Below, one piece after another: positions 1 to 64,000 of a DNA stretch of 64,000 bases. Source of the DNA: Leucobacter chromiireducens (GTDB lineage: Bacteria > Actinomycetota > Actinomycetes > Actinomycetales > Microbacteriaceae). Position 1 is the first letter of the stretch; the number at the start of each line of letters is the position of its first letter. The notes under the pieces are model-generated. The model was given only the letters and a program-made list of their open reading frames with translations. It did no database searches and was not told the DNA's origin. The stretch lies in contig NZ_RPDI01000019.1 of assembly GCF_003917135.1 (NCBI RefSeq), positions 1-64,000 of the forward strand, in the 5' to 3' direction. The translations under genes and the position numbers were made by a program.

Positions 1-1610
1 GCGAGCGGCGCGCCAGGAGCCCCGTCCGCCCCGGGCTCCGTGGTGCCGCTCGTGATGGGTGCGCGCGGCTCGGCCGGTTCGGGCGGCGTGGGGCCTGGCG
101 TGGTGGTCGTTGGCGGGTCGGTCGGCGGCGGCGTCGATGGTCCCGGCGGCGTCGGCGGTTCCGGCGTGGTGGGCTCGCCCACCTCGGCCTCGACGATCTG
201 CGGATCGCCCGCCCCAGCCTCGCTGTACGGCGTGACCCGGAACTGGTGGGATCCCGGGGTGAGGTCCGAGAGCGTTGCGGTCGTGGCCGTGCTCGGATCC
301 CGATCGATGACGCGCCAGTCATCGCTCCCGGCCTCGGCGATCTCGATCACGTAGTCGAGCACGGGTGCGTGCCCGTACTCGGTGGGAATCGGATCCCACG
401 CGAGCTCGACGCTCCCACCCTCCGCCGCGGGCTCCGCGCTGAGGTGCTCCAGCGGCTCCGGGCTGAGCGCGAGGATGCGGAGGCTGTGCTCGCCCTTCGC
501 GGTCATGACGAGCCAGCCCTCGGGAGTGACCTGGAGGTCGCGCGCCGAGGTGTAGGGGACGTCGCGCACCTGGACGTCGCCGAGCGCCGCGCCGCTGCGG
601 TCGACGCGGTGGATCGGCCCGCTCTGCGGGATCACGAAGAGCTCATCGCCGGCCGGAATGGTCTCGTAGATCAGCTCGCCGGGGAACGCGATCGCGCCGT
701 CCTGGCCAAACTCGGTGTCCATGCGCCAGGACTCGGTCTCCGGATCGGGGAACCAGCGCTGCACGAGCCCAACCTGGGTGGTGCGGTCGAGCCCGAGGTC
801 GGAGGTGTAGATCGCGGCCCCGTCGGTGGAGACTCCGTAGACGGCGGCGAGCCCGCCTGGTCCGTCCGTCGTCGGCGGATTGGGCTGCAGCCCAGCGGTC
901 TGCCCGGTTCCGGTGAGTCGGAAGAGCGGCTCACCGTCGGGCGCGGAGAACACGCTCACCACGTTGCAGCCCTGGTAGGGCGCGTAGAGCACGTCGTTGA
1001 GCACCGCAAAGTAGGGGCCCCATGCGAGCTCACCTGCGGCGAGCTGCGTGCACCCCTCGTCCCCACCCACACCGGCGTTGCCGAGCACCTGCTCGTGCGC
1101 CGAGTCGTAGAAGAGGATGGTGCCGGGCGGCGTGCTCGTCGTGCCGTTCGTGTCGCTCACCGCGATGCCGCCGCCAGGCAGGGCCTCAATGCCCCGCGGT
1201 TCGGCCCAGATCTCGGTGCCGCCTGCTGGATCGGCCGCGGTGCTGTCGCGGTGGGTGTAACGGACGGGGGACTCCCAGCCTGCCCCGAGGTAGCCGGTGC
1301 CGTCGGCGTATGCGCCGCCGCCCAGGTAGTCGCCGTCCTCGGGGGAGTACGGGCGCGGGCGGTACTCCACGATCCCGCGCTCTGGTCCCTCGGTGACGGT
1401 GTGCCAGATGCTGCCGTCCGTGTTGAGCGCGACGCCGTAGATGCCGGGAACCGTGAGCCCGCTGTCGCCGATGAGGCCGTACTCCCCGCTGCCCTCGGCC
1501 TTGCCCGGCGGCGGGGGATCGAGCGCCGCCGCGGGAAGTGCGGGGATGGCGATTGCCCCCAGGATCAGTGTTGCGGTGATGGTGCCGGCGGTGCGTGCAT
1601 GGGAGCGCAT
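1..1610 (-). CDS. Secreted propeller-like protein with fibronectin type III domain, C-terminus missing
   Basis: Translating the minus strand from ATG at 1610 gives an open frame to the left edge (at least 536 codons). It starts with a signal peptide (basic MRSHART, a hydrophobic stretch, PAAA at about residue 28). Residues about 40-390 are rich in Gly, Asp and aromatic residues with recurring short strands, as in NHL/YncE-type beta-propellers that bind other molecules or act in extracellular catalysis. Residues about 395-480 read as a fibronectin type III domain, followed by a Pro/Thr/Glu-rich stalk that runs off the window. GGAGAGGA sits just upstream of the ATG. It is transcribed away from lldD's terminator, so it is probably a single unit. 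Exact function is unknown; a surface anchor may lie beyond the edge. Confidence 0.72.
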   Translation of the reverse strand, partial: MRSHARTAGTITATLILGAIAIPALPAAALDPPPPGKAEGSGEYGLIGDSGLTVPGIYGVALNTDGSIWHTVTEGPERGIVEYRPRPYSPEDGDYLGGGAYADGTGYLGAGWESPVRYTHRDSTAADPAGGTEIWAEPRGIEALPGGGIAVSDTNGTTSTPPGTILFYDSAHEQVLGNAGVGGDEGCTQLAAGELAWGPYFAVLNDVLYAPYQGCNVVSVFSAPDGEPLFRLTGTGQTAGLQPNPPTTDGPGGLAAVYGVSTDGAAIYTSDLGLDRTTQVGLVQRWFPDPETESWRMDTEFGQDGAIAFPGELIYETIPAGDELFVIPQSGPIHRVDRSGAALGDVQVRDVPYTSARDLQVTPEGWLVMTAKGEHSLRILALSPEPLEHLSAEPAAEGGSVELAWDPIPTEYGHAPVLDYVIEIAEAGSDDWRVIDRDPSTATTATLSDLTPGSHQFRVTPYSEAGAGDPQIVEAEVGEPTTPEPPTPPGPSTPPPTDPPTTTTPGPTPPEPAEPRAPITSGTTEPGADGAPGAPL

Positions 1611-1765
1611 CAGTTCCTCTCCGTGCGTCGGAGCGTCGGCCGGATGGGAGACGCGGGGATCAGGCTACGACCCGGCCGGAGGCACCTTTTGAGCGCTGAG
1701 CGCATTCGTTGTCGTATTGAGTGCCCTTCCTTGCCAATTTGCGCGCGTAAGACCCCCGCGTGTCA

Positions 1766-1805
1766 CCAACGCCCATCCGGGTGGGCGGTTCCGGACGGGC
1801 GTTGG
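1766..1805 (-). terminator. Hairpin terminator downstream of lldD
   Basis: Arms CCAACGCCC-a-TCCGG (1766-1780) and CCGGA-c-GGGCGTTGG (1791-1805) pair with one mismatch around a 10-base loop. It begins 29 bases past the lldD stop. There is no clear U-tract, as is common in high-GC actinomycetes. Confidence 0.6.
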
Positions 1806-1833
1806 GAGTATGGGGGAGGCGGTAGCGGGGGAG

Positions 1834-3087
1834 CTACGCCCGCTCGGGCGGCGTCACCGGTGTAGGCGCGAGGCGCGTGAGCTGCGTCACGTGCCGGGGC
1901 TCGAGCTCCGCGAGCGAGGAGACGCCGAGCAGCGTCATCGTGCGCTCGATCTCGCTCTGCAGGATCGCGATCATCCGGTCGACGCCCTGGCGTCCGCCGG
2001 CCATGAGGCCGTAGAGGTAGGCGCGCCCCACGAGCGTGAAGCTCGCGCCCAGCGCGATCGACGCGACGATGTCGGCGCCGTTCATGATGCCCGTGTCGAC
2101 CATGATGTTCGCGTCGCGCCCCACCTCGCGCACCACGTTGGGGAGCAGGTGGAACGGGATCGGGGCGCGGTCGAGCTGGCGTCCGCCGTGGTTCGAGAGC
2201 ACGATGCCGTCGACGCCGTGCTCCACGAGCCGCACCGCGTCGGGGACGTTCTGCACGCCCTTCACGACGAGCTTGCCCGGCCAGAGCTCGCGGATCACCG
2301 CGAGGTCGTCGTAGGAGATCGTGGGATCCATCGCCGAGTTGAGGAGTTCGCCAACCGTGCCGCCCGTGGTGGACAGCGACGCGAACTCGAGCTTCGGGGT
2401 GGTGAGGAAGTCGAACCACCACCAGGGGCGCGGGATCGCGTTCAGGATCGTGCCCGCGGTGAGCTGCGGGGGGATCGAGAAGCCGTTGCGCTTGTCGCGC
2501 ATGCGGTTGCCGGCGATCGGCGTGTCGACCGTGAACATGAGCGTGTCGAAGCCCGCAGCCGCGGCGCGCTCGACGAGCCCGTACGAGATGTCGCGATCCC
2601 GCATCACGTAGAGCTGGAACCAGTTGCGGCCGTTCGGGTTCGCGGCGCGCACGTCCTCGATCGAGGTGGTGCCGAGCGTGGAGAGGGTGAACGGGATCCC
2701 GGCCGCGTTCGCCGCGCCGGCGCCGGCGATCTCGCCCTCGGTCTGCATGAGGCGGGTGAAGCCGGTCGGCGCGATGCCGAAGGGGAGCGCGGAGCTGCCG
2801 CCCAGGATCTCGGTGGACGTGTCGACGTTGTTCGCCGGGCGCAGGATGTCCGGGTGGAACTCGACGTCCTCGAACGCCTGGCGTGCGCGCGCGAGCGAGA
2901 TTTCCGCCTCCGCGCTGCCGTCGGTGTAGTCGAACGCGGCCTTGGGGGTGCGTCGCTGGGCGATCCTGCGCAGATCGTAGGTGGTGAGTGCGCGGTCGAG
3001 TCGGCGCGTGCGGCCGTTGAGCTCGGGTGCCTTGAATCGCATGAGCTCGAACAGCTCGGCGGGGCGTGGGAACTGGCGCTGCACCAT
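1834..3087 (-). CDS. lldD: Quinone-dependent L-lactate dehydrogenase (FMN alpha-hydroxyacid dehydrogenase family)
   Basis: Oxidises L-lactate to pyruvate, passing electrons through FMN to the respiratory chain. The 417-residue length fits actinobacterial LldD. Visible family marks are FGIAPTGF (104-110), FQLYV (157-161), the catalytic SNHGGRQLD block (His300, Arg303) and DTGIMNGAD followed by [10 protein letters not shown], a form I associate with actinobacterial lactate dehydrogenases. ATG at 3087 is used. The gene follows a FadR-type regulator on the same strand, with a doubled operator in the gap, so expression is probably induced by lactate. Another alpha-hydroxy acid is possible as substrate. 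Confidence 0.88.
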
Positions 3088-3127
3088 TGGACTCCAATCG
3101 CGGGCGGCGAGCGTGCGCCGCGCCTCC

Positions 3128-3155
3128 TGTGGTCCGACCGTGTGGTCCGACCACA
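3128..3155 (-). promoter_or_regulatory. Doubled GntR/FadR-type operator upstream of lldD
   Basis: Two direct copies of TGTGGTCCGACC lie exactly 13 bp apart (3128-3140 and 3141-3155). The second is a perfect palindrome, GTGGTCCGACCAC (3142-3154). TGGTnnGACCA matches the TGGTnnnACCA core typical of FadR-subfamily operators. It lies 41 bp upstream of lldD and downstream of the gntR stop. That the adjacent GntR protein binds it is inference. Confidence 0.68.
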
Positions 3156-3216
3156 GGAAGTGTACGACGCGCGCCCGGCATCCGTCAAGCGTGTGCGCCG
3201 ATCCGGCGTGCGCCCA

Positions 3217-3930
3217 TCAGGCGTGCGCGCCGGCCTCCGGCAGTGGCGCGGCGGCGGTGGTCTCCGAGTAGTAGCCGGCGATGTGCTCGCGAAGCAGCTC
3301 GCCGGCGCCGGCGCCGTCGCCGCCCGAGAGTGCCGCGAGGATCGCCCGGTGCTCCGAGCGCAAGCGCTGCGCGGTGGACTGCCACTCGGGGAGCGCGCGT
3401 GCGAGCATCGCCGTGTGATCGGCGATGGCCAGTCTGAGCGCCTCCATGAGTGTGCTGATCAGCGGGTTCCCCGCCGCGCGCGAGAGCGTCGCGTGGAACT
3501 CGGCGTCGAGTGCGAGAAACTCCTCGATGCTGAGCCCCGGCTCGTCCATGCGCGCGAGCAGCGCGCTCGCCGCCGCCTGGTCCACCTGCTCCGGGGCCGA
3601 GTGGAGTGCTGCCCAGTGCTCGAGCAGCAGTCGCGTCTCGGTGACGTGCACGTGCTCAACGCGCTGCGTCGCGAGCTCCAGGTTGAGCGACAGCGCGAAC
3701 GCCTGCTCCGGCGCCGCCGTGATGATGGTGCCGGAGCGCGGCCCCGATCCCGTTGCCGTGGTGATCGTGCCGAGCGCCTCAAGGACCCGCAGCGCCTCGC
3801 GCAGCGAGCTGCGTGACACCTGCAGGGTCTCGGCGAGTGCCCGCTCGCCGGGCAGATGGTCGCCGATGTGGAGCCGCCCGCTCGCGAGCTCCGACGTGAC
3901 CCAGTTCATCACGACTTCGTGGGCTTTCAT
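3217..3930 (-). CDS. GntR-family (FadR subfamily) regulator of lactate use
   Basis: 237 residues: an N-terminal winged helix (GERALAETLQVSRSSLREALRVLEALG, about 28-54, given as its key part SRSSLREALRVLE) and a C-terminal FCD domain whose usual ligand-site residues are visible (LDAEFHATL, HRAILAAL, REHI). FCD regulators typically bind small organic acids and release DNA. Its position directly upstream of lldD, with a FadR-like doubled operator in between, argues for an LldR-like lactate sensor. A GATAAT -10 box ends 7 bases before the ATG, suggesting a leaderless transcript. The start is 13 bases from the preceding TetR stop, so co-transcription is also possible. Confidence 0.83.
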   Translation of the reverse strand: MKAHEVVMNWVTSELASGRLHIGDHLPGERALAETLQVSRSSLREALRVLEALGTITTATGSGPRSGTIITAAPEQAFALSLNLELATQRVEHVHVTETRLLLEHWAALHSAPEQVDQAAASALLARMDEPGLSIEEFLALDAEFHATLSRAAGNPLISTLMEALRLAIADHTAMLARALPEWQSTAQRLRSEHRAILAALSGGDGAGAGELLREHIAGYYSETTAAAPLPEAGAHA

Positions 3931-3937
3931 GGCACCG

Positions 3938-3943
3938 ATTATC
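3938..3943 (-). promoter_or_regulatory. -10 box (GATAAT) for leaderless gntR mRNA
   Basis: GATAAT on the minus strand is followed by 7 bases and then the ATG at 3930. There is no Shine-Dalgarno sequence, so transcription probably begins at or next to the start codon. Confidence 0.5.
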
Positions 3944-4642
3944 TCAGCTGCGCGCGTGCTGGCACTGCGCGAGCTGCGCGGCCACCGCGTCGAGCACGGC
4001 GTCGGGCGAGCCGATCGCGTCGTACACGGCGACGACGACGCGCTGCGGGGCGCCGGCCCCCGCCGGATCGAGCCATGGCGCGTAGAGCCCCGCGACGCGG
4101 CGGAGATCCTGCGTCACCTCGCCGGCGGCGTCCGTGACGCTGCCGCGCAGCCACGCGCGCAGCGTCGCGTTGTGCACCGCGACGAGCGAGGCGGAGAGCG
4201 CTGGGGCCACCCAGTCGGGCGCCGTGTGCGGCGTCGCCGTGCGGATGAACCGCGCGTACACCCGCTCGTAGCGGTGCGTGATGACCAGCTCGCGGTCGCG
4301 CAGGGCCGGCGTGAGTCGCATGAGCTCGAAGCGGAGCTGCGCGGCTTCCGGATCCCGGGTGAGCAGGCGCAGCACATCTGCGGTGCCCTGCACGAGCGCC
4401 TCGCCCGGCGGCAGCTGGGTGCTGCCGAGGAACGCGTCGAGCTGCGCGAGCGCGTGGTCGTGATCCGCGAAGATCACGTCGTCCTTGCTGCCGAAGCGGC
4501 GGAAAAAGGTGCTGCGGCTCATGCCGACCGCGTCGGCGAGATCCTCCGCGGTGGTCGCCTCGTACCCGCGCTCGGCGAGGCGCCGGATCGCCGCCGCCGC
4601 GCTCGCCGGTGCCGCGACCTGACGCACTGCCTTCGAAGTCAT
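3944..4642 (-). CDS. TetR-family regulator divergent from an acyl-CoA dehydrogenase
   Basis: 232 residues with a clear TetR N-terminal helix-turn-helix (AIRRLAERGYEATTAEDLADAVGMSRSTFFRRFGSKDD, residues about 18-53, key part GMSRSTFFRRFGSKDD) and a divergent helical ligand domain. It is transcribed away from the acyl-CoA dehydrogenase gene, and a perfect 15-bp inverted repeat lies in the shared region, overlapping its own promoter. It probably represses itself and the dehydrogenase, with an acyl-CoA or related ligand; that is inference from arrangement. TAGCTT lies 6 bases before the ATG, so the mRNA is probably leaderless. Confidence 0.82.
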   Translation of the reverse strand: MTSKAVRQVAAPASAAAAIRRLAERGYEATTAEDLADAVGMSRSTFFRRFGSKDDVIFADHDHALAQLDAFLGSTQLPPGEALVQGTADVLRLLTRDPEAAQLRFELMRLTPALRDRELVITHRYERVYARFIRTATPHTAPDWVAPALSASLVAVHNATLRAWLRGSVTDAAGEVTQDLRRVAGLYAPWLDPAGAGAPQRVVVAVYDAIGSPDAVLDAVAAQLAQCQHARS

Positions 4643-4648
4643 ACGCCG

Positions 4649-4654
4649 AAGCTA
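4649..4654 (-). promoter_or_regulatory. -10 box (TAGCTT) for leaderless tetR mRNA
   Basis: TAGCTT on the minus strand, then CGGCGT, then the ATG at 4642. The inverted repeat at 4658-4672 lies immediately upstream, between the -10 and the expected -35. Confidence 0.5.
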
Positions 4655-4657
4655 GCA

Positions 4658-4672
4658 CACAACGAGGTTGTG
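4658..4672. promoter_or_regulatory. Inverted-repeat operator, probable TetR site
   Basis: CACAAC-GAG-GTTGTG is a perfect 6-bp inverted repeat with a 3-bp spacer, in the divergent gap between the TetR gene and the acyl-CoA dehydrogenase gene. Position and symmetry suit autoregulation and control of the neighbour. Confidence 0.6.
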
Positions 4673-4742
4673 GGACTCCGTTTCATTTGATCGGGATCGA
4701 TGCGCACGAATTGTGTGAACCCGAGAGCGGTGCCGGTGGCGC

Positions 4743-4771
4743 TTGACCTGAAACCGCGTCTCAGGCAGGCT
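4743..4771 (+). promoter_or_regulatory. Candidate promoter for the acyl-CoA dehydrogenase gene
   Basis: TTGACC (4743-4748), a 17-base spacer and CAGGCT (4766-4771) lie about 40 bases upstream of the chosen ATG. The -10 is weak. Confidence 0.35.
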
Positions 4772-4810
4772 CGAGAGCAGGCACCAGGGCGGTGCGGAGA
4801 GGACGTCGAC

Positions 4811-6040
4811 ATGTCGAAACCTGGGACGGGCCCCACCCCGCAGGGCACGCAAGAGCCGGAGTACGAGCTGTGGGAGCCGATCGATCCCGATGTGGCCGGG
4901 GTCTTCCGCAATATCTCCGCCGAGGATCTCGCATACCGGGACCGTGCGCGCGCGTTCGTGCAGGACGAGGTGCGCCCCGTCATCGCCGGGATCTGGGATC
5001 GCGCGGAGTACCCGCTGCACCTGGCGGTGCGGCTCGGTGAGCTCGACCTGCTCCGCGACGGCGTCGACGTGCCCGGGTTCCCCGAACAGAGCCTGCTCGC
5101 CGCGAGCCTCACCACGATGGAGCTCGCGCGCGGCGACGGCTCCGTCGCAACGATCGTTGGCGTGCAGGGCGGGCTCGCGCTGCGTTCGGTCGCCTGGTGC
5201 GGGTCCGAGGCCCAGCGTGAGCGGTGGCTCGAACCGCTCGCCCGTGGTTCGGAGCTCGGCGCGTTCGCGCTGACCGAGCCGACGCACGGCTCGGACTCGG
5301 TGAGCCTCGAGACGCGCGCCGAGTCCGCGGCGGACGGGGGCTACGTGCTCACCGGGCACAAGAAGTGGATCGGGTCCGGCAGCGTCGGCCATCTTGCGGT
5401 GGTGTGGGCGCGCGGTGACGACGGCCAAGTGCAGGGCTTCGTCGTACCGCAGGACGCTCCGGGGTACCGCGCGAGCACCATCGAAGGCAAGATGTCGCTG
5501 CGCGCCATCTGGCAGGCGGAGATTGAGCTCGACGGGGTGCGACTCGACGCCGACGCGAAGATGCCCGGCGCGAACTCGTTCAAGGACACCGCGCGCGTGC
5601 TGCAGGCCACGCGGCTCGGGGTGGCGTGGGCCGCGCTCGGGCAGGCGACCGCCGTGTACGAGTCGGCGGTGCACTACGCGAAGCAGCGCGTCCAGTTCGG
5701 GCGGCCGCTCGCGGCGTCGCAGATCGTGCAGGCGCGGCTCGCGGAAATGCTGAGCAAGCTCACCGGTCTGCAGACGCTCCTGATGCAGCTCACCCGCGCG
5801 GAGGAGCGCGGCGAACTCTCCGGCCCCGGCGCGTCGCTCGGCAAGTACACGGCGACGCGCACGGCGCGCGACCTGGCGCGCGATGCGCGCGACCTGCTCG
5901 GTGGGAATGGGATCCTGCTCGAGAACCGCGTTGCCCGGCACTTTGCCGACATTGAGGCGCTGCACACGTACGAGGGAACGGAGACCGTGCAGGCGCTCAT
6001 CATCGGGCGCGAGATCACGGGCTTCTCGGCCTTCGCGTAG
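4811..6040 (+). CDS. Acyl-CoA dehydrogenase, glutaryl-CoA dehydrogenase-like
   Basis: FAD flavoenzyme of the acyl-CoA dehydrogenase fold, about 409 residues. The N-terminal helical domain is followed by FALTEPTHGSDSVSLETRA (the FAD-contact region), GHKKWIGSG, and the C-terminal helical domain with LGGNGI and TYEGTETVQALIIGREITG. The Glu of YEGTE is in the position of the catalytic base in glutaryl-CoA dehydrogenases. Glutaryl-CoA dehydrogenase (lysine/aromatic breakdown) is the closest family, but the substrate cannot be fixed from sequence. I start at ATG 4811 because GGAGAGGA precedes it; the frame is open further upstream. A TetR gene and operator lie divergently upstream. Confidence 0.8.
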   Translation: MSKPGTGPTPQGTQEPEYELWEPIDPDVAGVFRNISAEDLAYRDRARAFVQDEVRPVIAGIWDRAEYPLHLAVRLGELDLLRDGVDVPGFPEQSLLAASLTTMELARGDGSVATIVGVQGGLALRSVAWCGSEAQRERWLEPLARGSELGAFALTEPTHGSDSVSLETRAESAADGGYVLTGHKKWIGSGSVGHLAVVWARGDDGQVQGFVVPQDAPGYRASTIEGKMSLRAIWQAEIELDGVRLDADAKMPGANSFKDTARVLQATRLGVAWAALGQATAVYESAVHYAKQRVQFGRPLAASQIVQARLAEMLSKLTGLQTLLMQLTRAEERGELSGPGASLGKYTATRTARDLARDARDLLGGNGILLENRVARHFADIEALHTYEGTETVQALIIGREITGFSAFA

Positions 6041-6070
6041 GGCGGCTCGCGCCCACAACCCACACCCCAG

Positions 6071-6106
6071 CCCGCACCCCAACCCGCACCCCAACCCGCA
6101 CCTCAA
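6071..6106. repeat. 12-bp C-rich tandem repeat, three copies
   Basis: CCCGCACCCCAA is repeated at 6071-6082 and 6083-6094, then once with one change at 6095-6106. It directly precedes the palindromic element at 6115. Confidence 0.8.
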
Positions 6107-6114
6107 ACCCACAA

Positions 6115-6186
6115 CCCACCGGAGAAATTTGGTTTCTCGGAGCGCTGATGCAGAATCGGCCCGAGGAATCAGATTTCTCCGGTGGG
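6115..6186. repeat. Dispersed intergenic palindromic element, copy 1
   Basis: Outer arms CCCACCGGAGAAAT (6115-6128) and ATTTCTCCGGTGGG (6173-6186) are perfectly complementary. The inner 12 bases pair at 9 positions (TTGGTTTCTCGG against CCGAGGAATCAG). The central 20 bases are unpaired. The element lies between two convergent genes, so it could also act as a terminator. Three more copies sharing the core GGAGAAAT...TCTCGG...CCGA...ATTTCTCC occur at 11919, 16139 and 21723. Confidence 0.85.
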
Positions 6187-6220
6187 GTGTGTGGTTCCGG
6201 GGTCCCGCGTCGCCCCAGCG

Positions 6221-6271
6221 CTCAGGCCCTCCCAGGGCTCAGCCTCTCCCAGAGCTCAGCCTCTCCCAGCG
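6221..6271. repeat. 17-bp tandem repeat, three copies
   Basis: CTCAGCCTCTCCCAGAG-type units at 6221-6237, 6238-6254 and 6255-6271 (the first differs at a few positions). The array ends two bases before the pucR-type stop codon at 6273. Confidence 0.75.
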
Positions 6272-6272
6272 C

Positions 6273-7835
6273 TCAGGTCGCCCCCGGCAGCGCCCCCGTT
6301 TCGAACGCCAGCCAGAGCAGCGCGCGCTCCGTCGGAGCGTCGAGCGACACGCCGAGCGTGAGCTCCGCCTCGCGCAGCCGCGCGTTGAGCGTCTGGCGGT
6401 GCACCCCGAGCGCCTCGGCGGCGCGTTCGAGCGCGCCGTTCGCGGCGAGGAACGCGTGCAGCGCGCCGCACACCCGAGCGCGTGCCGCGCCGCTTAGTCC
6501 GTCGAGCCGCGCGCGCCACTCGCTGAACACGGGCGGCGCGTCGCTCCCGAGCAGCCAGTCTGCAAGCTCGTCCTCGGTGCCGAGGTCGGCCACGGTGAGC
6601 ACGCGGAGATCGGGGGAGCCGGCGCTCGCGCGGTGGGCGCGCCGCGCCTCGTCGCACAGCTCGAGCGTGCGGGCGGGCGCGGCGGTGCGGCTCACCCCGG
6701 CACGCCACTCGGCAAGCGAGCCGCGCTCCGCGCGAATGAAGCGATCGATGGCCGCGGCTGCCGCGTCGGCGTGCGTCGCGGGGAGCACCACGAGGAAGCC
6801 ATCGTCCGCGCTGGCGAGGAGCGGAGTGGCTGCGGGGACGCCGGCCGTGAGTGACGCCGCGAGCGCGGACTTGAGGAGCAGCCCGGCGGCCGGCTCGCGC
6901 CGCGCGCGTTGGCTCGCGTGCGCGGCTGGCCCGAAGAACGCGACCGTGCACTCGGCGGCGCCGGGGAAGAGGAGCTCGAAGAGCCTGCCGTCCGCCTGCA
7001 TCCTGCCGGACACCGCCTCCGCGATGAGCTGCTCGCGGAGCGACGCGGCGAGGCCGGCGCGCGCCACCGTATCGCGCGAGAGATCGATGAACGTCGCGAT
7101 CGACCCGATCAGGCCCTGCTCGAGGGGCGTGTAGCGTCGCCGCCGCACGACCGCGATCGGGGATCCCGCGGTGCTCGCCACATGGACGTACAGTTGGCCG
7201 ATCGAGCTGCTCGCCGTGCTGCGGCCCGACGCGACGTGCCTGGACAGCTCGGTTGCGACGGTGCGGACCTCAGCCTGGTCGAGGCGCGCGCCGGGGGCAG
7301 CGAGCTGCCTGATCCCGTCGGGTGCGGCCCAGAGCACCGCCGCCTCGAGCTCCGCGCCGAGCCGCTCGAGCCCCTGCTCCTGCTGCGCGGGCGTCGCGTC
7401 CGAGTACGCGAGCCGTTGCTGCACATCGAGCATCTGCCGCACCTGGTCGAGCTGCCGGTCGGCGTGCCGGCGCGCGACGTACTCCGACACCGCGATGTAC
7501 GGCGTCGACAGTGGGATCCGCAGCAGCGGGATCGCGTGCGCGTCGGCGGCGGCCAGCCACGCGGCGGGGATGTCCGGGACGGTGAGGCCGACGCCGAAGC
7601 CCACCGCGGCGACCCCCCGCGCCGCGAGCGCGGCGAAGTACTGATCCAACTCAGCGTCGCTGCGCTCGACGAGCCCGGTGGTGAGGAGGAGGAGATCCCG
7701 CGCGAGCCAGGGACTGGGATCGCGAATCTCGGCGACGTGCACCTGGGAGACGGGGCGGTGGAGCTGCTGGTGCCCGGCCGCGCAGGTGAGCGACAGGCTG
7801 GGCTCCGCGAGGAGGTCGGCGAGCGTGGGGGCCAT
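6273..7835 (-). CDS. PucR/CdaR-family transcriptional regulator
   Basis: 520 residues. The N-terminal part (MAPTLADLLAEPSLSL... to about 120) matches the PucR purine-catabolism-regulator domain; the C-terminal RQTLNARLREAEL region is the PucR-type helix-turn-helix. A poorly conserved middle separates them. Family members usually activate neighbouring catabolic genes for purines, amines or amino acids. It is divergent from a ureohydrolase and a symporter gene, so control of amine or guanidino-compound use is the likely role (inference). I start at ATG 7835; a TAAGAT -10 box lies 7 bases upstream, so the transcript is probably leaderless. The frame is open to 7928. Confidence 0.82.
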   Translation of the reverse strand: MAPTLADLLAEPSLSLTCAAGHQQLHRPVSQVHVAEIRDPSPWLARDLLLLTTGLVERSDAELDQYFAALAARGVAAVGFGVGLTVPDIPAAWLAAADAHAIPLLRIPLSTPYIAVSEYVARRHADRQLDQVRQMLDVQQRLAYSDATPAQQEQGLERLGAELEAAVLWAAPDGIRQLAAPGARLDQAEVRTVATELSRHVASGRSTASSSIGQLYVHVASTAGSPIAVVRRRRYTPLEQGLIGSIATFIDLSRDTVARAGLAASLREQLIAEAVSGRMQADGRLFELLFPGAAECTVAFFGPAAHASQRARREPAAGLLLKSALAASLTAGVPAATPLLASADDGFLVVLPATHADAAAAAIDRFIRAERGSLAEWRAGVSRTAAPARTLELCDEARRAHRASAGSPDLRVLTVADLGTEDELADWLLGSDAPPVFSEWRARLDGLSGAARARVCGALHAFLAANGALERAAEALGVHRQTLNARLREAELTLGVSLDAPTERALLWLAFETGALPGAT

Positions 7836-7842
7836 GATCACG

Positions 7843-7848
7843 ATCTTA
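7843..7848 (-). promoter_or_regulatory. -10 box (TAAGAT) for leaderless pucR-type mRNA
   Basis: TAAGAT on the minus strand is followed by 7 bases and ATG 7835. No ribosome binding site is visible. Confidence 0.45.
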
Positions 7849-7949
7849 GTGAACTCTGATCGAGCATTCGCGGTTTCCGTGATTGAGCGTCGCCTCCCCG
7901 CTCGCCATGCTGGAACTCCCACCCGCACGCCACGACGAGGAGTCCCACC

Positions 7950-8837
7950 ATGTCCGCATCCGCACGCAGCTTCGAACTGATCGGCGCCCCCTTCGACGGT
8001 GCGTCAACGCTCGGCTTCCCCGGCTCGCGTTTCGCGCCAGAGCGGATTCGGCACGCGCTCGGCTGGATCACGCAGCGCGTGGAGAACGAGCAGGTGTTCT
8101 CCCTCGAAACGGGGGCGCTCCACGCGGCGCCGAAGCTCAGCGACGGCGGCGACGCTGAGGTGGTCGCCCACGACCTGATGACCACGCTCGCCAACACGAG
8201 CGCGCGGGTCAGCGAGAGCGTGCGCGCCGGCAACGTCCCGATCCTGCTCGGGGGCGACGACTGCTTCCTGTTCGCGGGAACCCAGGGCCTGCACGACGCA
8301 ACGAGCGGCTCGGTCGCGGTGATCCACTTCGACGCGCACCTCGACGTCATGGATGAGAACGTGCAGCAGGGCACGCACAGCCAGTCGAGCGGCATGCGAC
8401 GCTCGCTCGAACTCCCGCGCGCGAGCACCGAGCACAGCATCCAGGTCGGGCTCCGGCACTTCAACTTCCCCTCGTCGCACGACTACCTCGCGGACTCCGG
8501 GCTTGCGCGCATCACCGCGGCGGAGTTCACCGAGATCGGCACGGGCGCCGCGGTCGCCAGGATCCTCGATCGAATCGCGGGAGCCGACCACGTGCACCTG
8601 TCCTTCGACATCGACGCCATCGATCCCGCGCACGCGCCAGGGGCCGGCGCCCTCGAACCGGGCGGGATCACGTCACGCCAGGCGATCGACACGATCGCGG
8701 CGCTCGCCCCGCACTGCGACTCGTTCGCCGTGACCGAGGTGAACCCGATGACCGACCACCAGGACATGACCGCGACCCTCGCGGCATACCTCTGCTACTA
8801 CTTCGCGGTATTCGGCCAGGAGCCCGCGGCGAAGTGA
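7950..8837 (+). CDS. Agmatinase-like ureohydrolase with an altered metal motif
   Basis: 295 residues of the arginase/agmatinase fold, which hydrolyses guanidino groups to urea and an amine using two Mn ions. Metal-ligand motifs HFDAHLD (Asp128, His130, Asp132) and SFDIDAID (Asp220, Asp222) are intact. The first motif, normally GGDHS, reads GGDDC (101-105): the first Mn ligand His is Asp104. RBS GAGGAG lies before ATG 7950. Divergent from a PucR-type regulator and followed 60 bp later by an MHS symporter, it likely acts on an imported guanidino compound. A related ureohydrolase substrate (guanidinobutyrate, formiminoglutamate) is equally possible. Confidence 0.8.
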   Translation: MSASARSFELIGAPFDGASTLGFPGSRFAPERIRHALGWITQRVENEQVFSLETGALHAAPKLSDGGDAEVVAHDLMTTLANTSARVSESVRAGNVPILLGGDDCFLFAGTQGLHDATSGSVAVIHFDAHLDVMDENVQQGTHSQSSGMRRSLELPRASTEHSIQVGLRHFNFPSSHDYLADSGLARITAAEFTEIGTGAAVARILDRIAGADHVHLSFDIDAIDPAHAPGAGALEPGGITSRQAIDTIAALAPHCDSFAVTEVNPMTDHQDMTATLAAYLCYYFAVFGQEPAAK

Positions 8838-8897
8838 CCTGCGCGCTGCCGGCCAACGGCAGCGCCACGTGAGACCATGAACAAAGGAGTGAATGCG

Positions 8898-10310
8898 ATG
8901 ACGACACAGCGCGACGCGGCCCCCGCGCGCCTCGATACCGGGACCATCAATGTGGTCCGCAAGCAGGAGTTGCGGCGGGCGGTGCGCGGCACCTTCGTCG
9001 GCAATGTGATGGAGTGGTACGACGTCGGGGTGTTCGGGTACCTGATCGTCACGCTCGGCCCGGTCTTCCTCCCGGACGCCGACCGCGCGACCCAGGTCAT
9101 CTTCATGCTGGGCACGTTCGCCAGCACCTACCTCTTCCGCCCGCTCGGCGGGCTCTTCTTCGGCTGGCTCGGCGACAAGATCGGGCGCAAGCGTGTGCTG
9201 TTCCTCACGCTCACCCTCGTCGCGGTCGCGACGTTCCTGATCGGCCTGCTGCCCGGCCACGCGGCGATCGGATCGCTCGCGGCGGTGCTGCTCGTCGCAC
9301 TGAAGATCCTGCAGGGCTTCTCCGCCGGCGGCGAGTTCACCGGCGCGCTCACGTTCATCACCGAGTCGGCGCCGGACAAGAAGCGCGGGTTCTACGCGGC
9401 ATTCCTCGACGGCGGCAGCTACCTCGGCTTCGTGCTCGGCGCAGCGATCGTCACCGCGATGCAGGTCATGTTCGGCCAGTCGGCCATGGAGGAGGGGCTC
9501 TGGCGCGTGCCCTTCCTCATCGCGGGCCCGCTCGGCCTCGTCGCGGTCTACCTGCGCATGCGCGTGGAGGAGTCCCCGCACTTCGCGGCGCTCGCCGCCG
9601 AGCACGCCGCGACCGGGCAGGCTGCGCTGCGCGTCAACCCGCTGCGCGTGTTCGCCGCGAACTGGCGCCCGATGCTGCTCGTCATCATGCTGGTCGCGGC
9701 GGCCAACACCGCGGGCTACGCGTTCACCTCGTACATGCCGACGTACCTCTCGACGGTGCTCGAGCACGACGCGGTGCAGGGCAACCTGTTCTCCCTGCCG
9801 CTCATGCTGCTGATGGCCTGCCTGATGCCGTTCGTCGGGATGCTCTCTGACCGCGTGGGGCGAAAGCCGGTGCTCACCGCGGCCGCGATCTGGATCGTGC
9901 TGCTCAGCTTCCCGGCATTCGTGCTGATCGGATCCGATGCGCCGCTCGCGATCATCGCCGGGCTCGCGCTGATCGGGATCCCGGTCGCGCTGTACATGGG
10001 CACCCTCGCGGCGACGTACCCCGCGCTGTTCCCGACCGCGTCGCGGAACACGAGCCTCGGGGTCTCGTACAACATCTCGATCGCCCTGTTCGGCGGCACT
10101 GCGCCACTCGTCATCGACACGCTCGTGCGTGCGACGGGCAACCCGGCTGCCGCGGCCTTCTACCTGATGGGGATGTCCGTGATCGGCCTGATCGCGATCC
10201 GCCTCATCCCGGAGACCTCGGGCAAGCCGCTCGCCGGCTCGGAGCCGAACGTCGAGACCGAACTCGAAGCGCACCAGCTGCACACGGCGCGCATCGCCGC
10301 GGCGCGCTGA
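8898..10310 (+). CDS. MHS-family (ProP-like) metabolite:H+ symporter
   Basis: About 470 residues with 12 predicted membrane segments. MEWYDVGVFGYL near the N-terminus and GWLGDKIGRKRVL (loop 2-3) are typical of the metabolite:H+ symporter branch of the major facilitator superfamily (ProP, KgtP, ShiA). VGMLSDRVGRKPVL repeats the loop motif in the second half. AAAGGAG at 8883-8889 is 8 bases before ATG 8898, which fixes the start over an upstream ATG at 8877. It lies downstream of the ureohydrolase gene, so it probably imports that enzyme's substrate or a related compound (inference). Confidence 0.85.
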   Translation: MTTQRDAAPARLDTGTINVVRKQELRRAVRGTFVGNVMEWYDVGVFGYLIVTLGPVFLPDADRATQVIFMLGTFASTYLFRPLGGLFFGWLGDKIGRKRVLFLTLTLVAVATFLIGLLPGHAAIGSLAAVLLVALKILQGFSAGGEFTGALTFITESAPDKKRGFYAAFLDGGSYLGFVLGAAIVTAMQVMFGQSAMEEGLWRVPFLIAGPLGLVAVYLRMRVEESPHFAALAAEHAATGQAALRVNPLRVFAANWRPMLLVIMLVAAANTAGYAFTSYMPTYLSTVLEHDAVQGNLFSLPLMLLMACLMPFVGMLSDRVGRKPVLTAAAIWIVLLSFPAFVLIGSDAPLAIIAGLALIGIPVALYMGTLAATYPALFPTASRNTSLGVSYNISIALFGGTAPLVIDTLVRATGNPAAAAFYLMGMSVIGLIAIRLIPETSGKPLAGSEPNVETELEAHQLHTARIAAAR

Positions 10311-10312
10311 TC

Positions 10313-10349
10313 GCGTGGTGCCGGCGGGGGAGTCCCGCCGGCACCACGC
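10313..10349. terminator. Bidirectional terminator between convergent genes
   Basis: Perfect 16-bp arms GCGTGGTGCCGGCGGG (10313-10328) and its complement (10334-10349) with a 5-base loop, between the stops of the MHS symporter and the CycA-like gene. Confidence 0.8.
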
Positions 10350-10350
10350 A

Positions 10351-11781
10351 CTAGTGGCCGGTGCTCGGCAGCTCGACGGCAGCGGTGAGCGGCTGGCCGT
10401 TGCGCAGCAGACGGCGCTTCGTGAACTGCCAGCTGATCGCGAGCCCGACAAACCACACGGGCGTGAAGAGCAGCGGCAGCCGAGTGTCCTCCGCGAGGAA
10501 CAGTGTCACCAGGATGAACGCGAAGAAGGCGAGCACGATCCAGGGCACGATGCGAGGCAGCGGGGTCTTGAACGCGGAGCTCGCGTGGCGCTCCGGATGC
10601 TTCCGCAGGTACTGGATGAAGGAGATGGCGATCATGCTCCAGATGAAGAGGATGAACGTCGATGCGACGGAGGTGACGAACGTGAACGCCTCGATGACGC
10701 TGTCCCCGAGGAGCAGGATCGGTACGGACGAGAACACGAACACCGCCGAGAAGAACACCGCTCGGCGGGGCACCCCGCGCGAGTCCGTGAGCGCGAAGCT
10801 GCCCGGCGCGTGACCGTCGTGCGCGAGCGCGTGCATCATGCGCGTCCCCGAGTAGAACCCGGAGTTCGCGCTCGAGGCGGCCGAGATGAGCACCACCAGG
10901 TTGATCGCGAACGCGGCCGCCCCAAAGCCCGCGTACGCGAACGTCGTGACGAAGGGGCTCTGCTCCGGATCGAGCTGATCCCACGGGGTGATCGCCATGA
11001 TCACCGTGAGTGCGCCGATGTAGAAGATGAGCACGCGCACCACGATCGAGTTGATCGCGCGCGGCAGGTTGTGGTGCGGATCCTTCGTCTCGGCGGCCGC
11101 GGTGCCGACGAGCTCGACGCCGATGAACGAGAAGATGCCGAGTTGGAAGCCGAGCAGGAAACCGCTCGCGCCGAACGGGAACATGCCGCCGTGATCCCAG
11201 AGATGGGAGAGTGCGGCCTGCGTGCCGGTGTCCGGGTTCTGGAATCCGGTCGTGAGCAGCACGATTCCGGTTGCGATGAGGGCGAGGATCGCGATGATCT
11301 TCACGAGGGAGAACCAGAACTCGAACTCGCCGAAGAATCGCACCGGTTGCAGGTTGAGCACCATGAGCACGGCGGCGGTGATGGCGGCGGGCAGCCACGG
11401 CGGGATCGACGCGTTGATGTAGGAGACGTAGCTCGTGATCGCGATGATGTCGGCAACGCAGATCACCACCCAGGTGATCCAGTAGGTCCACGACACGAAG
11501 TAGCCGGCCCACGGGCCGATCAGGTCCTTCGCGATGTCGCCGAAGGTCTTGTAGTTGAGGTTCGAGAGCAGGAGCTCGCCGAGGGCGCGCATGAGGAGGA
11601 ACATCATGCAGCCGATCACGGCATAGATGAAGAGGACGGAGGGGCCGGTGAGGCTGATCACCTTGCCCGAGCCGAGGAACAGGCCGGTGCCGATCGCGCC
11701 GCCGATGGCGATCAGCTGGAGGTGACGGTTGCTCAGCCCGCGCTGCAGCTCTTCGTGCGCGCCGGACGTGGTCTCGCTCAT
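10351..11781 (-). CDS. CycA-like D-Ser/D-Ala/Gly-type amino-acid symporter (first of a tandem pair)
   Basis: About 476 residues of the amino-acid transporter family in the APC superfamily, 12 membrane segments. The N-terminus NRHLQLIAIGGAIGTGLFLG and the middle GVELVGTAAAETKDP with INSI are close to E. coli CycA (D-serine/D-alanine/glycine:H+ symport). Start at ATG 11781 is set by GGGAG just upstream, rather than ATG 11793. A near-identical paralogue lies upstream on the same strand, separated by a palindromic element. A TACAAT -10 box shared with the paralogue gives it its own promoter. Substrate (glycine, D-amino acids, GABA or asparagine) is uncertain. Confidence 0.85.
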   Translation of the reverse strand: MSETTSGAHEELQRGLSNRHLQLIAIGGAIGTGLFLGSGKVISLTGPSVLFIYAVIGCMMFLLMRALGELLLSNLNYKTFGDIAKDLIGPWAGYFVSWTYWITWVVICVADIIAITSYVSYINASIPPWLPAAITAAVLMVLNLQPVRFFGEFEFWFSLVKIIAILALIATGIVLLTTGFQNPDTGTQAALSHLWDHGGMFPFGASGFLLGFQLGIFSFIGVELVGTAAAETKDPHHNLPRAINSIVVRVLIFYIGALTVIMAITPWDQLDPEQSPFVTTFAYAGFGAAAFAINLVVLISAASSANSGFYSGTRMMHALAHDGHAPGSFALTDSRGVPRRAVFFSAVFVFSSVPILLLGDSVIEAFTFVTSVASTFILFIWSMIAISFIQYLRKHPERHASSAFKTPLPRIVPWIVLAFFAFILVTLFLAEDTRLPLLFTPVWFVGLAISWQFTKRRLLRNGQPLTAAVELPSTGH

Positions 11782-11812
11782 GATTTCTCCCATCCCGAGG
11801 GGTGCAATTCTG

Positions 11813-11818
11813 ATTGTA
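11813..11818 (-). promoter_or_regulatory. -10 box (TACAAT) of the first CycA-like gene
   Basis: The context CACTACAATCA is identical to that upstream of the paralogue at 13535. I could not assign a convincing -35. Confidence 0.5.
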
Positions 11819-11866
11819 GTGAGCTGCGCGGGGGTGCGGAGCGGGGGAGGCGAGACGTGCGTGCCC

Positions 11867-11890
11867 GGGCGGGGGCGCGGGCGGGGGCGC
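11867..11890. repeat. 12-bp G-rich tandem repeat, two copies
   Basis: GGGCGGGGGCGC at 11867-11878 and 11879-11890, lying 28 bases before palindromic element copy 2. Confidence 0.7.
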
Positions 11891-11918
11891 GTGCGCGGGC
11901 GGGCGTCCGCAACGCAAT

Positions 11919-11986
11919 ACGCGGAGAAATTCGAAATCTCGGGTGATCCCTGGGGATCGGGTCCGAGATCCCGAATTTCTCCGCGT
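11919..11986. repeat. Dispersed intergenic palindromic element, copy 2
   Basis: Left arm 11919-11942 and right arm 11963-11986 pair at 22 of 24 positions (left starts ACGCGGAGAAATTCG, right ends CGAATTTCTCCGCGT). It lies between two tandem permease genes on the minus strand, after the upstream gene's stop at 12000, so it may terminate that transcript. Confidence 0.88.
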
Positions 11987-11999
11987 GAAAGTGAGGCGC

Positions 12000-13466
12000 C
12001 TAGCGCCGCGCGTCCTCAGCCTCAGCCTCAGCTTCACCCTCAGCCACATCCGGCAGCGCGATCGCCGCGGTCAGCGGCCGCCCCTCGCGGAGCAGCTTCC
12101 GCTTGCGCAGCTGCCACAGGATGGCGAGCAGGAGGAACCAGAACGGCGTCGCGAGGAACGGGGGACGGGTGTCCTCACCGTAGAGCAGCGTGCCGGCGAT
12201 GAACACGAAGAAGGCGAGCACGGCCCACGGCATGATGCGCGACAGCGGCATCTTGAAGCCCGAGGTGGCGTGGCGCTCGGGGAAACGCCTGCGGTACACG
12301 ATGTAGCTCACCACGATCGAGCCCCAGGTGAAGAGGATCATCGTCGCGCACATCGACGACACGAACGTGAAGGCTGCCACCACGCCATCGCCGGCGAACA
12401 GGAGCGGGATCGCCGCGAACAGGAACACGCTCGTGAAGAACACGGAGCCGCGCGGCACGCCGCGCGCGTCGGTGAGCGCGAACGACTTCGGCGCGTGCCC
12501 GTCCTTCGACAGGCCGAAGAGCATGCGGGTGCCCGAGTAGAGGCCACCGTTCGCGCTCGACGCCGCAGAGGTGAGGACGACGAGCTGGATCGCTGCCGCG
12601 GCGAGCCCGAAGCCGGCGAGCGCGAGCGTCGTGACGAACGGGCTCTTGTCCGCCTCGATCTGGTTCCAGGGGGTCACGCTCATGATGATGGCGAGGGCGC
12701 CAACGTAGAAGATGAGGATGCGCAGCACGATCGAGTTGATCGCCTTCGGGAGGGTCTTTCGGGGGTTCTCGGTCTCGGCGGCCGCGGTGCCGACCATCTC
12801 CACGCCGATGAAGGAGAAGATGCCCATCTGGAAGCCGAGCACGAAGCCGCTCGCCCCCATCGGGAACATGCCGCCGTGCTCCCACAGGTTCGCGAACGAG
12901 GCCTGGGTGCCCTCGGGGCTCGTGAAGCCGGTCAGTACAAGGATGAGGCCAACGGCGATCAGGCTGAGAATCGCGACGATCTTCAGGATCGCGAACCAGA
13001 ACTCGGTCTCACCGAACCACTTCACGGGCTGCAGGTTGAGGATGAGCAGCACGCCGGCGGTGATGAGTGCGGGCAACCAGCTCGGGATCTCGGGGTTGAA
13101 CCACTGCACGTATGCGGTGATGGCGATGATGTCGGCCACGCACGCGATCACCCACGAGAACCAGTAGTTCCACGACACGAAGAAGCCGGCCCACGGGCCG
13201 AGCATGTCCTTCGCGATGTCCCCGAAGGTGTGGTAGTTCAGGTTCGACAGCAGCAGCTCGCCGAGGGCGCGCATGATGAAGAAGACGAAGAAGCCGATCA
13301 CCATGTAGACGAAGATGATCGCCGGGCCGGACACGCTGATCAGCTTGCCCGATCCGAGGAACAGGCCCGTGCCGATCGCACCCCCGATCGCGATGAGTTG
13401 CAGGTGGCGGTTTTTCAGGCCGCGCTGCATCCCGCCGGTCGGCGAGCTGGTGGCTGTCGTTGACAT
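12000..13466 (-). CDS. CycA-like amino-acid symporter (second of a tandem pair)
   Basis: 488 residues, same family and topology as its neighbour (NRHLQLIAIGGAIGTGLFLG; GVEMVGTAAAETENP; INSIVLRILIFYVGA). Similarity runs over the whole length, so the two arose by tandem duplication and then diverged; the tails differ most (this one ends EGEAEAEAEDARR). AAGGGAG is correctly spaced before ATG 13466. It is close to an Orn/Lys/Arg decarboxylase gene on the same strand upstream, so uptake of a decarboxylase substrate is possible, though CycA-like carriers usually take small neutral amino acids. Own -10 box at 13535. Confidence 0.85.
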   Translation of the reverse strand: MSTTATSSPTGGMQRGLKNRHLQLIAIGGAIGTGLFLGSGKLISVSGPAIIFVYMVIGFFVFFIMRALGELLLSNLNYHTFGDIAKDMLGPWAGFFVSWNYWFSWVIACVADIIAITAYVQWFNPEIPSWLPALITAGVLLILNLQPVKWFGETEFWFAILKIVAILSLIAVGLILVLTGFTSPEGTQASFANLWEHGGMFPMGASGFVLGFQMGIFSFIGVEMVGTAAAETENPRKTLPKAINSIVLRILIFYVGALAIIMSVTPWNQIEADKSPFVTTLALAGFGLAAAAIQLVVLTSAASSANGGLYSGTRMLFGLSKDGHAPKSFALTDARGVPRGSVFFTSVFLFAAIPLLFAGDGVVAAFTFVSSMCATMILFTWGSIVVSYIVYRRRFPERHATSGFKMPLSRIMPWAVLAFFVFIAGTLLYGEDTRPPFLATPFWFLLLAILWQLRKRKLLREGRPLTAAIALPDVAEGEAEAEAEDARR

Positions 13467-13488
13467 GACACTCCCTTGTGTGGGTTTT

Positions 13489-13500
13489 CTGGCGCGCCAG
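13489..13500. promoter_or_regulatory. 12-bp perfect palindrome upstream of the second CycA-like gene
   Basis: CTGGCGCGCCAG lies between the -10 box and the ribosome binding site, where a repressor could block transcription. No regulator can be assigned. Confidence 0.3.
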
Positions 13501-13534
13501 GATGCGGCGCTGGTATTCGAAGGGTGACCAGGTG

Positions 13535-13540
13535 ATTGTA
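13535..13540 (-). promoter_or_regulatory. -10 box (TACAAT) of the second CycA-like gene
   Basis: The context CACTACAATCA is the same as at 11813-11818. The expected -35 would lie inside the 3' end of the decarboxylase gene. Confidence 0.5.
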
Positions 13541-13547
13541 GTGGTCG

Positions 13548-15080
13548 CTACGCCACGACCCTGAACGTGGCGAGCGCGGGATCTGCTGCACCGCGGACGT
13601 AGCCGGATGGGGCTGCGCCCGTGGCGCGGAGGAAGTCGACGACCTCGGCGCTCAGGATCTCGCCGGGCAGCACGTTCGGCACGCCGGGCGGGTATGCGGC
13701 GAGTGAGTCCGCGGAGACGCGGCCGACCGCCTGATCGAACGGCACCATCTCGACGGGGCTGTAGAACGCTTCGCCGAGTCCCATGGCGCGCTCGCACGGG
13801 GCGGGCAGCACGATGGGCCGCTCGGGCTCGATGGCCGCCTCGGGGAGCGCCTGCAGCGCGTCCCAGAACCGGTCGACGTCGACGGGGGAGATCGCCCCGA
13901 CGAGCAGCAGTAGCGCCGACGGGGTTGACAGCTCCGCGTAGATCTTGTGGTCGCGCAGCAGCTGGTAGTGGGCGTCGCTGCCGGTGATGCCCGCGCCGCG
14001 GGTGTCGATGAGGACCTTGAACGGGTCGTTCGTCACGGCGTCGGGGCTCGCGAGGATGTCGGGGGTGGCGTCGCGGAAGCGACGGTCGGCGCGCACGCGG
14101 CGGCGGATCTCCTCGGCGGTGTCGATAGCGCGCTCGACGAGCTCGGGGCGCGTCACGATGTTCTTGCGCGCTTCGTCCAGCGAGGCGAGGAGGAGCGCGC
14201 TGCAGCTCGTCGACTGGTGCGAGCGCACGACGCGGTCGACGAGCGGGGCGAGATCCTCAGCGAAGGAGCCGTGGCCCAGCTGGATCATGGCCGACTGCGT
14301 AAGCGAGCCGACCGCCTTGTGCGTGCTCGAGACCACGAGGTCGGCGCCGAGCCGCGCCGCGTTGATGGGCAGCCTCGGGTGCAGGCCGAAGTGCGAGCCC
14401 CACGACTCGTCGACGATGAGGGGGACGCCGTGGTCGTGCGCGACGCGCGAGATCGCCGCGATGTCGGCGACCGCGCCGAAGTAGCTGGGGGAGACGATGT
14501 ACACGGCGGAGCTGTCGGGGTGCTCGCTGAGCACCGCCTCGACCTGCTCGGCGGTAACGCCGTGCGCGGATCCCAATCCGGTGTCAACGTAGCCGGTGAC
14601 GAAGTGGGGCGTGAGGCCAACGTGGGTCATGCCGTCGATGACGCTGGAGTGCACGCTGCGCTGCACGACGAGCTCGGTGCCGAGGCCGCGCACCACGGTG
14701 GTAGCGACGTGGTTGCCGCCCGACGCGCCGTTCGTGATGAACCAGGTGCGGCTCGCGCCCCAGGCCTCGGCTGCGAGCTCCTGCGCGCGCATGAGCGGCG
14801 TGACGCGGCCGGGCGTGACGAGTCGCCAGGTCTCCTGGTCGACGCCGCTGAAGAGCATCGGGAAGTCGACCGCGAGGGCCGCCTCGCCGACCAGGCTCGC
14901 GACGCCCGGCGCGTTCTCGGGGTTCGCCTGGTGGCCTGGCACGTGCAGTCGCTGCCAGTCGTGCTGCGCGAGCGCGCGAATCGCGTCGGCGTACGGGGTC
15001 TCGTACTGGTGCGCTGGGGGGACAACCGATGCCGCGGCTGGCGTTTCGGGAGCGGCCTGTGAAACGGGGGCGATCTGCAT
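13548..15080 (-). CDS. Orn/Lys/Arg decarboxylase family PLP enzyme
   Basis: 510 residues of the fold-type I (aspartate-aminotransferase-like) basic amino-acid decarboxylase family. Visible marks: HVPGHQ (47-51), FITNGASGGNH (PLP phosphate region), LIVDESWGSHFG with Asp224, and SSTHKAVGSLTQ whose Lys255 should bind PLP. The reaction would release CO2 from lysine, ornithine or arginine to give a polyamine precursor. There is no N-terminal wing domain as in inducible E. coli enzymes, so it resembles the shorter Gram-positive form. It is divergent from a LysR gene, probably its regulator. Exact substrate cannot be read from sequence. Confidence 0.85.
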   Translation of the reverse strand: MQIAPVSQAAPETPAAASVVPPAHQYETPYADAIRALAQHDWQRLHVPGHQANPENAPGVASLVGEAALAVDFPMLFSGVDQETWRLVTPGRVTPLMRAQELAAEAWGASRTWFITNGASGGNHVATTVVRGLGTELVVQRSVHSSVIDGMTHVGLTPHFVTGYVDTGLGSAHGVTAEQVEAVLSEHPDSSAVYIVSPSYFGAVADIAAISRVAHDHGVPLIVDESWGSHFGLHPRLPINAARLGADLVVSSTHKAVGSLTQSAMIQLGHGSFAEDLAPLVDRVVRSHQSTSCSALLLASLDEARKNIVTRPELVERAIDTAEEIRRRVRADRRFRDATPDILASPDAVTNDPFKVLIDTRGAGITGSDAHYQLLRDHKIYAELSTPSALLLLVGAISPVDVDRFWDALQALPEAAIEPERPIVLPAPCERAMGLGEAFYSPVEMVPFDQAVGRVSADSLAAYPPGVPNVLPGEILSAEVVDFLRATGAAPSGYVRGAADPALATFRVVA

Positions 15081-15140
15081 GGCACCAGCGTAGGTTTCCG
15101 CGCGATCCTATGCCACGTATCATGTTTTCGCGCGTGGTCT

Positions 15141-15153
15141 CATAGTGGCTATG
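15141..15153. promoter_or_regulatory. Short inverted repeat, candidate LysR site
   Basis: CATAG-TGG-CTATG lies in the 88-bp gap between the decarboxylase and LysR genes, just upstream of the LysR -10 box. LysR proteins commonly bind such interrupted dyads in divergent gaps. Confidence 0.4.
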
Positions 15154-15156
15154 TCG

Positions 15157-15162
15157 TAAACT
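15157..15162 (+). promoter_or_regulatory. -10 box (TAAACT) for leaderless lysR mRNA
   Basis: TAAACT, then GGGCGC, then ATG 15169 with no ribosome binding site. Confidence 0.5.
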
Positions 15163-15168
15163 GGGCGC

Positions 15169-16074
15169 ATGATGACGCTTCAGCAGTTCCGCGTGCTGCT
15201 CGCGATCCGCGAGCACGGCAGCCTCACGCAGGCCGCCGAGGCGCTCGAGTACGGGGTGCCGACGGTCACGCACCACCTGCGCGCGCTTGAGGCTCATCTG
15301 CGCGTGCGGCTCGTCGAGCGGGATCGGCGCGGTGCGCGCCTCACCCCGCTCGGTGCCGCGTTCGCCGCCGAGATCGCTCCCGTGCTCACCCGCATCGAGC
15401 GCGCGGAACGATCGGTGGCGGATCAGCGCGACGCCGGCGTCGTGACGCTCCGCGTTGGCACGTTCTCGTCGCTCGGTGCGCGGCTCATGCCCGCCGCGAT
15501 CGCGCAGCTGCAGCAGCGCACCTCGGTGCGGGTGGAGGTGGTGGAGGCCGAGCCGACCGAGGTGCTCCGCCTGCTCCGCGGAGGCGAGGTGCACGCCGGA
15601 CTCATCTACGACGTGTCTGATGACCTCGCGCTCGAAGTACCAGACGTTGAGCGCACGACCCTGCTGTCGGAGCCGTACCGGGTGATGGTGGCGAAGCACG
15701 GGCCGCTCGGCGACCGGGAGGAGGTCGACTTCGCCGAGCTCGCCGAAACGGCGTGGGTGTGCAGCCGCAACCCCGATGAGGCGTCGGATCGGGTGCTGCG
15801 GCGCGTGTATCACTCGCTCGGCCGCCCGGTGCGCGAGGTGATGCGCACCGACGATCTCACAATGATCCACGGCCTGGTCGCGGAGGGCCTCGGCTGCGCG
15901 CTCACGACCGCAGCGGCCGTCGACGCGGACTTCGACGTGGTGCTGCGACCCGCGGTGCAGGATCTCGGGGAGCGGCGCGTGTCGTTCGTGACGCGGCGTG
16001 GTCCGGTGCCGCCTGCCGTGCACTGGCTCGAGGGGATCCTGCGGCGGTTGGCCGCGGAGCGGGTCGCGCGGTAG
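15169..16074 (+). CDS. LysR-family transcriptional regulator
   Basis: 301 residues. The N-terminal winged helix (MMTLQQFRVLLAIREHGSLTQAAEALEYGVPTVTHHLRALE, residues 1-41, key part GSLTQAAEALEYGVPTVTHH) is typical of the family; residues about 90-300 form the two-lobed periplasmic-binding-protein-like effector domain. It is divergent from the Orn/Lys/Arg decarboxylase gene, the standard layout for a LysR activator and its target; an amino-acid or polyamine effector is inference. ATG 15169 or the adjacent ATG 15172 could be the start; a -10 box 6 bases upstream suggests a leaderless message. Confidence 0.83.
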   Translation: MMTLQQFRVLLAIREHGSLTQAAEALEYGVPTVTHHLRALEAHLRVRLVERDRRGARLTPLGAAFAAEIAPVLTRIERAERSVADQRDAGVVTLRVGTFSSLGARLMPAAIAQLQQRTSVRVEVVEAEPTEVLRLLRGGEVHAGLIYDVSDDLALEVPDVERTTLLSEPYRVMVAKHGPLGDREEVDFAELAETAWVCSRNPDEASDRVLRRVYHSLGRPVREVMRTDDLTMIHGLVAEGLGCALTTAAAVDADFDVVLRPAVQDLGERRVSFVTRRGPVPPAVHWLEGILRRLAAERVAR

Positions 16075-16138
16075 CCGGCCCCGCCCGAGGTGCCCACCCC
16101 ACCCGGATGCCCCGCAGCTCACTCCACCCAACCCAATC

Positions 16139-16208
16139 CAGCCGGAGAAATCAGGTTTCTCGGGCGAAAACTGGCGTTTGCCTCCGAAATATCAGATTTC
16201 TCCGGCTG
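16139..16208. repeat. Dispersed intergenic palindromic element, copy 3
   Basis: Outer arms CAGCCGGAGAAATC (16139-16152) and GATTTCTCCGGCTG (16195-16208) pair perfectly. The inner segments AGGTTTCTCGG and CCGAAATATCA pair at 7 of 11 positions. It lies between the convergent lysR and M20 peptidase genes. Confidence 0.85.
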
Positions 16209-16264
16209 AAAGTGGGGGCCCAGCCACCCATGCGCTCAGATCACCGAGTCACCCGAGCGGCCCC

Positions 16265-17419
16265 TCACCCCTCCGCGCGGCACGCCGCCACGAGCACCGC
16301 CGCGGCCGGCGCCAGCCGGGACACGTCGTAGCGCATGGCCGGGTCGTGCAGGCCGGGCGTGACGTCAGCCCCAACGCCGAGCATCGCGGCCTGGAGCGCC
16401 GGGCGGTGCAGCGTGTAGCAGTGGAAGTCGTCCGAACCGGAGGTCACCGCACGCGGCGCGAGCGCCGCCTCACCGGCGACCTCCCGGACCGCCCGCGCGA
16501 GCCGCGCCTCCGCCGCATCACCAACGATCGCGGCGGGCACGAAGTCCTCCTCCGCGAGCGTGATCGTCACGCCGTAGCGCAGCTCGAGCGCCCGCGCGAT
16601 GCGCGCGACCCCCTCGCGCAGCGCCGTCATCACGGGGTTCGTCTGCGCGCGCAGGTCGATCCCGAAAGTTGCGGAGCCCGGGATCACGTTGAGATTGCCC
16701 GATCCGGCGCGCAGCTCCGTGAACTTCGCCGAAGAGGCGACCTGCGGGTCGACCCGCAGCCCGGCGACCATGCCAGCGAACTCCGTCGCCACCTCGATCG
16801 CGTTGACCCCCAGGTGTGGCCGGGCGCCGTGGTGGTCGGCGCCAGCGATCCGGCCCCGCACGAAGCAGCACGAGCCGTGCGAGATCGCCGGCGCGAAGCG
16901 CGGCGCTGGCAGTTCGCTGCCGGGGCGAAGGTGCACACCGAACAGTGTGTCGAGCCGGTCGGCCACCCCGAGCGCCGCGACGGACGCCGCCCCGTTGCCC
17001 TGCTCCTCGGCCGGCTGGAAGATGGCGCGCACCCCGTGCGGAAGCGCGTCGCCGAGCTCGTGGAGCTGCAGCACGGTCTCCGCGACGATCGCGAGGTTCG
17101 CGTCGTGCCCGCAGGAGTGCGCGAGGATCGGGCCAGCCTCGGTCTCGTGCGCGAGCGCGTCGAGATCGCCGCGGAGCCCGACCACGGGCTCACCTGGCCC
17201 GACGTCGACCGTGAAGCCGGGGAAGTCCGCGAAGCGCTGGGGCCGCAGCCCAGCCTCCTCGAAGAGTTCGGCGAGGTACGCGGCGGTGCCGTGCTCCTGC
17301 CAACTGGGCTCCGGGTGGGCGGCGAGGTGCTCGCGGATCCGGATGATCCGCGGCACCCCACCAGCCATCCCGCCAGCCACCCCGCCAGCCGCCCCGCCGG
17401 TGCCGCCCGGCTCGATCAC
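16265..17419 (-). CDS. M20-family peptidase/amidohydrolase
   Basis: About 384 residues if the GTG at 17419 is used; it overlaps the permease stop as GTGA, which argues for coupling. This metal-dependent family cleaves N-acyl amino acids or small peptides. Motifs: RGDLDALAHE, HSCGHDANLAI (metal ligands), FQPAEEQGNG (catalytic Glu-Glu) and SGSDDFHCY. The N-terminus has a Gly-rich tandem (GGAAGGVAGGMAGGV), so an internal ATG is an alternative start. Third gene of an operon with a dipeptide epimerase and a YfcC-type permease, it probably hydrolyses the imported or epimerised dipeptide or acyl-amino acid. Confidence 0.82.
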   Translation of the reverse strand: MIEPGGTGGAAGGVAGGMAGGVPRIIRIREHLAAHPEPSWQEHGTAAYLAELFEEAGLRPQRFADFPGFTVDVGPGEPVVGLRGDLDALAHETEAGPILAHSCGHDANLAIVAETVLQLHELGDALPHGVRAIFQPAEEQGNGAASVAALGVADRLDTLFGVHLRPGSELPAPRFAPAISHGSCCFVRGRIAGADHHGARPHLGVNAIEVATEFAGMVAGLRVDPQVASSAKFTELRAGSGNLNVIPGSATFGIDLRAQTNPVMTALREGVARIARALELRYGVTITLAEEDFVPAAIVGDAAEARLARAVREVAGEAALAPRAVTSGSDDFHCYTLHRPALQAAMLGVGADVTPGLHDPAMRYDVSRLAPAAAVLVAACRAEG

Positions 17420-18837
17420 GCCGGCACGCCCCAGATGGCGCCGGCGACGAGCGCGAGTGCCGCGACGACGAGCCACACCGCGATCAGCTTCCAGATGAAC
17501 TTCACCCACAGCTCGTACGGGATCCGCGCGACCGCGAGGTAGCCCATGAGCGCGCCCGAGGTGGGGATGATCGAGTTCGTGATCGCGTCACCGTACTGGA
17601 ACGCGAGCACGGCGACCTGCCGGTCGATCCCGAGCAGATCCGAGAGCGGCACCATGAGCGGCATGGTCGTCGCGGCCATGCCGCTGCCCGAGGGGATGAA
17701 GAAGTTCAGGATGGCCTGGAACACGAACATGCCGAGCACCGTGAGCGTTGGCGGCCAGTGCGAGATGCCATCGGCGATGAAGTTGACGATCGTGTCGAGC
17801 GTCTGACCGTCCTGCATCACGACAAGGATCGCGCGGGCGAAGCCGACCACGAGCGCGCCGAAGACGACCGCGCGCATACCCTCGACCAGGTTCGTGAACG
17901 AGCCGTTGACGCCGAGCCCGCCGATGATACCGGAGAGCATGGCGACGATGAAGAAGTTCGCGGCGAGCTGGTCGAGGAACCAGCCCCAGTTGAACACGCC
18001 GTACATGTTGATGGCGATGCCGAGCGCGAGCAGGATGAGCACAATGCTGCGGCGTGCGGTGAGCGGCGGGATCTCCTCGCTCACGGCGTACTCGGTGGAG
18101 CCGACGCCGCCGATGCGGCCGTACAGGATCGAGGTCTCCGGGTTCTTCTTGATCCGCGCGGCGTAGCGCATCACGTAGAAGATCGCGAAGGCGAGGATCG
18201 GGATGTAGACGGCGGTGCGGAACCAGATGCCGGAGAACAGCGGCACCTCGGCGATGCCCTGCGCGACGCCGACGGTGAACGGGTTCATCATGCCGCCGAT
18301 GAAGCCGGAGGCCGCGCCGATGGCCACCATCGCGGTGCCGACGATCGCGTCGTAGCCGAGGGACAGCGCGATGCCGATCCCGATCGGCACGAAGATGATG
18401 CACTCCTCGGCCATGCCGGTGGTGAAGCCGAGCACCGAGAACACGATCATGACGAGCGGGATGATGAAGCGCTCGCTCGTGCCGATCTTCTGCACGAGCC
18501 GGTTGATGCCCGCGTCGATCGCGCCGGTCGCGCGGATCACGCCGAACGCGCCGCCCACCAGGAAGATGTAGAACACGATCTGCGCGGCGGCCTGCATGCC
18601 GCGCGGGATCGCGGTGAAGATGTCGAAGAGCGGGATCGGGGTCTTTGCGACCGTATCGAAGGTCCCTGGCACGACCATCAGGCGGCCGTCGACGTCGACG
18701 CGCTCGAACTCGCCGGAGGGGATGACGTACGACAGGATGCCGACGAGCACCACGATCGTGAGGATGATCGCGTAGGTGTGCGGGATCGAGAGGCGGTCGC
18801 GCAGGCGGCGCTTCGGGGGTTCGGTGATCGTGGTCAT
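17416..18837 (-). CDS. YfcC-family (DcuC-like) membrane transporter
   Basis: 473 residues, about 12 membrane segments, starting with a basic cytoplasmic tail (PPKRRLRDRLSIPHTYAI). SYVIPSGEFERV, TTGMAEECIIFVPIGI, the paired GGMMNPFTVGVAQGIAE and FIPSGSGMAATTMPLMVPLSD are characteristic of the YfcC/arginine-type branch of the C4-dicarboxylate (Dcu) carriers. Members carry amino acids, peptides or dicarboxylates. ATGA overlap with the upstream epimerase and GTGA with the downstream peptidase show translational coupling. Uptake of the operon's peptide substrate is the natural inference. Confidence 0.83.
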   Translation of the reverse strand: MTTITEPPKRRLRDRLSIPHTYAIILTIVVLVGILSYVIPSGEFERVDVDGRLMVVPGTFDTVAKTPIPLFDIFTAIPRGMQAAAQIVFYIFLVGGAFGVIRATGAIDAGINRLVQKIGTSERFIIPLVMIVFSVLGFTTGMAEECIIFVPIGIGIALSLGYDAIVGTAMVAIGAASGFIGGMMNPFTVGVAQGIAEVPLFSGIWFRTAVYIPILAFAIFYVMRYAARIKKNPETSILYGRIGGVGSTEYAVSEEIPPLTARRSIVLILLALGIAINMYGVFNWGWFLDQLAANFFIVAMLSGIIGGLGVNGSFTNLVEGMRAVVFGALVVGFARAILVVMQDGQTLDTIVNFIADGISHWPPTLTVLGMFVFQAILNFFIPSGSGMAATTMPLMVPLSDLLGIDRQVAVLAFQYGDAITNSIIPTSGALMGYLAVARIPYELWVKFIWKLIAVWLVVAALALVAGAIWGVPA

Positions 18838-19949
18838 TCGACGATCAGCTCCTTCGCTGAGACGGTGAGGCGGTCAAGCGCCGCGGGATCGAGGGTGACA
18901 CCGAGACCGGGGCGGTCGGTGATGTCGACGTATGGGAGTGGGAAGTGGAGGTCGCCGGGCTCGTCGGCGAACGCGACGGGGCCGGAGAGCTCCGTTGAGA
19001 CGATGTTCGGGTGGGCGAGCGCGAGGTGGTAGCCCGCGGCTGAGGAAACGCTCGTCTCGAGCATGGAGCCGATCTGCACGGCGAGGCCGCCGAGCGCCGC
19101 CTGCGTTGCGAGACGCTGGCAGGGCAGGATCCCGCCCGACTTCATGAGCTTCAGGTTGACCATGTCGACCGACTCGTCCCGGATGAGGCGGGCGAGGTCG
19201 CCCGTGGTGATGACGGCCTCGTCGGCCATGATCACGGCGCTCGTGTGCGGGCGGAGGCGGCGGAAGCCGTCGAGATCGTCTGCGGCGATGGGCTGCTCGA
19301 TCCAGTCGATGTCGTAGGGTTCGATCGCGGCGATCATGCGGCGCGCGGTGGCGACGTCCTGCCAGCCCTGGTTCGCGTCGACGCGGATGCGGATGTCGGA
19401 TCCGACGGCCTGGCGCACCGCGGCGACGCGCGCGATGTCCTGCGCGGGATCGGTGCCGAGCTTCATCTTCAGGTGCGTGAAGCCGTCGGCGATGGCCGTG
19501 CTTGCTTGCGCGGCGACCTCCGCCGGCGGGAGGATGCTGAGCACCTTCGCGATCATCGGCTGCTCGGGCTTGCGCCCGCCGAGGAGTGCGTGGATGGGGA
19601 GCCCAGCGTGCGCGCCGAGCAGGTCCCAGCAGGCGATGTCGATGGCGGCTTTTGCTGCGCCGTTCGCGACGAGCGCGGTGTTCATGCGCTCGTGTACCTG
19701 GTTCAGGTTGCGCGGGTCGGTGTCGCGGAGCGCGGGCAGCAGGTGCTGCGTGAGCGCCGCGACGACGGACTCGACGGTCTCGCCGGTGACGTGCTCGTCG
19801 GGGACCGCCTCGCCGATCCCGATCAGGCCGGTGTCGGTGCGGAGCGTGAGGATCACGCTCGGCATCACGTCGTAGCGGGCGTAGGAGACGATGAACGGTA
19901 CCTTCAGCGGTGCCTCGATCACTCGGATGTCGGCGCTGACAATTCTCAT
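18834..19949 (-). CDS. Dipeptide epimerase-like enolase-superfamily enzyme
   Basis: 371 residues of the muconate-lactonizing subgroup. The catalytic set is complete: KMK (Lys161, Lys163), Asp191 (RVDANQ), Glu218 (WIEQP), Asp243/Glu244 (MADE) and Lys267 (NLKLMKSGG). KxK plus the second Lys is the acid-base pair that racemises or epimerises at an alpha carbon, as in L-Ala-D/L-Glu epimerase; N-acylamino-acid racemase and muconate cycloisomerase are alternatives. The M20 peptidase and permease in the same operon favour a dipeptide or acyl-amino acid. ATG 19949 is chosen because it gives the usual N-terminus (MRIVSADIRVIEAPL); a GAGGTGGG RBS lies somewhat far upstream. Confidence 0.82.
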   Translation of the reverse strand: MRIVSADIRVIEAPLKVPFIVSYARYDVMPSVILTLRTDTGLIGIGEAVPDEHVTGETVESVVAALTQHLLPALRDTDPRNLNQVHERMNTALVANGAAKAAIDIACWDLLGAHAGLPIHALLGGRKPEQPMIAKVLSILPPAEVAAQASTAIADGFTHLKMKLGTDPAQDIARVAAVRQAVGSDIRIRVDANQGWQDVATARRMIAAIEPYDIDWIEQPIAADDLDGFRRLRPHTSAVIMADEAVITTGDLARLIRDESVDMVNLKLMKSGGILPCQRLATQAALGGLAVQIGSMLETSVSSAAGYHLALAHPNIVSTELSGPVAFADEPGDLHFPLPYVDITDRPGLGVTLDPAALDRLTVSAKELIVE

Positions 19950-20005
19950 ATTTGGGAAAACCCACCTCGTCGTTGATTGTGTCGTTTGAGTGTCGGTAAT
20001 ACGAG

Positions 20006-20035
20006 AGAGTAGGGGGCGCGCCGCGCCGCTGTCAA
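20006..20035 (-). promoter_or_regulatory. Promoter of the epimerase-permease-peptidase operon
   Basis: Minus-strand TTGACA (20030-20035), an 18-base spacer and TACTCT (20006-20011) lie 57 bases upstream of the epimerase ATG. Confidence 0.5.
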
Positions 20036-20140
20036 AGCGGCGGCCACCCCGAGCTGACTGTTGCGCTCCAGAGAGTGACTGGCGCTCGAAGCGGTGCGGG
20101 ATCCCGCGGGGGTGCGTCGTGCCTGGCAGAGCCAGCCGCG

Positions 20141-21574
20141 TCACGCGCCGGTGTCGCGCGGGTGAAACGAGGCGCGTGCGTGCGTCGAGTCGGCCGCGCC
20201 AGCGCTCGCGCGGTGCTGGCGCGCCGCGGCCTCGAGCGGTTCGGCGAGCGCGTAGACCGTCCTCGGTCGGCCGGCATCGAGCGGCTGCTCCTGCCCGGCG
20301 ACGTCGAGCGCCCGAGCGTCGAGCAGCTTGCGCACCGCGCGCTCCGCGGTGCGGGGCGAGGTCTGGCTCGCGGCCGCCCACTCCGCGGCGGTGAACGGGG
20401 CGAAGTCGCGCCCGGCGAGGAACGCCATCAGGCGGGTCACCGTGCGGGCCTGCATGCCGGCACGCGCTGCGAGCTCGATGAGCCACGGCTCGGTGTGCCG
20501 GCTCTCCGCGCCGGGCTCGGCCGCGCCAGCCGCGCCCAGCGGCCCGTGCACCCGCGTGTCCTCGTCGACGAGGAAGGCCGCGGTGCCCGCTTCCGCGAGG
20601 GCCCGGCGCAGCGCCTGCAGTGCGCGATCCTCGGCCTCGTACAGGTGCCTGCCCACCCCGGCGCCGAGCGAGACGCCGCGCTCGCCAGGCCCGGCGTCCT
20701 GCATCGCCGAGGTGAGGGCGGGGAGGCGGGCGTCGAGTTCGCCACGCGTCGTGTAGAACATGTCGAGGCCGCCGCGCTGCCAGGCGGCGAGCCGGTGCTG
20801 CACGGGGGTGGCGAAGCGTGTCAGCTCGGTCGCGAGGCGTGCGCGCAGCGCCGCGGCCGGTCCGTCGGTGGCGGACGATTCCGCGGTGAGGTAGACCACG
20901 GCGAGGAGTCCGCCCTCGAGGCGCTGCACGGACACGCGCTGCTGCGCGGTGCGGATCAGGTCGAGGTCGTGCTGCAGCGAGTCGATCATGAACATCACCG
21001 GCCGCCCGGCCGCGCGGAGCCGGTCGTAGACCGCGTGCACGCTCGTGATCGCGAGCCTGGCGCCCGCGCGCTCCGCGCGATCCTCGTGGAAGCCGACGAT
21101 CTCACCGACGTCGACCGGGCGCGAGAACCGCGACTCGTACACCCACCGGTAGTCGGTGACCTGCGCGGGATCCAACCGGATGCCCGTGTCCCTGGCGACC
21201 GCCGCGGCGACCTCGGGGTTCGGCATGTCGATGGAGATCTCGGGGATCGTGAGTGGGGTGCGCGGCGCGGGATCCGGTTCGGGCCGCGGGCCCGCGGTCG
21301 CGGCGAGCAGCGAGGCGGCGAGCGTGTAGTCGGAGAAGCGGCCGACGAGCACTGGGGTGTCGCCGTCGAGCGCGCGCACGCGGTGGTAGTGCGAGATCGT
21401 GCCGGAGAAGCAGACCGCGTCGTTCTCGGCGAGCGCGCTCCGGTACTGCTCCGCGGTGTCGTGCGGATCCGTGTACGGGTAGCAGCGCAGGGCGATGCCG
21501 GGCAGCTGCGCCTCGGTCCCCGCGAGGCGGGCAACGGAGTGCGCCGAGCCGATGAATCCTACGCGCACGGTCAC
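20141..21574 (-). CDS. Unusual regulator: N-terminal sensor, GGDEF-like middle, C-terminal winged helix
   Basis: About 477 residues from GTG 21574 (VTVRVGFIGSAHSVARLAG). I do not recognise the family with certainty. Residues 1-190 look like an alpha/beta sensor. The middle (about 190-350) has a degenerate nucleotidyl-cyclase/GGDEF look, ending LGAGVGRHLYEAEDRALQAL, similar to the GGDEF-like domains of CdaR and related regulators; no intact GG(D/E)EF is seen, so it is probably a sensor, not a synthase. Residues about 385-445 read as a winged helix (SPRTAERAVRKLLDARALDV). It ends 192 bp upstream of the epimerase operon on the same strand, so it probably regulates that operon. Start is uncertain; the frame is open to 21715. 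Confidence 0.6.
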   Translation of the reverse strand: MTVRVGFIGSAHSVARLAGTEAQLPGIALRCYPYTDPHDTAEQYRSALAENDAVCFSGTISHYHRVRALDGDTPVLVGRFSDYTLAASLLAATAGPRPEPDPAPRTPLTIPEISIDMPNPEVAAAVARDTGIRLDPAQVTDYRWVYESRFSRPVDVGEIVGFHEDRAERAGARLAITSVHAVYDRLRAAGRPVMFMIDSLQHDLDLIRTAQQRVSVQRLEGGLLAVVYLTAESSATDGPAAALRARLATELTRFATPVQHRLAAWQRGGLDMFYTTRGELDARLPALTSAMQDAGPGERGVSLGAGVGRHLYEAEDRALQALRRALAEAGTAAFLVDEDTRVHGPLGAAGAAEPGAESRHTEPWLIELAARAGMQARTVTRLMAFLAGRDFAPFTAAEWAAASQTSPRTAERAVRKLLDARALDVAGQEQPLDAGRPRTVYALAEPLEAAARQHRASAGAADSTHARASFHPRDTGA

Positions 21575-21650
21575 ACGTCGAGTGTGGCACAGTGGGGCGG
21601 ATTCTGGCGGCGCTGCGCGCCCGCGCGCCGGGCTTGCGTGTCTGTGCTCG

Positions 21651-21698
21651 CACCCACACTTACACCCACACCTGTGCCCGCACCCACACCTGTGCCCG
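21651..21698. repeat. 18-bp C-rich tandem repeat
   Basis: CACCCACACCTGTGCCCG at 21663-21680 and 21681-21698, preceded by a partial unit (CACCCACACTTA, 21651-21662). It lies 25 bases before palindromic element copy 4. Confidence 0.8.
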
Positions 21699-21722
21699 GG
21701 CACACGCAGCACCACATCCCGC

Positions 21723-21784
21723 CGGAGAAATTGGAAAGCTCGGAGGGTATCCCGCGAAACGCACCGAGATTTCGGATTTCTCCG
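21723..21784. repeat. Dispersed intergenic palindromic element, copy 4
   Basis: Arms 21723-21743 and 21764-21784 pair at 18 of 21 positions (CGGAGAAAT at one end, ATTTCTCCG at the other). It lies downstream of a TetR gene (stop at 21840) on the minus strand, between it and the unusual regulator. Confidence 0.85.
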
Positions 21785-21839
21785 CGTGTTGCGGCTGCGC
21801 GGCTCACCCCGCGCTCGAATGCACTCGGCCCCGCGCAGC

Positions 21840-22397
21840 TCAGTCCGCGAGGCCCAGCGTCGCGAGCGTCGCGCGCACCGACGCCTGCGCCTCGCCGGCC
21901 GTCAGCTGGCCGGTGAGCCACCGCCCCGACAGCCCCTCGACGAGCGCGGTGAGCGTGAGCGCGAGCGCCTCAGCGTCGGCCTCGGGCCGGGCCTCGGCGA
22001 TGAGCGCGGCGACGTCGCGCTGCCATGCCGCGGTGGAGCGTGCGACGGCGAGTGCCCGATCCCGATCGAACACCGCGGCGGCGCGGAGCTCGTTCCACGC
22101 GGTCGATCCCGCGCGGATGTCGTCCGCGTCGCCGAACTCCGAGGACAGGAGGGCGGCGAGCCGAGCCGCGGGTGTCTGCGCCTCCGGCACCTGCTCGGCT
22201 CGGCGGCTCGCGCTCGCGGTCACCTCGTCGAGCGCGGCCTGGAGGAGTCCATCGCGATCGCCGAAGTGGTAGGGGAGGAGGCCGATCGAGACGCCGGCCT
22301 CGCGCGCAACGTCGCTCATGCGGAAGTGCGTGAGCCCGCCGCGCGCGATCACGGTGGCACAGGCGGCGAGAATGCGTGCGCGGGCGTCCGCTGACAT
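21840..22397 (-). CDS. TetR-family regulator divergent from an amidase
   Basis: 185 residues: helix-turn-helix at residues about 24-50 (FRMSDVAREAGVSIGLLPYHF) followed by a TetR ligand domain. GAGAGGGG precedes ATG 22397; upstream in-frame codons to 22592 are unlikely. The divergent amidase promoter carries a perfect 16-bp inverted repeat that is its probable operator. The ligand is likely an amide or amidase product (inference). Confidence 0.83.
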   Translation of the reverse strand: MSADARARILAACATVIARGGLTHFRMSDVAREAGVSIGLLPYHFGDRDGLLQAALDEVTASASRRAEQVPEAQTPAARLAALLSSEFGDADDIRAGSTAWNELRAAAVFDRDRALAVARSTAAWQRDVAALIAEARPEADAEALALTLTALVEGLSGRWLTGQLTAGEAQASVRATLATLGLAD

Positions 22398-22425
22398 GCG
22401 ACCCCTCTCGTGTGGCGCGGCGAGC

Positions 22426-22455
22426 TTGACACCGCGCGCCGCAGAACTGAAACTA
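22426..22455 (+). promoter_or_regulatory. Promoter of the amidase gene
   Basis: TTGACA (22426-22431), then AAACTA at an 18-base spacing (22450-22455). The operator at 22447-22462 covers the -10, fitting repression. Confidence 0.45.
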
Positions 22456-22462
22456 TTTTCAG
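22447..22462. promoter_or_regulatory. Inverted-repeat operator for the TetR/amidase pair
   Basis: CTGAAA-CTAT-TTTCAG is a perfect 6-bp dyad with a 4-bp spacer, midway between the divergent TetR and amidase starts and overlapping the amidase -10. Confidence 0.65.
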
Positions 22463-22494
22463 GATACCGGTTCGGAACAGGAACGAGGAAGTGC

Positions 22495-24195
22495 ATGAGC
22501 GACCCGACCGAGAAGTTTGAGCTGATCGAAGCCACGATCGAGGATGTGCTCGGCGCGTTCGCGCGCGGCGAGATCACGAGCGTGTGGCTCACCGAGCGCT
22601 ACCTCGCACGCGCCGCGGTCTACGATCAGGGGCCAGCCGGCCTGCACGCGATCGTCGTGCCGAACCCGCACGCGCTCGCCGCAGCCGAGGAGTCGGACCG
22701 GCGCTGGGCTGCCGGCACCGCGCGCCCGCTCGAGGGGGTGCCCTTCACGGTGAAGGACTCGTACATGGTGCAGGGGCTCACCGTGGCCTCCGGCTCGCCG
22801 GCGTTCGAGCACCTCGTCGCGCAGTGGGACGCGTTCTCGGTCGAGCAGCTGCTCGAGGCCGGCGCGGTGCTCGTCGGCAAGACGAACATGCCACCCATGG
22901 CCGATGGCGGGATGCAGCGCGGCGTCTACGGGCGCGCCGAGAGCCCGTACAACCGCGACTACCTCGCCGCGGCGTACGCGTCCGGCTCGTCGAACGGCTC
23001 CGGAGCGTCGACCGCGGCGAACCTCGCGGTGTTCGGGATGGGGGAGGAGACCGTGTCCTCCGGCCGCAGCCCGGCCTCGAACAACGGGTTGTGCGCGTAC
23101 ACGCCGAGCTGGGGCGTGCTCTCCATCCGCGGCAACTGGCCGCTCTTCCCCGCGCGCGACGTGGTCGTCCCGCACACCCGCACGATGCCAGACATGCTCC
23201 GCCTGCTCGACGTGCTCGTTCAGGATGATGCGAACACGCGCGGCGATTTCTGGCGCAACCAGAGCGTCGTCGCGCTGCCGAAGCCGAGCGAGCACCGCCC
23301 GGCGAGCTACCGTGATGTCGCCGACGCCGACGCCCTTCGTGGCAAGCGCTTCGCGGTCCCGGCGATGTACCTCGGGGAGGATCCGAAGTTCCCGATCGCG
23401 GTGCGCCCGAGCGTGATCGAGCGGTTCGCCGCCGCACGCGCGCGGCTCGAGGAGCTCGGCGCGGAGGTCGTGGTGACCGGCTTCCCGCTCATCGAGCAGT
23501 ACGAGGGCGACCGGCCGGGGCAGGAGAACGTCGACGCGCTCGGCGTGCTGCCCGCGGGCTGGATGGACACCGAATTCAACGACTTCCTCGCGTTCGGCTG
23601 GGATGATTTCCTGCGCGCCAACGCCGACCCGGCGATCCCGAACCTCGGGGTCGTCGATCCGGATCAGATCTTCCCGCAGCCCGAGGGGACCCTGCCGGAT
23701 CGCTACGAGGAGGTCGAGGACTACCCGAACCGCTACCGGGCGACGGTCGCGCTCGCGCAGACCCCCGGTGGGGTGCCGGATCCGCGCGAGCGCGCCGACT
23801 TCGCGCCGGGGCTCCGCGCCCTCGTGCAGCTCCGCGAGGAGCTGTTTGAGCGCTGGCTGCGCGAGGAGGGCTTCGACGGCGTGGTGTTCCCCGCGAACGC
23901 CGATGTGGGGCGCGAGGATGCCGAGCGGGATCCTGCTGCTGCGGATCACGCCTGGTCGAACGGCGTGTTCTTCTCGAACGGCAACTACGCGCTGCGCCAC
24001 CTCGGGATTCCGACGGTCACGGTGCCGATGGGGATCATGTCCGACATCGGGATGCCCGTCGGGCTGACCTTCGCGGGTGCGGCGTACTCGGATCCGACGC
24101 TGCTCGGCTACGCGGCGGCGTTCGAGGCGCCCGGCAGCATGCGCGTCGCCCCGGCGTCGACCCCCGCGCTCCCGGAGGATGCCCCGGCGAGCTAA
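22495..24195 (+). CDS. Amidase signature-family hydrolase
   Basis: 566 residues; cleaves carboxamide or ester bonds. The catalytic triad of the amidase-signature family is visible: Lys87 (FTVKDS), cis-Ser165 (SGSSNGSGAS) and nucleophile Ser189 (ETVSSGRSPAS), 24 residues apart as expected. The nucleophile region is Ser-rich instead of the usual TGGSIR. Length exceeds the common 470 residues because of an insert at about 340-440. RBS CGAGGAAG precedes ATG 22495. No signal peptide, so cytoplasmic. It is probably repressed by the divergent TetR. Substrate unknown; no companion transporter lies next to it. Confidence 0.83.
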   Translation: MSDPTEKFELIEATIEDVLGAFARGEITSVWLTERYLARAAVYDQGPAGLHAIVVPNPHALAAAEESDRRWAAGTARPLEGVPFTVKDSYMVQGLTVASGSPAFEHLVAQWDAFSVEQLLEAGAVLVGKTNMPPMADGGMQRGVYGRAESPYNRDYLAAAYASGSSNGSGASTAANLAVFGMGEETVSSGRSPASNNGLCAYTPSWGVLSIRGNWPLFPARDVVVPHTRTMPDMLRLLDVLVQDDANTRGDFWRNQSVVALPKPSEHRPASYRDVADADALRGKRFAVPAMYLGEDPKFPIAVRPSVIERFAAARARLEELGAEVVVTGFPLIEQYEGDRPGQENVDALGVLPAGWMDTEFNDFLAFGWDDFLRANADPAIPNLGVVDPDQIFPQPEGTLPDRYEEVEDYPNRYRATVALAQTPGGVPDPRERADFAPGLRALVQLREELFERWLREEGFDGVVFPANADVGREDAERDPAAADHAWSNGVFFSNGNYALRHLGIPTVTVPMGIMSDIGMPVGLTFAGAAYSDPTLLGYAAAFEAPGSMRVAPASTPALPEDAPAS

Positions 24196-24223
24196 CGCCG
24201 GCGCCCGCGCGCCGCATCACCGG

Positions 24224-24263
24224 CCCCTCCCGTGTCTCCGAGCGAGACGCGGGAGGGGTTTTT
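24224..24263 (+). terminator. Rho-independent terminator of the amidase gene
   Basis: CCCCTCCCG (24224-24232) pairs with CGGGAGGGG (24250-24258), extended by TCTC/GAGA, and is followed by TTTTT (24259-24263). Confidence 0.88.
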
Positions 24264-24293
24264 GTGTGCGGAGATCCACACATCTGATCTTGC

Positions 24294-24312
24294 TTAGGGG
24301 AACCTTAGCTAG
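24294..24312. promoter_or_regulatory. DtxR/IdeR-like iron box upstream of two secreted proteins
   Basis: On the minus strand CTAGCTAAGGTTCCCCTAA matches the 19-bp DtxR/IdeR consensus (TTAGGTTAGGCTAACCTAA) at 13 of 19 positions, including both outer half-site cores. It lies about 130 bases before the first secreted-protein gene. Functional iron boxes usually match better, so this is tentative. Confidence 0.35.
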
Positions 24313-24348
24313 GTAGGATGAACTGTTTTTGGCCTGGTGGGCGATCAA

Positions 24349-24403
24349 CACCGCCGCGCAGCGACCAATACAGTCGCGCAGCGGCACCGCCGCGCAGCGA
24401 CCA
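24349..24403. repeat. 36-bp-spaced direct repeat in the 5' leader
   Basis: CACCGCCGCGCAGCGACCA occurs at 24349-24367 and 24385-24403, with a related CGCGCAGCGG between. It lies within the likely untranslated leader of the first secreted protein. Confidence 0.6.
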
Positions 24404-24442
24404 GCCCATGCACACAGATCCACACGGAGACGAGGAGCACAC

Positions 24443-26413
24443 ATGACCCACACGACCACGCGCCGCACGGCCTCAGCGCGGGGGTCAGTCGCGCGCCGTG
24501 CGCTGCTCCTCGCGTGCGCGGCGCTGCTCCCGGTGAGTCTCCTGGTGACCGCGCCGACCGCCGCACTCGCGGCAGCACCGCAGAAAGTCACGGTCACCCC
24601 GAGCGTCGGCACCGACCGCGTGGTCTCCGTTGCCGTCGCGTGCACGGGGTCCCGTGCGTGCGCGGGATCGCTCGGGCTGAAGCTCAGCACGGGCGGGTCG
24701 AAGACGGTGAAGTACGAGGCGAAAGCGCGCGGCTCGAAGACGCTGAAGTGGACCCTCACCGCGGCGCAGTACCGCGCCCTCACCGCGCGCGGCAGCGCGA
24801 CCCTCACGGTCACCGGCAAGGCCACGAAGCCGAGCAAGGCCTCCTTCACGCAGCGTGCCACGCTGAAGCCCGCGGCCGCGCAGCTGAGCGTGCGTGGCAC
24901 GAGCTACACGGTGCCGCAGAGTCGGAAGTTCGAGCTCTCGCTGAAGTGCGCTGCGGCCGGTGGCTGCACGGCGTCCGTGCAGCTCGCCCGCGGCGGATCG
25001 GTCCTCGTCACCCGGTCGGTGCAGCTGAAGCAGGGGACGCACGCCGTCGCCATGCAGCTCACCGCGGCGCAGTACGGCGCGCTCACGGAGAAGCCGGCGG
25101 CCTACGCGCTCACCGTGCGCGAGACGAAGCCGGCGGCCACGCAGCGCACCACCGCGCTCACGCTCGCGCGGCCAGCGACCACGCCGGAACCCGAGCCGGA
25201 GGCCCCGGTGCGCACCGCGTCGAAGGCGTACGTCGAGCGCAACTGGACGCCGGCCGCGGTGGACACGTGTCCGGTCGCGCTCCATGAGTCGTACCAGACG
25301 ATCGGCCCGGACGGGAAGATCTATCCAACCTGGCATCCCGCGCAGGTGACCGACCCGGCGACGGGAAGGCTTTGCAGCTTCGGGCACGAGCACGGCGCGG
25401 ATCCACGGAGCTCTAACATCTTTGACTGGGTGGCGGCGTTCTACGCGCCGAGCGATCTCGCGGCCGGCGAGCCCGTGGGGATCCCCTTCGGGTACACGAG
25501 CGAGGAGCTCGAGAACTACGGACACGAGCACGGTGGCATGGCCATGCGGCACGAGGACAACGCCGGGCACAAGGTGTTCGTGGCGAACGGCGTGAAGATG
25601 CTCGACGCGGATCGGAACTGGCTCCGCGACGCCGCGGGGAATCAGGTGCTCTGCGACGTGCTCATCAAGCAGCACCAGGGCAGCTGGTCGGCCGACGCGA
25701 CCTCGAACAACGCGCACGAGAGCGAGTTCGCAGCGCGCTGTACCGACGGAACCGAGCTCATCACCTCGATCCTCACCCGCTTCGGGAACGCGAACGAGAT
25801 GTTTGGCACGTGCGCGCCCGACGAGCCGATTCCCACGGTCGGGAGCGTGCTGCCAGCCGGGGACGGCGGCCGCCGGATCATCCCAACGACCGATTGCGTG
25901 CGCGCGAACCCCACCGACTGGACGCTCTACGAGCTCTGGGAGAGCGACAGCAAGATCACGACGGCCGACGGCACGGTGCTCGCGGCCTTCGACCCCTGGT
26001 TCGGCATCCGCAACCCGAGCCGCGTCTACGATCGTGCGGCGAGCACCGCGACGACGAACGCCATCAGCCGGCCACTCGATTTCGCCTGGTACTCGGACCG
26101 CCCGGCAACCGACTACCTCTGGGCGGGGCTCGCGGGGACCGAGCGCTTTGACTACGCCGACCCGCGCTCGCCGTTCAACGGCGCCCAGCGCGACTTCTAC
26201 CTGGGCGAGCTGCAGCTGGCGAGCGGCGCAGCACAGAGCGGCATCGTCTACAGCGACCCCTACGGTGGGTCCGCGCGCGCGGACCGCACGGTCGGCGCGA
26301 TCCGCCAGCTGATCCGGCCGGGCAGCGTGCTCGGCGAGGTGCAGCTCAGTCGGCAGAAGTTTGATGCGAAGGCCGACTTCGGCAAGAACAACGGGGTGCA
26401 CGCGCCGAACTGA
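24443..26413 (+). CDS. Secreted protein of unknown function with His/Cys-rich core and two Ig-like repeats
   Basis: 656 residues, start fixed by GGAGACGAGGAG before ATG 24443. Signal peptide (RRALLLACAALLPVSLL, cleavage near LAAAP). Residues about 45-270 hold two Ig-like repeats of about 80 residues, each with a Cys pair and the motif LTAAQYxAL. The C-terminal domain (about 275-656) begins at a Cys and carries LCSFGHEHGADP, YGHEHGGMAMRHED and QHQGSW with several further Cys, suggesting bound metal or a metallo-hydrolase, but no family I recognise. The larger neighbour starts 65 bp downstream and may be co-transcribed. A possible iron box lies upstream. Confidence 0.72.
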   Translation: MTHTTTRRTASARGSVARRALLLACAALLPVSLLVTAPTAALAAAPQKVTVTPSVGTDRVVSVAVACTGSRACAGSLGLKLSTGGSKTVKYEAKARGSKTLKWTLTAAQYRALTARGSATLTVTGKATKPSKASFTQRATLKPAAAQLSVRGTSYTVPQSRKFELSLKCAAAGGCTASVQLARGGSVLVTRSVQLKQGTHAVAMQLTAAQYGALTEKPAAYALTVRETKPAATQRTTALTLARPATTPEPEPEAPVRTASKAYVERNWTPAAVDTCPVALHESYQTIGPDGKIYPTWHPAQVTDPATGRLCSFGHEHGADPRSSNIFDWVAAFYAPSDLAAGEPVGIPFGYTSEELENYGHEHGGMAMRHEDNAGHKVFVANGVKMLDADRNWLRDAAGNQVLCDVLIKQHQGSWSADATSNNAHESEFAARCTDGTELITSILTRFGNANEMFGTCAPDEPIPTVGSVLPAGDGGRRIIPTTDCVRANPTDWTLYELWESDSKITTADGTVLAAFDPWFGIRNPSRVYDRAASTATTNAISRPLDFAWYSDRPATDYLWAGLAGTERFDYADPRSPFNGAQRDFYLGELQLASGAAQSGIVYSDPYGGSARADRTVGAIRQLIRPGSVLGEVQLSRQKFDAKADFGKNNGVHAPN

Positions 26414-26478
26414 CGCGTCCCGTCGAGCGGGCGGCACCATGCCGAGAACCCGCGTCCTCTGAGAGAAACAGGAACACT

Positions 26479-29271
26479 GTGAACAGATCAGTTACGCGCG
26501 CCCGCGCGGCACTCGGCTGGGCCATCGCGCTCGGGCTGGCCGCCGGCGGGCTCGGCGCGACCCCGGCCGCCGCCGTGAGCGATGGCGCCCCGCCCGTCTC
26601 CGAGCTGCGCTGGACCGGAGAGGCCGGGGGAGACCTCGGCTACGGCGCCAGCCGCGCCTCCTGCGATGTGAACGGCGATGGCTTCGCCGACACGGTGGTG
26701 GGCGACTGGTGGTGGAAGCGCGGGAACACCGCGAACGCGGGGGCGGCGTACGTGCTCCTCGGCGGCCAGGATCCCGCTGGTGGCCCGATCGGCACGGGGA
26801 GCGCCGTCGGGGCGGTGCGCATCGACGGACCGAACATCCCGAACGCGTTCGCCGGGATGAGCGTCTCCTGCATGGGCGACGTCAACGGCGACGGCCTCGA
26901 CGACGTGATCGTCGGTTCGAACCGCACGCAGCGCACCTGGGTGGTGCTCGGCGCCGCCGACTTTGAGCCGGTCGATGTCGCCACGCTCGGCACGCGCGGC
27001 TTCGAGGTGACCAACTCCGCCGCGGTCGCCGAGAACGCTGCGCCCGGCGGCGCCGCCAATTTCGGGTTCTGGGTGACTGGCCTCGGCGATGTGAACGGTG
27101 ATGGGCTCGCCGACTTCGCGATCACCGACAACCTCTACAGCAAGCCAGCGAACCCCGAGACCGGGGCCCCGGCGGCCGCGAAGGTCGGCCGCGTCTGGGT
27201 GATCGCTGGATCCGAGGATGTGCGTACGATCGACGTCGCGTCGGCCGCGGGCGCCGCGCGCGTGCTCTTCACGATCGATGGCGCTGGCGGCCAGATCACG
27301 TCGGCGGAGAACGTCGGCGACGTGAACGGTGATGGGCTCGCCGACGTCGTGGTCGGGAGCTACGGCGCAACCCCGTGGGGGGCTGGCACCGCGGTGCCGG
27401 GCGCCGCGTACGCCGTGTTTGGGTCACAGACCCCGCAGAGCGTTGACGTGAGCGCCCTCGGCGAGCACGGCTTCACGGTCACCGGCCCGCAGCGCGGGCG
27501 CGACCGGCTCGGCACGTCGATCGCCGCACTCGGCGACATCAACGGGGACGGCAAGGCCGACTTCATCGTCGGCGGTGACGGCGTGACGAACGCCGCGACC
27601 GGTCCGCGCTCAGGCGGCGCCGCGGTGGTCCTCGGCTCCGACGCCACGGGCACCGTGTTCACGCGCCCTGGGGCCGCGGCGAATGCGGTCTACGAGTGCG
27701 CGGACGCCGAGCCGCGCACGAACGGGGTGTGCAGCGATGGCGAGACGCCGCGCGGCTACTGGATCGACGGCGCGGCCGCCGACGACAAACTGGGCTGGGC
27801 CTCCGCCGGCGTTGGTGACGTGAACGGTGACGGGCTGCCCGACACCGTGCTCGGTGCGTGGGGGCACGACTCGGGCGGCGCGAACGCCGGTGCCGTCTAC
27901 GTCGTGTACGCGCGCCCCGGCTTCTCCGGCACGGTCGCCACGGCGGCGCTGAGCGCTGCCGACGGCTTCCGGATCGACGGCGCGGGCGCCGGCGCCCAGC
28001 TCGGCAGGTCGGTCGGCGGCATCGGCGACTTCGACGGCAACGGGGTGCCGGATCTCGTCGGCGGCGCGAACGGCACCGACTACGCGTCCGTCTACCTGCT
28101 CGGCGCTGCGAAGACCGCGCTCGCGCTGACCGCGGGGGAGCTCAGCGTCGGCGCCGGCGGCACGCTCACCGCGACCGTCACCGCCTCGCGCGCCAGCGCG
28201 GGATCGCCGAGCGGCGTGGTCGCGTTCACGCAGGGCGGCGCTGCGGTGCCCGGCTGCGCGGCGGTACCGGTCGTCGAGGGTAGCGCGGTGTGCGCGCCCT
28301 CGGAGTTCCCGGCAGGGGGCGCGCAGACCTTCGGCGCCGAGTTCAGCGGCGAGAGCGGGAGCTTCGCCGCGTCGAGCGCCGAGCTCGTCGCCGAGGTCGC
28401 CCGCCTTTCGTCCACCACCCGCGTCGGCGGTGACACCTCAGGGTTCGCGCAGGATGAGCTCGAGTTCACCGCGACGGTGCCGGGCGATGCGAGCGGCGAG
28501 GTCACCTTCTTCGCTGGCGACGAGGAGCTCGGCGCTGCGCCGGTCCAGTCGGGCGTCGCGACGCTCGCGTACGCCTCACCCGTCGCGACGACCTTCCAGC
28601 TCACCGCGCGGTATGCGGGAGACGCGCGCACCGCGCCCTCCACCTCGAAGCCGCGCCGGGTGACCATCGGGCTGATCCCCGTGACGCTCGGTTCGGTGAC
28701 GGTCGACGCAGCCAAGGTGAGCTACGGCGTGCGGCCGAGCGCGTCGGTGCGGGTCACCGGCGCGAAGACCGGGACGGTGCTCTTCACCGCAGGGTCGCGC
28801 GAGCTGGGCACGGCCCGCGTGAGCGGCGGGCAGGCGACGCTCCGTCTCCCCGTGCTGAACGTTGGCAGCTACCGCGTCGCCGCCGAGTACATCGGGGACG
28901 AGACGCACGCTGACACCCCGAAGCGCGTCTCGGTGCGCGCGCTGAGCGTCGTGCAGGCGACCGTGTCGTCCGCGCGCGTCTCCACCACGCAGGCGAAGTA
29001 CGGTTCGCGGCCCTCGGTGACGGTGAAGCTCGGCAAGCTGAGCAACGGCGCGTACCCCACCGGATCGCTGCGGGTCAGCTTCGGTTCCGCGAAGCAGACG
29101 GTCACGCTGCGCGCGGATCACCGCGGCGTGATCACGGTGAAGGCCCCGCGCGCGCTCACGGGGAACGTGAAGGTGACCGCGAGCTACCCGGGCTCGAAGA
29201 ACATCGCGGCGACGCAGGCGAGCGCGACCCAGAAGGTCGCCAAAAAGCCCGCCGCGAAGCCGAAGAAGTAG
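26479..29271 (+). CDS. Secreted FG-GAP repeat protein with C-terminal Ig-like domains
   Basis: 930 residues from GTG 26479. Signal peptide (ALGWAIALGLAAGGLGATPAAA), then at least seven FG-GAP/integrin-alpha-type repeats with the Ca-binding motif DVNGDGLAD (residues about 45-540), which should fold as a propeller. Three or four Ig-like repeats (about 545-910) follow, ending in a Lys/Pro/Ala-rich tail (KKPAAKPKK) that may bind acidic cell-wall polymer. There is no LPxTG or transmembrane anchor. It probably works at the cell surface as an adhesin or polymer-binding protein, together with the preceding secreted protein. Terminator follows at 29283. Confidence 0.85.
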   Translation: MNRSVTRARAALGWAIALGLAAGGLGATPAAAVSDGAPPVSELRWTGEAGGDLGYGASRASCDVNGDGFADTVVGDWWWKRGNTANAGAAYVLLGGQDPAGGPIGTGSAVGAVRIDGPNIPNAFAGMSVSCMGDVNGDGLDDVIVGSNRTQRTWVVLGAADFEPVDVATLGTRGFEVTNSAAVAENAAPGGAANFGFWVTGLGDVNGDGLADFAITDNLYSKPANPETGAPAAAKVGRVWVIAGSEDVRTIDVASAAGAARVLFTIDGAGGQITSAENVGDVNGDGLADVVVGSYGATPWGAGTAVPGAAYAVFGSQTPQSVDVSALGEHGFTVTGPQRGRDRLGTSIAALGDINGDGKADFIVGGDGVTNAATGPRSGGAAVVLGSDATGTVFTRPGAAANAVYECADAEPRTNGVCSDGETPRGYWIDGAAADDKLGWASAGVGDVNGDGLPDTVLGAWGHDSGGANAGAVYVVYARPGFSGTVATAALSAADGFRIDGAGAGAQLGRSVGGIGDFDGNGVPDLVGGANGTDYASVYLLGAAKTALALTAGELSVGAGGTLTATVTASRASAGSPSGVVAFTQGGAAVPGCAAVPVVEGSAVCAPSEFPAGGAQTFGAEFSGESGSFAASSAELVAEVARLSSTTRVGGDTSGFAQDELEFTATVPGDASGEVTFFAGDEELGAAPVQSGVATLAYASPVATTFQLTARYAGDARTAPSTSKPRRVTIGLIPVTLGSVTVDAAKVSYGVRPSASVRVTGAKTGTVLFTAGSRELGTARVSGGQATLRLPVLNVGSYRVAAEYIGDETHADTPKRVSVRALSVVQATVSSARVSTTQAKYGSRPSVTVKLGKLSNGAYPTGSLRVSFGSAKQTVTLRADHRGVITVKAPRALTGNVKVTASYPGSKNIAATQASATQKVAKKPAAKPKK

Positions 29272-29282
29272 CGGGGGAGGGA

Positions 29283-29321
29283 GCTCCCTGGGGAGGCGGC
29301 TAGTCCGCCTCGCCAGGGAGC
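29283..29321. terminator. Bidirectional terminator between the FG-GAP and marR genes
   Basis: GCTCCCTGG-g-GAGGCGG (29283-29299) pairs with CCGCCTC-g-CCAGGGAGC (29305-29321), one G-G mismatch, 5-base loop. It overlaps the last codons of marR. Confidence 0.75.
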
Positions 29322-29827
29322 GGCTCGGGCTCGAAGCGGTCGACGCTGAGCGCGAGGCGGCGCAGCAGCACGGAGAGCCGGTCGCGCTCGGAGCGCGGGA
29401 TCCCGCCGAGCAGCCGCTCCTCGGCGTCGCTCAGCCTGGTCATCGCCGCGTCGACGAGTGTGAGGCCGAGCGGGGTCATCTCCACAAGCACACCGCGGCC
29501 GTCGTTCGGGTCGGTGAGGCGGAGTACGAGGCCGCGATCCACCATCCGGTCGATGCGGTTCGTCATCGTGCCGCTCGAGACCATGGTCTGCTGCACGAGC
29601 ACCTTGGTGCTCTGCCGGAACGGTTCGCCGCCGCGCCGCAGCACCGCGAGCACGTCGAACTCCCACGAGGCGAGTCCCGAGCGCTCGAAGGCGTGCGCGC
29701 GTGCGCGGTCCAGGTGCTTCGTGATGCGCCACAGCCGCGAGAAGATCGCGAGCGGCGCGAGATCCAAATCCGGTCGCGCCGAACTCCAGTCCGCGATGAT
29801 CCGATCGACCTCGTCCTCGTGTTTCAT
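29300..29827 (-). CDS. MarR-family transcriptional regulator
   Basis: 175 residues; the winged helix reads LASWEFDVLAVLRRGGEPFRQ...TMVSSGTMTNRIDRMVDRGLVLR with the DPNDGRGVLVEMT wing typical of MarR. Convergent with the FG-GAP gene and without an obvious partner; it may act elsewhere. I start at ATG 29827 because GATAAT lies exactly 6 bases upstream (leaderless), in preference to ATG 29860. Target and ligand unknown. Confidence 0.82.
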   Translation of the reverse strand: MKHEDEVDRIIADWSSARPDLDLAPLAIFSRLWRITKHLDRARAHAFERSGLASWEFDVLAVLRRGGEPFRQSTKVLVQQTMVSSGTMTNRIDRMVDRGLVLRLTDPNDGRGVLVEMTPLGLTLVDAAMTRLSDAEERLLGGIPRSERDRLSVLLRRLALSVDRFEPEPLPGEAD

Positions 29828-29833
29828 CCACCC

Positions 29834-29839
29834 ATTATC
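29834..29839 (-). promoter_or_regulatory. -10 box (GATAAT) for leaderless marR mRNA
   Basis: GATAAT, GGGTGG, then ATG 29827 on the minus strand. Confidence 0.5.
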
Positions 29840-29908
29840 TCGCGTGCGCGCGGGTGTCACGAGCCGCCTCGGATTCTGGCAGACTAGTCCCGTGCTGTTT
29901 CGGCACGG

Positions 29909-29980
29909 TCCGCCTTAGTGTAATGGCAGCACGACAGCCTTTGGAGCTGTGAGGTCTAGGTTCGAATCCTGGAGGCGGAA
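29909..29980 (+). tRNA. tRNA-Gln, anticodon TTG
   Basis: 72 bases. Acceptor stem TCCGCCT/AGGCGGA, D arm with GTGTAATGGCAGC, anticodon stem ACAGC/GCTGT around loop CTTTGGA (anticodon TTG, reads CAA/CAG), T arm GGTTCGAATCC, discriminator A. No CCA is encoded. A small hairpin (CCGTGC...GCACGG) lies immediately upstream at 29890-29908. Confidence 0.95.
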
Positions 29981-30054
29981 CTGGTGCGCTCGTGCGGGGG
30001 ATCCTCGCGGCGCGCACACGGCCGTACCGAGCGGCCGGGAGAAAGGAAACGCAC

Positions 30055-31491
30055 ATGGCTGAACGCTCACTTGCGGTCGTGATTCTCGCGGCGGGTCAGG
30101 GCACTCGTATGAAGTCGGCGCTGCCGAAGGTGCTGCACCCGATCGGCGGCCGCTCGCTGATCGCCCACGTGCTCGACACCGCGGCAGGGCTGTCGCCGAC
30201 GCAGGTGGTCGCGGTGGTGCGCCACGATCGCGAGCGCGTCGCGGCCGCGATTCTGGATCACGCGCCCGACACGGTGATCGTCGACCAGGACGCGGTGCCG
30301 GGCACCGGGCGCGCGGTCGAGCAGGCGCTCGAGGCGCTGCCGGCGGACTTCGACGGTTCGGTCGTGGTGCTCTCCGGCGATGTGCCGCTCGTCGACACCG
30401 CAACGCTTGAGCGTCTCGTGACCGGCCACCTCGACGGCGGCCGCGCGATGACGATGCTCTCCGCGATCTTCGCGAACCCGACCGGTCTCGGCCGCATCCT
30501 CCGCGCCGCCGACGGCGCGGTGACCGGCATCGTCGAGGAGAAGGATGCGAGCGAGGCGCAGCGCCGCGTCACCGAGATCAACGGCGGAATCTACGTGTTC
30601 GCGCGCCGCGCGGTCACCGAAGCGCTCGCGCAGATCGACACGAACAATGCCCAGGGCGAGAAGTACCTCACCGACGCCGCGGCGCGCATCCTCAGCTCGG
30701 GCGGCGTCGTCGAGGCCGTCGCCACCGATGATCCGTGGCTCATCGCCGGGGTCAACGACCGCGTGCAGCTCGCGCAGGCTGGCCGCGAGCTCAACGCCCG
30801 CATCGTGCAGGCCCATCAGCGCGCCGGCGTGACGATCCAGGATCCGACGACGACGTGGATCGACGCCGACGTCTCGATCGAGGCGGACGCCGAGATCCTG
30901 CCAGGCACGTTCCTCCACGGTGCGACGTCGATCGCCGCGGGCGCGATCATCGGCCCGGACACGACGCTCATCGACTGCGAGGTGGGTGCAGACGCGCGCA
31001 TCCGCCGCAGCGAGGCGACCCTCGCGGTGTTCGCGCCACGCGTCGAGGTGGGGCCCTTTGCGTTCATCCGCCCGGGCACGGAGCTCGGCGAGGCTGGCAA
31101 GATCGGCGCGTTCGTCGAGACGAAGAACGCGAAGATCGGCGACGGCAGCAAGGTGCCGCACCTGAGCTACGTTGGCGATGCCACGATCGGCACCGGCACG
31201 AACATCGGCGCTGGCACCATTTTTGCGAATTACGACGGCGTGCAGAAGCACCAGGCGACGGTCGGCGACGCAGTTCGCGTCGGATCGAAGAATGTGCTCA
31301 TCGCTCCGGTTACCATTGAAGATGGCACGTACACGGCAGCGGGTACGGTCGTGCGGAAGAATGTTCCTTCGGGTGCACTGGCGCTGAATGTGGCGCCGCA
31401 GCGCAACATCGAGGGATGGGTGGCCGAGCATCGGCCGGGCACGAGCACCGCGGAAGCGGCGCAGCGTTCGACCGACACGACTGCCGAGTGA
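30055..31491 (+). CDS. glmU: Bifunctional UDP-N-acetylglucosamine pyrophosphorylase / glucosamine-1-phosphate N-acetyltransferase
   Basis: 478 residues. Makes UDP-GlcNAc for peptidoglycan: the C-terminal domain acetylates glucosamine-1-phosphate with acetyl-CoA, and the N-terminal domain transfers UMP. The N-terminus has the nucleotidyltransferase signature LAAGQGTRMKSALPKVLHP; DVPL and NNAQGEKYLTD lie in the active site. From about residue 265 hexapeptide repeats form the left-handed beta-helix, with NYDGVQK near the acetyl-CoA site. GAGAAAGGA precedes ATG 30055. prs follows 46 bp downstream, the usual glmU-prs pair coupling sugar-nucleotide and PRPP supply. Confidence 0.97.
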   Translation: MAERSLAVVILAAGQGTRMKSALPKVLHPIGGRSLIAHVLDTAAGLSPTQVVAVVRHDRERVAAAILDHAPDTVIVDQDAVPGTGRAVEQALEALPADFDGSVVVLSGDVPLVDTATLERLVTGHLDGGRAMTMLSAIFANPTGLGRILRAADGAVTGIVEEKDASEAQRRVTEINGGIYVFARRAVTEALAQIDTNNAQGEKYLTDAAARILSSGGVVEAVATDDPWLIAGVNDRVQLAQAGRELNARIVQAHQRAGVTIQDPTTTWIDADVSIEADAEILPGTFLHGATSIAAGAIIGPDTTLIDCEVGADARIRRSEATLAVFAPRVEVGPFAFIRPGTELGEAGKIGAFVETKNAKIGDGSKVPHLSYVGDATIGTGTNIGAGTIFANYDGVQKHQATVGDAVRVGSKNVLIAPVTIEDGTYTAAGTVVRKNVPSGALALNVAPQRNIEGWVAEHRPGTSTAEAAQRSTDTTAE

Positions 31492-31537
31492 GCGCGGAAC
31501 AGCGGGAAAACCAAAGAGTGAGGAAACACCAGCACTG

Positions 31538-32515
31538 ATGAGCAAGATCGAGATGGCGGGGCAGAAGAAGCTCGTCTTGATTTCGGGCCGGGCATACCCC
31601 GAGCTCGCTGAGCAGGTGGCTGCCGAGCTCGGCGCCGAACTTGTTCCCACTGACGCGCGCACGTTCGCGAACGGTGAGCTGTACGCCCGGTTCGACGAGA
31701 GTGTTCGTGGCTCCGACGCGTTCGTCATCCAGTCGCACACGAACCCGATCAATGAGTGGCTCATGGAGCAGCTCATCATGGTCGACGCGCTGAAGCGCGC
31801 CTCGGCGAAGCGCATCACCGTGGTTGCGCCGTTCTACCCGTACTCCCGCCAGGACAAGAAGGGTCGCGGACGCGAGCCCATCTCCGCGCGCCTCATCGCG
31901 GATCTGTTCAAGACCGCTGGCGCCGATCGCATCATGTCGGTCGACCTGCACGCGCCTCAGATCCAGGGCTTCTTCGACGGCCCGCTCGATCACCTGTTCG
32001 CGATGCCGGTGCTGCTCGAGCACTTCGAGAAGCACCTGAATCGCGACGATCTCACCGTCGTGTCACCCGACATGGGCCGCGTGCGCGTTGCCGACGTCTG
32101 GAGCGACCGGCTGGGTGCGCCGCTCGCGATCATCCACAAGCGTCGCGACCCCTCCGTGGCGAACCAGGCTTCGGTGCACGGCATCGTCGGCGACGTGAAG
32201 GACCGCTGGTGCCTCATGGTCGACGACATGATCGACACCGGCGGCACCATTTCGAAGGCCGCTGAGGCGCTCAAGGAGGCCGGCGCCCGTGGCGTGACGA
32301 TCGCCGCGACGCACGCGATCTTCTCCGGCAAGGCCGTTGAGTACCTGTCGCAGGACTTCATCGACCAGGTTGTGGTCACGGACACGCTCCCCGTTCCGGA
32401 GGAGAAGCAGTTCGAGAAGCTCACGGTGCTCTCGATCGCGCCGCTGCTCGCGAAGGCCATCCACGAGGTGTTCGAGGACGGCTCGGTGACGAGCATGTTC
32501 GAGGGCGCGGCCTAG
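31538..32515 (+). CDS. prs: Ribose-phosphate pyrophosphokinase (PRPP synthase)
   Basis: 325 residues, normal length. Converts ribose-5-phosphate and ATP to PRPP for nucleotide, His and Trp synthesis. Motifs: FANGELYARFDESVRG, PFYPYSRQDKKGRGREPIS (ATP-binding flexible loop), SVDLHAPQIQGFF and the PRPP loop VDDMIDTGGT. ATG 31538 with GAGGAAA upstream; the open frame reaching into glmU is not real. Ends before a strong terminator. Confidence 0.97.
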   Translation: MSKIEMAGQKKLVLISGRAYPELAEQVAAELGAELVPTDARTFANGELYARFDESVRGSDAFVIQSHTNPINEWLMEQLIMVDALKRASAKRITVVAPFYPYSRQDKKGRGREPISARLIADLFKTAGADRIMSVDLHAPQIQGFFDGPLDHLFAMPVLLEHFEKHLNRDDLTVVSPDMGRVRVADVWSDRLGAPLAIIHKRRDPSVANQASVHGIVGDVKDRWCLMVDDMIDTGGTISKAAEALKEAGARGVTIAATHAIFSGKAVEYLSQDFIDQVVVTDTLPVPEEKQFEKLTVLSIAPLLAKAIHEVFEDGSVTSMFEGAA

Positions 32516-32542
32516 TTCGCCTCGCGCGCGGCGCCGCCGAAA

Positions 32543-32591
32543 AACAGAGCCCCGCTGCGGAACAGAGCCCCGCCGAAAAACAGAGCCCCGC
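32543..32591. repeat. 18-bp-spaced tandem repeat forming alternative terminator arms
   Basis: AACAGAGCCCCGC occurs at 32543-32555, 32561-32573 and 32579-32591, exactly 18 bp apart. The third copy is part of the 5' arm of the prs terminator. Confidence 0.85.
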
Positions 32592-32621
32592 CCCCTTCGC
32601 GTGAAGGGGGCGGGGCTCTGT
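32580..32621 (+). terminator. Strong terminator after prs
   Basis: 19-bp perfect stem (ACAGAGCCCCGCCCCCTTC at 32580-32598, complement at 32603-32621) with loop GCGT. It probably also serves the convergent permease gene. Confidence 0.85.
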
Positions 32622-32654
32622 CGTCGTGCGTGGGTGCGGTGCTGGGTTTCGCGG

Positions 32655-34193
32655 CTAGACCTCGTCGCTCACCACATCAAGTAGTTCGGTCCCGTATGCG
32701 CCGGGCTCGGTGCCGTGGCCGATCTGGCGGTAGACCGCTGGCCGCTTGGCCCGGATGACAAGCGCCCACACGATGCCGATGATCCCCGCGGCGAAGATCA
32801 TGCCGGGGAGCGCGAACGTTGAGGCGTCGGGCTCCGTCTGGCCGAGCATGAGCTGGAAGTTCTGCAGGATCATGATGAACACCCACAGCAGCGCCACGCC
32901 GGAGATGATGGGCGCGATGACCGTCGTCCAGACGCTCAGGCCGCGACGGTTGCCGCGGAAGAACCCGATCACGGCGGCGGCGATCACCGCCATGAGGAGC
33001 ACGAGCCCCATGGCGCCGGTGTTCGTCAGCCAGGTGAACATCGTGAGCACCGGGTAGAGGAACGCCGAGTCGCCGAGCGCGGCCGCGCCCCCGAACACGT
33101 CACCGGCGAGGGCGAAGCCGACCACCACGATGAGCGCGATCGCGGTCTGGGTCACGGAGCCGGCCCACGGGGCGCCGGCGCGGCTCGTGCGCGCGAACCA
33201 CGCGGGGAGTACCCCCTCGCGTCCGAGCGAGAAGAAGTAGCGCGCGACGGCGTTGTGGAACGACTGCTGCGCCGCGAACAGGCTCGTGAGGAACAGCAGC
33301 GTCATGATGTCGGCGAAGAGCACGCCCACCTGGTCGGTCATGAAGACGAACATGAGGTCCGGGCCGAACTCCTGCGAGGCCCCGACGATCTGGCCCGGGC
33401 CGATGCCCACGGAGAACGCCCACGCGCTGAACGCGTAGAAGACGCCGATGATCGCGACGGCGGCGTAGGTGGCGCGGGGGACCGTGCGCTTGGGATCCTT
33501 CGCTTCCTCGCCGTAGATGGCGGCGCCCTCGAAGCCCATGAACGCAGCGACGCCGAACACGAGGATGATTCCGAGCGCTGGCCCGAAAAGCGCGCCGGGG
33601 TTGAGGGTCGCGGTGGACACGCCCTCCGGGGCGGCGGCGATCGCGACGATGTCGAAGATGATCACGACGAGGAACTCGAGGCCGACGAGCACCCCGAGCA
33701 CCTTCGCCGAGAGGTCGACGCGGTTCACGCCGAGCACGCCGACGAGCACGATGCAGAGCAGGATCCAGAGCCACCACGGTGAGGCGAAGCCGAACTTCGC
33801 CTCAAGGAACATGGAGAGCTGGAAGCCGAACAAGCCGTAGATGCCGATCTGCATCGCGTTGTACGAGACGAGCGCGACGAGGGAGGCGCCGACGCCGAGC
33901 GGGCGGCCGAGGCCCTGCGCGATGTATGCGTAGAAGGCGCCGGCGTTCGTGATGTTCCGACCCATCGCGGTGTACCCCACTGCGAAGACGGTGAGGATCA
34001 CGGCGATCAGAAGGAAGCCGAGCGGCACGCCGAGCGACTCGGTCACGGCGAACGACGTGGTGACGCCGCCGGCGACGACAGTGAGCGGCGCGGACGCCGC
34101 AATGATCATGAGCGTGATCGCGGGCACGCCGAGCGTTCTGCGGCTCAGTCCCGGATCGTGCGCCGTTTCGGGCGTCGGTGCGGTGGTGGTCAT
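32655..34193 (-). CDS. APC-superfamily amino-acid permease
   Basis: 512 residues, about 12-14 membrane segments. SAPLTVVAGGVTTSFAV, RNITNAGAFYAYIAQGLGRPLGVG and GFEGAAIYGEEAKDPKRTVPRAT are marks of the APC family branch that includes GABA, putrescine and cationic amino-acid exchangers. GGGAGGG precedes ATG 34193. It is downstream of a DmpA-type aminopeptidase gene on the same strand and related to the permease at 35706, so it may carry that enzyme's substrates or products. Substrate unknown. Confidence 0.83.
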   Translation of the reverse strand: MTTTAPTPETAHDPGLSRRTLGVPAITLMIIAASAPLTVVAGGVTTSFAVTESLGVPLGFLLIAVILTVFAVGYTAMGRNITNAGAFYAYIAQGLGRPLGVGASLVALVSYNAMQIGIYGLFGFQLSMFLEAKFGFASPWWLWILLCIVLVGVLGVNRVDLSAKVLGVLVGLEFLVVIIFDIVAIAAAPEGVSTATLNPGALFGPALGIILVFGVAAFMGFEGAAIYGEEAKDPKRTVPRATYAAVAIIGVFYAFSAWAFSVGIGPGQIVGASQEFGPDLMFVFMTDQVGVLFADIMTLLFLTSLFAAQQSFHNAVARYFFSLGREGVLPAWFARTSRAGAPWAGSVTQTAIALIVVVGFALAGDVFGGAAALGDSAFLYPVLTMFTWLTNTGAMGLVLLMAVIAAAVIGFFRGNRRGLSVWTTVIAPIISGVALLWVFIMILQNFQLMLGQTEPDASTFALPGMIFAAGIIGIVWALVIRAKRPAVYRQIGHGTEPGAYGTELLDVVSDEV

Positions 34194-34262
34194 GTGGGTT
34201 CCCTCCCGGTCTCGCTTCCTTGCCGACCAAGCCAGCTTCGGCGCTGGCGGCACATGTGAGCG

Positions 34263-34268
34263 AGTCTA
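34263..34268 (-). promoter_or_regulatory. -10 box (TAGACT) of the APC permease gene
   Basis: TAGACT on the minus strand, 69 bases upstream of ATG 34193. No good -35. Confidence 0.4.
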
Positions 34269-34385
34269 GGTTCGAGAATCCGTGATCAGTAGCGAAAAGC
34301 TGTGCACTGCGCGCACGGGGCATGACCGCGAGCGCACGGCTTTCCAATTGGATAGTCCCGAGCCGCGTGATCAGGGCTTTCCCGG

Positions 34386-35576
34386 TCAGTGGAAGGCCGC
34401 GCGCACCTCCTCGTGCGGGAGCGCATAGCTCACGTGCCCATCGCGGCCGGTCATGTCGCGCGCCGCGACGAGCGCGTTCACCACGGCCTCCTCGGTGGCC
34501 TGCACCACGGCCTCGAAGAACGGGTCGATGCTGCCCCACGCGATGTGCTCGATGGTTTCGGTGCGCACCTCGCCGCGGCCCATGGCCGATTTCAGGCTGC
34601 CGGTGTTCGCGGTCGAGAAAGCGAGGAAGATGTCGCCGGAGAAGTGGCTCCCCGTAGTGCCGGTGCGCGCGAGGCCGAGTGGGACGCGCCGCGCGAGCGC
34701 CCGGCACTGGTCCGGCAGCAGCGGGGCGTCGGTCGCGACGATGACGATGACACTCCCGGCGCCGGGGACCGCGTGAGCCCCGGATCCCGCACCTGCACCG
34801 GGTCCCGCGCTTGCCCCGGATCCCGTGCCCGCCCCGGATCCCGCAGCGGCGAGGTCCGCCGCAAACCAGGGCTCAGTCTCCATGGGGTTCGGCGCCGCAG
34901 AGTCGCGCCCGAGCGGCCGGCCCTGCACGCGCAGTTCGGCGCGGCCGCCGAAGTTGGCCTGCAGGAGCACGCCGACGGTCCAGGCTGCGTCGCCCGAGCG
35001 CACCACCCGGGACGCGGTGCCGGTGCCGCCCTTGAAGCCGTAGCAGTTCATGCCGGTGCCGCCGCCGACGTTTCCCTCCGCGAGCGGGCCGGATCGTGCC
35101 CCGTCGAGCGCCTCGCGCGCGTGGGTCGGCTGCACCGTGTCGGCGTTGATGGAGTTCAGGTAGCCGTCCCAGGTCTCTCCGACGACGGGCAGCATCCAGG
35201 CCGCGGCGCTGGTGGGGTGGTGCTCCGCGAGCCACGCGTCGACGCCGCGATGCACCGCGCCGACCGCGTGCGAGTTCGTGATCGCAATGGGGGTCTGGAG
35301 CTGCCCGGACTCCTCGATCCAGCTGCGCCCGGTGAGCTCGCCGTTGCCGTTCAGTACCGCGATGCCAGCGGCGCACGGGCTGCCGGCCAGTTCTCGTCCG
35401 CGCGGCAGGATCGCGGTGACGCCGGTGCGCGTGACCGCTGGGGTGTCGCTGATGAGCGTCTCGTAGCCCACCTCGAGGCCCGGCACGTCGGTGATGGCGT
35501 TCCACGTGCCCGGTGCGCCGTCGAATGGGACGCCGAGGTCCCGGGCGCGGGGCGTGGGGTGCTCAACATTGAACAT
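34386..35576 (-). CDS. DmpA-family (P1/S58) L-aminopeptidase/D-esterase, self-processing
   Basis: 396 residues. N-terminal-nucleophile hydrolase that cleaves itself into two chains and then removes N-terminal residues from peptides (some members act on beta- or D-residues). SHAVGAVHRGV, EGNVGGGTGMNCYGFKGGTGTASR (168-190, key part GGGTGMNCYGFKGG) and the cleavage region GAG-SVIVIVATDAPLLP, where Ser275 should become the nucleophile, are clear. A Gly/Ala/Ser low-complexity insert (about 245-274), encoded by near-repeats of a GGATCCCG-type unit, sits directly before the cleavage site. Divergent from an APC permease; probable role is peptide or amide use. Confidence 0.85.
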   Translation of the reverse strand: MFNVEHPTPRARDLGVPFDGAPGTWNAITDVPGLEVGYETLISDTPAVTRTGVTAILPRGRELAGSPCAAGIAVLNGNGELTGRSWIEESGQLQTPIAITNSHAVGAVHRGVDAWLAEHHPTSAAAWMLPVVGETWDGYLNSINADTVQPTHAREALDGARSGPLAEGNVGGGTGMNCYGFKGGTGTASRVVRSGDAAWTVGVLLQANFGGRAELRVQGRPLGRDSAAPNPMETEPWFAADLAAAGSGAGTGSGASAGPGAGAGSGAHAVPGAGSVIVIVATDAPLLPDQCRALARRVPLGLARTGTTGSHFSGDIFLAFSTANTGSLKSAMGRGEVRTETIEHIAWGSIDPFFEAVVQATEEAVVNALVAARDMTGRDGHVSYALPHEEVRAAFH

Positions 35577-35630
35577 TGTTTCATCCGTTCACTTGTGTCT
35601 AAACTACGGAATGCAGTGATGACCGAGCAA

Positions 35631-35651
35631 TCCTTGATCGTTGTTCAAGGA
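35631..35651. promoter_or_regulatory. Inverted-repeat operator between the aminopeptidase and permease genes
   Basis: TCCTTGA, 7-bp spacer, TCAAGGA, perfect arms, in the 129-bp divergent gap. The TetR encoded 5 bp after the permease (37265) is the likely binder. Confidence 0.5.
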
Positions 35652-35705
35652 GCCTGGTCGTAGTTGGAATCATACCCGGATCGCGTGTTCAGACAAAGGA
35701 GTCCC

Positions 35706-37259
35706 ATGTCCGCTTCGTCAGCCCCACCCACCCAGAGCGGCGCTGCGCGCGCATCGCGACCGGAGGCGAGCTCAGGCCAGCTCGCCGCCGGCCGCCTCGG
35801 CACCTGGGACATCATCTTCTTCGTGGTGTCGGCGGCGGCTCCCCTGACCGTGGTGGTGAGCGGGGCCGCGACGTCGTTCCGGCTCGGCGGCCTCGGTGCG
35901 CCGGGCGCGATGGTGTTCAGCGGAATCGTATTGATCCTGTTCGCGCTGGGGTTCACCGCGATGTCGAAGAGCGTGCGAAACGCCGGTGCGTTCTACGCGT
36001 ACGTGTCGCGCGGCCTCGGGAAACCGTTCGGGCTCGGCGCCTCCTCGGTCACCGTCTTCGCCTACGTCGCGCTGGTGATCTCGTTCTACGGTTTCATCGG
36101 GTTCTTCGCCCAGTTCACGTTCGCGGAGCTACTCGGCATCGACCTGCCGTGGGGCGTGTGGTCGCTCCTCGCGGTTGCGATCGTCGCGTTCCTCGGGTAT
36201 CGCAAGATCGACGTCGGTGCGAAGGTGCTCGCGGTGCTGCTCACGCTTGAGGTGGGGATCCTGCTCGTGCTGGCGGTGGCCACCCTGGCCAACGGCGGTC
36301 CCGAACCCTGGAGCGCCGCGCCGTTCAGCCTCGAGAACGTGTTCTTCGCGCCGACCGCCGGAGCGCTGTTCGTGGTGGGGTTCGGCGCGTTCCTCGGTTT
36401 CGAGAGCACCGCCATCTACGCGGAGGAGGCAAAGCAGCCGGAGCGCACCGTGCCGCGCGCCACGATCATCGCGGTCGTGTTCCTCGCCGTGTTCTACGGC
36501 TTCACATTCTGGATCCTGACCGTCGCGTTTGGCGTCGACGGGATCCTGCAGCTTGCCGCGAGCGATTCCTTCGAGACGATGGTCATCGACGGCACTGGTC
36601 AGGTCGCGGGGGCGTGGGCGAGCTGGGTGATGAAGATCCTGATCGTCACGAGCTTCTTCGCGTGTGTGCTGTCGTTCCACAACGCGAGCACACGGTACCT
36701 CTTCGCGCTCGGCCGCGAGGGGCTGCTCCCGCGCGCGCTCGGCCGCACCACGGCGCGTACGCAGTCGCCGGCGATCGCGAGTCTCACCCTGTCGGTGTTC
36801 TCCGTGATCGGCGTGCTGGTCGCGATCCTGCTCGGCGCTGACCCGTTCCTTGGGCTCGCGCTCTGGACGTATGCGACGGGCGTGCAGGGACTCGTATTCG
36901 CGCAGGCGCTCGCGGCGATTGCGGTGGTCTGGTACTTCCTGCGGGATCGTCGGGGGCACAGCGTCTTCCGCGTGGTGATCGCGCCGATTCTCGGCGCGCT
37001 CGGTCTCGTGGTCGGCTTCACGCTGATCGTCACGAACTTCGAGGTGGTGACGGGGCTCGAGGGGCCCATCAATCAGATCCTCCTGCTGCCGACCCCGATC
37101 CTGTTCATCGGCGGCATCATTGTCGGTCTGATCATCAAGGCGCGCCGCCCCGAGTACTACGCCGGGCTCACCGAGTCCGTCCGGGTGCCGGTGGAGTCTG
37201 CGAACACTGCGCCGAGCGCCGCGCCGCCCGGTGAGCGCGGGGCGCATCCTCTAGGCTGA
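35706..37259 (+). CDS. APC-superfamily amino-acid permease
   Basis: 517 residues with 12-14 membrane segments. SAAAPLTVVVSGAATSF, KSVRNAGAFYAYVSRGLGKPFGLG and GFESTAIYAEEAKQPERTVPRAT place it in the same APC branch as the permease at 32655, of which it is a diverged paralogue. AAAGGAG at 35695-35701 fixes ATG 35706. A TetR gene starts 5 bp after its stop, and the DmpA-type aminopeptidase is divergent, so this looks like a peptide or amino-amide uptake and breakdown unit. Substrate unknown. Confidence 0.83.
   Translation: MSASSAPPTQSGAARASRPEASSGQLAAGRLGTWDIIFFVVSAAAPLTVVVSGAATSFRLGGLGAPGAMVFSGIVLILFALGFTAMSKSVRNAGAFYAYVSRGLGKPFGLGASSVTVFAYVALVISFYGFIGFFAQFTFAELLGIDLPWGVWSLLAVAIVAFLGYRKIDVGAKVLAVLLTLEVGILLVLAVATLANGGPEPWSAAPFSLENVFFAPTAGALFVVGFGAFLGFESTAIYAEEAKQPERTVPRATIIAVVFLAVFYGFTFWILTVAFGVDGILQLAASDSFETMVIDGTGQVAGAWASWVMKILIVTSFFACVLSFHNASTRYLFALGREGLLPRALGRTTARTQSPAIASLTLSVFSVIGVLVAILLGADPFLGLALWTYATGVQGLVFAQALAAIAVVWYFLRDRRGHSVFRVVIAPILGALGLVVGFTLIVTNFEVVTGLEGPINQILLLPTPILFIGGIIVGLIIKARRPEYYAGLTESVRVPVESANTAPSAAPPGERGAHPLG
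37252..37257 (+). promoter_or_regulatory. -10 box (TAGGCT) for leaderless tetR mRNA, inside the permease 3' end
   Basis: TAGGCT overlaps the permease's last codon and stop, is followed by GAGCGAC and then ATG 37265, so the regulator can be made independently of the permease. Confidence 0.45.
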
Positions 37260-37264
37260 GCGAC

Positions 37265-37939
37265 ATGAATGCGACCGCGCGCCGCCGCTTGGAACGCCGA
37301 GACGAGATCGTGCGGGCGTTCTGGCGTGTGGCCAGAACGCGACCGCGCGGCGGCGTCAACGTCCGCGCGGTTGCCGCCGAGGCGACGATGAGCCCGGCGA
37401 ACGTGCTGCACTACTTCGGGAGCCTGGACGAGTTGCAGCTCACCGCGCTCGCCGGCGCGATGGAGGAGTTCGCGGAGCGGCGCCAGGCGATCCTCGATCG
37501 CCGGGAGAGCGCGGCGGCCCGTATCTCGGCGATGATCGAGGCCGGGGTGCCCGATGAGATCAGTGACGAGTTGCGGCACGTGTACGAGAGCGTGCAGATC
37601 CTCACGGAGCATCCGGAGTACCGGCCGGCGCACCGAGCGCTCGTGGAGCGGCAGATCATGCTCTACCGCACGCTCGTGGAGATCGGGGCCGGCACCGGCG
37701 AGTTCCAGCTCGCCTCTCCGCCCGGCGTGATCGCGCGCAACCTCGTCGCCCTGGAGGACGCCTACGACCTGTACCCGCTCATCGGCGACCGAACCCCGCG
37801 CGAGGAGTGCCGGGAGGCGGTGCGGAGCTACGCGGAGCTCGCGCTCGGCCTGGCGGCCGGGACGCTCGGGCCGGCGGCTGAGACGCCTGGGCCGGCGGCC
37901 CAGGAGCTGGTCACGGAGGCCGACGCTCAGAACGGGTGA
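37265..37939 (+). CDS. TetR-family regulator linked to the permease/aminopeptidase pair
   Basis: 224 residues. DNA-binding part GGVNVRAVAAEATMSPANVLHYFGSLDEL (about 29-57, key part EATMSPANVLHYFGS) is TetR-type; the rest is a helical ligand domain with an Ala/Gly/Pro-rich tail (GTLGPAAETPGPAAQ). It follows the permease with a 5-bp gap and overlaps the convergent DUF222/HNH gene by 13 bp. It probably controls the divergent 35577-35705 promoter region. Confidence 0.8.
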   Translation: MNATARRRLERRDEIVRAFWRVARTRPRGGVNVRAVAAEATMSPANVLHYFGSLDELQLTALAGAMEEFAERRQAILDRRESAAARISAMIEAGVPDEISDELRHVYESVQILTEHPEYRPAHRALVERQIMLYRTLVEIGAGTGEFQLASPPGVIARNLVALEDAYDLYPLIGDRTPREECREAVRSYAELALGLAAGTLGPAAETPGPAAQELVTEADAQNG

Positions 37940-39321
37940 TCGGAGTCTGACGGAGCTTCCGTGTCCGCCGGTACGAATCGCACACCCGGCCCGGGCTTCA
38001 CACCCGTCGCGGCGCCGCGGGCCAGGCCCTCGGGGACGTCGGTGTGCACTCTGCCGGTGGGGCTCACGAGGGTGAGCGTGCCGTTCGACGGGTGTTGCGT
38101 GAGGTCCCAGCCACCGTGGTGCTTGAGGGTGTGGTGGTGGCGACAGAGGTGCGCCAGGTTGGTCTCGGTGGTGCGCCCGCCGCGGGCAGCATCGACGGTG
38201 TGGTCGAGATCGCACCGGGGGAGCGGGACCCGGCACCCGGCGAATCTGCAGTGCCCATCGCGGGCGCCGAGCCTTCGACGCATCTCCGGGCTCGGGCGGT
38301 AGCGGTCCACCGACCGCACCACCCCGCCCAAGGTGGTGACGACGTTCTCCCAGGCGTCTGCGCTCGCCGCGATGCGGCCGGCGGCGCGCGGGCCGATGGG
38401 GCCAGCTCCCTGCAGCTCGCCGGTCACGACCGCGAACGAGGCCTCGTCGAGCGTGCCGTCCGGGGAGCTGGTGGCGGTGAGCACCACCTGCACCCGCGCG
38501 CGGAATGACTCCTCCGGTGCGCCCGCGGTGAGCGTCGCCGGGTCGCTGCTCAGCAGGAGCTCTGCGAACGTGTCGGCCCGCACCTCGTCGCGGCTCCGGT
38601 GATCGGTGGCGGGCGGTGATGTGCGCTGTCCCTGCCCTGCTGCGCCGTCGACCTGCCCCGCCGCGCCGTGCACGTGCTTCGCGATGCGGGTGAGCCGGTC
38701 GTAGATGGCGTGCGCCTCCGCCGACGGGAGGAACGCCAGGAGATCGGCCATGCCGTCCTCGCGATCGATCACGGTAACCCGCCGCGCCGACGCCGCGGCA
38801 GTGTGGCGCTCGTCGATGCCGGACTCGGCGTACTTCTCGGCGATGCGACGCGCGGTGGGCCGCAGGCGGTTGGGGGTCTCGCGCTCGGCCACCACGATGA
38901 CCTCGCGCTCGTATGCCGCGCGCCGCGCGGCGGATTCCGCGTCGGGGCCGGAGCCGATGATGTCGCTGGCAGCAACGATGACCCGCGCATGCTCCGCACC
39001 GATGGTGCCCGAGGCGAGCCGCGCGAGCGCCTCAGGGAAGTGGTGCACGAGGGTGGCGGCGCGCGACATCTCCGACAGGATCTGTTCCTCGCTCAGCCCG
39101 AGCGCGGTCGCACACTCGGCAACGATGGAGCGGCGCAGGAGCTCCCGCTCACCACCGCGCAGCCCGCTCTCCGCGACAATATCGAGGACCCGTGCGAGCT
39201 CTCTCGCTCGATCCGCGTCCAGCGCGCGCTTGCGGCGCTCGAGCGTTTCGACACGCGTGACCGACGTGTCGAGCCGAGCATTCGCTGCGCGAAGATAGGC
39301 CGCTGGGGTGGTGTCTGACAT
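37927..39321 (-). CDS. DUF222 protein with C-terminal HNH endonuclease domain (13E12-repeat family)
   Basis: 464 residues. The N-terminal two-thirds is the mostly helical DUF222 region; the C-terminal CRFAGCRVPLPRCDLDHTVDA...NLAHLCRHHHTLKHHGGW (about 380-425) is an HNH nuclease motif with Zn-binding Cys and DH/HHH catalytic elements. Such genes are multicopy in actinomycete genomes; function is unproven, with mobile or defence roles suggested. ATG 39321 (MSDTTPAAY) is chosen over upstream in-frame codons. No inverted repeats or partner genes indicate an active mobile unit here. Confidence 0.85.
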   Translation of the reverse strand: MSDTTPAAYLRAANARLDTSVTRVETLERRKRALDADRARELARVLDIVAESGLRGGERELLRRSIVAECATALGLSEEQILSEMSRAATLVHHFPEALARLASGTIGAEHARVIVAASDIIGSGPDAESAARRAAYEREVIVVAERETPNRLRPTARRIAEKYAESGIDERHTAAASARRVTVIDREDGMADLLAFLPSAEAHAIYDRLTRIAKHVHGAAGQVDGAAGQGQRTSPPATDHRSRDEVRADTFAELLLSSDPATLTAGAPEESFRARVQVVLTATSSPDGTLDEASFAVVTGELQGAGPIGPRAAGRIAASADAWENVVTTLGGVVRSVDRYRPSPEMRRRLGARDGHCRFAGCRVPLPRCDLDHTVDAARGGRTTETNLAHLCRHHHTLKHHGGWDLTQHPSNGTLTLVSPTGRVHTDVPEGLARGAATGVKPGPGVRFVPADTEAPSDSDHPF

Positions 39322-39455
39322 GCGTCCATCACACCATGCACCTCGGACACTCGGAGGCCCGAGAACGGCGAGATCGCGCGGATTCTCCGAGATTTCAACA
39401 ACTGGACCGAAACGTTGTCGGGTCCTCAACAAAGCCCGCCACCGGCTCCCACACA

Positions 39456-39501
39456 ACGCGGAGCGGGGGCGGATCCCATGGGATCCACCCCCGCTCCGCG
39501 T
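39456..39501. repeat. 46-bp near-perfect palindrome
   Basis: Arms ACGCGGAGCGGGGG-c-GGATCCC (39456-39477) and GGGATCC-a-CCCCCGCTCCGCGT (39480-39501) pair over 21 of 22 positions around AT. It lies between the DUF222/HNH start and the hpaD stop; a possible second terminator for hpaD. Confidence 0.75.
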
Positions 39502-39502
39502 G

Positions 39503-39541
39503 CGGTGGGAGCGCGCAGGCTCCCGCCGCACGCTCCCACCG
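39503..39541 (-). terminator. Hairpin terminator after hpaD
   Basis: CGGTGGGAGCG (39503-39513) pairs with CGCTCCCACCG (39531-39541), 9 bases after the hpaD stop. Confidence 0.6.
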
Positions 39542-39549
39542 GAGGCTCG

Positions 39550-40692
39550 CTACAGCGTGTTGCCGAGCTTGAAGCCCTTCTCGCCCTCTTCGTCACGCGT
39601 GTATGAGAAGCCGTCGGCGCCGATGGTCACGGCCATCTCCGAGGCGTCGGTGCGCGCCACGACGGGCTGCGGGTTGCCGTCGAGGTCGAGCACGAGCGAC
39701 GCGTCCGTGTACCAGGACGGGACAACGGGGTTGCCCCACCAGTCGCGGCGCTGGTTGTCGTGCACGTCCCACGTGACGACCGGGTTGTCGGGATCGCCCG
39801 TGTAGTAGTCCTGCGTGTAGATCTCGACGCGGTGCCCGTCCGGATCGAGGATGTAGAGGTAGAACGCGTTCGAGACGCCGTGGCGGCCGGGGCCGCGCTC
39901 GATGCGATCGGACATGCGCAGGGCTCCGAGCTTGTCGCAGATCGCGAGGATGTTGTGCTTCTCGTGCGTCGAGAACGCGACGTGGTGCATGCGGGGGCCA
40001 TCGCCGCCTGTCGCAGCGGTGTCGTGCACGGTGGGCTTGCGACGCAGCCACGCCGCGTACACGGTGCCCTCCTCGTCCTGAATGTCCTCGGTGACGCGGA
40101 AGCCGAGGTCCTGGTAGTGGCGCACGGCGCGCGGCACGTCGGGGGTGACCTGGTTGAAGTGGTCGAGGCGCACGAGCGCGCCAGGCGTGTAGAGGTCGTA
40201 GCGCCACGCGAGCCGCTCGACGTGCTCGACGTCGTAGAAGAACTCGTAGGGGAAGCCTAGGGGATCCTCGACGCGCACGGAGTCGCCGATGCCCTTGGTG
40301 AAGCCATCGGCGCGACGCTCAACGCGGCAGCCGAGCTCGGTGTAGAAGGCGACCGCCTTGTCGAGATCCTCCGGCGTGCGCACGCGGTAGGAGAAGGCAG
40401 CCACCGCGGCGATGGGGCCCTGTCGCAGCACGAGGTTGTGGTGGATGAACTCCTCGAGCGAGCGGAGGTAGACGGTGTTCTCGTCCTCCTCGGTCACGGT
40501 GAGGCCGAGCACGTCGACGTAGAACGCGCGCGACGCCGCGAGGTCGGTGACCACGAGCTCCATGTACGCGCAGCGCAGGATGTCGGGCGCGGGCGACTTG
40601 GGGGTGAGGATCGGGTTGTCGGTCTTGATCGGGGCTTCCTTGGTGACGTAGAAGCCGGAGGAGGTCTTTTCGCGACCGGTGAGTTCAGACAT
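39550..40692 (-). CDS. hpaD: 3,4-Dihydroxyphenylacetate (homoprotocatechuate) 2,3-dioxygenase
   Basis: 380 residues, type I extradiol dioxygenase of the vicinal-oxygen-chelate fold. It opens the homoprotocatechuate ring between C2 and C3 to 5-carboxymethyl-2-hydroxymuconate semialdehyde. The sequence closely follows Brevibacterium fuscum HPCD as I recall it (DILRCAYMELVVTDLAASR, EEFIHHNLVL, HGVSNAFYLYILDPDGH). Iron ligands His178 (LDHFNQV), His237 (MHHVAF) and Glu290 (HRVEIY), and second-sphere His223 (TVHDT), are present. GAAGGAC before ATG 40692 fixes the start. Last gene of the hpa cluster on the minus strand; a hairpin separates it from hpaE. Confidence 0.95.
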   Translation of the reverse strand: MSELTGREKTSSGFYVTKEAPIKTDNPILTPKSPAPDILRCAYMELVVTDLAASRAFYVDVLGLTVTEEDENTVYLRSLEEFIHHNLVLRQGPIAAVAAFSYRVRTPEDLDKAVAFYTELGCRVERRADGFTKGIGDSVRVEDPLGFPYEFFYDVEHVERLAWRYDLYTPGALVRLDHFNQVTPDVPRAVRHYQDLGFRVTEDIQDEEGTVYAAWLRRKPTVHDTAATGGDGPRMHHVAFSTHEKHNILAICDKLGALRMSDRIERGPGRHGVSNAFYLYILDPDGHRVEIYTQDYYTGDPDNPVVTWDVHDNQRRDWWGNPVVPSWYTDASLVLDLDGNPQPVVARTDASEMAVTIGADGFSYTRDEEGEKGFKLGNTL

Positions 40693-40766
40693 GTCGTTGT
40701 CCTTCATTCGTGAATCTTGCGGGTGGTGCCACGCGACGGAGCGCGGCGGGGGAAAAGGGTCTGCTG

Positions 40767-40808
40767 GGGATCCGGATCAGCGCGGCGCTGCACGCCGATC
40801 CGGATCCC
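40767..40808 (-). terminator. Intra-cluster hairpin between hpaE and hpaD
   Basis: GGGATCCGGATC (40767-40778) and GATCCGGATCCC (40797-40808) form a perfect 12-bp stem 11 bases after the hpaE stop; partial termination or mRNA processing is likely. Confidence 0.6.
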
Positions 40809-40818
40809 GCGGTGGTGG

Positions 40819-42315
40819 CTACTTGCCTGCGCCGAAACGGGGCGAGTGCGCCTCGTTGAGCGTGATCTGGATCGACTGCGCGGTCGTGTAGAAGTCGACC
40901 GAGCGGTAGCCGCCCTCACGGCCGAGGCCCGACGCCTTGACGCCGCCGAAGGGGGTGCGCAGATCTCGCACATTGTTCGAGTTCAGCCACACCATGCCCG
41001 ACTCGATGCCGTGCGCGAAGTTGTGCGCGCGCTTCAGGTTCGAGGTCCAGACGTATGCGGCGAGGCCGTACTTCGTGTTGTTCGCGAGCTCCAGCGCCTC
41101 CTCGTCGGTGTCGAAGGGGGTGATCGCGACGACCGGGCCGAAGATCTCCTCCTGGAAGATCCGCGCGTCGGGCTTCACGTCGGCGAAGACGGTCGGCGCG
41201 ACGTAGTTGCCCTCGGGGAAGCCCTCGGGGCGTCCGCCGCCGGCGACGAGGCGGCCCTCGCCCTTGCCGATCTCGACGTAGCTCATGACCTTCTCGAAGT
41301 GGCTCGGGTGCACGAGTGCGCCCACCTCGGTCGCGGGATCCGAGGGCAAGCCGATCACGATGTTCTTCGCGCGCTCGGCGTAGCGTGCAACGAAGTCGTC
41401 GTAGATCGAGCGCTCGACGAGCACGCGGCTGCCTGCCGTGCAGCGCTCGCCGTTCAGGCTGAACACGCTGAACACGGTGGCGTCGAGTGCCTCGTCGAGA
41501 TCCGCGTCGGCGAACACGACCGACGGGCTCTTCCCGCCGAGCTCGAGCGAGAGGCCCTTCAGGAACGGCGCGGCGTTCGTGGAGATCATCGCGCCGGTCG
41601 AGCTGTCGCCGGTGAAGGAGATGAGCGGCACATCCGGGTGCTTCACGAGTGCATCGCCCGCGACGCCGCCGGAGCCGAGGATGAGGTTGAAGACGCCCTC
41701 GGGCACGCCGGCCTCGCGGAAGATCTCGGGCCACAGCGCCGCCGACAGCGGGGTGTAGCTCGCGGGCTTCAGCACGACCGTGTTGCCGGTCGCGATGGCG
41801 GGGGCCAGCTTCCACGACTCCTGCATGAAGGGCACGTTCCACGGCGTGATGAGCCCGGCGACGCCCTTCGGCTTGCGGTTCACGTAGTTGATCTGGCGGC
41901 CGGGCACCTTGGTGACGTTGTCGTGCTCGGCGACGATGAGATCGGCGAAGAAGCGGAAGTTCTCCGCGGCGCGGCGTGCCTGGCCCTTCGCCTGGGTGAT
42001 CGGGAGGCCGGAGTCCCAGCTCTCGATGAGGGCGAGCTGCTCGTCACGCGACTCGACGATGTCGGCGACCTTGTGCAGGATCCGCGAGCGCTCGCGCGGC
42101 AGCATCTTGGGCCACGGGCCCTCGTCGAAGGCGCGCTTCGCTGCGGCGACGGCGAGGTCGACATCGGCCTTGCTCGCGGACGCTGCGGTGATGTACACCT
42201 CGTTGGACACGGGCTCGATGACGTCGAACGTCGCGCCGTCCTGCGCGTCGACAAATTCGCCGTCGATGAAGAGCTGGATCTTCTCGGGCAGGCCCTCGGG
42301 CTTCTGGTGCGTCAT
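40819..42315 (-). CDS. hpaE: 5-Carboxymethyl-2-hydroxymuconate semialdehyde dehydrogenase
   Basis: 498 residues of the NAD(P)-dependent aldehyde dehydrogenase family, oxidising the ring-cleavage semialdehyde from HpaD to 5-carboxymethyl-2-hydroxymuconate. Family motifs: TPWNVPFMQESWKLAPAIATG, FTGDSSTGAMI, catalytic Glu in LELGGKSPS and catalytic Cys in LNGERCTAGSR, EEIFGPV. GGAGGAAG precedes ATG 42315. Assignment to HpaE rests on being next to hpaD and in line with the other hpa genes. Confidence 0.9.
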   Translation of the reverse strand: MTHQKPEGLPEKIQLFIDGEFVDAQDGATFDVIEPVSNEVYITAASASKADVDLAVAAAKRAFDEGPWPKMLPRERSRILHKVADIVESRDEQLALIESWDSGLPITQAKGQARRAAENFRFFADLIVAEHDNVTKVPGRQINYVNRKPKGVAGLITPWNVPFMQESWKLAPAIATGNTVVLKPASYTPLSAALWPEIFREAGVPEGVFNLILGSGGVAGDALVKHPDVPLISFTGDSSTGAMISTNAAPFLKGLSLELGGKSPSVVFADADLDEALDATVFSVFSLNGERCTAGSRVLVERSIYDDFVARYAERAKNIVIGLPSDPATEVGALVHPSHFEKVMSYVEIGKGEGRLVAGGGRPEGFPEGNYVAPTVFADVKPDARIFQEEIFGPVVAITPFDTDEEALELANNTKYGLAAYVWTSNLKRAHNFAHGIESGMVWLNSNNVRDLRTPFGGVKASGLGREGGYRSVDFYTTAQSIQITLNEAHSPRFGAGK

Positions 42316-42386
42316 GCTTCCTCCAGTGGTGAAATCGGGTGGAATGGGGTGAGTGTGTGGGGTGAGCGGCGGGGAACCGCTGGCGG

Positions 42387-43061
42387 CTACGCGGCTGGCG
42401 CCGCGTGCCGGTGCTGTTCCTCGGAGTGGGCGAGCACCGCGTCGAGCGTCGCGGTGCGGTGCTCGCGTGCGGTGAGCTCGATGTCGAGCGGGGAGGCCCC
42501 CTGCTCGATCAGTTCGAGGAGTCGTTCGTGCTCGGCAACCGACTCGCTGGCGCGACCGGGCACGAAGCTGAACGAGGAGTTGCGCAGCACCTTCATGCGG
42601 TTCCAGCCGCGGTGCACGAGGTCGAGGATGTGCGGGTTGGGGCACGTCTCGAACAGCACGCTGTGGAACTCGAGGTTCAGCTCGGTGAAGCGCTGCGGGT
42701 CAAACGCGCTGAGCGATTCGCGCATCGTCTCGTTGACGGCGCGCGCGCGAGCGATCTGATCCGCGGTGATGAACGGCGCGGCGAGGCCGGTGGCCGATCC
42801 CTCGACGAGCGCGAGCGTCTGCATCGTGTGCAGGTACTCGGTCTCCTTGACGAGCGAGACCTGCGCGCCGACGTTGCGCTCGAACGTGACGAGCTGCTCG
42901 GCCTCGAGGCGACGAATCGCCTCACGCACCGGCACGACCGACATGTCGAGCTCGGCCGCGATCGGTGCGAGCACGAGGCGGTAGCCCGGCACGTACTGAC
43001 CGCTGTCGATCCTCGCTCGGATCAGGCGGTAAGCGCGCTCGGACTTCGACTCGGCGGTCAT
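42387..43061 (-). CDS. GntR-family regulator of the hpa cluster
   Basis: 224 residues: winged helix at the N-terminus (APIAAELDMSVVPVREAIRRLEAEQLV) and an FCD-type ligand domain (LNLEFHSVLF; EHERLLELI; AREHRTATL). Its start lies 1 base after the stop of the FAH-RraA gene, so it is co-expressed with the pathway. Two identical ATCGTATACGAT sites over the cluster's promoters are its likely operators, fitting the GTATAC cores of FadR/VanR-type regulators. Inducer probably a pathway acid (inference). Confidence 0.85.
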   Translation of the reverse strand: MTAESKSERAYRLIRARIDSGQYVPGYRLVLAPIAAELDMSVVPVREAIRRLEAEQLVTFERNVGAQVSLVKETEYLHTMQTLALVEGSATGLAAPFITADQIARARAVNETMRESLSAFDPQRFTELNLEFHSVLFETCPNPHILDLVHRGWNRMKVLRNSSFSFVPGRASESVAEHERLLELIEQGASPLDIELTAREHRTATLDAVLAHSEEQHRHAAPAA

Positions 43062-43062
43062 T

Positions 43063-44559
43063 TCACGCCCCCTCGGCGAGGAACGCGTCGTACCGTGCAC
43101 GCCACTCGGCGTTCATGGGGAAGAGGCCGTCGACGGCGTGGCCCTCCGCGACGCGGTCTGCCACCCAGGCATCGGCCTGCTCCTGGGCCGCGGCCTCGGC
43201 GGCCACCTCAGCGAGCAGGAACGGCGGGATCACGATGACGCCGTCGCGGTCGCCCATGATGATGTCGCCGGGCTGCACCGCGGCGCCGCCGCACGCGATG
43301 GTGACGTCGGTCTCCCACGGGACGTGGCGGCGGCCGAGCACGCTCGGGTGGGCACCCTGCGAGAAGACGGGAATGTCGAAGGCTTGCACTGCGGCGAAGT
43401 CGCGCACCCCGCCGTCGGTGACGATGCCCGCGGCGCCGCGCACCTGCGCGCGCAGCGCGAGCACGTCGCCGACGGTGCCGGTCGAGGGGATCCCGCGCGC
43501 TTCGACGACGAGCACTTCGCCCTCGTTCACGGTGTCGAAGGCCCGCTTCTGGGCGTTGAAGCCGCCCCCGTGCGCCTTGAACAAGTCGGGGCGGAAGGGG
43601 ATGAAGCGAAGGGTCTTCGCGGTGCCGAGGATCGTGTCGCCCTCGTGGTTCGGGTGCACGCCGTCGATGAAGATGTCGACGTAGCCGCGCTTGCGCAGCG
43701 CCGCAGAGACCGTCGCGACCGCGACGCCGGAGAGCTGCGCGCGGATCTCGGGGGTGAGAATCTGCGCGGGATCCGTGCCGTCGCCGGCGAGCGGCGTCGC
43801 GCGGCCTGCGGCCACCGCGGCGGCGTGCTCGGCCTCGCTGCCCCAGGCCTCCACGCGCTGCAGGTCGTCGACCTTCGGGGTGTTGCCGAAGTCGCCGAAC
43901 GCGGTGGTGCCCTGGGTGACCGTGGTCACGAGGCGGCCGGTGGTGGGGGCGCCTGGCGCGTTCGGGGCGTCGACCTCGACCTCGACGACGTCGCCGGGGA
44001 GCACCACGGAGGAGCCGGCCGGGGTGCCGGTGAGGATCACGTCGCCCGGCTCGAGCGTCATGTGCTGCGAGAGGTCGGCGACGAGCTGGCCGAACGGGAA
44101 TGCGAGGGTGTCGCTCGTGTCGTCCTGCACGAGCTCGCCGTTGACCCAGGTGCGCACGCGCCAGTCGTCCTGGCCGATCCCTGCGGTCTCGATCGCGGCC
44201 GGGCCGATGGGGGTGAAGCCGTCCCCGCCCTTGTTGCGCACGTTGGAGCCCTTATCGGCAGCACGGAGGTCGTAGAGACCGAAGTCGTTGGCGGCGGTGA
44301 CCTGCGCGACGTGGCTCCAGCCGTCCTCGGGGGAGACCCAGCGCGCGGTCGTGCCGATGACGAGCGCGATCTCGCCCTCGAACGCGAGGAGCTCGGTGCC
44401 TGCCGGGCGCTCGATGGTGCCGCCGGTCGGGGCGAGTGAGGACGCCGGCTTGAAGAAGTAGGACGGGAATGCTGGTGTGCGGCCGCGCTGCGCGATGCGC
44501 GACGGGTAGTTGAGGTGCACGGCAATGATCTTGCCTGGGGTCTCGATTCCGTAGGTCAT
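43063..44559 (-). CDS. Fusion of fumarylacetoacetate-hydrolase domain and RraA-like aldolase/decarboxylase domain (HpaG-type role)
   Basis: 498 residues. Residues 1-225 are an FAH domain with metal ligands in AFEGE (Glu61, Glu63) and AANDFG (Asp92), as in HpaG isomerase/decarboxylase. A linker leads to an RraA-like domain (about 270-498) with TDGGVRD (381-387) and GDRDGVIVIPP (436-446), the signature of HMG/CHA aldolases and oxaloacetate decarboxylases. E. coli HpaG instead has two FAH halves. Here the second half is replaced, so I infer the FAH part isomerises and the RraA part decarboxylates. GAGGGAG before ATG 44559 fixes the start; ATG 44574 is possible. Confidence 0.85.
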   Translation of the reverse strand: MTYGIETPGKIIAVHLNYPSRIAQRGRTPAFPSYFFKPASSLAPTGGTIERPAGTELLAFEGEIALVIGTTARWVSPEDGWSHVAQVTAANDFGLYDLRAADKGSNVRNKGGDGFTPIGPAAIETAGIGQDDWRVRTWVNGELVQDDTSDTLAFPFGQLVADLSQHMTLEPGDVILTGTPAGSSVVLPGDVVEVEVDAPNAPGAPTTGRLVTTVTQGTTAFGDFGNTPKVDDLQRVEAWGSEAEHAAAVAAGRATPLAGDGTDPAQILTPEIRAQLSGVAVATVSAALRKRGYVDIFIDGVHPNHEGDTILGTAKTLRFIPFRPDLFKAHGGGFNAQKRAFDTVNEGEVLVVEARGIPSTGTVGDVLALRAQVRGAAGIVTDGGVRDFAAVQAFDIPVFSQGAHPSVLGRRHVPWETDVTIACGGAAVQPGDIIMGDRDGVIVIPPFLLAEVAAEAAAQEQADAWVADRVAEGHAVDGLFPMNAEWRARYDAFLAEGA

Positions 44560-44588
44560 GGCTCCCTCGCTCATCTCTTTATATTTCT

Positions 44589-44617
44589 TATCGTATACGA
44601 TCTGGTGGGCTTTGTGA
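44589..44617 (-). promoter_or_regulatory. Promoter with GntR operator upstream of the FAH-RraA gene
   Basis: Minus strand: TTCACA (44612-44617), 17-base spacer, TACGAT (44589-44594). The perfect 12-bp palindrome ATCGTATACGAT (44589-44600) covers the -10. The same palindrome occurs over the hpaH promoter. Confidence 0.75.
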
Positions 44618-44662
44618 AGACCGCCGGGGAGGGGGCTCGTGCCTCGGTCCCCGCCCGGTCTG

Positions 44663-45514
44663 CTAGTAGGAGGCGCGTGGCTCGGCCGCCGCGCCAGCGT
44701 CACCAGCGCCACCAGCGCCCGCGTCACCCGCGAAGCGCCCAACGAGCGCCTCCGTCTGCCGCGCGAGGAGCGCAACGTCGGCGCCGACCGCGACGAACGA
44801 CGCGCCAGCGGCGAGGTATCGCTCGGCGTCCGCCGGTACGAACGCGTTCACGCCCACCGGCGTGCCGGCGGCCACGCCCGCGCGGATCGCGCGCAGCACG
44901 TTCTCGACGACGTCGGGGTGGCCCTGCTGGCCGAGGAGCCCCATGGACGCCGCGAGGTCGGACGGACCGACGAAGATCGCGTCGACCCCGTCGACCGCGA
45001 CGATCCGCTCGACGTCGGCGACCGCCGCGGCCGACTCGATCTGCACGGTCAGGCTGATCGTCTCGTTCGCGCGACCCAGGTAGCCCTCGACGCGGTTCCA
45101 GCGCGCCGAGCGCGCGAGCGCCGAGCCGACGCCGCGGACGCCGCCGCCCGCCGTGCCGTCCGGGTAGCGCACCGCCCGCACGATCTGCTCGGCCTGCTCC
45201 GCGGAGTCCACCATCGGGATGAGGAGGTTCTGCGCGCCGAGATCGAGGAACTGCTTGATCGTCACCGTGTCGCCGTACGGCGGGCGAACGAGCGGGGCCA
45301 CCGGGTATGCGGACATCGCGTACAGCTGCGCGAGGACCGATTCGAGCCCGTTGGGGGAGTGCTCGGCGTCGAGGAGCACCCAGTCGCAGCCGCTGCCGGC
45401 CACGATCTCGGCGGTCACCGGGCTGCCGGCGCAGGCCCACAGGCCGATGAGCGGGCGCTTGGCGGCGTCGAGCCGCGCGCGCAGCGTTGCCGGCAGCTCT
45501 ACACGAATCGGCAT
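44663..45514 (-). CDS. hpaI: 4-Hydroxy-2-oxoheptane-1,7-dioate aldolase
   Basis: 283 residues, class II (divalent-metal) pyruvate aldolase of the HpcH/HpaI family. It splits 4-hydroxy-2-oxoheptanedioate to pyruvate and succinic semialdehyde, the last pathway step. Visible: LIGLWACAGSP, DWVLLDAEHSPN (His general base region), VRPPYGD, IPMVDSAEQA, QIES and FVGPSDLAASMG metal-ligand regions. ATG 45514 lies 16 bp inside the end of hpaH. The C-terminus ends in a Gly/Ala-rich tail. Confidence 0.93.
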   Translation of the reverse strand: MPIRVELPATLRARLDAAKRPLIGLWACAGSPVTAEIVAGSGCDWVLLDAEHSPNGLESVLAQLYAMSAYPVAPLVRPPYGDTVTIKQFLDLGAQNLLIPMVDSAEQAEQIVRAVRYPDGTAGGGVRGVGSALARSARWNRVEGYLGRANETISLTVQIESAAAVADVERIVAVDGVDAIFVGPSDLAASMGLLGQQGHPDVVENVLRAIRAGVAAGTPVGVNAFVPADAERYLAAGASFVAVGADVALLARQTEALVGRFAGDAGAGGAGDAGAAAEPRASY

Positions 45515-46284
45515 GTCACCGATCCCAGCTCGTGGTAGTCGGCGTGCACGGTGTCGCCGCGCTCCACCCACATCGGCTTCGTGAACGAGCCGGCCAGGAT
45601 GATCTCGCCGGCCTCGAGCGTCTGTCCGTGCTGTGCGAGCTTGTTGGCGAGCCACGCGACGCCCATCGCCGGGTGGCCGAGGATCGCGCCGGCAACGCCG
45701 GAGTCCTCGATGGTCTCGTTGCGGTAAAGGAGGGCGGGGACCCAGCTGAGATCCACCTCGTCCACCTTCACCGGGCGGCCGCCGAGCACCATGGCGCCCA
45801 TCGCGGCGTTGTCGCTGATCGTGTCGACGATGGTGCGACCCTCGAGTTCGAGGTGCGAGTTCAGCACCTCGAGCGCCGGCACGACGTACGCGGTCGCGTC
45901 GAGCACGTCGAAGATGGTGGTGCCCGGGCCGGCGAGCGGCTTGTCGAGTACGAAGGCGAGCTCGACCTCGATGCGCACGTTCGAGTAGCGATCGAACTCG
46001 AGGACGGAGCCGGACTCGAACACCATGTCGTCGTGGATGACGCCGTAGTCGGGCTCGGAGATGCCGGTCGCGAGCTGCATGACCTTGGAGGTGAGCCCGA
46101 TCTTGTGGCCGACGAGCTTGGCGCCCTGCGCGATGCGCCGGTCCGACCACACCTTCTGGATCGCGTACGAGTCTTCGATCACCATGCCGGGGTAGCGACT
46201 GGTGAGCTTGGGCAGCACCGCGCGGTCGCGATCCGCCTGGACAAGCTCCTCGGCGATGGCGTCAATCTGGGTCTGGTCGAGCAC
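45499..46284 (-). CDS. hpaH: 2-Oxohept-4-ene-1,7-dioate hydratase
   Basis: 261 residues, close to E. coli HpaH in length. FAH-related hydratase adding water to the 2-oxohept-4-ene-dioate product. Features: LTSRYPGMVIEDSYAIQKVW, LVGHKIGLTSKVMQ, RIEVELAFVL (metal Glu residues), LEVLNSH, and GSFTKPMWVERGD near the end. GTG 46284 is the start because AAAGGAGG is ideally spaced; the longer frame to 46443 runs through the promoter. First gene of the cluster, behind a GntR-operator promoter. Confidence 0.92.
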   Translation of the reverse strand: MLDQTQIDAIAEELVQADRDRAVLPKLTSRYPGMVIEDSYAIQKVWSDRRIAQGAKLVGHKIGLTSKVMQLATGISEPDYGVIHDDMVFESGSVLEFDRYSNVRIEVELAFVLDKPLAGPGTTIFDVLDATAYVVPALEVLNSHLELEGRTIVDTISDNAAMGAMVLGGRPVKVDEVDLSWVPALLYRNETIEDSGVAGAILGHPAMGVAWLANKLAQHGQTLEAGEIILAGSFTKPMWVERGDTVHADYHELGSVTCRFV

Positions 46285-46309
46285 GTGGCCTCCTTTGGTC
46301 GTACATCGA

Positions 46310-46338
46310 ATCGTATACGATCCCGGAGTCGCGGCCAA
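46310..46338 (-). promoter_or_regulatory. Promoter with GntR operator upstream of hpaH
   Basis: Minus strand: TTGGCC (46333-46338), 17-base spacer, TACGAT (46310-46315), with ATCGTATACGAT at 46310-46321 over the -10. Same operator and spacing as at 44589. Confidence 0.78.
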
Positions 46339-46427
46339 TGGCTGCGCTCGGATTCCCGAAAACACCGCCGGTGCGGCGCGTGTTTTTCCCGTCGCAAAAT
46401 CGTTATTCTCGGACCGTAGACGAAAGT

Positions 46428-46455
46428 TTGCTTTTTTAGTCAACGTTCGTAGAAT
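46428..46455 (+). promoter_or_regulatory. Promoter of the ABC-importer operon
   Basis: TTGCTT (46428-46433), 16-base spacer, TAGAAT (46450-46455); leader of about 125 bases before ATG 46588. Confidence 0.5.
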
Positions 46456-46587
46456 GAAACCGACGGCACGCCGAAGTGACGTCCATCACCACGCGGGGGA
46501 CGCGAGTTCACGGCGGAAAAGCGATGGCAACGCAACGGCGCCTCATCCCATCAGCACCAGTTCCGACTACCGAGAGAAGTAGACACG

Positions 46588-48126
46588 ATGAAGAGAACAC
46601 TCACGGGGATCGCAGCGCTCGCCGCAGCGGCGCTCGCGCTCACTGCCTGCTCGGGCGGGGGCGGCGGGGCGGCCGCGGGCGGCGGCGACGATGCCGCCGC
46701 CAAGCCGCTCAGCATTGGCAACTTCCTTGACCTCACGTCCTGGGATCCCTCGCTCGCCGACGTCGGCTTCGATGGCCCCTACCTGTCGGCCATCTACGAC
46801 CCGCTCGTCACGATCGACGGCGCGGGGGAGCCGCAGCCAGCGCTCGCAACGGGCTGGGAGATCTCCGACGACTTCAAGACCATCACGATGGACCTCCGCA
46901 CCGACGCGAAGTTCTCGGACGGCGAGACGTTCGACGCCGCCGCCGCGGTGAAGAGCCTCGAGTACCTGCAGCAGGGCGCGCGCTCGCAGGAGGCTTACCA
47001 GAAGGTCGAGAGCTTCGAGGCGGTCGACGAGGACACGATCGCGATCCACCTGACGCAGCGCGACGACACGATCCTCTACTTCATGGGGCTCGGCCGCAGC
47101 TACATGATGGCGCCCGACGCGATCGACGCCGGGACGCTCGCGGAGACTCCAGTGGGATCGGGGCCGTACACGCTCTCGGCCGACTCGGTGCCGGGTGCCG
47201 AGTACCGCTTCGACAAGGTGGCCGATCACTGGGCGGCAGCAGACTTCCCCTTCGATCCGCTCTCGGTGAGCCCACTGTCTGACGCGACGGCAATGCTCAA
47301 CGGCATGGAGAGCGGTCAGTTCAACGTGATCTACGGCGACAAGACCGCCATGGATCTGGCGCCGGATCGCGGGTGGAACGTGGCCACGGGGCTCTCCATG
47401 TGGGTCGGGCTCCAGTTCAGCGATCGCGCCGGCGCCACCGAGATGGGCAAGCCGCTCGGCGAGCTGAAGGTGCGCCAGGCGCTCAACGTCGCGTTCAACG
47501 GCCCCGAGATGGTGGAGACCATCGCGCAGGGCGTCGGCGAGGCGACGAACCAGGTGTTCCCGGTGGGGACGCCGGGCTACGTCCCCGCGCTCACGGGCAA
47601 GACGAAGCCGAGCATCGAGACTGCGAAGCAGCTGCTCGCCGAGGCGGGCTACGCCGACGGCTTCGACGTCACGATGCCGATGGCGCCGCCCTTCCAGCCC
47701 TGGCAGGCGATCGTCGAGCAGACCTTCGGGGAGCTCGGGATCGGGGTCACCTGGAAGGAGACCGACTTCATGCAGTACATGTCGGTCGCCCCGGAGTACC
47801 CCATGTTCGTCGGCGTGATCGCGATGGACTCGAACCCGATCGCCACGGTCGAGCGCCAGATCGCGAAGCCGCAGTGGTACAACCCGACCCCGGGCCTTGA
47901 GGCGTTCCCCGAGGTCAAGGCGCAGGTCGACACCGTGTTCACCGCGGCGCCAGGCGAGGAACAGACGAAGGCGGTGGAGAAGCTCAACGAGCTCGTCACC
48001 GAGAACGCGTTCTTCTCCGTGTGGGCGCAGTCGACGAACACGTACGTCTCCGCGGCGGAGTTCACCGTCACGCCGGTCACCGGCATGATGTTCCCCACGC
48101 TTCGACAGATCTCCCTCTCGAAGTAA
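46588..48126 (+). CDS. ABC importer substrate-binding lipoprotein (peptide/nickel, SBP_bac_5 family)
   Basis: 512 residues. Lipoprotein signal ending LTAC (lipid-anchored Cys21), then a Gly/Ala-rich linker and a family-5 solute-binding domain (DPLVTIDGAGEPQPALATGWEISDD, FSDGETFDAAAAVKSLE, PVGSGPYTL, VRQALNVAFN). Family members bind oligopeptides, sugars, opines or metal chelates outside the membrane. First gene of a four-gene importer operon divergent from hpaH; import of an aromatic acid conjugate or peptide feeding the hpa pathway is only inference from position. A 37-bp hairpin follows the stop. Confidence 0.9.
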   Translation: MKRTLTGIAALAAAALALTACSGGGGGAAAGGGDDAAAKPLSIGNFLDLTSWDPSLADVGFDGPYLSAIYDPLVTIDGAGEPQPALATGWEISDDFKTITMDLRTDAKFSDGETFDAAAAVKSLEYLQQGARSQEAYQKVESFEAVDEDTIAIHLTQRDDTILYFMGLGRSYMMAPDAIDAGTLAETPVGSGPYTLSADSVPGAEYRFDKVADHWAAADFPFDPLSVSPLSDATAMLNGMESGQFNVIYGDKTAMDLAPDRGWNVATGLSMWVGLQFSDRAGATEMGKPLGELKVRQALNVAFNGPEMVETIAQGVGEATNQVFPVGTPGYVPALTGKTKPSIETAKQLLAEAGYADGFDVTMPMAPPFQPWQAIVEQTFGELGIGVTWKETDFMQYMSVAPEYPMFVGVIAMDSNPIATVERQIAKPQWYNPTPGLEAFPEVKAQVDTVFTAAPGEEQTKAVEKLNELVTENAFFSVWAQSTNTYVSAAEFTVTPVTGMMFPTLRQISLSK

Positions 48127-48132
48127 GCGCTC

Positions 48133-48169
48133 GGGTGGGGCCACCGGTGCCGCACCGGTGGCCCCACCC
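48133..48169 (+). terminator. Long perfect hairpin between the binding-protein and permease genes
   Basis: 18-bp arms GGGTGGGGCCACCGGTGC (48133-48150) and complement (48152-48169), with a single-base centre. No U-tract; probably stabilises the binding-protein mRNA or causes partial termination so that the binding protein is made in excess. Confidence 0.7.
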
Positions 48170-48187
48170 AGCCACCATCGCCCACCC

Positions 48188-48214
48188 ATCCCAGCGATCC
48201 CAGCCATCCCAGCC
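48188..48214. repeat. 9-bp tandem repeat, three copies, before the permease gene
   Basis: ATCCCAGCG, ATCCCAGCC, ATCCCAGCC at 48188-48214, just upstream of the ribosome binding site. Confidence 0.6.
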
Positions 48215-48226
48215 CTCGGAGACCCG

Positions 48227-49168
48227 ATGCTCACCTTCACCCTCAAACGGCTGCTGTCCGGCGTGATCCTCCTCGTCGCCGTCGCGACGGGCACGTTCTT
48301 CCTCGCGCACGCCGCGATCCCCGACCCCACGCTCGGGCTGCTCGGCAGCGCGGCCACCCCTGAGGCGCAGGCCACGCTCGCGCAGCGCATCGGCACCGAC
48401 CGCCCGCTGCTCGTCCAGTTCGGCGAGTGGTTCGGCGGGCTCTTCCGCGGCGACCTCGGCGTCTCCTGGAAGAACTTCCAGCCCGTTGGCTCCCAGCTCG
48501 CGCTGAAGCTCCCCGTCACGCTCTCGGTGGTCTCCGTCGCGATCCTGCTCTCCGCGCTGCTCGGTGCGGTGCTCGGCGTCGCCGCTGGTCTCCGACCGAA
48601 CACCTGGCTCGACAAGATCGTGAAGGCCGCGGCGGTGATCCTGTTCGCGCTGCCAGGGTTCTGGGTGGCGCTCGTGCTCGTCATGACGTTCGCGGTGAAC
48701 CTGCGCTGGTTCCCCGCCGTCGGCTACGTCGCGCCGACGGAGTCGGTGGGCGGCTGGGTGCAGTCGATCACCCTGCCGGCGATCGCGCTCGCGCTCGGGG
48801 CGATCGTCATGATCGCCGAGCAACTGCGCAACGCCATCATCCAGGCCGACTCGCACGACTACGTGCGGACGCTCCGCAGCCGCGGCCTCCCCTCCTGGCG
48901 CGTCGTGCTGCACCTCCTGCGCAACGCGGCCCCGGCCTCGCTCACCGTGCTCGCGCTCATGTTCGTCGGTCTGCTCTCCGGCGCGATCATCGTCGAGCAG
49001 ATCTTCGCGCTGCCGGGCATCGGCCCGCTCACGCAGGCCTCCTCCCAGAACGGCGACATTCCGATGCTGCTCGGGATCACGGTGATCACCGTCGTGTTCG
49101 TCGTCATCGTCAACTTCCTGCTCGATATCCTGCTCGGCTGGATCAACCCGAAAGCGCGTGCGAAATGA
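48227..49168 (+). CDS. ABC importer permease, DppB-like
   Basis: 313 residues, six membrane segments, starting MLTFTLKRLLSGVILLVAVATGTFFLAH. The DppB/OppB inner-membrane signature is visible (LPGFWVALVLVMTF; SHDYVRTLRSRGLPSWRVVLHLLRNAAPASLTVL, coupling helix facing the ATPase, key part DYVRTLRSRGL; FALPGIGPL). CGGAG precedes ATG 48227. The stop overlaps the next start as ATGA. Forms the channel with the DppC-like half of the fused downstream protein. Confidence 0.92.
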   Translation: MLTFTLKRLLSGVILLVAVATGTFFLAHAAIPDPTLGLLGSAATPEAQATLAQRIGTDRPLLVQFGEWFGGLFRGDLGVSWKNFQPVGSQLALKLPVTLSVVSVAILLSALLGAVLGVAAGLRPNTWLDKIVKAAAVILFALPGFWVALVLVMTFAVNLRWFPAVGYVAPTESVGGWVQSITLPAIALALGAIVMIAEQLRNAIIQADSHDYVRTLRSRGLPSWRVVLHLLRNAAPASLTVLALMFVGLLSGAIIVEQIFALPGIGPLTQASSQNGDIPMLLGITVITVVFVVIVNFLLDILLGWINPKARAK

Positions 49169-51036
49169 CCACCTCGTTCGAAGCTCCGATCGATACGCGC
49201 GGCGGCCGCCGCGAGGCCGTGTTCCTCAGGCTCGTGAAGCGCCCGGCCGGCGCCATCGCGCTCGGCGTGCTCGCGCTCGTGGTGCTCGTCGGCGTGCTGG
49301 CGCCCTGGCTCGCGCCCTACGATCCCAATCTCGTCGACCTCTCGATCACACGCGCGAAGCCGAGCGCCGCGCACTGGCTCGGCGGCGACACCACCGGCCG
49401 CGACGTCGCGAGTCGCCTCATCTGGGGCACGCAGATCACGCTCTGGGGTGCGCTCATCGCGATCTGCACGGCGCTCGCGATCGGTGTCCCGTCCGGGCTC
49501 GCTGCCGGCTACTTCGGCGGCCGCATGGATCGGATCGGCACCTGGATCAGCGATGGTCTGCAGTCGATCCCCGGCATGGTGATCCTGCTCATCGTTGGCG
49601 CGAACACGGGCAACAACTTCACTCTGCTGATGATCACCGTCGGCGTGTTCATGGCGCCCGGCTACTTCCGGCTGACGCGCTCGACCGTGCGCGCGGTGCG
49701 CGGCGAGGCATACATCGACGCGGCGCGCGTCGCCGGCCTCTCCGACATCCGCATCATGGGCAGGCATATCATCACCCAGGTCACCGCCCCGATCGTGATC
49801 CAGTCGGCGCTCACGGCCGGCATGGCGATGGGCATGCAGGCGGGCCTCCAGTTCCTCGGCATCGGCGGCGGCACCACCCCGGGGTGGGGCGCCGCGATGA
49901 ACGAGGGCTTCAAGGTGATGCGCACGGATCCGCTGCTGCTGCTCTGGCCGTCGCTCGCGCTCGGGATCACGATCGCGGCGCTCGCGGTGCTCGGCTCGAC
50001 GCTCGCCGACGTGATCAGCGTGCAGACGCCCACCCTCTCGCGCCGCGAGCGGCGCAGGATCGCGGCGGAGAACGCCGCGAAGCTGCCTGCGGGGGCCTCC
50101 ACCACGACGACCGGTTCGATCTCGGTCGCCGCGGTCGACTCGGCCGTGCGCATCGAGAACCTGCGCGTCAGCTACGAGACCCAGGCCGGCGAGGTGGAGG
50201 TGGTGCACGGCATCACTCTCGACGTCTCGCCTGGCGAGGTGGTCGGTATCGTCGGCGAGTCGGGCTCGGGGAAGTCGCAGACCGTGTTCTCGATGCTGGA
50301 TCTCCTCCCGAAGTCCGGCTACTACACCGCCGACGCGATCTGGATCGGCGGCGAGGACGTGACCACGCTGTCCAGGCGAGAGCGCGCGCAGTTGCTCGGG
50401 CACGAGATCGGCTACATCCCGCAGGAGCCGATGACGAACCTCGACCCCTCGTACACGATCGGATTCCAGCTCACCGAGCCGCTGCGCGCCGTGCACGGCA
50501 TGAGCAAGACCGAGGCGCGTGCGCGTGCGCTCGAGGTGCTCGGCAGGGTCGGCATCGTGGATCCCGAGCGGGTGATGCAGCGCTACCCGCACGAGCTCTC
50601 CGGCGGCATGGCGCAGCGGGTCCTGATCGCGGGTGCGATCGCCGGCCGGCCGTCCGTGCTCGTCGCCGACGAGCCGACCACGGCGCTCGACGTCACGGTG
50701 CAGGCCGAGGTGCTCGAGCTGCTGCGCGAGCTGCAGCGCGAGGGCGATATGGCGCTCGTGATCGTGACGCACAACTTCGGCGTCGTCGCGGACATCTGCG
50801 ACCGGGTCGTCGTGATGCGCGGCGGCAGCATCGTGGAGATCGACGACGTCGGCCCGATCTTCGCGCACGCCGAGCAGCCGTACACCCGCGAGCTCATCGC
50901 CGCCTCGCTCGACACCGCCGCGAGCCGCGCGGAGCTCGACGCCGCGGCGACCGCGGCGGAGCGCCACGCTGGCGCAGCACCCAGTTCACCCGCAGCGACG
51001 GTCGACGTCGCGCCGCACGAGGGGGTCTCCCGATGA
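49165..51036 (+). CDS. Fused ABC importer permease (DppC-like) and ATPase (DppD-like)
   Basis: 623 residues. Residues about 20-290 are a DppC-type permease (GALIAICTALAIGVPSGLAAGYFGG; EAYIDAARVAGLSDIRIMGRHI coupling helix; FLGIGGGTTPGWGAAMNEG), then a linker (about 290-330) and a full ATP-binding domain (about 330-590): Walker A GESGSGKSQT, Q-loop IPQEPMTNLDPS, signature LSGGMAQRV, Walker B VLVADEPT, switch VTHN. The frame is continuous; I see no internal stop. Permease and ATPase are usually separate in Dpp systems. ATGA overlaps at both ends indicate strict coupling. Confidence 0.92.
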   Translation: MTTSFEAPIDTRGGRREAVFLRLVKRPAGAIALGVLALVVLVGVLAPWLAPYDPNLVDLSITRAKPSAAHWLGGDTTGRDVASRLIWGTQITLWGALIAICTALAIGVPSGLAAGYFGGRMDRIGTWISDGLQSIPGMVILLIVGANTGNNFTLLMITVGVFMAPGYFRLTRSTVRAVRGEAYIDAARVAGLSDIRIMGRHIITQVTAPIVIQSALTAGMAMGMQAGLQFLGIGGGTTPGWGAAMNEGFKVMRTDPLLLLWPSLALGITIAALAVLGSTLADVISVQTPTLSRRERRRIAAENAAKLPAGASTTTTGSISVAAVDSAVRIENLRVSYETQAGEVEVVHGITLDVSPGEVVGIVGESGSGKSQTVFSMLDLLPKSGYYTADAIWIGGEDVTTLSRRERAQLLGHEIGYIPQEPMTNLDPSYTIGFQLTEPLRAVHGMSKTEARARALEVLGRVGIVDPERVMQRYPHELSGGMAQRVLIAGAIAGRPSVLVADEPTTALDVTVQAEVLELLRELQREGDMALVIVTHNFGVVADICDRVVVMRGGSIVEIDDVGPIFAHAEQPYTRELIAASLDTAASRAELDAAATAAERHAGAAPSSPAATVDVAPHEGVSR

Positions 51037-51857
51037 CCGAGTTTGCTCCGCTCCTGTCCGCCCGCGACGTGGTCGTCGACTACGGCACGAAGCGCCGCCC
51101 GAACCCGGTGCTCCACGAGGTGTCCATCGATGTTGGCGCCGGGGAGTGCGTCGGCCTCGTCGGCGAGTCTGGCTCGGGCAAGTCAACGCTCGGGAAGGCG
51201 ATTCTCGGGCTCGCGCCCGTCGCGAGCGGCTCGATCACGTTCGCCGGACGGGACATCACCCACGCGAGCCGCGCGGAGCGCCGCGCCCTCGCCGCCGACA
51301 TCCAGGTGGTGTTCCAGGACCCGTACGGCTCGCTCAACCCGCAGCTCACGATCGGTGAGATTCTCGCGGAGCCGCTGACCGTCGGCGGCGTCGACCGCGC
51401 GGCCGCGCGCCGTACCGTCACCGAGATGCTCGACCGCGTTCGCCTGCCGAGCAGCGTCATCGACCGCCTGCCGCGCGAGTTCTCCGGCGGTCAGCGGCAG
51501 CGCATCGCGATCGCTCGTGCGCTCGTGCGCGAGCCGCGGCTCATCATCTGCGACGAGCCGGTGAGCGCGCTCGATCTCACCACGCAGGCCACCGTGCTCG
51601 AACTGCTCATCGAGCTGCAGCGCGACACCGGGGTGGCGTATCTCTTCGTGTCGCACGACCTCGGGGTGGTGCGCAGGATCTGCCACCGCGTCGCAGTGAT
51701 GACGCGCGGCGAGCTCGTCGAGGTGGGCGACGGGGAGCAGGTGACCCGCGCCCCGCAGCACCCGTACAGCAAGCGGCTGCTCGCGGCGTCCCCGGTGGCG
51801 GATCCTGGCAGGCAGGCCGCGCGCCGCGCCGCGTGGCTCGAGCTGCGCGCCGGCTGA
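51033..51857 (+). CDS. ABC importer ATPase, DppF-like
   Basis: 274 residues with Walker A GESGSGKST, Q-loop VVFQDPYGSLNPQ, signature FSGGQRQRIAIARAL, Walker B LIICDEPVSALD, switch VSHD and the C-terminal APQHPYSKRLLAASP typical of DppF/OppF. Pairs with the fused ATPase domain upstream to drive import. ATGA overlap with the preceding gene. Confidence 0.93.
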   Translation: MTEFAPLLSARDVVVDYGTKRRPNPVLHEVSIDVGAGECVGLVGESGSGKSTLGKAILGLAPVASGSITFAGRDITHASRAERRALAADIQVVFQDPYGSLNPQLTIGEILAEPLTVGGVDRAAARRTVTEMLDRVRLPSSVIDRLPREFSGGQRQRIAIARALVREPRLIICDEPVSALDLTTQATVLELLIELQRDTGVAYLFVSHDLGVVRRICHRVAVMTRGELVEVGDGEQVTRAPQHPYSKRLLAASPVADPGRQAARRAAWLELRAG

Positions 51858-51880
51858 GCGCCGGCTGACGGCCGGTGTCG

Positions 51881-51912
51881 CCGCCCCGTCTCAGGTCACT
51901 GCGGCGGGGCGG
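51881..51912 (+). terminator. Candidate terminator after the importer operon
   Basis: CCGCCCCG (51881-51888) pairs with CGGGGCGG (51905-51912) around a 16-base loop. Confidence 0.4.
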
Positions 51913-51935
51913 TACGCTACCACGTTTTCCCGGGG

Positions 51936-51941
51936 TAGACT
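51936..51941 (+). promoter_or_regulatory. -10 box (TAGACT) of the DEAD-box helicase gene
   Basis: TAGACT ends 3 bases before ATG 51945 and 6 before ATG 51948; no ribosome binding site. A leaderless transcript starting at 51948 is likely. Confidence 0.55.
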
Positions 51942-51947
51942 AATATG

Positions 51948-54110
51948 ATGACCTCTTCTGAGAATGCCGCGCCCGAAGCCGGCGCGACCGCAACCCCCGA
52001 CACCACCGAGGGCGAGCGCATCACCTTCGCCGAGCTGGGCCTCGCACCCGAGGTGCTCCGCGCCGTGACCGAGGTTGGCTACGAAACGCCGTCGGCCATT
52101 CAGGCCGCAACGATCCCGGTACTGCTGGAGGGGCGCGACGTTGTCGGCCTCGCGCAGACCGGCACCGGCAAGACCGCAGCCTTCGCGCTTCCCGTCCTTT
52201 CCCGTATTCAGCCCGGCCAGGGCGTGCCCCAGGCCATCGTGCTTGCCCCCACCCGTGAGCTTGCGCTCCAGGTGTGCGAGGCGTTCGAGAGCTACGCCAC
52301 CCACCTCCCCGAGGTGCACCTCCTCCCCGTCTACGGCGGCCAGGCCTACGGCCAGCAGCTGTCGGCGCTGCGCCGCGGCGTGGACATCGTGGTCGGCACC
52401 CCCGGCCGCATCATGGATCACCTGAAGCGCGGCTCGCTCGACCTCAGCGAGATCAAGTACCTCGTGCTCGACGAGGCCGACGAGATGCTCAAGATGGGCT
52501 TCGCGGAGGACGTCGAGACGATCCTTGCCGAGACGCCGACGGAGAAGCAGGTCGCCCTGTTCTCCGCGACGATGCCCGCGCAGATCCGGCGCATCTCCCA
52601 GCAGCACCTGCGCGACCCGCAGGAGATCAAGATCGCCGGGAAGACGCAGACGAGCTCGAACATCACGCAGCGCTACAACGTCGTCTCCTACACGCAGAAG
52701 CTCGACGCGCTCACCCGCATCCTTGAGGTGGAGGACTTCGACGGCCTCATCGTCTTCACCCGCACGCGCGGTGACTCCGAGCAGGTCGCCGAGAAGCTGC
52801 GTGCGCGCGGCTACTCGGCCGCCGCGATCAACGGCGACATCGCCCAGAACGTGCGTGAGCGCACGGTGCAGTCGCTGAAGGATGGGCGTCTCGACATCCT
52901 CGTCGCGACCGACGTCGCGGCCCGCGGCCTCGACGTCGAGCGCATCAGCCACGTCATCAACTATGACCTGCCGATCGACACCGAGTCGTACGTGCACCGC
53001 ATCGGCCGCACCGGCCGCGCCGGCCGCACGGGCGACGCGATCAGCTTCGTCACCCCGCGCGAGCGCCGCCTGCTCGGCGCGATCGAGAAGGCCACGAAGC
53101 AGCCGCTGACGCAGATGCCGCTGCCCGGCGTCGACGAGGTCAACGCGACCCGTCTCTCGCGCTTCGACGACGCGATCACCACCGCGCTCGGCGAGACCGC
53201 GCGCATCGATCGCTTCCGCGACATCATCGCCCACTACGTGCGCAACCACGACGTGCCGGAGCCCGATGTGGCCGCCGCGCTCGCGGTCGTGGCGCAGGGG
53301 GACACCCCGCTGCTGCTCACCGAGGAGGACGACCGCAAGTTCGAGCGCGACCGCAAGCAGGCGGCGCGCTTCCTCGAGGAGGGGGTGAGCGGTGGCCGCG
53401 GCGACCGTCCGGCCCGTGAGGATCGCGGCCCGCGCGAGCGTCGCACCGACCTCAAGACGTACCGCATCGAGGTGGGGCACCGGCAGAAGATCAACCCGGG
53501 CCAAATCATCGGTGCGATCGCGAACGAGGGTGGGCTCACCCGCGACGACTTCGGCCGCATCCAGGTGCGCGACGACTTCTCGCTGGTCGAGCTGCCGGCG
53601 GATCTCTCCGGCGAGGCGCTCGGGAAGCTCTCGGAGACCCGGATCAGCGGCAAGCTGATCGAGCTCAAGGAAGACCGCGGACCGCGCGGCGGCGGCGATC
53701 GCGGGGGCGATCGTGGCGGCCGTGGCGGCTACGACCGCGGTGACCGCGGGGGCCGGGGCGGCTACGACCGAGGCGATCGCGGGGGCGATCGTGGCGGCCG
53801 TGGCGGCTACGACCGCGGTGACCGCGGTGGGTACGACCGCGGTGACCGTGGTGATCGCGGCGGCTACGGCGGCGATCGCGGGGGCGATCGTGGCGGCCGT
53901 GGTGGCTACGACCGCGGCGATCGCGGCGGATACCGCGGCGATCGCGGTGACCGGGGCGGCGACCGTGGCGGCTACGGCCGCTCGGACCGGGGAGACCGCG
54001 GGTACGATCGCGGCGACCGGGGCTACGACCGCGGCGACCGGGGCTACGGCTCGGACCGCCGCGACGAGGGCGGCAACCGGGCGGACGGGAAGCGCAAGCC
54101 GCGCTGGTAG
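51948..54110 (+). CDS. deaD: DEAD-box RNA helicase (DeaD/CsdA-like) with long RGG-type tail
   Basis: 720 residues (ATG 51948; 51945 adds one Met). ATP-dependent RNA helicase of ribosome assembly, mRNA turnover and cold adaptation. Motifs in order: Q-motif ([27 protein letters not shown]), [58 protein letters not shown] DbpA-type RNA-binding domain (about 500-580, [20 protein letters not shown]) follows, then about 130 residues of [17 protein letters not shown]-like repeats, coding for a disordered RNA-binding tail and made of imperfect DNA repeats. The start codon sits right after a -10 box. Confidence 0.93.
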
Positions 54111-54219
54111 CACATGGGGGGTGCGGGGGCGATGCGGGGGCATCACGGGGCCGGACACGATGCGGAGCACGTGGCCGAGTTCCGTGCAGCCTCCCGCCCG
54201 CGCACTCCGTGCGCTGACG

Positions 54220-54253
54220 AGGCGCCCGGCGGGCTTTCCCGCCGGGCGCCTCG
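54220..54253 (+). terminator. Terminator hairpin after the helicase gene
   Basis: GAGGCGCCCGGCGGG (54220-54234), loop CTTT, CCCGCCGGGCGCCTC (54239-54253): 15-bp perfect stem. Confidence 0.75.
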
Positions 54254-54280
54254 GCGTCTTCGGGCGCCTCGGCGTCTTCG
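54245..54280. repeat. 18-bp tandem repeat, two copies
   Basis: GGGCGCCTCGGCGTCTTC at 54245-54262 and 54263-54280; the first overlaps the 3' arm of the helicase terminator. Confidence 0.75.
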
Positions 54281-54343
54281 GACGCCGCAGTGCTGCGGGT
54301 CAGCGGCGCGGCGCCCTGGCGCTCGCGGCGGGAGCCGGCCGGC

Positions 54344-55165
54344 ATGACCCTCAGCCCGAAGCCGCACCGCGTCCTCATCGTGTGGGACGGCGACGTCGAA
54401 CTGCGCTACAGCTTCGCCGACTGCATGCGCTACCACGGGCCGGCGCATCCCGGCGGGGTCGCGCACGCCTTCGCCGCGCTCGCTCGCGCGCTGCCCGAGC
54501 TCGCGGCGCGCACCCCGGGCGGCAGGGTGGACCGGCGCAGCATCCGAGTGCACACTCCCTTCGCGGACCCCGGCGCGCGAGACACCATCGAGCTGGTGAC
54601 CCGCGCGGTGTCCGACGGGCGCTACGCGGAACGTTCGGAGCTCGCGCGCGCCGAGCTCGGCCCGGCGTTTGCGCGCTACATCTTCGAAGTGAGCGCCGGC
54701 GACGCGCACGTGACGTGCGTGCTGCGCGCCGATCTCGCCATCGCCCCCGAGTACCTGGAGCTCAGCCAGCGGACGCACCGATCGGCCGCTGAGCATGAGC
54801 AGCTCGCCGAGCTCGAGGAGCTCATGCAGGAGCGCGTGCTCACCGCCGCGCCCGCGGAGATCTACCGGCTCGAGTACTCGATCGGCGGGCGGGGGCGCGC
54901 CCGGCGCTCTGCCACGCGCGGCTCAATCGACCGTGGTGAAGATCTTGCTCGCGATGCGCCAGGCGCCGTCCCGCAGGATCAGCCCGAACTCGTTGCGGAA
55001 GTTGGCGCCGAGGAACTGGCGCTCCTCCAGCACCGCGTGGGCGACGCTGCCCGTCACGACGATCCCGTGGATCTCCGCAGCGTACTCCGCACCGGCGGGC
55101 TGGGCGGTGCCGACCACGTTCGCGGCGAAGTCGGTACCGCTCATCGTGACGTAGTCGGGGCCTAG
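54344..55165 (+). CDS. Protein of unknown function; 3' part overlaps an antisense gene
   Basis: 273 residues from ATG 54344 (GGAG upstream). Residues 1-195 look genuine: LIVWDGDVELRYSFADCMRYHGPAHPGGVAHAF, and a second alpha/beta part with FARYIFEVSAGDAHVTCVLRADLAIAPEYLELSQR. I recognise no family. After about residue 195 the frame is low in hydrophobic order and lies opposite the coding strand of the NTF2-like gene (243 bp overlap), as if the natural stop was lost by a frameshift or mutation. No signal peptide or membrane segment. It follows the helicase terminator, so it has its own expression unit. Confidence 0.55.
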   Translation: MTLSPKPHRVLIVWDGDVELRYSFADCMRYHGPAHPGGVAHAFAALARALPELAARTPGGRVDRRSIRVHTPFADPGARDTIELVTRAVSDGRYAERSELARAELGPAFARYIFEVSAGDAHVTCVLRADLAIAPEYLELSQRTHRSAAEHEQLAELEELMQERVLTAAPAEIYRLEYSIGGRGRARRSATRGSIDRGEDLARDAPGAVPQDQPELVAEVGAEELALLQHRVGDAARHDDPVDLRSVLRTGGLGGADHVRGEVGTAHRDVVGA

Positions 55166-55309
55166 ATAGCCCCACATGACGGCGTCGCTCGTGAACGCGT
55201 CGCGCACGACGGCGGGATCCGCGGCGACGCAGCCGTCAACGTAGCGCTGCACGGCGGCGCGCACGGCGTCCACGGACGCGTCGTGCGCGCGCTCATTCTC
55301 TGGGGACAT
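54923..55309 (-). CDS. NTF2/SnoaL-like small protein
   Basis: 128 residues with the cone-shaped NTF2-like pattern: helical VDAVRAAVQRYVDGCVAADPAVVRDAFTSDAVMWGY (start of fold), then strands ending ERQFLGANFRNEFGLILRDGAWRIASKIFTTVD. Such folds serve as isomerases, hydratases, ligand-binding or lumazine-binding-like proteins. AGGAG precedes ATG 55309. It lies 69 bp downstream of an aldehyde dehydrogenase gene on the same strand, so a shared small-molecule pathway is likely. Exact activity unknown. Confidence 0.78.
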   Translation of the reverse strand: MSPENERAHDASVDAVRAAVQRYVDGCVAADPAVVRDAFTSDAVMWGYLGPDYVTMSGTDFAANVVGTAQPAGAEYAAEIHGIVVTGSVAHAVLEERQFLGANFRNEFGLILRDGAWRIASKIFTTVD

Positions 55310-55378
55310 TGCCGCTCCTGTGTAGAAAACCTCGGTGCGGGTGCGGCCACCCGGCCGCACCCGCACCTCGACGGGGAA

Positions 55379-56791
55379 CTAGCCGCTGATGACGTGCGGC
55401 TCGGCGACGGCCTTCAGGCCCTCGACGCCGAACTCGCGACCGTAGCCCGACTGCTTCGCGCCGCCGAAGGGGATCATCGGGTGCAGCCCGCCGTGCGAGT
55501 TGATCCAGGTCGTGCCCGCCTGCAGCCGCGCGGCGACCGCGAGCGCCTGCGCGCGATCGCTCGACCACACCGAGGAGCCGAGGCCCACCTCGAGCTCGTT
55601 CGCGAGGCGCACCGCCTCGTCGACGTCCGAGTAACGGATAATCGGCAGCGCGGGGCCGAACTGCTCCTCCAGCACGAGCTCCTGGTGGGGATCGATGTCG
55701 GCGATCAGCGTCGCGGGGTAGAAGTTGCCGACGGCCTCGCGGTCCGGGTTTCCGCCGAGCACCACGCGTGCGCCCGAGGCCTTCGCCGACTCGACGAGGC
55801 GATCCACCACGTCGAACTGCGCGCGGTTCTGCAGCGGGCCGAGCACGTTCTGCTCGTCGAGGCCGACGCCCATGGGGACCGCGGCGGCGACCGCCGCGAG
55901 CTCCTCGACGACGGCGTCGTAGATCGAGTCGTGCACGTAGAGCCGCTTGAGCGCCGCACACGTCTGCCCGGTGTTGATGAACGCGCCCCAGAACAGATCC
56001 TCAGCGATCGCCTTCGGATCGGCGTCGGGGAGCACGATGCCTGCGTCGTTGCCGCCGAGCTCCAGCGTCAGGCGCGTGACGTTCGGGGCCGAGGCCTCGA
56101 TGATCCGCTTGCCGACGGGGGTCGAGCCCGTGAACATGATCTTGCCGATCTTCGGGCTCCGCGTCAGCGCGTCGCCGACGGTGCTGCCCGGGCCGGGCAC
56201 GACGTTCAGCACGCCTGCGGGGAGCACCTGGTTCATGACCGCGACGAGCGCGACCACCGACAGTGTGGTGGTCTCCGCCGGCTTGATCACCACGGTGTTG
56301 CCCATGCGGAGGGCCGGGACGATCTGCCAGATCGAGATCATCATGGGCCAGTTCCACGGCGAGATCGCGCCGACCACGCCGATGGGGCGGTAGTGCATCT
56401 CCGCGTAGCCGGACTCGTCGTCGACGAGCACCTCGACGGGGAGCGGGGTGTCTGCCGGGGTGCGCGTCCACGCGACGCAGCCGCCCACCTCGAAGCGCGC
56501 GTTCGGGCCGCTCAGCGGCTTGCCCTGCTCACGTGAGAGGAGCTCGGCGAGCGCCTCGGCCGAGGCCTCGATCGCGTCGGCAGCCTTGTGGAGGTACGCG
56601 CTGCGCTCGGCGTCGGGAAGAGCTGCCCAGGCCGGCTGCGCTGCCGCAGCGGTGTCGATCGCGGCCTCGAGCGCCGCGACGTCCTGGAACGGGGCGTCGC
56701 CGATCTTCTCGCCGGTCGCCGGGTCGAACACCTCGCGCGTCTCGCCCCCGGTCGGGGTGATTGCCGCAAGCAAGCTGTCGTAGGTTTCCAT
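55379..56791 (-). CDS. NAD(P)-dependent aldehyde dehydrogenase
   Basis: 470 residues, complete. SPWNWPMMISIWQIVPALRMGNTVVIKPAE, FTGSTPVGKRI, catalytic Glu in LELGGND, catalytic Cys in FINTGQTCAALKR, EEQFGPALPI and GGAKQSGYGREFGVEGL are all present. It oxidises an aldehyde to the acid; the branch resembles betaine/aminobutyraldehyde or other generic ALDHs, so substrate is open. GGAGGAG is before ATG 56791. Two adjacent 13-bp direct repeats lie just upstream. Probably an operon with the NTF2-like gene. Confidence 0.88.
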   Translation of the reverse strand: METYDSLLAAITPTGGETREVFDPATGEKIGDAPFQDVAALEAAIDTAAAAQPAWAALPDAERSAYLHKAADAIEASAEALAELLSREQGKPLSGPNARFEVGGCVAWTRTPADTPLPVEVLVDDESGYAEMHYRPIGVVGAISPWNWPMMISIWQIVPALRMGNTVVIKPAETTTLSVVALVAVMNQVLPAGVLNVVPGPGSTVGDALTRSPKIGKIMFTGSTPVGKRIIEASAPNVTRLTLELGGNDAGIVLPDADPKAIAEDLFWGAFINTGQTCAALKRLYVHDSIYDAVVEELAAVAAAVPMGVGLDEQNVLGPLQNRAQFDVVDRLVESAKASGARVVLGGNPDREAVGNFYPATLIADIDPHQELVLEEQFGPALPIIRYSDVDEAVRLANELEVGLGSSVWSSDRAQALAVAARLQAGTTWINSHGGLHPMIPFGGAKQSGYGREFGVEGLKAVAEPHVISG

Positions 56792-56800
56792 TGCTCCTCC

Positions 56801-56826
56801 ACTTCGAGTCCGAACTTCGCGTCCGA
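56801..56826. promoter_or_regulatory. Adjacent 13-bp direct repeats upstream of the aldehyde dehydrogenase gene
   Basis: ACTTCGAGTCCGA (56801-56813) and ACTTCGCGTCCGA (56814-56826), one mismatch. Tandem sites near the start suggest binding of an activator or repressor; none can be named. Confidence 0.4.
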
Positions 56827-56910
56827 TTAGGTCTTCTCAGGCTACGGGGGCGCCGTATCGGGGGGCTTGACTCGGACGGTAGTCCGGTTGTCTGTGCGTG
56901 ACCACTCGGC

Positions 56911-56953
56911 GCACGCGGCACCTCGGTGCACGCGGCACCTCGGCGCACGCGGC
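56911..56953. repeat. 17-bp tandem repeat, two and a half copies
   Basis: GCACGCGGCACCTCGGY at 56911-56927 and 56928-56944 plus 9 further bases. It lies just past the stop of the Bcr/CflA-type gene. Confidence 0.7.
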
Positions 56954-56967
56954 GCCAGCGCCCCGGC

Positions 56968-58155
56968 TCACGCCTCGTACCCCGGGGCCAGCCTGCGCAC
57001 GGCCAGCGCGGCGACGAGGGCGGCCGCGGTCGCCCCGACCGCGATGCTCAGCACCATGGTGAGCGCTGAGGTGCCAGCGAGGGCCGACACGATGGGCGCC
57101 GCGACGGCGCCGGCCGTGAACGTCGCCATGCCGAGCAGCGCCGACGCTGTGCCGGCGCGCGAACCGTGCCCGCCGAGCGCGAGCGTCGTACCGTTCGGCC
57201 CGCCGAGCCCGGCCGCGCCGAGGAACAGCGCGAGCAGCACGATCACGGTGAGCGCGCTCGCGCCGGCGATCGTCGCCACCGCGAGCAGGAGCGCGGCGAG
57301 CGCGCCGGCGAGCTGCCCGGCGAGGTACATGCGAGCTGGGCCGACGCGCGCGACGAAGACGCGGCTGAGCTGCGCCCCACCGAGCTGCGCGAGCGCGTTC
57401 ACCGCGAACACGACGCTGAAGAGCTGCGGGGTGAGGCCGAACTGCCCCTGCAGCACGAAGCTCGACATCGACAGGTAGGAGAAGAACGCCGCGCCGCCGA
57501 GGCACGCGGCGACCATGAGGGCGACGAAGAGCGGATCGCGCAGCACCGCCGCGGCGTGGCTCTCGGTCGTGCGGAGCGCCCCGCCGGAGTGCCTGCCCGC
57601 GGTGAGCGTCTCGCGGAGGCCGAACTGCGCGACGACCACGAGCACCACGCCGATCCCGGCGAGCACGAGGAAGATCCCGCGCCAGTCCATGATCCGCGCG
57701 AGCTGGCCGCCGAGCACCGGCGCGATGATCGGGGTGAGGGAAGTGACGAGCGCGAGCAGCGAGAGCATGCGCGACAGCTCGACGCCGTGGAAGAGGTCGC
57801 GGGCAACGGCCATCGAGATCACGACGCCGGCTGAGCCCGCGACGCCCTGCAAAAATCGCGCGCCGAGCAGCACCTCGATGGACGGGGCGAGCGCGCAGAC
57901 CGCGGAGAGCACCGCGAACAGCACGACGCCGGCGACGAGCGGGCGTTTCCTGCCGAAGCGGTCCGAGAGCGGGCCCGCGATGAGCTGGCCGAGCCCGAGC
58001 CCGATCATGCACACCGACATCGTGGCCTGCGCGAGCGCGTCGCTCGTGCCGAGCGTGCGCGCCAGCTGGGGGAGCTGGGGCAGATAGAGGTCCATCGAGA
58101 GGGGACCGAACGCCTCGAGCGCACCCAGAACGAGGGCGATGCGCAGGCGACTCAT
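56968..58155 (-). CDS. Bcr/CflA-family MFS efflux transporter
   Basis: 395 residues, 12 membrane segments. MDLYLPQLPQLARTLGTSDALAQATMSVCMIGLGLGQLIAGPLSDRFGRKRPL is the typical Bcr/CflA opening (key part GQLIAGPLSDRFGRKRP), followed by RFLQGVAGSAGVVISMAVARD (motif C, exporter type). Pumps hydrophobic drugs or metabolites outward using protons. ATGA overlap with the upstream hydrolase places it last in a five-gene coupled operon, so it may export a product of those enzymes. Confidence 0.88.
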   Translation of the reverse strand: MSRLRIALVLGALEAFGPLSMDLYLPQLPQLARTLGTSDALAQATMSVCMIGLGLGQLIAGPLSDRFGRKRPLVAGVVLFAVLSAVCALAPSIEVLLGARFLQGVAGSAGVVISMAVARDLFHGVELSRMLSLLALVTSLTPIIAPVLGGQLARIMDWRGIFLVLAGIGVVLVVVAQFGLRETLTAGRHSGGALRTTESHAAAVLRDPLFVALMVAACLGGAAFFSYLSMSSFVLQGQFGLTPQLFSVVFAVNALAQLGGAQLSRVFVARVGPARMYLAGQLAGALAALLLAVATIAGASALTVIVLLALFLGAAGLGGPNGTTLALGGHGSRAGTASALLGMATFTAGAVAAPIVSALAGTSALTMVLSIAVGATAAALVAALAVRRLAPGYEA

Positions 58156-59147
58156 CGCGTGAGCACCCGGCGCCACCAGCTCGCGCGCGCCGCGTTCGCG
58201 GCCTGCGACACGACCGCGTCCGGGGAGAAGCCGGTGAAGCCGTGGTACCCGCCCGACCACACGTGCAGTTCGGCGTCGCCGCCCGCGGCCCAGATCCCCG
58301 TTGCGTAGGCAACGGTCTCGTCGCGGAACACCTCGGCCGAGCCCACCTCGAGGAAGGCGGGCGGCAGCCCGGCGAGGTCGGCGGCGCGGGCCGGGGCGCG
58401 GTACGCGGAGACGTGCGCCGTGCCGCGATCCGCCCCGAGCGCCGCGGTCCACCCCGTGTGGTTGTTGCGGCGGTCCCACGCCCCGCACTCCGCGCACTGG
58501 CGGGCGGACACGGTGTCGTTGCGATCGTCGAGCATCGGGGTGTTGAGCAGCTGCCCGGCGAGCGGCGGCCCGCCACGATCGCGCGCGAGGAGCGCGACCG
58601 CAGCGGCCAGCCCGCCGCCGGCAGAGGCGCCGGAGACCACGATCCGATCGGGATCAACGCCGAGTTCGGCGGCGTGCGCCGCGAGCCAGACGAGTGCTGC
58701 GTAGCAGTCCTCCGCCGCGGCGGGGGCCGGGTGCTCCGGGGCGAGCCGGTACTCGACCGCGATCCCGACGGTCCCGTACGCTTCGGCCAGCTCGATGAGC
58801 TCGGCGGTGCCGAAGAAGCGGGTGCCGAGCACGTAGCCGCCGCCGTGGATGCCGAGCACGGCGGGGCGTGGCTCCCGCGCGTTCGAAGCCGTTGGCCGCA
58901 CGATCGTGATCTCGACACCGGGCGAGCCGGGCGGGCCGGGGATCACCCGGTCCTCGTGCGTCACCGCACGGCCGCGCACCTGCTCCGCCATCGGCTGGAT
59001 GATCGTGGCGAAGTGCGCGCGGTTCGCGAGGATCGTGTCTGCGCGCAGCGGGATCCGTTCGACGAGGTCCTGGAAGAACGCGCGCCCGGCAACGAGCTCC
59101 GGATCGGTGGGGACCGGGGCCGGCCGGGCCGCGTCCCGCTCAGCCAC
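58152..59147 (-). CDS. Alpha/beta-hydrolase esterase, HSL family (second of a tandem pair)
   Basis: 331 residues from GTG 59147, which overlaps the stop of the upstream gene by 8 bp. HGGGYV (101-106) is the oxyanion-hole motif and GASAG (173-177) holds the nucleophile Ser175; the His sits in GGYHGF near the C-terminus. Hormone-sensitive-lipase family members cleave short acyl esters, lactones or carbamates. Clear similarity to the gene just upstream shows a tandem duplication. Fourth gene of the operon. Confidence 0.87.
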   Translation of the reverse strand: MAERDAARPAPVPTDPELVAGRAFFQDLVERIPLRADTILANRAHFATIIQPMAEQVRGRAVTHEDRVIPGPPGSPGVEITIVRPTASNAREPRPAVLGIHGGGYVLGTRFFGTAELIELAEAYGTVGIAVEYRLAPEHPAPAAAEDCYAALVWLAAHAAELGVDPDRIVVSGASAGGGLAAAVALLARDRGGPPLAGQLLNTPMLDDRNDTVSARQCAECGAWDRRNNHTGWTAALGADRGTAHVSAYRAPARAADLAGLPPAFLEVGSAEVFRDETVAYATGIWAAGGDAELHVWSGGYHGFTGFSPDAVVSQAANAARASWWRRVLTR

Positions 59148-60198
59148 GACCGGCCTCCTGCCCGCCGAGGACTCGGCGCAGCCACGAGTCGCGGCTGGCG
59201 AGCGCGGCGCGGGTGATCTCCGCGTCCGGTGCGTACATGTCGAAGCCGTGGCAGCCGCCCGACCACACGTGCAGTTCGGCCTCGCCGCCCGTCTCCCAGA
59301 TCCGGCGCGCGTACGCGGTGTCCTCGTCGCGGAACATCTCGGCGGCACCCACCTCGATGAAGGCGGGCGGGAGGCCGGCCAGATCGCTCGCCCGCGTTGG
59401 CGCGGCGTACGCCGGGGCCCGCTCGGAGAACGCGAGCTCGGTGCCGAGCACGCACTCCCACGCCAGCAGGTTCGCGTCGCGCTGCCACGTGCCGATGCCG
59501 TCGTACTGCAGGCTCGACACGCTCGTGTTCGTGTTGTCGAGCATGGGGCACAGCAGCAGCTGCCCGGCGATCGCCGGCCCGCCGCGATCCCGCGCCATGA
59601 GCGACACGGCGGCCGCGAAGCCGCCGCCCGCGCTGCCGCCCATCACGATGAGGCGCTCGGCGTCGCCGCCCAGCTCGGCCGCGTGCTCGGCGACCCAGCA
59701 TGTTGCCGCGTAGTTGTCCTCGACCCCGGCGGGGAAGGGGTGCTCGGGGGCGAGCCGGTACTCGACGTTGACGCCGATGACCCCGTGCCGCGCGACGAGG
59801 TCGGCGACGCGGTCGTGCTCCCAGGAGCGGTGGCCAACGATCATACCGCCGCCGTGGAAGTTGACGAGCAGGGGGAGTGCGCGGTGCTCGGCTGCGGTGT
59901 GCTCAGCCGGCGCGGTGTCGCGCGGCGCGAAGACGGTGAGCTCGATCTCCGGCGCGCCGGCTGGGCCGGGGATCCGCAGCTCGCGCGCGGTGATGCCGTG
60001 CGCCGCGGCGACCGTCGCGCCGTCGGGGAATCCTGGCCCGTGGCCGCGGAGCGCGGGGAGCGCGTCGCGCGTGAGCGGGGGAGCGCCGCTCGCGGCGAGT
60101 GCGTCGAGCGCTGGCACCACCTCGGGGTCGAAGGGCACGGGGCGCGGAGGCGCCGGGCGCGCCGTCTCTGGCGTGTGGTCGGCCTCGCGCATGCTCAC
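59140..60198 (-). CDS. Alpha/beta-hydrolase esterase, HSL family (first of a tandem pair)
   Basis: 352 residues from GTG 60198 (GTGA overlap with the upstream reductase stop); ATG 60192 is an alternative. HGGGMI (115-120), GGSAGGG with nucleophile Ser189, VEYRLAPEHPFPAGVED and GGCHGF (catalytic His) identify the HSL esterase family. A longer N-terminal cap than its paralogue may set substrate. Operon position between aldo-keto reductase and the second esterase suggests shared metabolism of an ester or lactone. Confidence 0.87.
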   Translation of the reverse strand: MSMREADHTPETARPAPPRPVPFDPEVVPALDALAASGAPPLTRDALPALRGHGPGFPDGATVAAAHGITARELRIPGPAGAPEIELTVFAPRDTAPAEHTAAEHRALPLLVNFHGGGMIVGHRSWEHDRVADLVARHGVIGVNVEYRLAPEHPFPAGVEDNYAATCWVAEHAAELGGDAERLIVMGGSAGGGFAAAVSLMARDRGGPAIAGQLLLCPMLDNTNTSVSSLQYDGIGTWQRDANLLAWECVLGTELAFSERAPAYAAPTRASDLAGLPPAFIEVGAAEMFRDEDTAYARRIWETGGEAELHVWSGGCHGFDMYAPDAEITRAALASRDSWLRRVLGGQEAGRG

Positions 60199-61160
60199 GG
60201 CCCCTCGGGGTCGACGAGGCCGCGGTCGGCCCAGAACGGCTCGACGTGCGCGCGGAGCTCCGCGGCGCCCACCCGCTCGAGGAGCGCCAGGCTGCCGAGG
60301 TTCGCCTCGAGCTGGGCGACGCTCGACGCACCGAACAGGGTGGTCGCGGTCGCCGGGTGCGTGAGGGTGAACGCGATCGCGAGCTGGGCCGGGGTGGCGC
60401 CCAGCCGCTCCGCGAGCGCGACGAAGCTCGGCACGTCGTCGATGATGCGCTGCCGGATCCCGCCGGGATCCCGCCCCACCTCGCGCTCGGTCGAGACCTT
60501 GCCGGCGAGGTACCCGCCCTCCATGACGTCGGAGGCCTGCATCGAGAGGCCGCGCGCGAAGAGCCGCGCGAACGGCTCGCCGTCGGGGATCGAGCGGCGG
60601 GAGACGCTGTACTTCAGCTGCGCGATCTCAGGCCCTGGCACGCCCTCGGCGTCGGCGATGTCGAGCAGCGCCGCCACGTTCGACGCCGACCAGTTGTTCA
60701 CACCCCAGGCCCGGATCAGGCCGGCCGCGCTGAGCTCCGCGAGGTTCATCACGATGTCGCGCAGTTCGAGGTCGTCGCGCCGCAGGTCGCCGAGGATCAC
60801 GAGGTCCGCGTGCTCGGCGCCGACGCGGAAGAGCGCGCCGTCGAGCTGCGCGCGGAAGCCGGTGCGCTCGTCCCAGCCCTCCACCCAGAGCTTCTCGGAG
60901 AGGAGGTAGTCGCTGCGCGCGACGCCGGCCGCGCGGATGATCGCGGAGAAGAGCACGTCGGTGAAGGCGGGCGGCCCGCCGGGCGCCGCGTACACGCCGA
61001 CGTCGAAGAGCGTGATGCCGCGGTCGATTGCGGTGCGTACGAGCCGCACGGCGTCCTCGAAGTGCATGCGGTCGTAGATGTGCCACGAGCCGAGCGCGAA
61101 GACCGAGGTCTCGATCGCGCTCGTGCCGATCCTGCGGCGTGGAACGAGGGGGGCGGTCAT
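60195..61160 (-). CDS. Aldo/keto reductase-like protein lacking the catalytic His
   Basis: 321 residues with the aldo-keto reductase barrel. The Asp, Tyr and Lys of the tetrad can be placed (Asp53 and Tyr57 in FDVGVYAAP, Lys90 in SEKLW), but the usual LLH(R/S)P strand reads LVILGDL, so the His position is Gly124. WGVNNWSASNV and FGASSVAQLEANL match NADP-binding regions. Reductase activity with altered proton donation, or a redox-linked non-reductase, are both possible. ATGA overlap with the alcohol dehydrogenase upstream. Confidence 0.78.
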   Translation of the reverse strand: MTAPLVPRRRIGTSAIETSVFALGSWHIYDRMHFEDAVRLVRTAIDRGITLFDVGVYAAPGGPPAFTDVLFSAIIRAAGVARSDYLLSEKLWVEGWDERTGFRAQLDGALFRVGAEHADLVILGDLRRDDLELRDIVMNLAELSAAGLIRAWGVNNWSASNVAALLDIADAEGVPGPEIAQLKYSVSRRSIPDGEPFARLFARGLSMQASDVMEGGYLAGKVSTEREVGRDPGGIRQRIIDDVPSFVALAERLGATPAQLAIAFTLTHPATATTLFGASSVAQLEANLGSLALLERVGAAELRAHVEPFWADRGLVDPEGP

Positions 61161-62299
61161 GCTGGGGTCCTTTCGGTGCGGGGAGCCGTTGCGGGCAGGC
61201 GCGGGTCGATCACTGCCTTCACCTCGCGCAGCTCGTGCATGTTGGCGATGCGGTCGGACGCCTCGTCGAGCCCGCAGGGCGACGAGAACAGCTCGTCCCA
61301 GGGCAAGCGGTCCGCGAACGTGCGGAAGAACTCGATCGAGCGGTAGTAGTCGGAGACGTCACCGTTCAGCGAGCCGACGACGGTGAGCTCCTTGCCCATG
61401 ATTGCGGACAGCGGGAACGCGTCGCCCGTCGGGCCGGTCGAACCGACGATCGCGATGGTGCCGCGCTGGGCCGCCATGCCGACGGCCTCCGGTCCGATGG
61501 ACGGCGCCCCCGCGAAGTCGAGCACGAGGTCGGCGCCCTGGCCGTCGGTGAGCTCGTGCACGCGCGCGACGGTCGCCTCCGATCCGCCGGCGATGTCGAT
61601 CGTGTGGTGCGCGCCGAAGCGCTGCGCGAGTTCGAGCCGCGCGGCCGGGGCGCCGGCGGTGATGACGGTTCCGGCCCCCGAGATGCTCGCGACGGCGGTG
61701 GCGAACAGGCCGAGCGCGCCGGAGCCCTGCACCACGACGCGGGAGCCGGGCCGCACGCCGCCGGCGCGGTCGAAGGCGCGGAGCACGGTCTTCGCGGCGC
61801 AGCCGGCCGCCGAGGCCCACGTGTCCTTCACCTCGGCAGGCAGCCTGAGCTTCTGCGCGCCCGGGGTGACGTACGCGTACTCGGAGAGCCCGGCGGTGGC
61901 GTACGGCGGGGTGTCGGTGCGCTGCAGGAAGCCGTAGCCGCGCCGCGTGCACGCGACCGGCTGACGGAGCACGGTGCAGCCGAAGCACTCGCCGCAGACC
62001 GACTCGGACCAGCCGATGCGGTCGCCGACGCGCAGCGGCGCGCCGAGCGCGTCGACGGTGCCCTCGCCGACGGCGACGATCTCGCCGACCATCTCGTGGC
62101 CGAGCAGCATCGGGAGCATGCCGGGGAAGCTCATCTTCCCCGCCCAGATCTCGATGTCGGTGCCGCAAAGGGTGGTGCAGGTGATCTGCACGAGCGCGGC
62201 GCCCGGCTCGATCTCCACTGGCAGCGGCAGTTCCTGCACTTCGAGGGGCGCGCCGTGCGCGGTGAGCACCGCGGCGCGGGTGGATGTTGGCATCGCCAT
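61157..62299 (-). CDS. Zinc-dependent alcohol dehydrogenase (MDR family)
   Basis: 380 residues. Catalytic Zn ligands Cys45 (LCGTDIE) and the GHE motif (67-69); structural Zn cysteines 102, 105, 108 and 117 (CGECFGCTVLRQPVAC); Rossmann motif GSGALGLFA. It oxidises an alcohol with NAD(P), substrate unknown. AGGAG precedes ATG 62299. First gene of a five-gene operon in which every junction overlaps, and divergent from an amidohydrolase. An inverted repeat lies in the shared control region. Confidence 0.87.
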   Translation of the reverse strand: MAMPTSTRAAVLTAHGAPLEVQELPLPVEIEPGAALVQITCTTLCGTDIEIWAGKMSFPGMLPMLLGHEMVGEIVAVGEGTVDALGAPLRVGDRIGWSESVCGECFGCTVLRQPVACTRRGYGFLQRTDTPPYATAGLSEYAYVTPGAQKLRLPAEVKDTWASAAGCAAKTVLRAFDRAGGVRPGSRVVVQGSGALGLFATAVASISGAGTVITAGAPAARLELAQRFGAHHTIDIAGGSEATVARVHELTDGQGADLVLDFAGAPSIGPEAVGMAAQRGTIAIVGSTGPTGDAFPLSAIMGKELTVVGSLNGDVSDYYRSIEFFRTFADRLPWDELFSSPCGLDEASDRIANMHELREVKAVIDPRLPATAPRTERTPA

Positions 62300-62352
62300 C
62301 GAGGTCTCCTATCCGGGGATTCGGCGCGGCCTCGTTGCCGGATGCGCCGATC

Positions 62353-62372
62353 GTGTAAGTTTTATTCTACAC
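62353..62372. promoter_or_regulatory. Interrupted inverted repeat in the divergent control region
   Basis: GTGTA, 10 bases, TACAC (62353-62372) in an AT-rich block. Minus-strand TAGAAT (62364-62369) lies inside it and may be the -10 of the alcohol dehydrogenase operon. Regulator unknown. Confidence 0.4.
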
Positions 62373-62436
62373 ACGTTGACCTTAAGCGCGAGGGGAACTC
62401 CCGCCCCCGCCGGTCAATCCCAACACAGGGGGAACG

Positions 62437-63855
62437 ATGCCGAATTCTGCTGCCCGCAAGCCGGACGCCACCGCCGAGCTCGTACTGCGAGGTGGGGTGG
62501 TGCACGTCATGGACGCGGCGGGAAGCCGCGCGACCGCCGTCGCGATCCGTGCCGGCCGCATCGCCGCAGTGGGGGATGACGCCGAGATCGGACGCTGGAT
62601 CGGCGCGGACACCCGCGTGGTCGAGCTCGCCGGCCGCGCGGTGCTGCCCGGCATTAACGACTCGCACCTGCACGGCTCCTGGCTCGGCGCACGCTGGCCG
62701 CACACGCTCTTCGGCGAGCCTGCGGCCGGCCTCGCGGAGTCGGCGGAGAGCGCGGCTCCAGGCCCGCTCGTTGCGAGCCGCGCGGAGCGTCGCGCAGCGA
62801 TCCTCCGCGCGGGGGAGCTGCTGTCGGAGTTGGGGATCACGAGCTACACGGAGCCGGGCATCGGGCCGGGGGAGGATGCCGGCGAGACCGGGAGCTTCCA
62901 CAGCGAGGTGATCGAGATCTACCGTGAGCTCGCCGCGGCCGGCCAGCTGCGCCAGCGCGTCACGCTGCTCGCGCTGCACGGCATCCTCGACGGGCCGAGC
63001 GCGGTGGCGACGGTGTGCGCTGGCATCGCGCGCCACGCGGAGCTCGCCGGCGCGAACGATCCGGCGTGGTTCGCGGTGCCAGGCGTGAAAATCTTCGGCG
63101 ACCTCATCCCGCTCACGCGGCAGGCCTGGACCGCGCACACCTACGACGACGGCACGCACGGTGACCTCCTCGTGGTCGGCGACGGTATCGACGAGAAGGC
63201 GGCCGGCCTCGCCGAGATGCTGCGTGCCGCACACCGCGCCGGGCTGCAGGTCGGGCTCCACGCAACGGGGGACCGCACGATCGAGCTGGCGCTCGACGCG
63301 TTCGAGGCGGCGGCGGCCGAGCCGGGAGCCCCCAGCACCCGTGAGCTCGGCCACGTCATCATCCACGGCGACCTCGTCACCGCGGAGCAGGTGGCGCGCA
63401 TGGCGCGGATGGGGGTGTGGCTCAATACGCAGGCCGGCATCGCGACGCGCACGAGCGACTGGCTCGCTGGCACGCTCGGTGCCGAGGTGGCCGGAGCGGC
63501 GTGGCCGCTCGACCGTGCGCGCGCCGCGGGCGTGCTGGTGCTCTCCTCGGACGCGCCGGTGCTCGACTTCGACTGGCGGCGCGGGATCGCTGATGCTGAG
63601 GCGCGCGTGCTGGCGACGGGTGGCAGCGCGGACGCCGCGGCCCGCAGCGAGCGGCTGCTCGGCTGGCTGCGCTGCTACACCGCGATCCCGGCCGAGCAGG
63701 ATCGCGCCGCGGCGTGGAAGGGCACGGTCGCTGCGGGGAAGGTGGCCGACCTCGTTGTGCTCGCGCGCGACCCGTTCGAGGTCGGCGCGGCCGGGCTGCC
63801 CGAGGTTCCCGTGGACCTGACGGTGCTCGCCGGGACGGTCGTGCACGAGCGGTAG
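62437..63855 (+). CDS. YtcJ-type amidohydrolase
   Basis: 472 residues, metal-dependent TIM-barrel amidohydrolase of the YtcJ branch. N-terminal LVLRGGVVHVMD and C-terminal AAGKVADLVVLARDPFEV form the small beta-sandwich; PGINDSHLHGSW gives the HxH metal ligands, with LHATGDR, GHVIIHGDLV and SSDAPV later. It hydrolyses an amide, formyl or cyclic C-N bond; substrate unknown. Divergent from the alcohol dehydrogenase operon, perhaps supplying its substrate. ATG 62437 follows a purine-rich GGGGGAACG. Confidence 0.87.
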   Translation: MPNSAARKPDATAELVLRGGVVHVMDAAGSRATAVAIRAGRIAAVGDDAEIGRWIGADTRVVELAGRAVLPGINDSHLHGSWLGARWPHTLFGEPAAGLAESAESAAPGPLVASRAERRAAILRAGELLSELGITSYTEPGIGPGEDAGETGSFHSEVIEIYRELAAAGQLRQRVTLLALHGILDGPSAVATVCAGIARHAELAGANDPAWFAVPGVKIFGDLIPLTRQAWTAHTYDDGTHGDLLVVGDGIDEKAAGLAEMLRAAHRAGLQVGLHATGDRTIELALDAFEAAAAEPGAPSTRELGHVIIHGDLVTAEQVARMARMGVWLNTQAGIATRTSDWLAGTLGAEVAGAAWPLDRARAAGVLVLSSDAPVLDFDWRRGIADAEARVLATGGSADAAARSERLLGWLRCYTAIPAEQDRAAAWKGTVAAGKVADLVVLARDPFEVGAAGLPEVPVDLTVLAGTVVHER

Positions 63856-63869
63856 CGCCGCGCGCGGCG
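63856..63869 (+). terminator. Short GC palindrome after the amidohydrolase gene
   Basis: CGCCGCGCGCGGCG is a perfect palindrome directly after the stop; weak terminator candidate. Confidence 0.35.
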
Positions 63870-63871
63870 GC

Positions 63872-63902
63872 TTGACCTTGACACGGTGTCAAGGTGTTGC
63901 TT
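63872..63902 (+). promoter_or_regulatory. MerR-type promoter/operator at the right edge
   Basis: TTGACC (-35, 63872-63877) and TTGCTT (63897-63902) lie 19 bp apart. Between and over them is a palindrome with perfect 10-bp arms, ACCTTGACAC (63875-63884) and GTGTCAAGGT (63886-63895), around one G. An overlong spacer with a centred dyad is the mark of MerR-regulated promoters. Confidence 0.65.
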
Positions 63903-63925
63903 AGTTGGTGAGAGGAGACCTCACC

Positions 63926-64000
63926 ATGCACACTCAGGCCACACCCACCCGAGCGCAGCGCCTCGCCGCGGCCCTCGCCGTCACCGACAGCTCCGCGCGG
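63926..64000 (+). CDS. Start of a gene cut by the right edge
   Basis: ATG 63926 after GAGAGGAG opens at least 25 codons (MHTQATPTRAQRLAAALAVT...). Too short to identify. The MerR-type operator just upstream predicts control by a MerR regulator. Confidence 0.6.
   Translation, partial: MHTQATPTRAQRLAAALAVTDSSAR

Follow-up and report, generated by a model that had tools for sequence, protein, structure and literature searches.

The hpa locus and the fused gene

The window, the whole 64,000-nucleotide stretch of Leucobacter chromiireducens DNA that was analysed, carries a homoprotocatechuate gene cluster on one strand, in the transcription order hpaH-hpaI-fusion-gntR-hpaE-hpaD. The gene considered here (43063..44559, minus strand; ATG at 44559, start codon checked, and a stop codon ending at 43063) encodes a 498-residue protein, which the ORF call, Pfam and NCBIfam together identify as a fumarylacetoacetate hydrolase (FAH)-RraA fusion of the NF009399/PRK12764 family; frame 1 of the plus strand over the same span is interrupted by a stop codon. 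A sequence-only reading of this DNA had proposed one FAH and one RraA-like domain in a single ORF, with the motifs TDGGVRD and GDRDG. Pfam finds the two domains as described, on the minus strand, and both motifs are there. Chance, a frame error or an assembly artefact is ruled out as the origin of the fusion because the fused protein also occurs in 117 other loci, in each of which a stretch of 430 residues or more could be read, some of these loci possibly representing one species from two collections.

The neighbours, all on the minus strand, are the hydratase HpaH (45499..46284, 261 residues, GTG at 46284), an HpaI-like aldolase (44663..45514, 283 residues, ATG at 45514), a GntR-family regulator (42387..43061), the CHMS dehydrogenase HpaE (40819..42315, 498 residues, ATG at 42315), each named by NCBIfam, and HpaD, a homoprotocatechuate 2,3-dioxygenase of the VOC type (39550..40707), which scores above the TIGR02295 cut-off. 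A single base separates the stop codon of the fusion from the ATG of gntR. HpaD (430.8 bits against an NCBIfam cut-off of 321.4) is the sole neighbouring enzyme over an equivalog cut-off; HpaE (632.7 against 638.35) and HpaH (348.9 against 351.5) fall slightly short and HpaI clearly so (294.8 against 368.8). The separately encoded HpaI of the sequence-only reading is thus present as an HpaI-like gene in the cluster, though under its family cut-off. Another contig of the same genome holds a match to the HpaB hydroxylase, and the ORF directly upstream of it resembles a flavin reductase by eye, which makes a 4-hydroxyphenylacetate route plausible in this genome. On contig C33 there is an extra FAH-family gene (L204:2596-3438), which shares about 44% identity with the FAH half of the fusion and lies directly after isopropylmalate-dehydrogenase-like and ilvE-like genes (names by eye); it is possibly a house-keeping FAH.

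Domain architecture and family membership

Pfam places FAA_hydrolase at residues 10-214 (E 1.6e-47) and the RraA-like domain at residues 282-443 (E 2.7e-32), and these are the only matches at E<=0.001, with no match to PF02962 (HpaF). We divide the protein into an FAH half (PF01557; residues 10-214, 43918..44532, minus strand), which bears the triad E61, E63 and D92 plus K110, a variable linker (residues 215-265, 43765..43917, minus strand) and an RraA-like half (PF03737; residues 266-493, 43081..43764, minus strand), whose Pfam core at 282-443 includes D365-x20-R386-D387. The linker is delimited by the identity profile and by AlphaFold pLDDT: in the 118-protein alignment the mean identity to the window residue is 0.48 there, compared with 0.78 in the FAH half and 0.72 in the RraA half, and pLDDT drops below 50 at residues 225-228 and 259-265. 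The AlphaFold model (44 fusions) has a mean pLDDT of 80.2 and a pTM of 0.48, and it therefore describes two sound domains, but their relative arrangement is not fixed by the model. The FAH half resembles HpcE and other FAH structures (1wzo, Z 23.7; C half of 1i7o, Z 22.3). For the RraA half the top-ranked solved structure is Streptomyces RraAS2 (5x15, Z 26.4, 32% identical), and the HMG/CHA aldolase 3noj gives Z 20.9.

Over residues 6-493 the protein scores 792.7 bits against NF009399 (PRK12764), well over the cut-off of 444, and since this 'equivalog' spans both domains, the architecture has already been catalogued. Against the other families compared, the score stays under the cut-off in all cases but one: TIGR02303 (HpaG C half) gives 130.7 bits against 276.4; TIGR02305 (HpaG N half) gives 89 against 228.65, on the same single FAH domain; TIGR02798 (LigK/PcmE CHA aldolase-oxaloacetate decarboxylase) gives 84.5 against 304.5; and TIGR02998 (RraA, the RNase E regulator) gives 26.5 against 241.25. 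The exception is the RraA-like NF006093 (PRK08245 subfamily), which residues 268-493 match with 228.2 bits, above its cut-off of 208.

Catalytic residues of the two halves

E61, E63 and D92 align with the Glu-Glu-Asp metal triad of the HpaG C half, and each of them, like K110, is invariant in all 118 fusion proteins when read from aligned columns, which we used in place of a regular expression that proved too strict (100/117). None of the six HpaG N halves or HpaG1 proteins in the comparison retains either triad glutamate. A tree in which several rows are flagged as long branches places the fused FAH half outside the HpaG-C clade, among actinobacterial FAH proteins that stand alone. HpaG-C and FAHD1 have a His-x-x-Glu lid pair, in FAHD1 His30-Glu33 according to part of PMC8398924; this pair is replaced in the fused FAH half, and a single FAH from Rhizobium likewise has no lid His.

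In the RraA half, D365, R386 and D387 are invariant in 118 of 118 proteins (the window's and 117/117 other fusions), and R386/D387 align with the catalytic R123/D124 of the Pseudomonas putida aldolase (3noj). The LigK/PcmE aldolase motif has the form D/E-x20-R-D. For the P. putida enzyme, sections of PMC5065237 propose that Arg-123 stabilises the pyruvate enolate and state that the Asp binds metal; they further report that the enzyme exchanges pyruvate methyl protons and also decarboxylates oxaloacetate.

Distribution and the tie to hpaD

Among 296 genomes sampled across the phylum, five score above the NF009399 cut-off, every one of them from the window's order, while 252 of the 257 genomes with any NF009399 match stay under it. 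In a sample of 396 genomes from the order, the fusion exceeds its cut-off in 115 and HpaD in 122. The two occur together in 113 genomes, HpaD with an RraA module that is split off or alone in 9, the fusion without HpaD in 2, and neither in 272; HpaD without an RraA module occurs in 0 of 396, the module being present in 122 of 122 HpaD-positive genomes. Fisher's test of HpaD against the fusion gives a very small p, with relatedness ignored. The sequence-only reading had raised the possibility that the fusion lies mainly outside homoprotocatechuate clusters; the opposite is seen, hpaD being within 10 kb of the fusion in 112 of the 115 genomes. Partners in the best 80 named loci, which come from Leucobacter, Agromyces, Microbacterium, Leifsonia, Isoptericola and others and several of which stop at contig ends, are HpaI (79), GntR (79, in each case adjoining the fusion), HpaE (78), HpaH (77) and HpaD (73). 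Two loci have gaps that a contig end does not explain: L062 is without HpaD or GntR, and L115 without HpaD, HpaH and HpaI.

The cluster is also plasmid-borne, in Rhodococcus and Paenarthrobacter, and the fusion is present together with HpaD on plasmids from Arthrobacter and Embleya. In the class sample HpaD was found in 5 of 108 genomes, of which four were already in the survey; in the fifth (G699), FAH and RraA matches are adjacent and in one frame by coordinates, together with GntR, HpaE and HpaD, and the 19.9 kb of this locus hold no HpaF. The fusion is widespread within the order and tied to the homoprotocatechuate pathway.

Missing HpaG N half and HpaF, and the mutual exclusion of HpaF and the fusion

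The survey of co-occurrence that the sequence-only reading had suggested finds the fusion in company with hpaDEHI genes, and finds no isomerase half of a two-half HpaG: the HpaG N half is present in 0 of 396 order genomes, either over its cut-off or at E<=1e-40, in a search in which, of the control genomes, Thermus and Deinobacterium gave matches, under the cut-off. The first reading overlooked HpaF, which is likewise missing. Weak Pfam matches to HpaF (PF02962) occur in only 2 of the 396 order genomes (G353 and G409), on contigs other than that of the fusion. The window's genome has no match to PF02962 (HpaF), PF01361 (4-OT) or PF14552 (Tautomerase_2), a search in which the PF02962 control matched nowhere. 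With a profile derived from nine HpaF sequences, which finds HpaF in 10 of 10 control loci and also works with one sequence left out in the five cases tried, no HpaF-like ORF is detected in 85 fusion loci (1.73 Mb including the window), nor in 17 further stretches (L145-L161) with split halves, RraA alone, FAH alone or, in L160, a fusion.

Outside Actinobacteria our survey of HpaF and the HpaG N half covers plasmid records and one E. coli chromosome. Sixty of 99 plasmid records with a VOC-type HpaD were examined, and in 56 of them HpaF lies within 6 kb (51 by listing or annotation, five more on inspection). The remaining four are exactly the records that carry the fusion, with at least 80% of it covered at one place, and the profile finds no HpaF in the flanks of these four loci. 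HpaF and the fusion are thus mutually exclusive in the 60 records, 56 against 4. E. coli, Erwinia and Pantoea have a two-half HpaG with HpaF, and Sphingobium has HpaG1, HpaG2 and HpaF. A single FAH with HpaF, and with neither an HpaG N half nor RraA in the cluster, is found in two Deinococcus and in Rhizobium, Pannonibacter and Agrobacterium. In the clusters read, a lone FAH is partnered by HpaF or, in actinobacteria, by RraA.

Two other observations come from the plasmids. RraA-like genes lie on some records far from hpaD, as in NZ_CP030763 (593 kb versus 314 kb). A Pantoea piersonii plasmid (L187) and a plasmid of Erwinia sp. E602 (L188) encode VOC-type HpaD proteins 76-80% identical to the window's, in enterobacterial clusters that keep HpaF and two-half HpaG, which suggests that hpaD was transferred alone.

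Split and stand-alone modules

The two halves do not always travel as one gene. In G671 the FAH half has its own stop and neighbours hpaE and hpaD; about 380 kb away the RraA half, with its own start, accompanies gntR, hpaH and hpaI. In G582 (L145) the halves are adjacent in different frames, with the shift inside the linker, which may reflect an error in sequencing or a split that is natural. In seven genomes that belong to one genus (g210; L148-L154) a stand-alone RraA, 60-66% identical to the RraA half of the fusion, lies beside an HpaD-like dioxygenase and HpaI. Six of these loci also have HpaH, and none of the seven shows an FAH or HpaE match within about 9 kb of the RraA gene. One of these loci, the only one whose neighbours were scanned against families (L153:7255-18918), holds two DesA/LigM-like O-demethylase genes, under cut-off, and a methylenetetrahydrofolate-reductase-like gene, and appears to serve a pathway for a methoxylated aromatic compound. 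G109 combines RraA with a DapA-type aldolase and an HpaD-like protein. A genome that has the fusion, G465, carries a second, stand-alone RraA beside gntR, hpaH and hpaI (L155), where the other neighbours resemble LigM-type and transporter genes by eye. Because such FAH-less clusters carry RraA, the module seems to process a ring-cleavage product with no FAH involved. Ring opening in the known gallate route is followed by tautomerisation, hydration and aldol cleavage. The FAH-less clusters would fit RraA as a tautomerase, and would fit it equally as a decarboxylase if the substrate differs. Few forks are well supported in a tree of the RraA halves, which is therefore compatible with one origin of the fusion or with several.

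Discussion

What could an RraA-like half contribute to a homoprotocatechuate cluster that seems to dispense with both HpaF and half of HpaG? Gene context bears out the earlier suggestion that the fusion occupies the HpaG-equivalent slot, and the fusion is very probably the CHM-to-OHED module of the actinobacterial pathway: it would turn 5-carboxymethyl-2-hydroxymuconate (CHM), the HpaE product, into 2-oxohept-3-ene-1,7-dioate (OHED), the HpaH substrate, and would replace HpaF together with two-half HpaG. We infer every catalytic assignment to a half of the fusion. The division of labour that we favour, because of the HpaF exclusion and the kept metal triad, makes the FAH half the decarboxylase and the RraA half a CHM/OPET tautomerase, and its probability lies close to, though just under, an even chance. 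The RraA-like half would use its Arg-Asp pair to bind the 2-oxo/2-hydroxy acid end of the substrate at a metal, and would move a proton, converting CHM into 5-oxopent-3-ene-1,2,5-tricarboxylate (OPET) as a non-orthologous replacement of HpaF, and the metal-dependent FAH half would decarboxylate the tricarboxylate, which is the HpaG C-half step, and would probably let the dienol product ketonise. As HpaF and the fusion exclude each other, and as a single FAH with HpaF fills the slot elsewhere, HpaF is what the RraA half most likely replaces, the two genomes that hold both the fusion and an HpaF match (G353 and G409) being counter-cases. The chemistry of the P. putida RraA-fold aldolase could be used by a tautomerase; in the literature covered we met no RraA-fold tautomerase, RraA relatives being known for decarboxylation and aldol cleavage.

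The sequence-only reading had seen the fusion as an HpaG-like protein in which RraA took over the decarboxylation. Its pathway slot stands, as does the missing isomerase half of two-half HpaG, but the idea that RraA replaced the decarboxylase half is not supported, for the fused FAH keeps the triad of the E. coli HpcE C half, the half to which decarboxylation is assigned, and this triad is broken in the HpaG isomerase half. It is possible, if rather unlikely, that the RraA half is nevertheless the OPET decarboxylase, perhaps ketonising CHM beforehand at the same site, with the FAH half confined to an isomerisation, either of HHDD to OHED or of CHM to OPET. The D-x20-R-D residues kept in 118 of 118 proteins, with R386/D387 matching an aldolase that decarboxylates oxaloacetate, would suit such a role, as would the position of the FAH half outside the HpaG-C clade and without the lid pair, features for which orthology gives its decarboxylase role no firm footing, and the RraA relatives that stand beside HpaD-like proteins and HpaI in seven genomes with no detected FAH. 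The Rhizobium single FAH, however, is also without the lid His, single FAH proteins elsewhere apparently fill the role of HpaG in company with HpaF, and the rarity of HpaF and its exclusion by the fusion would become a side effect.

An FAH decarboxylase with an RraA tautomerase raises its own difficulty, which comes from Acinetobacter baumannii. Parts of PMC12718150 describe two FAH proteins that must pair for efficient decarboxylation, the triad-bearing one being called the decarboxylase, and an HpaF (CHMI) that speeds decarboxylation by isomerising CHM, which also isomerises spontaneously. With one FAH decarboxylase and HpaF but the FAH partner absent, little di-acid was formed, so a single FAH plus a tautomerase is not known to suffice; and as CHM isomerises without an enzyme, the loss of HpaF without replacement is conceivable. 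FAH enzymes, moreover, are themselves able to tautomerise according to PMC8398924 and PMC12176266. The HpaF step might accordingly be spontaneous or fall to an unlinked FAH paralogue, in which case RraA would replace no more than the HHDD isomerase, the N half of HpaG, or the role of that half as a partner of the decarboxylase. We consider this improbable. The spontaneous isomerisation and the need of the A. baumannii decarboxylase for a metal-less partner (PMC12718150, in part) speak for it, as do three further FAH genes in the window's genome and a Corynebacterium hpaF assigned to a distant gene in sections of PMC2830990; yet it does not explain why the single-FAH clusters of Deinococcus and Rhizobiales, which have no N half, keep HpaF without RraA. 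Very improbable, finally, is an RraA half that serves as a second aldolase, or one that gene fusion brought along as a domain for oligomerisation or regulation with no catalytic function. RraA-fold proteins do include pyruvate aldolases and RNase E regulators, judged by family matches, but the catalytic residues are invariant in 118 of 118 proteins, and RraA is kept as a separate gene in G671 and alone in FAH-less clusters. A second aldolase was rejected as the main reading, with an HpaI-like aldolase gene already adjoining the fusion in 79 of the best 80 loci.

Recruitment of the RraA fold across actinobacteria as a new 2-hydroxymuconate-type tautomerase in place of HpaF, which with an FAH decarboxylase would make a self-contained CHM-to-OHED enzyme, is a tentative proposal that we rate as somewhat short of probable. 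If the tautomerase reading is true, the FAH-less clusters, one of which lies near genes resembling syringate/vanillate demethylases, would use the same tautomerase on another ring-cleavage product. The homoprotocatechuate pathway of many soil actinobacteria would have to be redrawn, as a gene set that looks short of HpaF and of one HpaG half would lack nothing if these steps fall to the fusion: soil actinobacteria degrading this tyrosine-derived aromatic acid would rely on one fused two-domain enzyme, compared with a separate isomerase and a different enzyme elsewhere. Because the halves occur fused, split and, for RraA, alone, the assignment of each step to a domain is open to direct assay.

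Comparison with known systems

A counterpart in the same genomic slot is E. coli HpaG/HpcE, the OPET decarboxylase/HHDD isomerase, whose C-half triad is also found in the FAH of the fusion. As part of PMC12718150 relates, the metal-binding C half of HpcE was assigned as the decarboxylase and the N half as the isomerase on structural grounds only. Unlike HpaG/HpcE, the fusion has an RraA-like rather than an FAH second half, its triad-bearing half is N-terminal, and its FAH lies outside the HpaG-C clade and under both HpaG cut-offs. HpaF, the CHM delta-isomerase (PF02962), belongs to an unrelated family, although the RraA half is proposed to carry out the same step. LigK/PcmE (3noj) and RraA have the fold and the Arg-Asp pair in common with the RraA half, which is nonetheless far under the LigK cut-off (84.5 versus 304.5 bits).

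Likened by gene order, the hpaGLEDHI cluster of Corynebacterium aurimucosum (parts of PMC2830990) runs G-L(regulator)-E-D-H-I, just as the actinobacterial loci run fusion-GntR-E-D-H-I; in that cluster the name hpaG/OPET decarboxylase is given to the leading gene, with hpaF elsewhere on the chromosome, and the terms RraA and fumarylacetoacetate are absent from the main text of that report. An Arthrobacter strain grows on 4-hydroxyphenylacetate, for which a meta pathway has been proposed (PMC3534580, in part). Judged by titles and abstract openings, the CC-licensed PMC papers listed in our literature searches do not treat the FAH-RraA fusion. The window protein is a member of NF009399/PRK12764, the 'fumarylacetoacetate hydrolase family protein' of identical two-domain architecture, whose name gives neither function nor pathway; new here are the tie of this family to the hpa cluster and its exclusion of HpaF.
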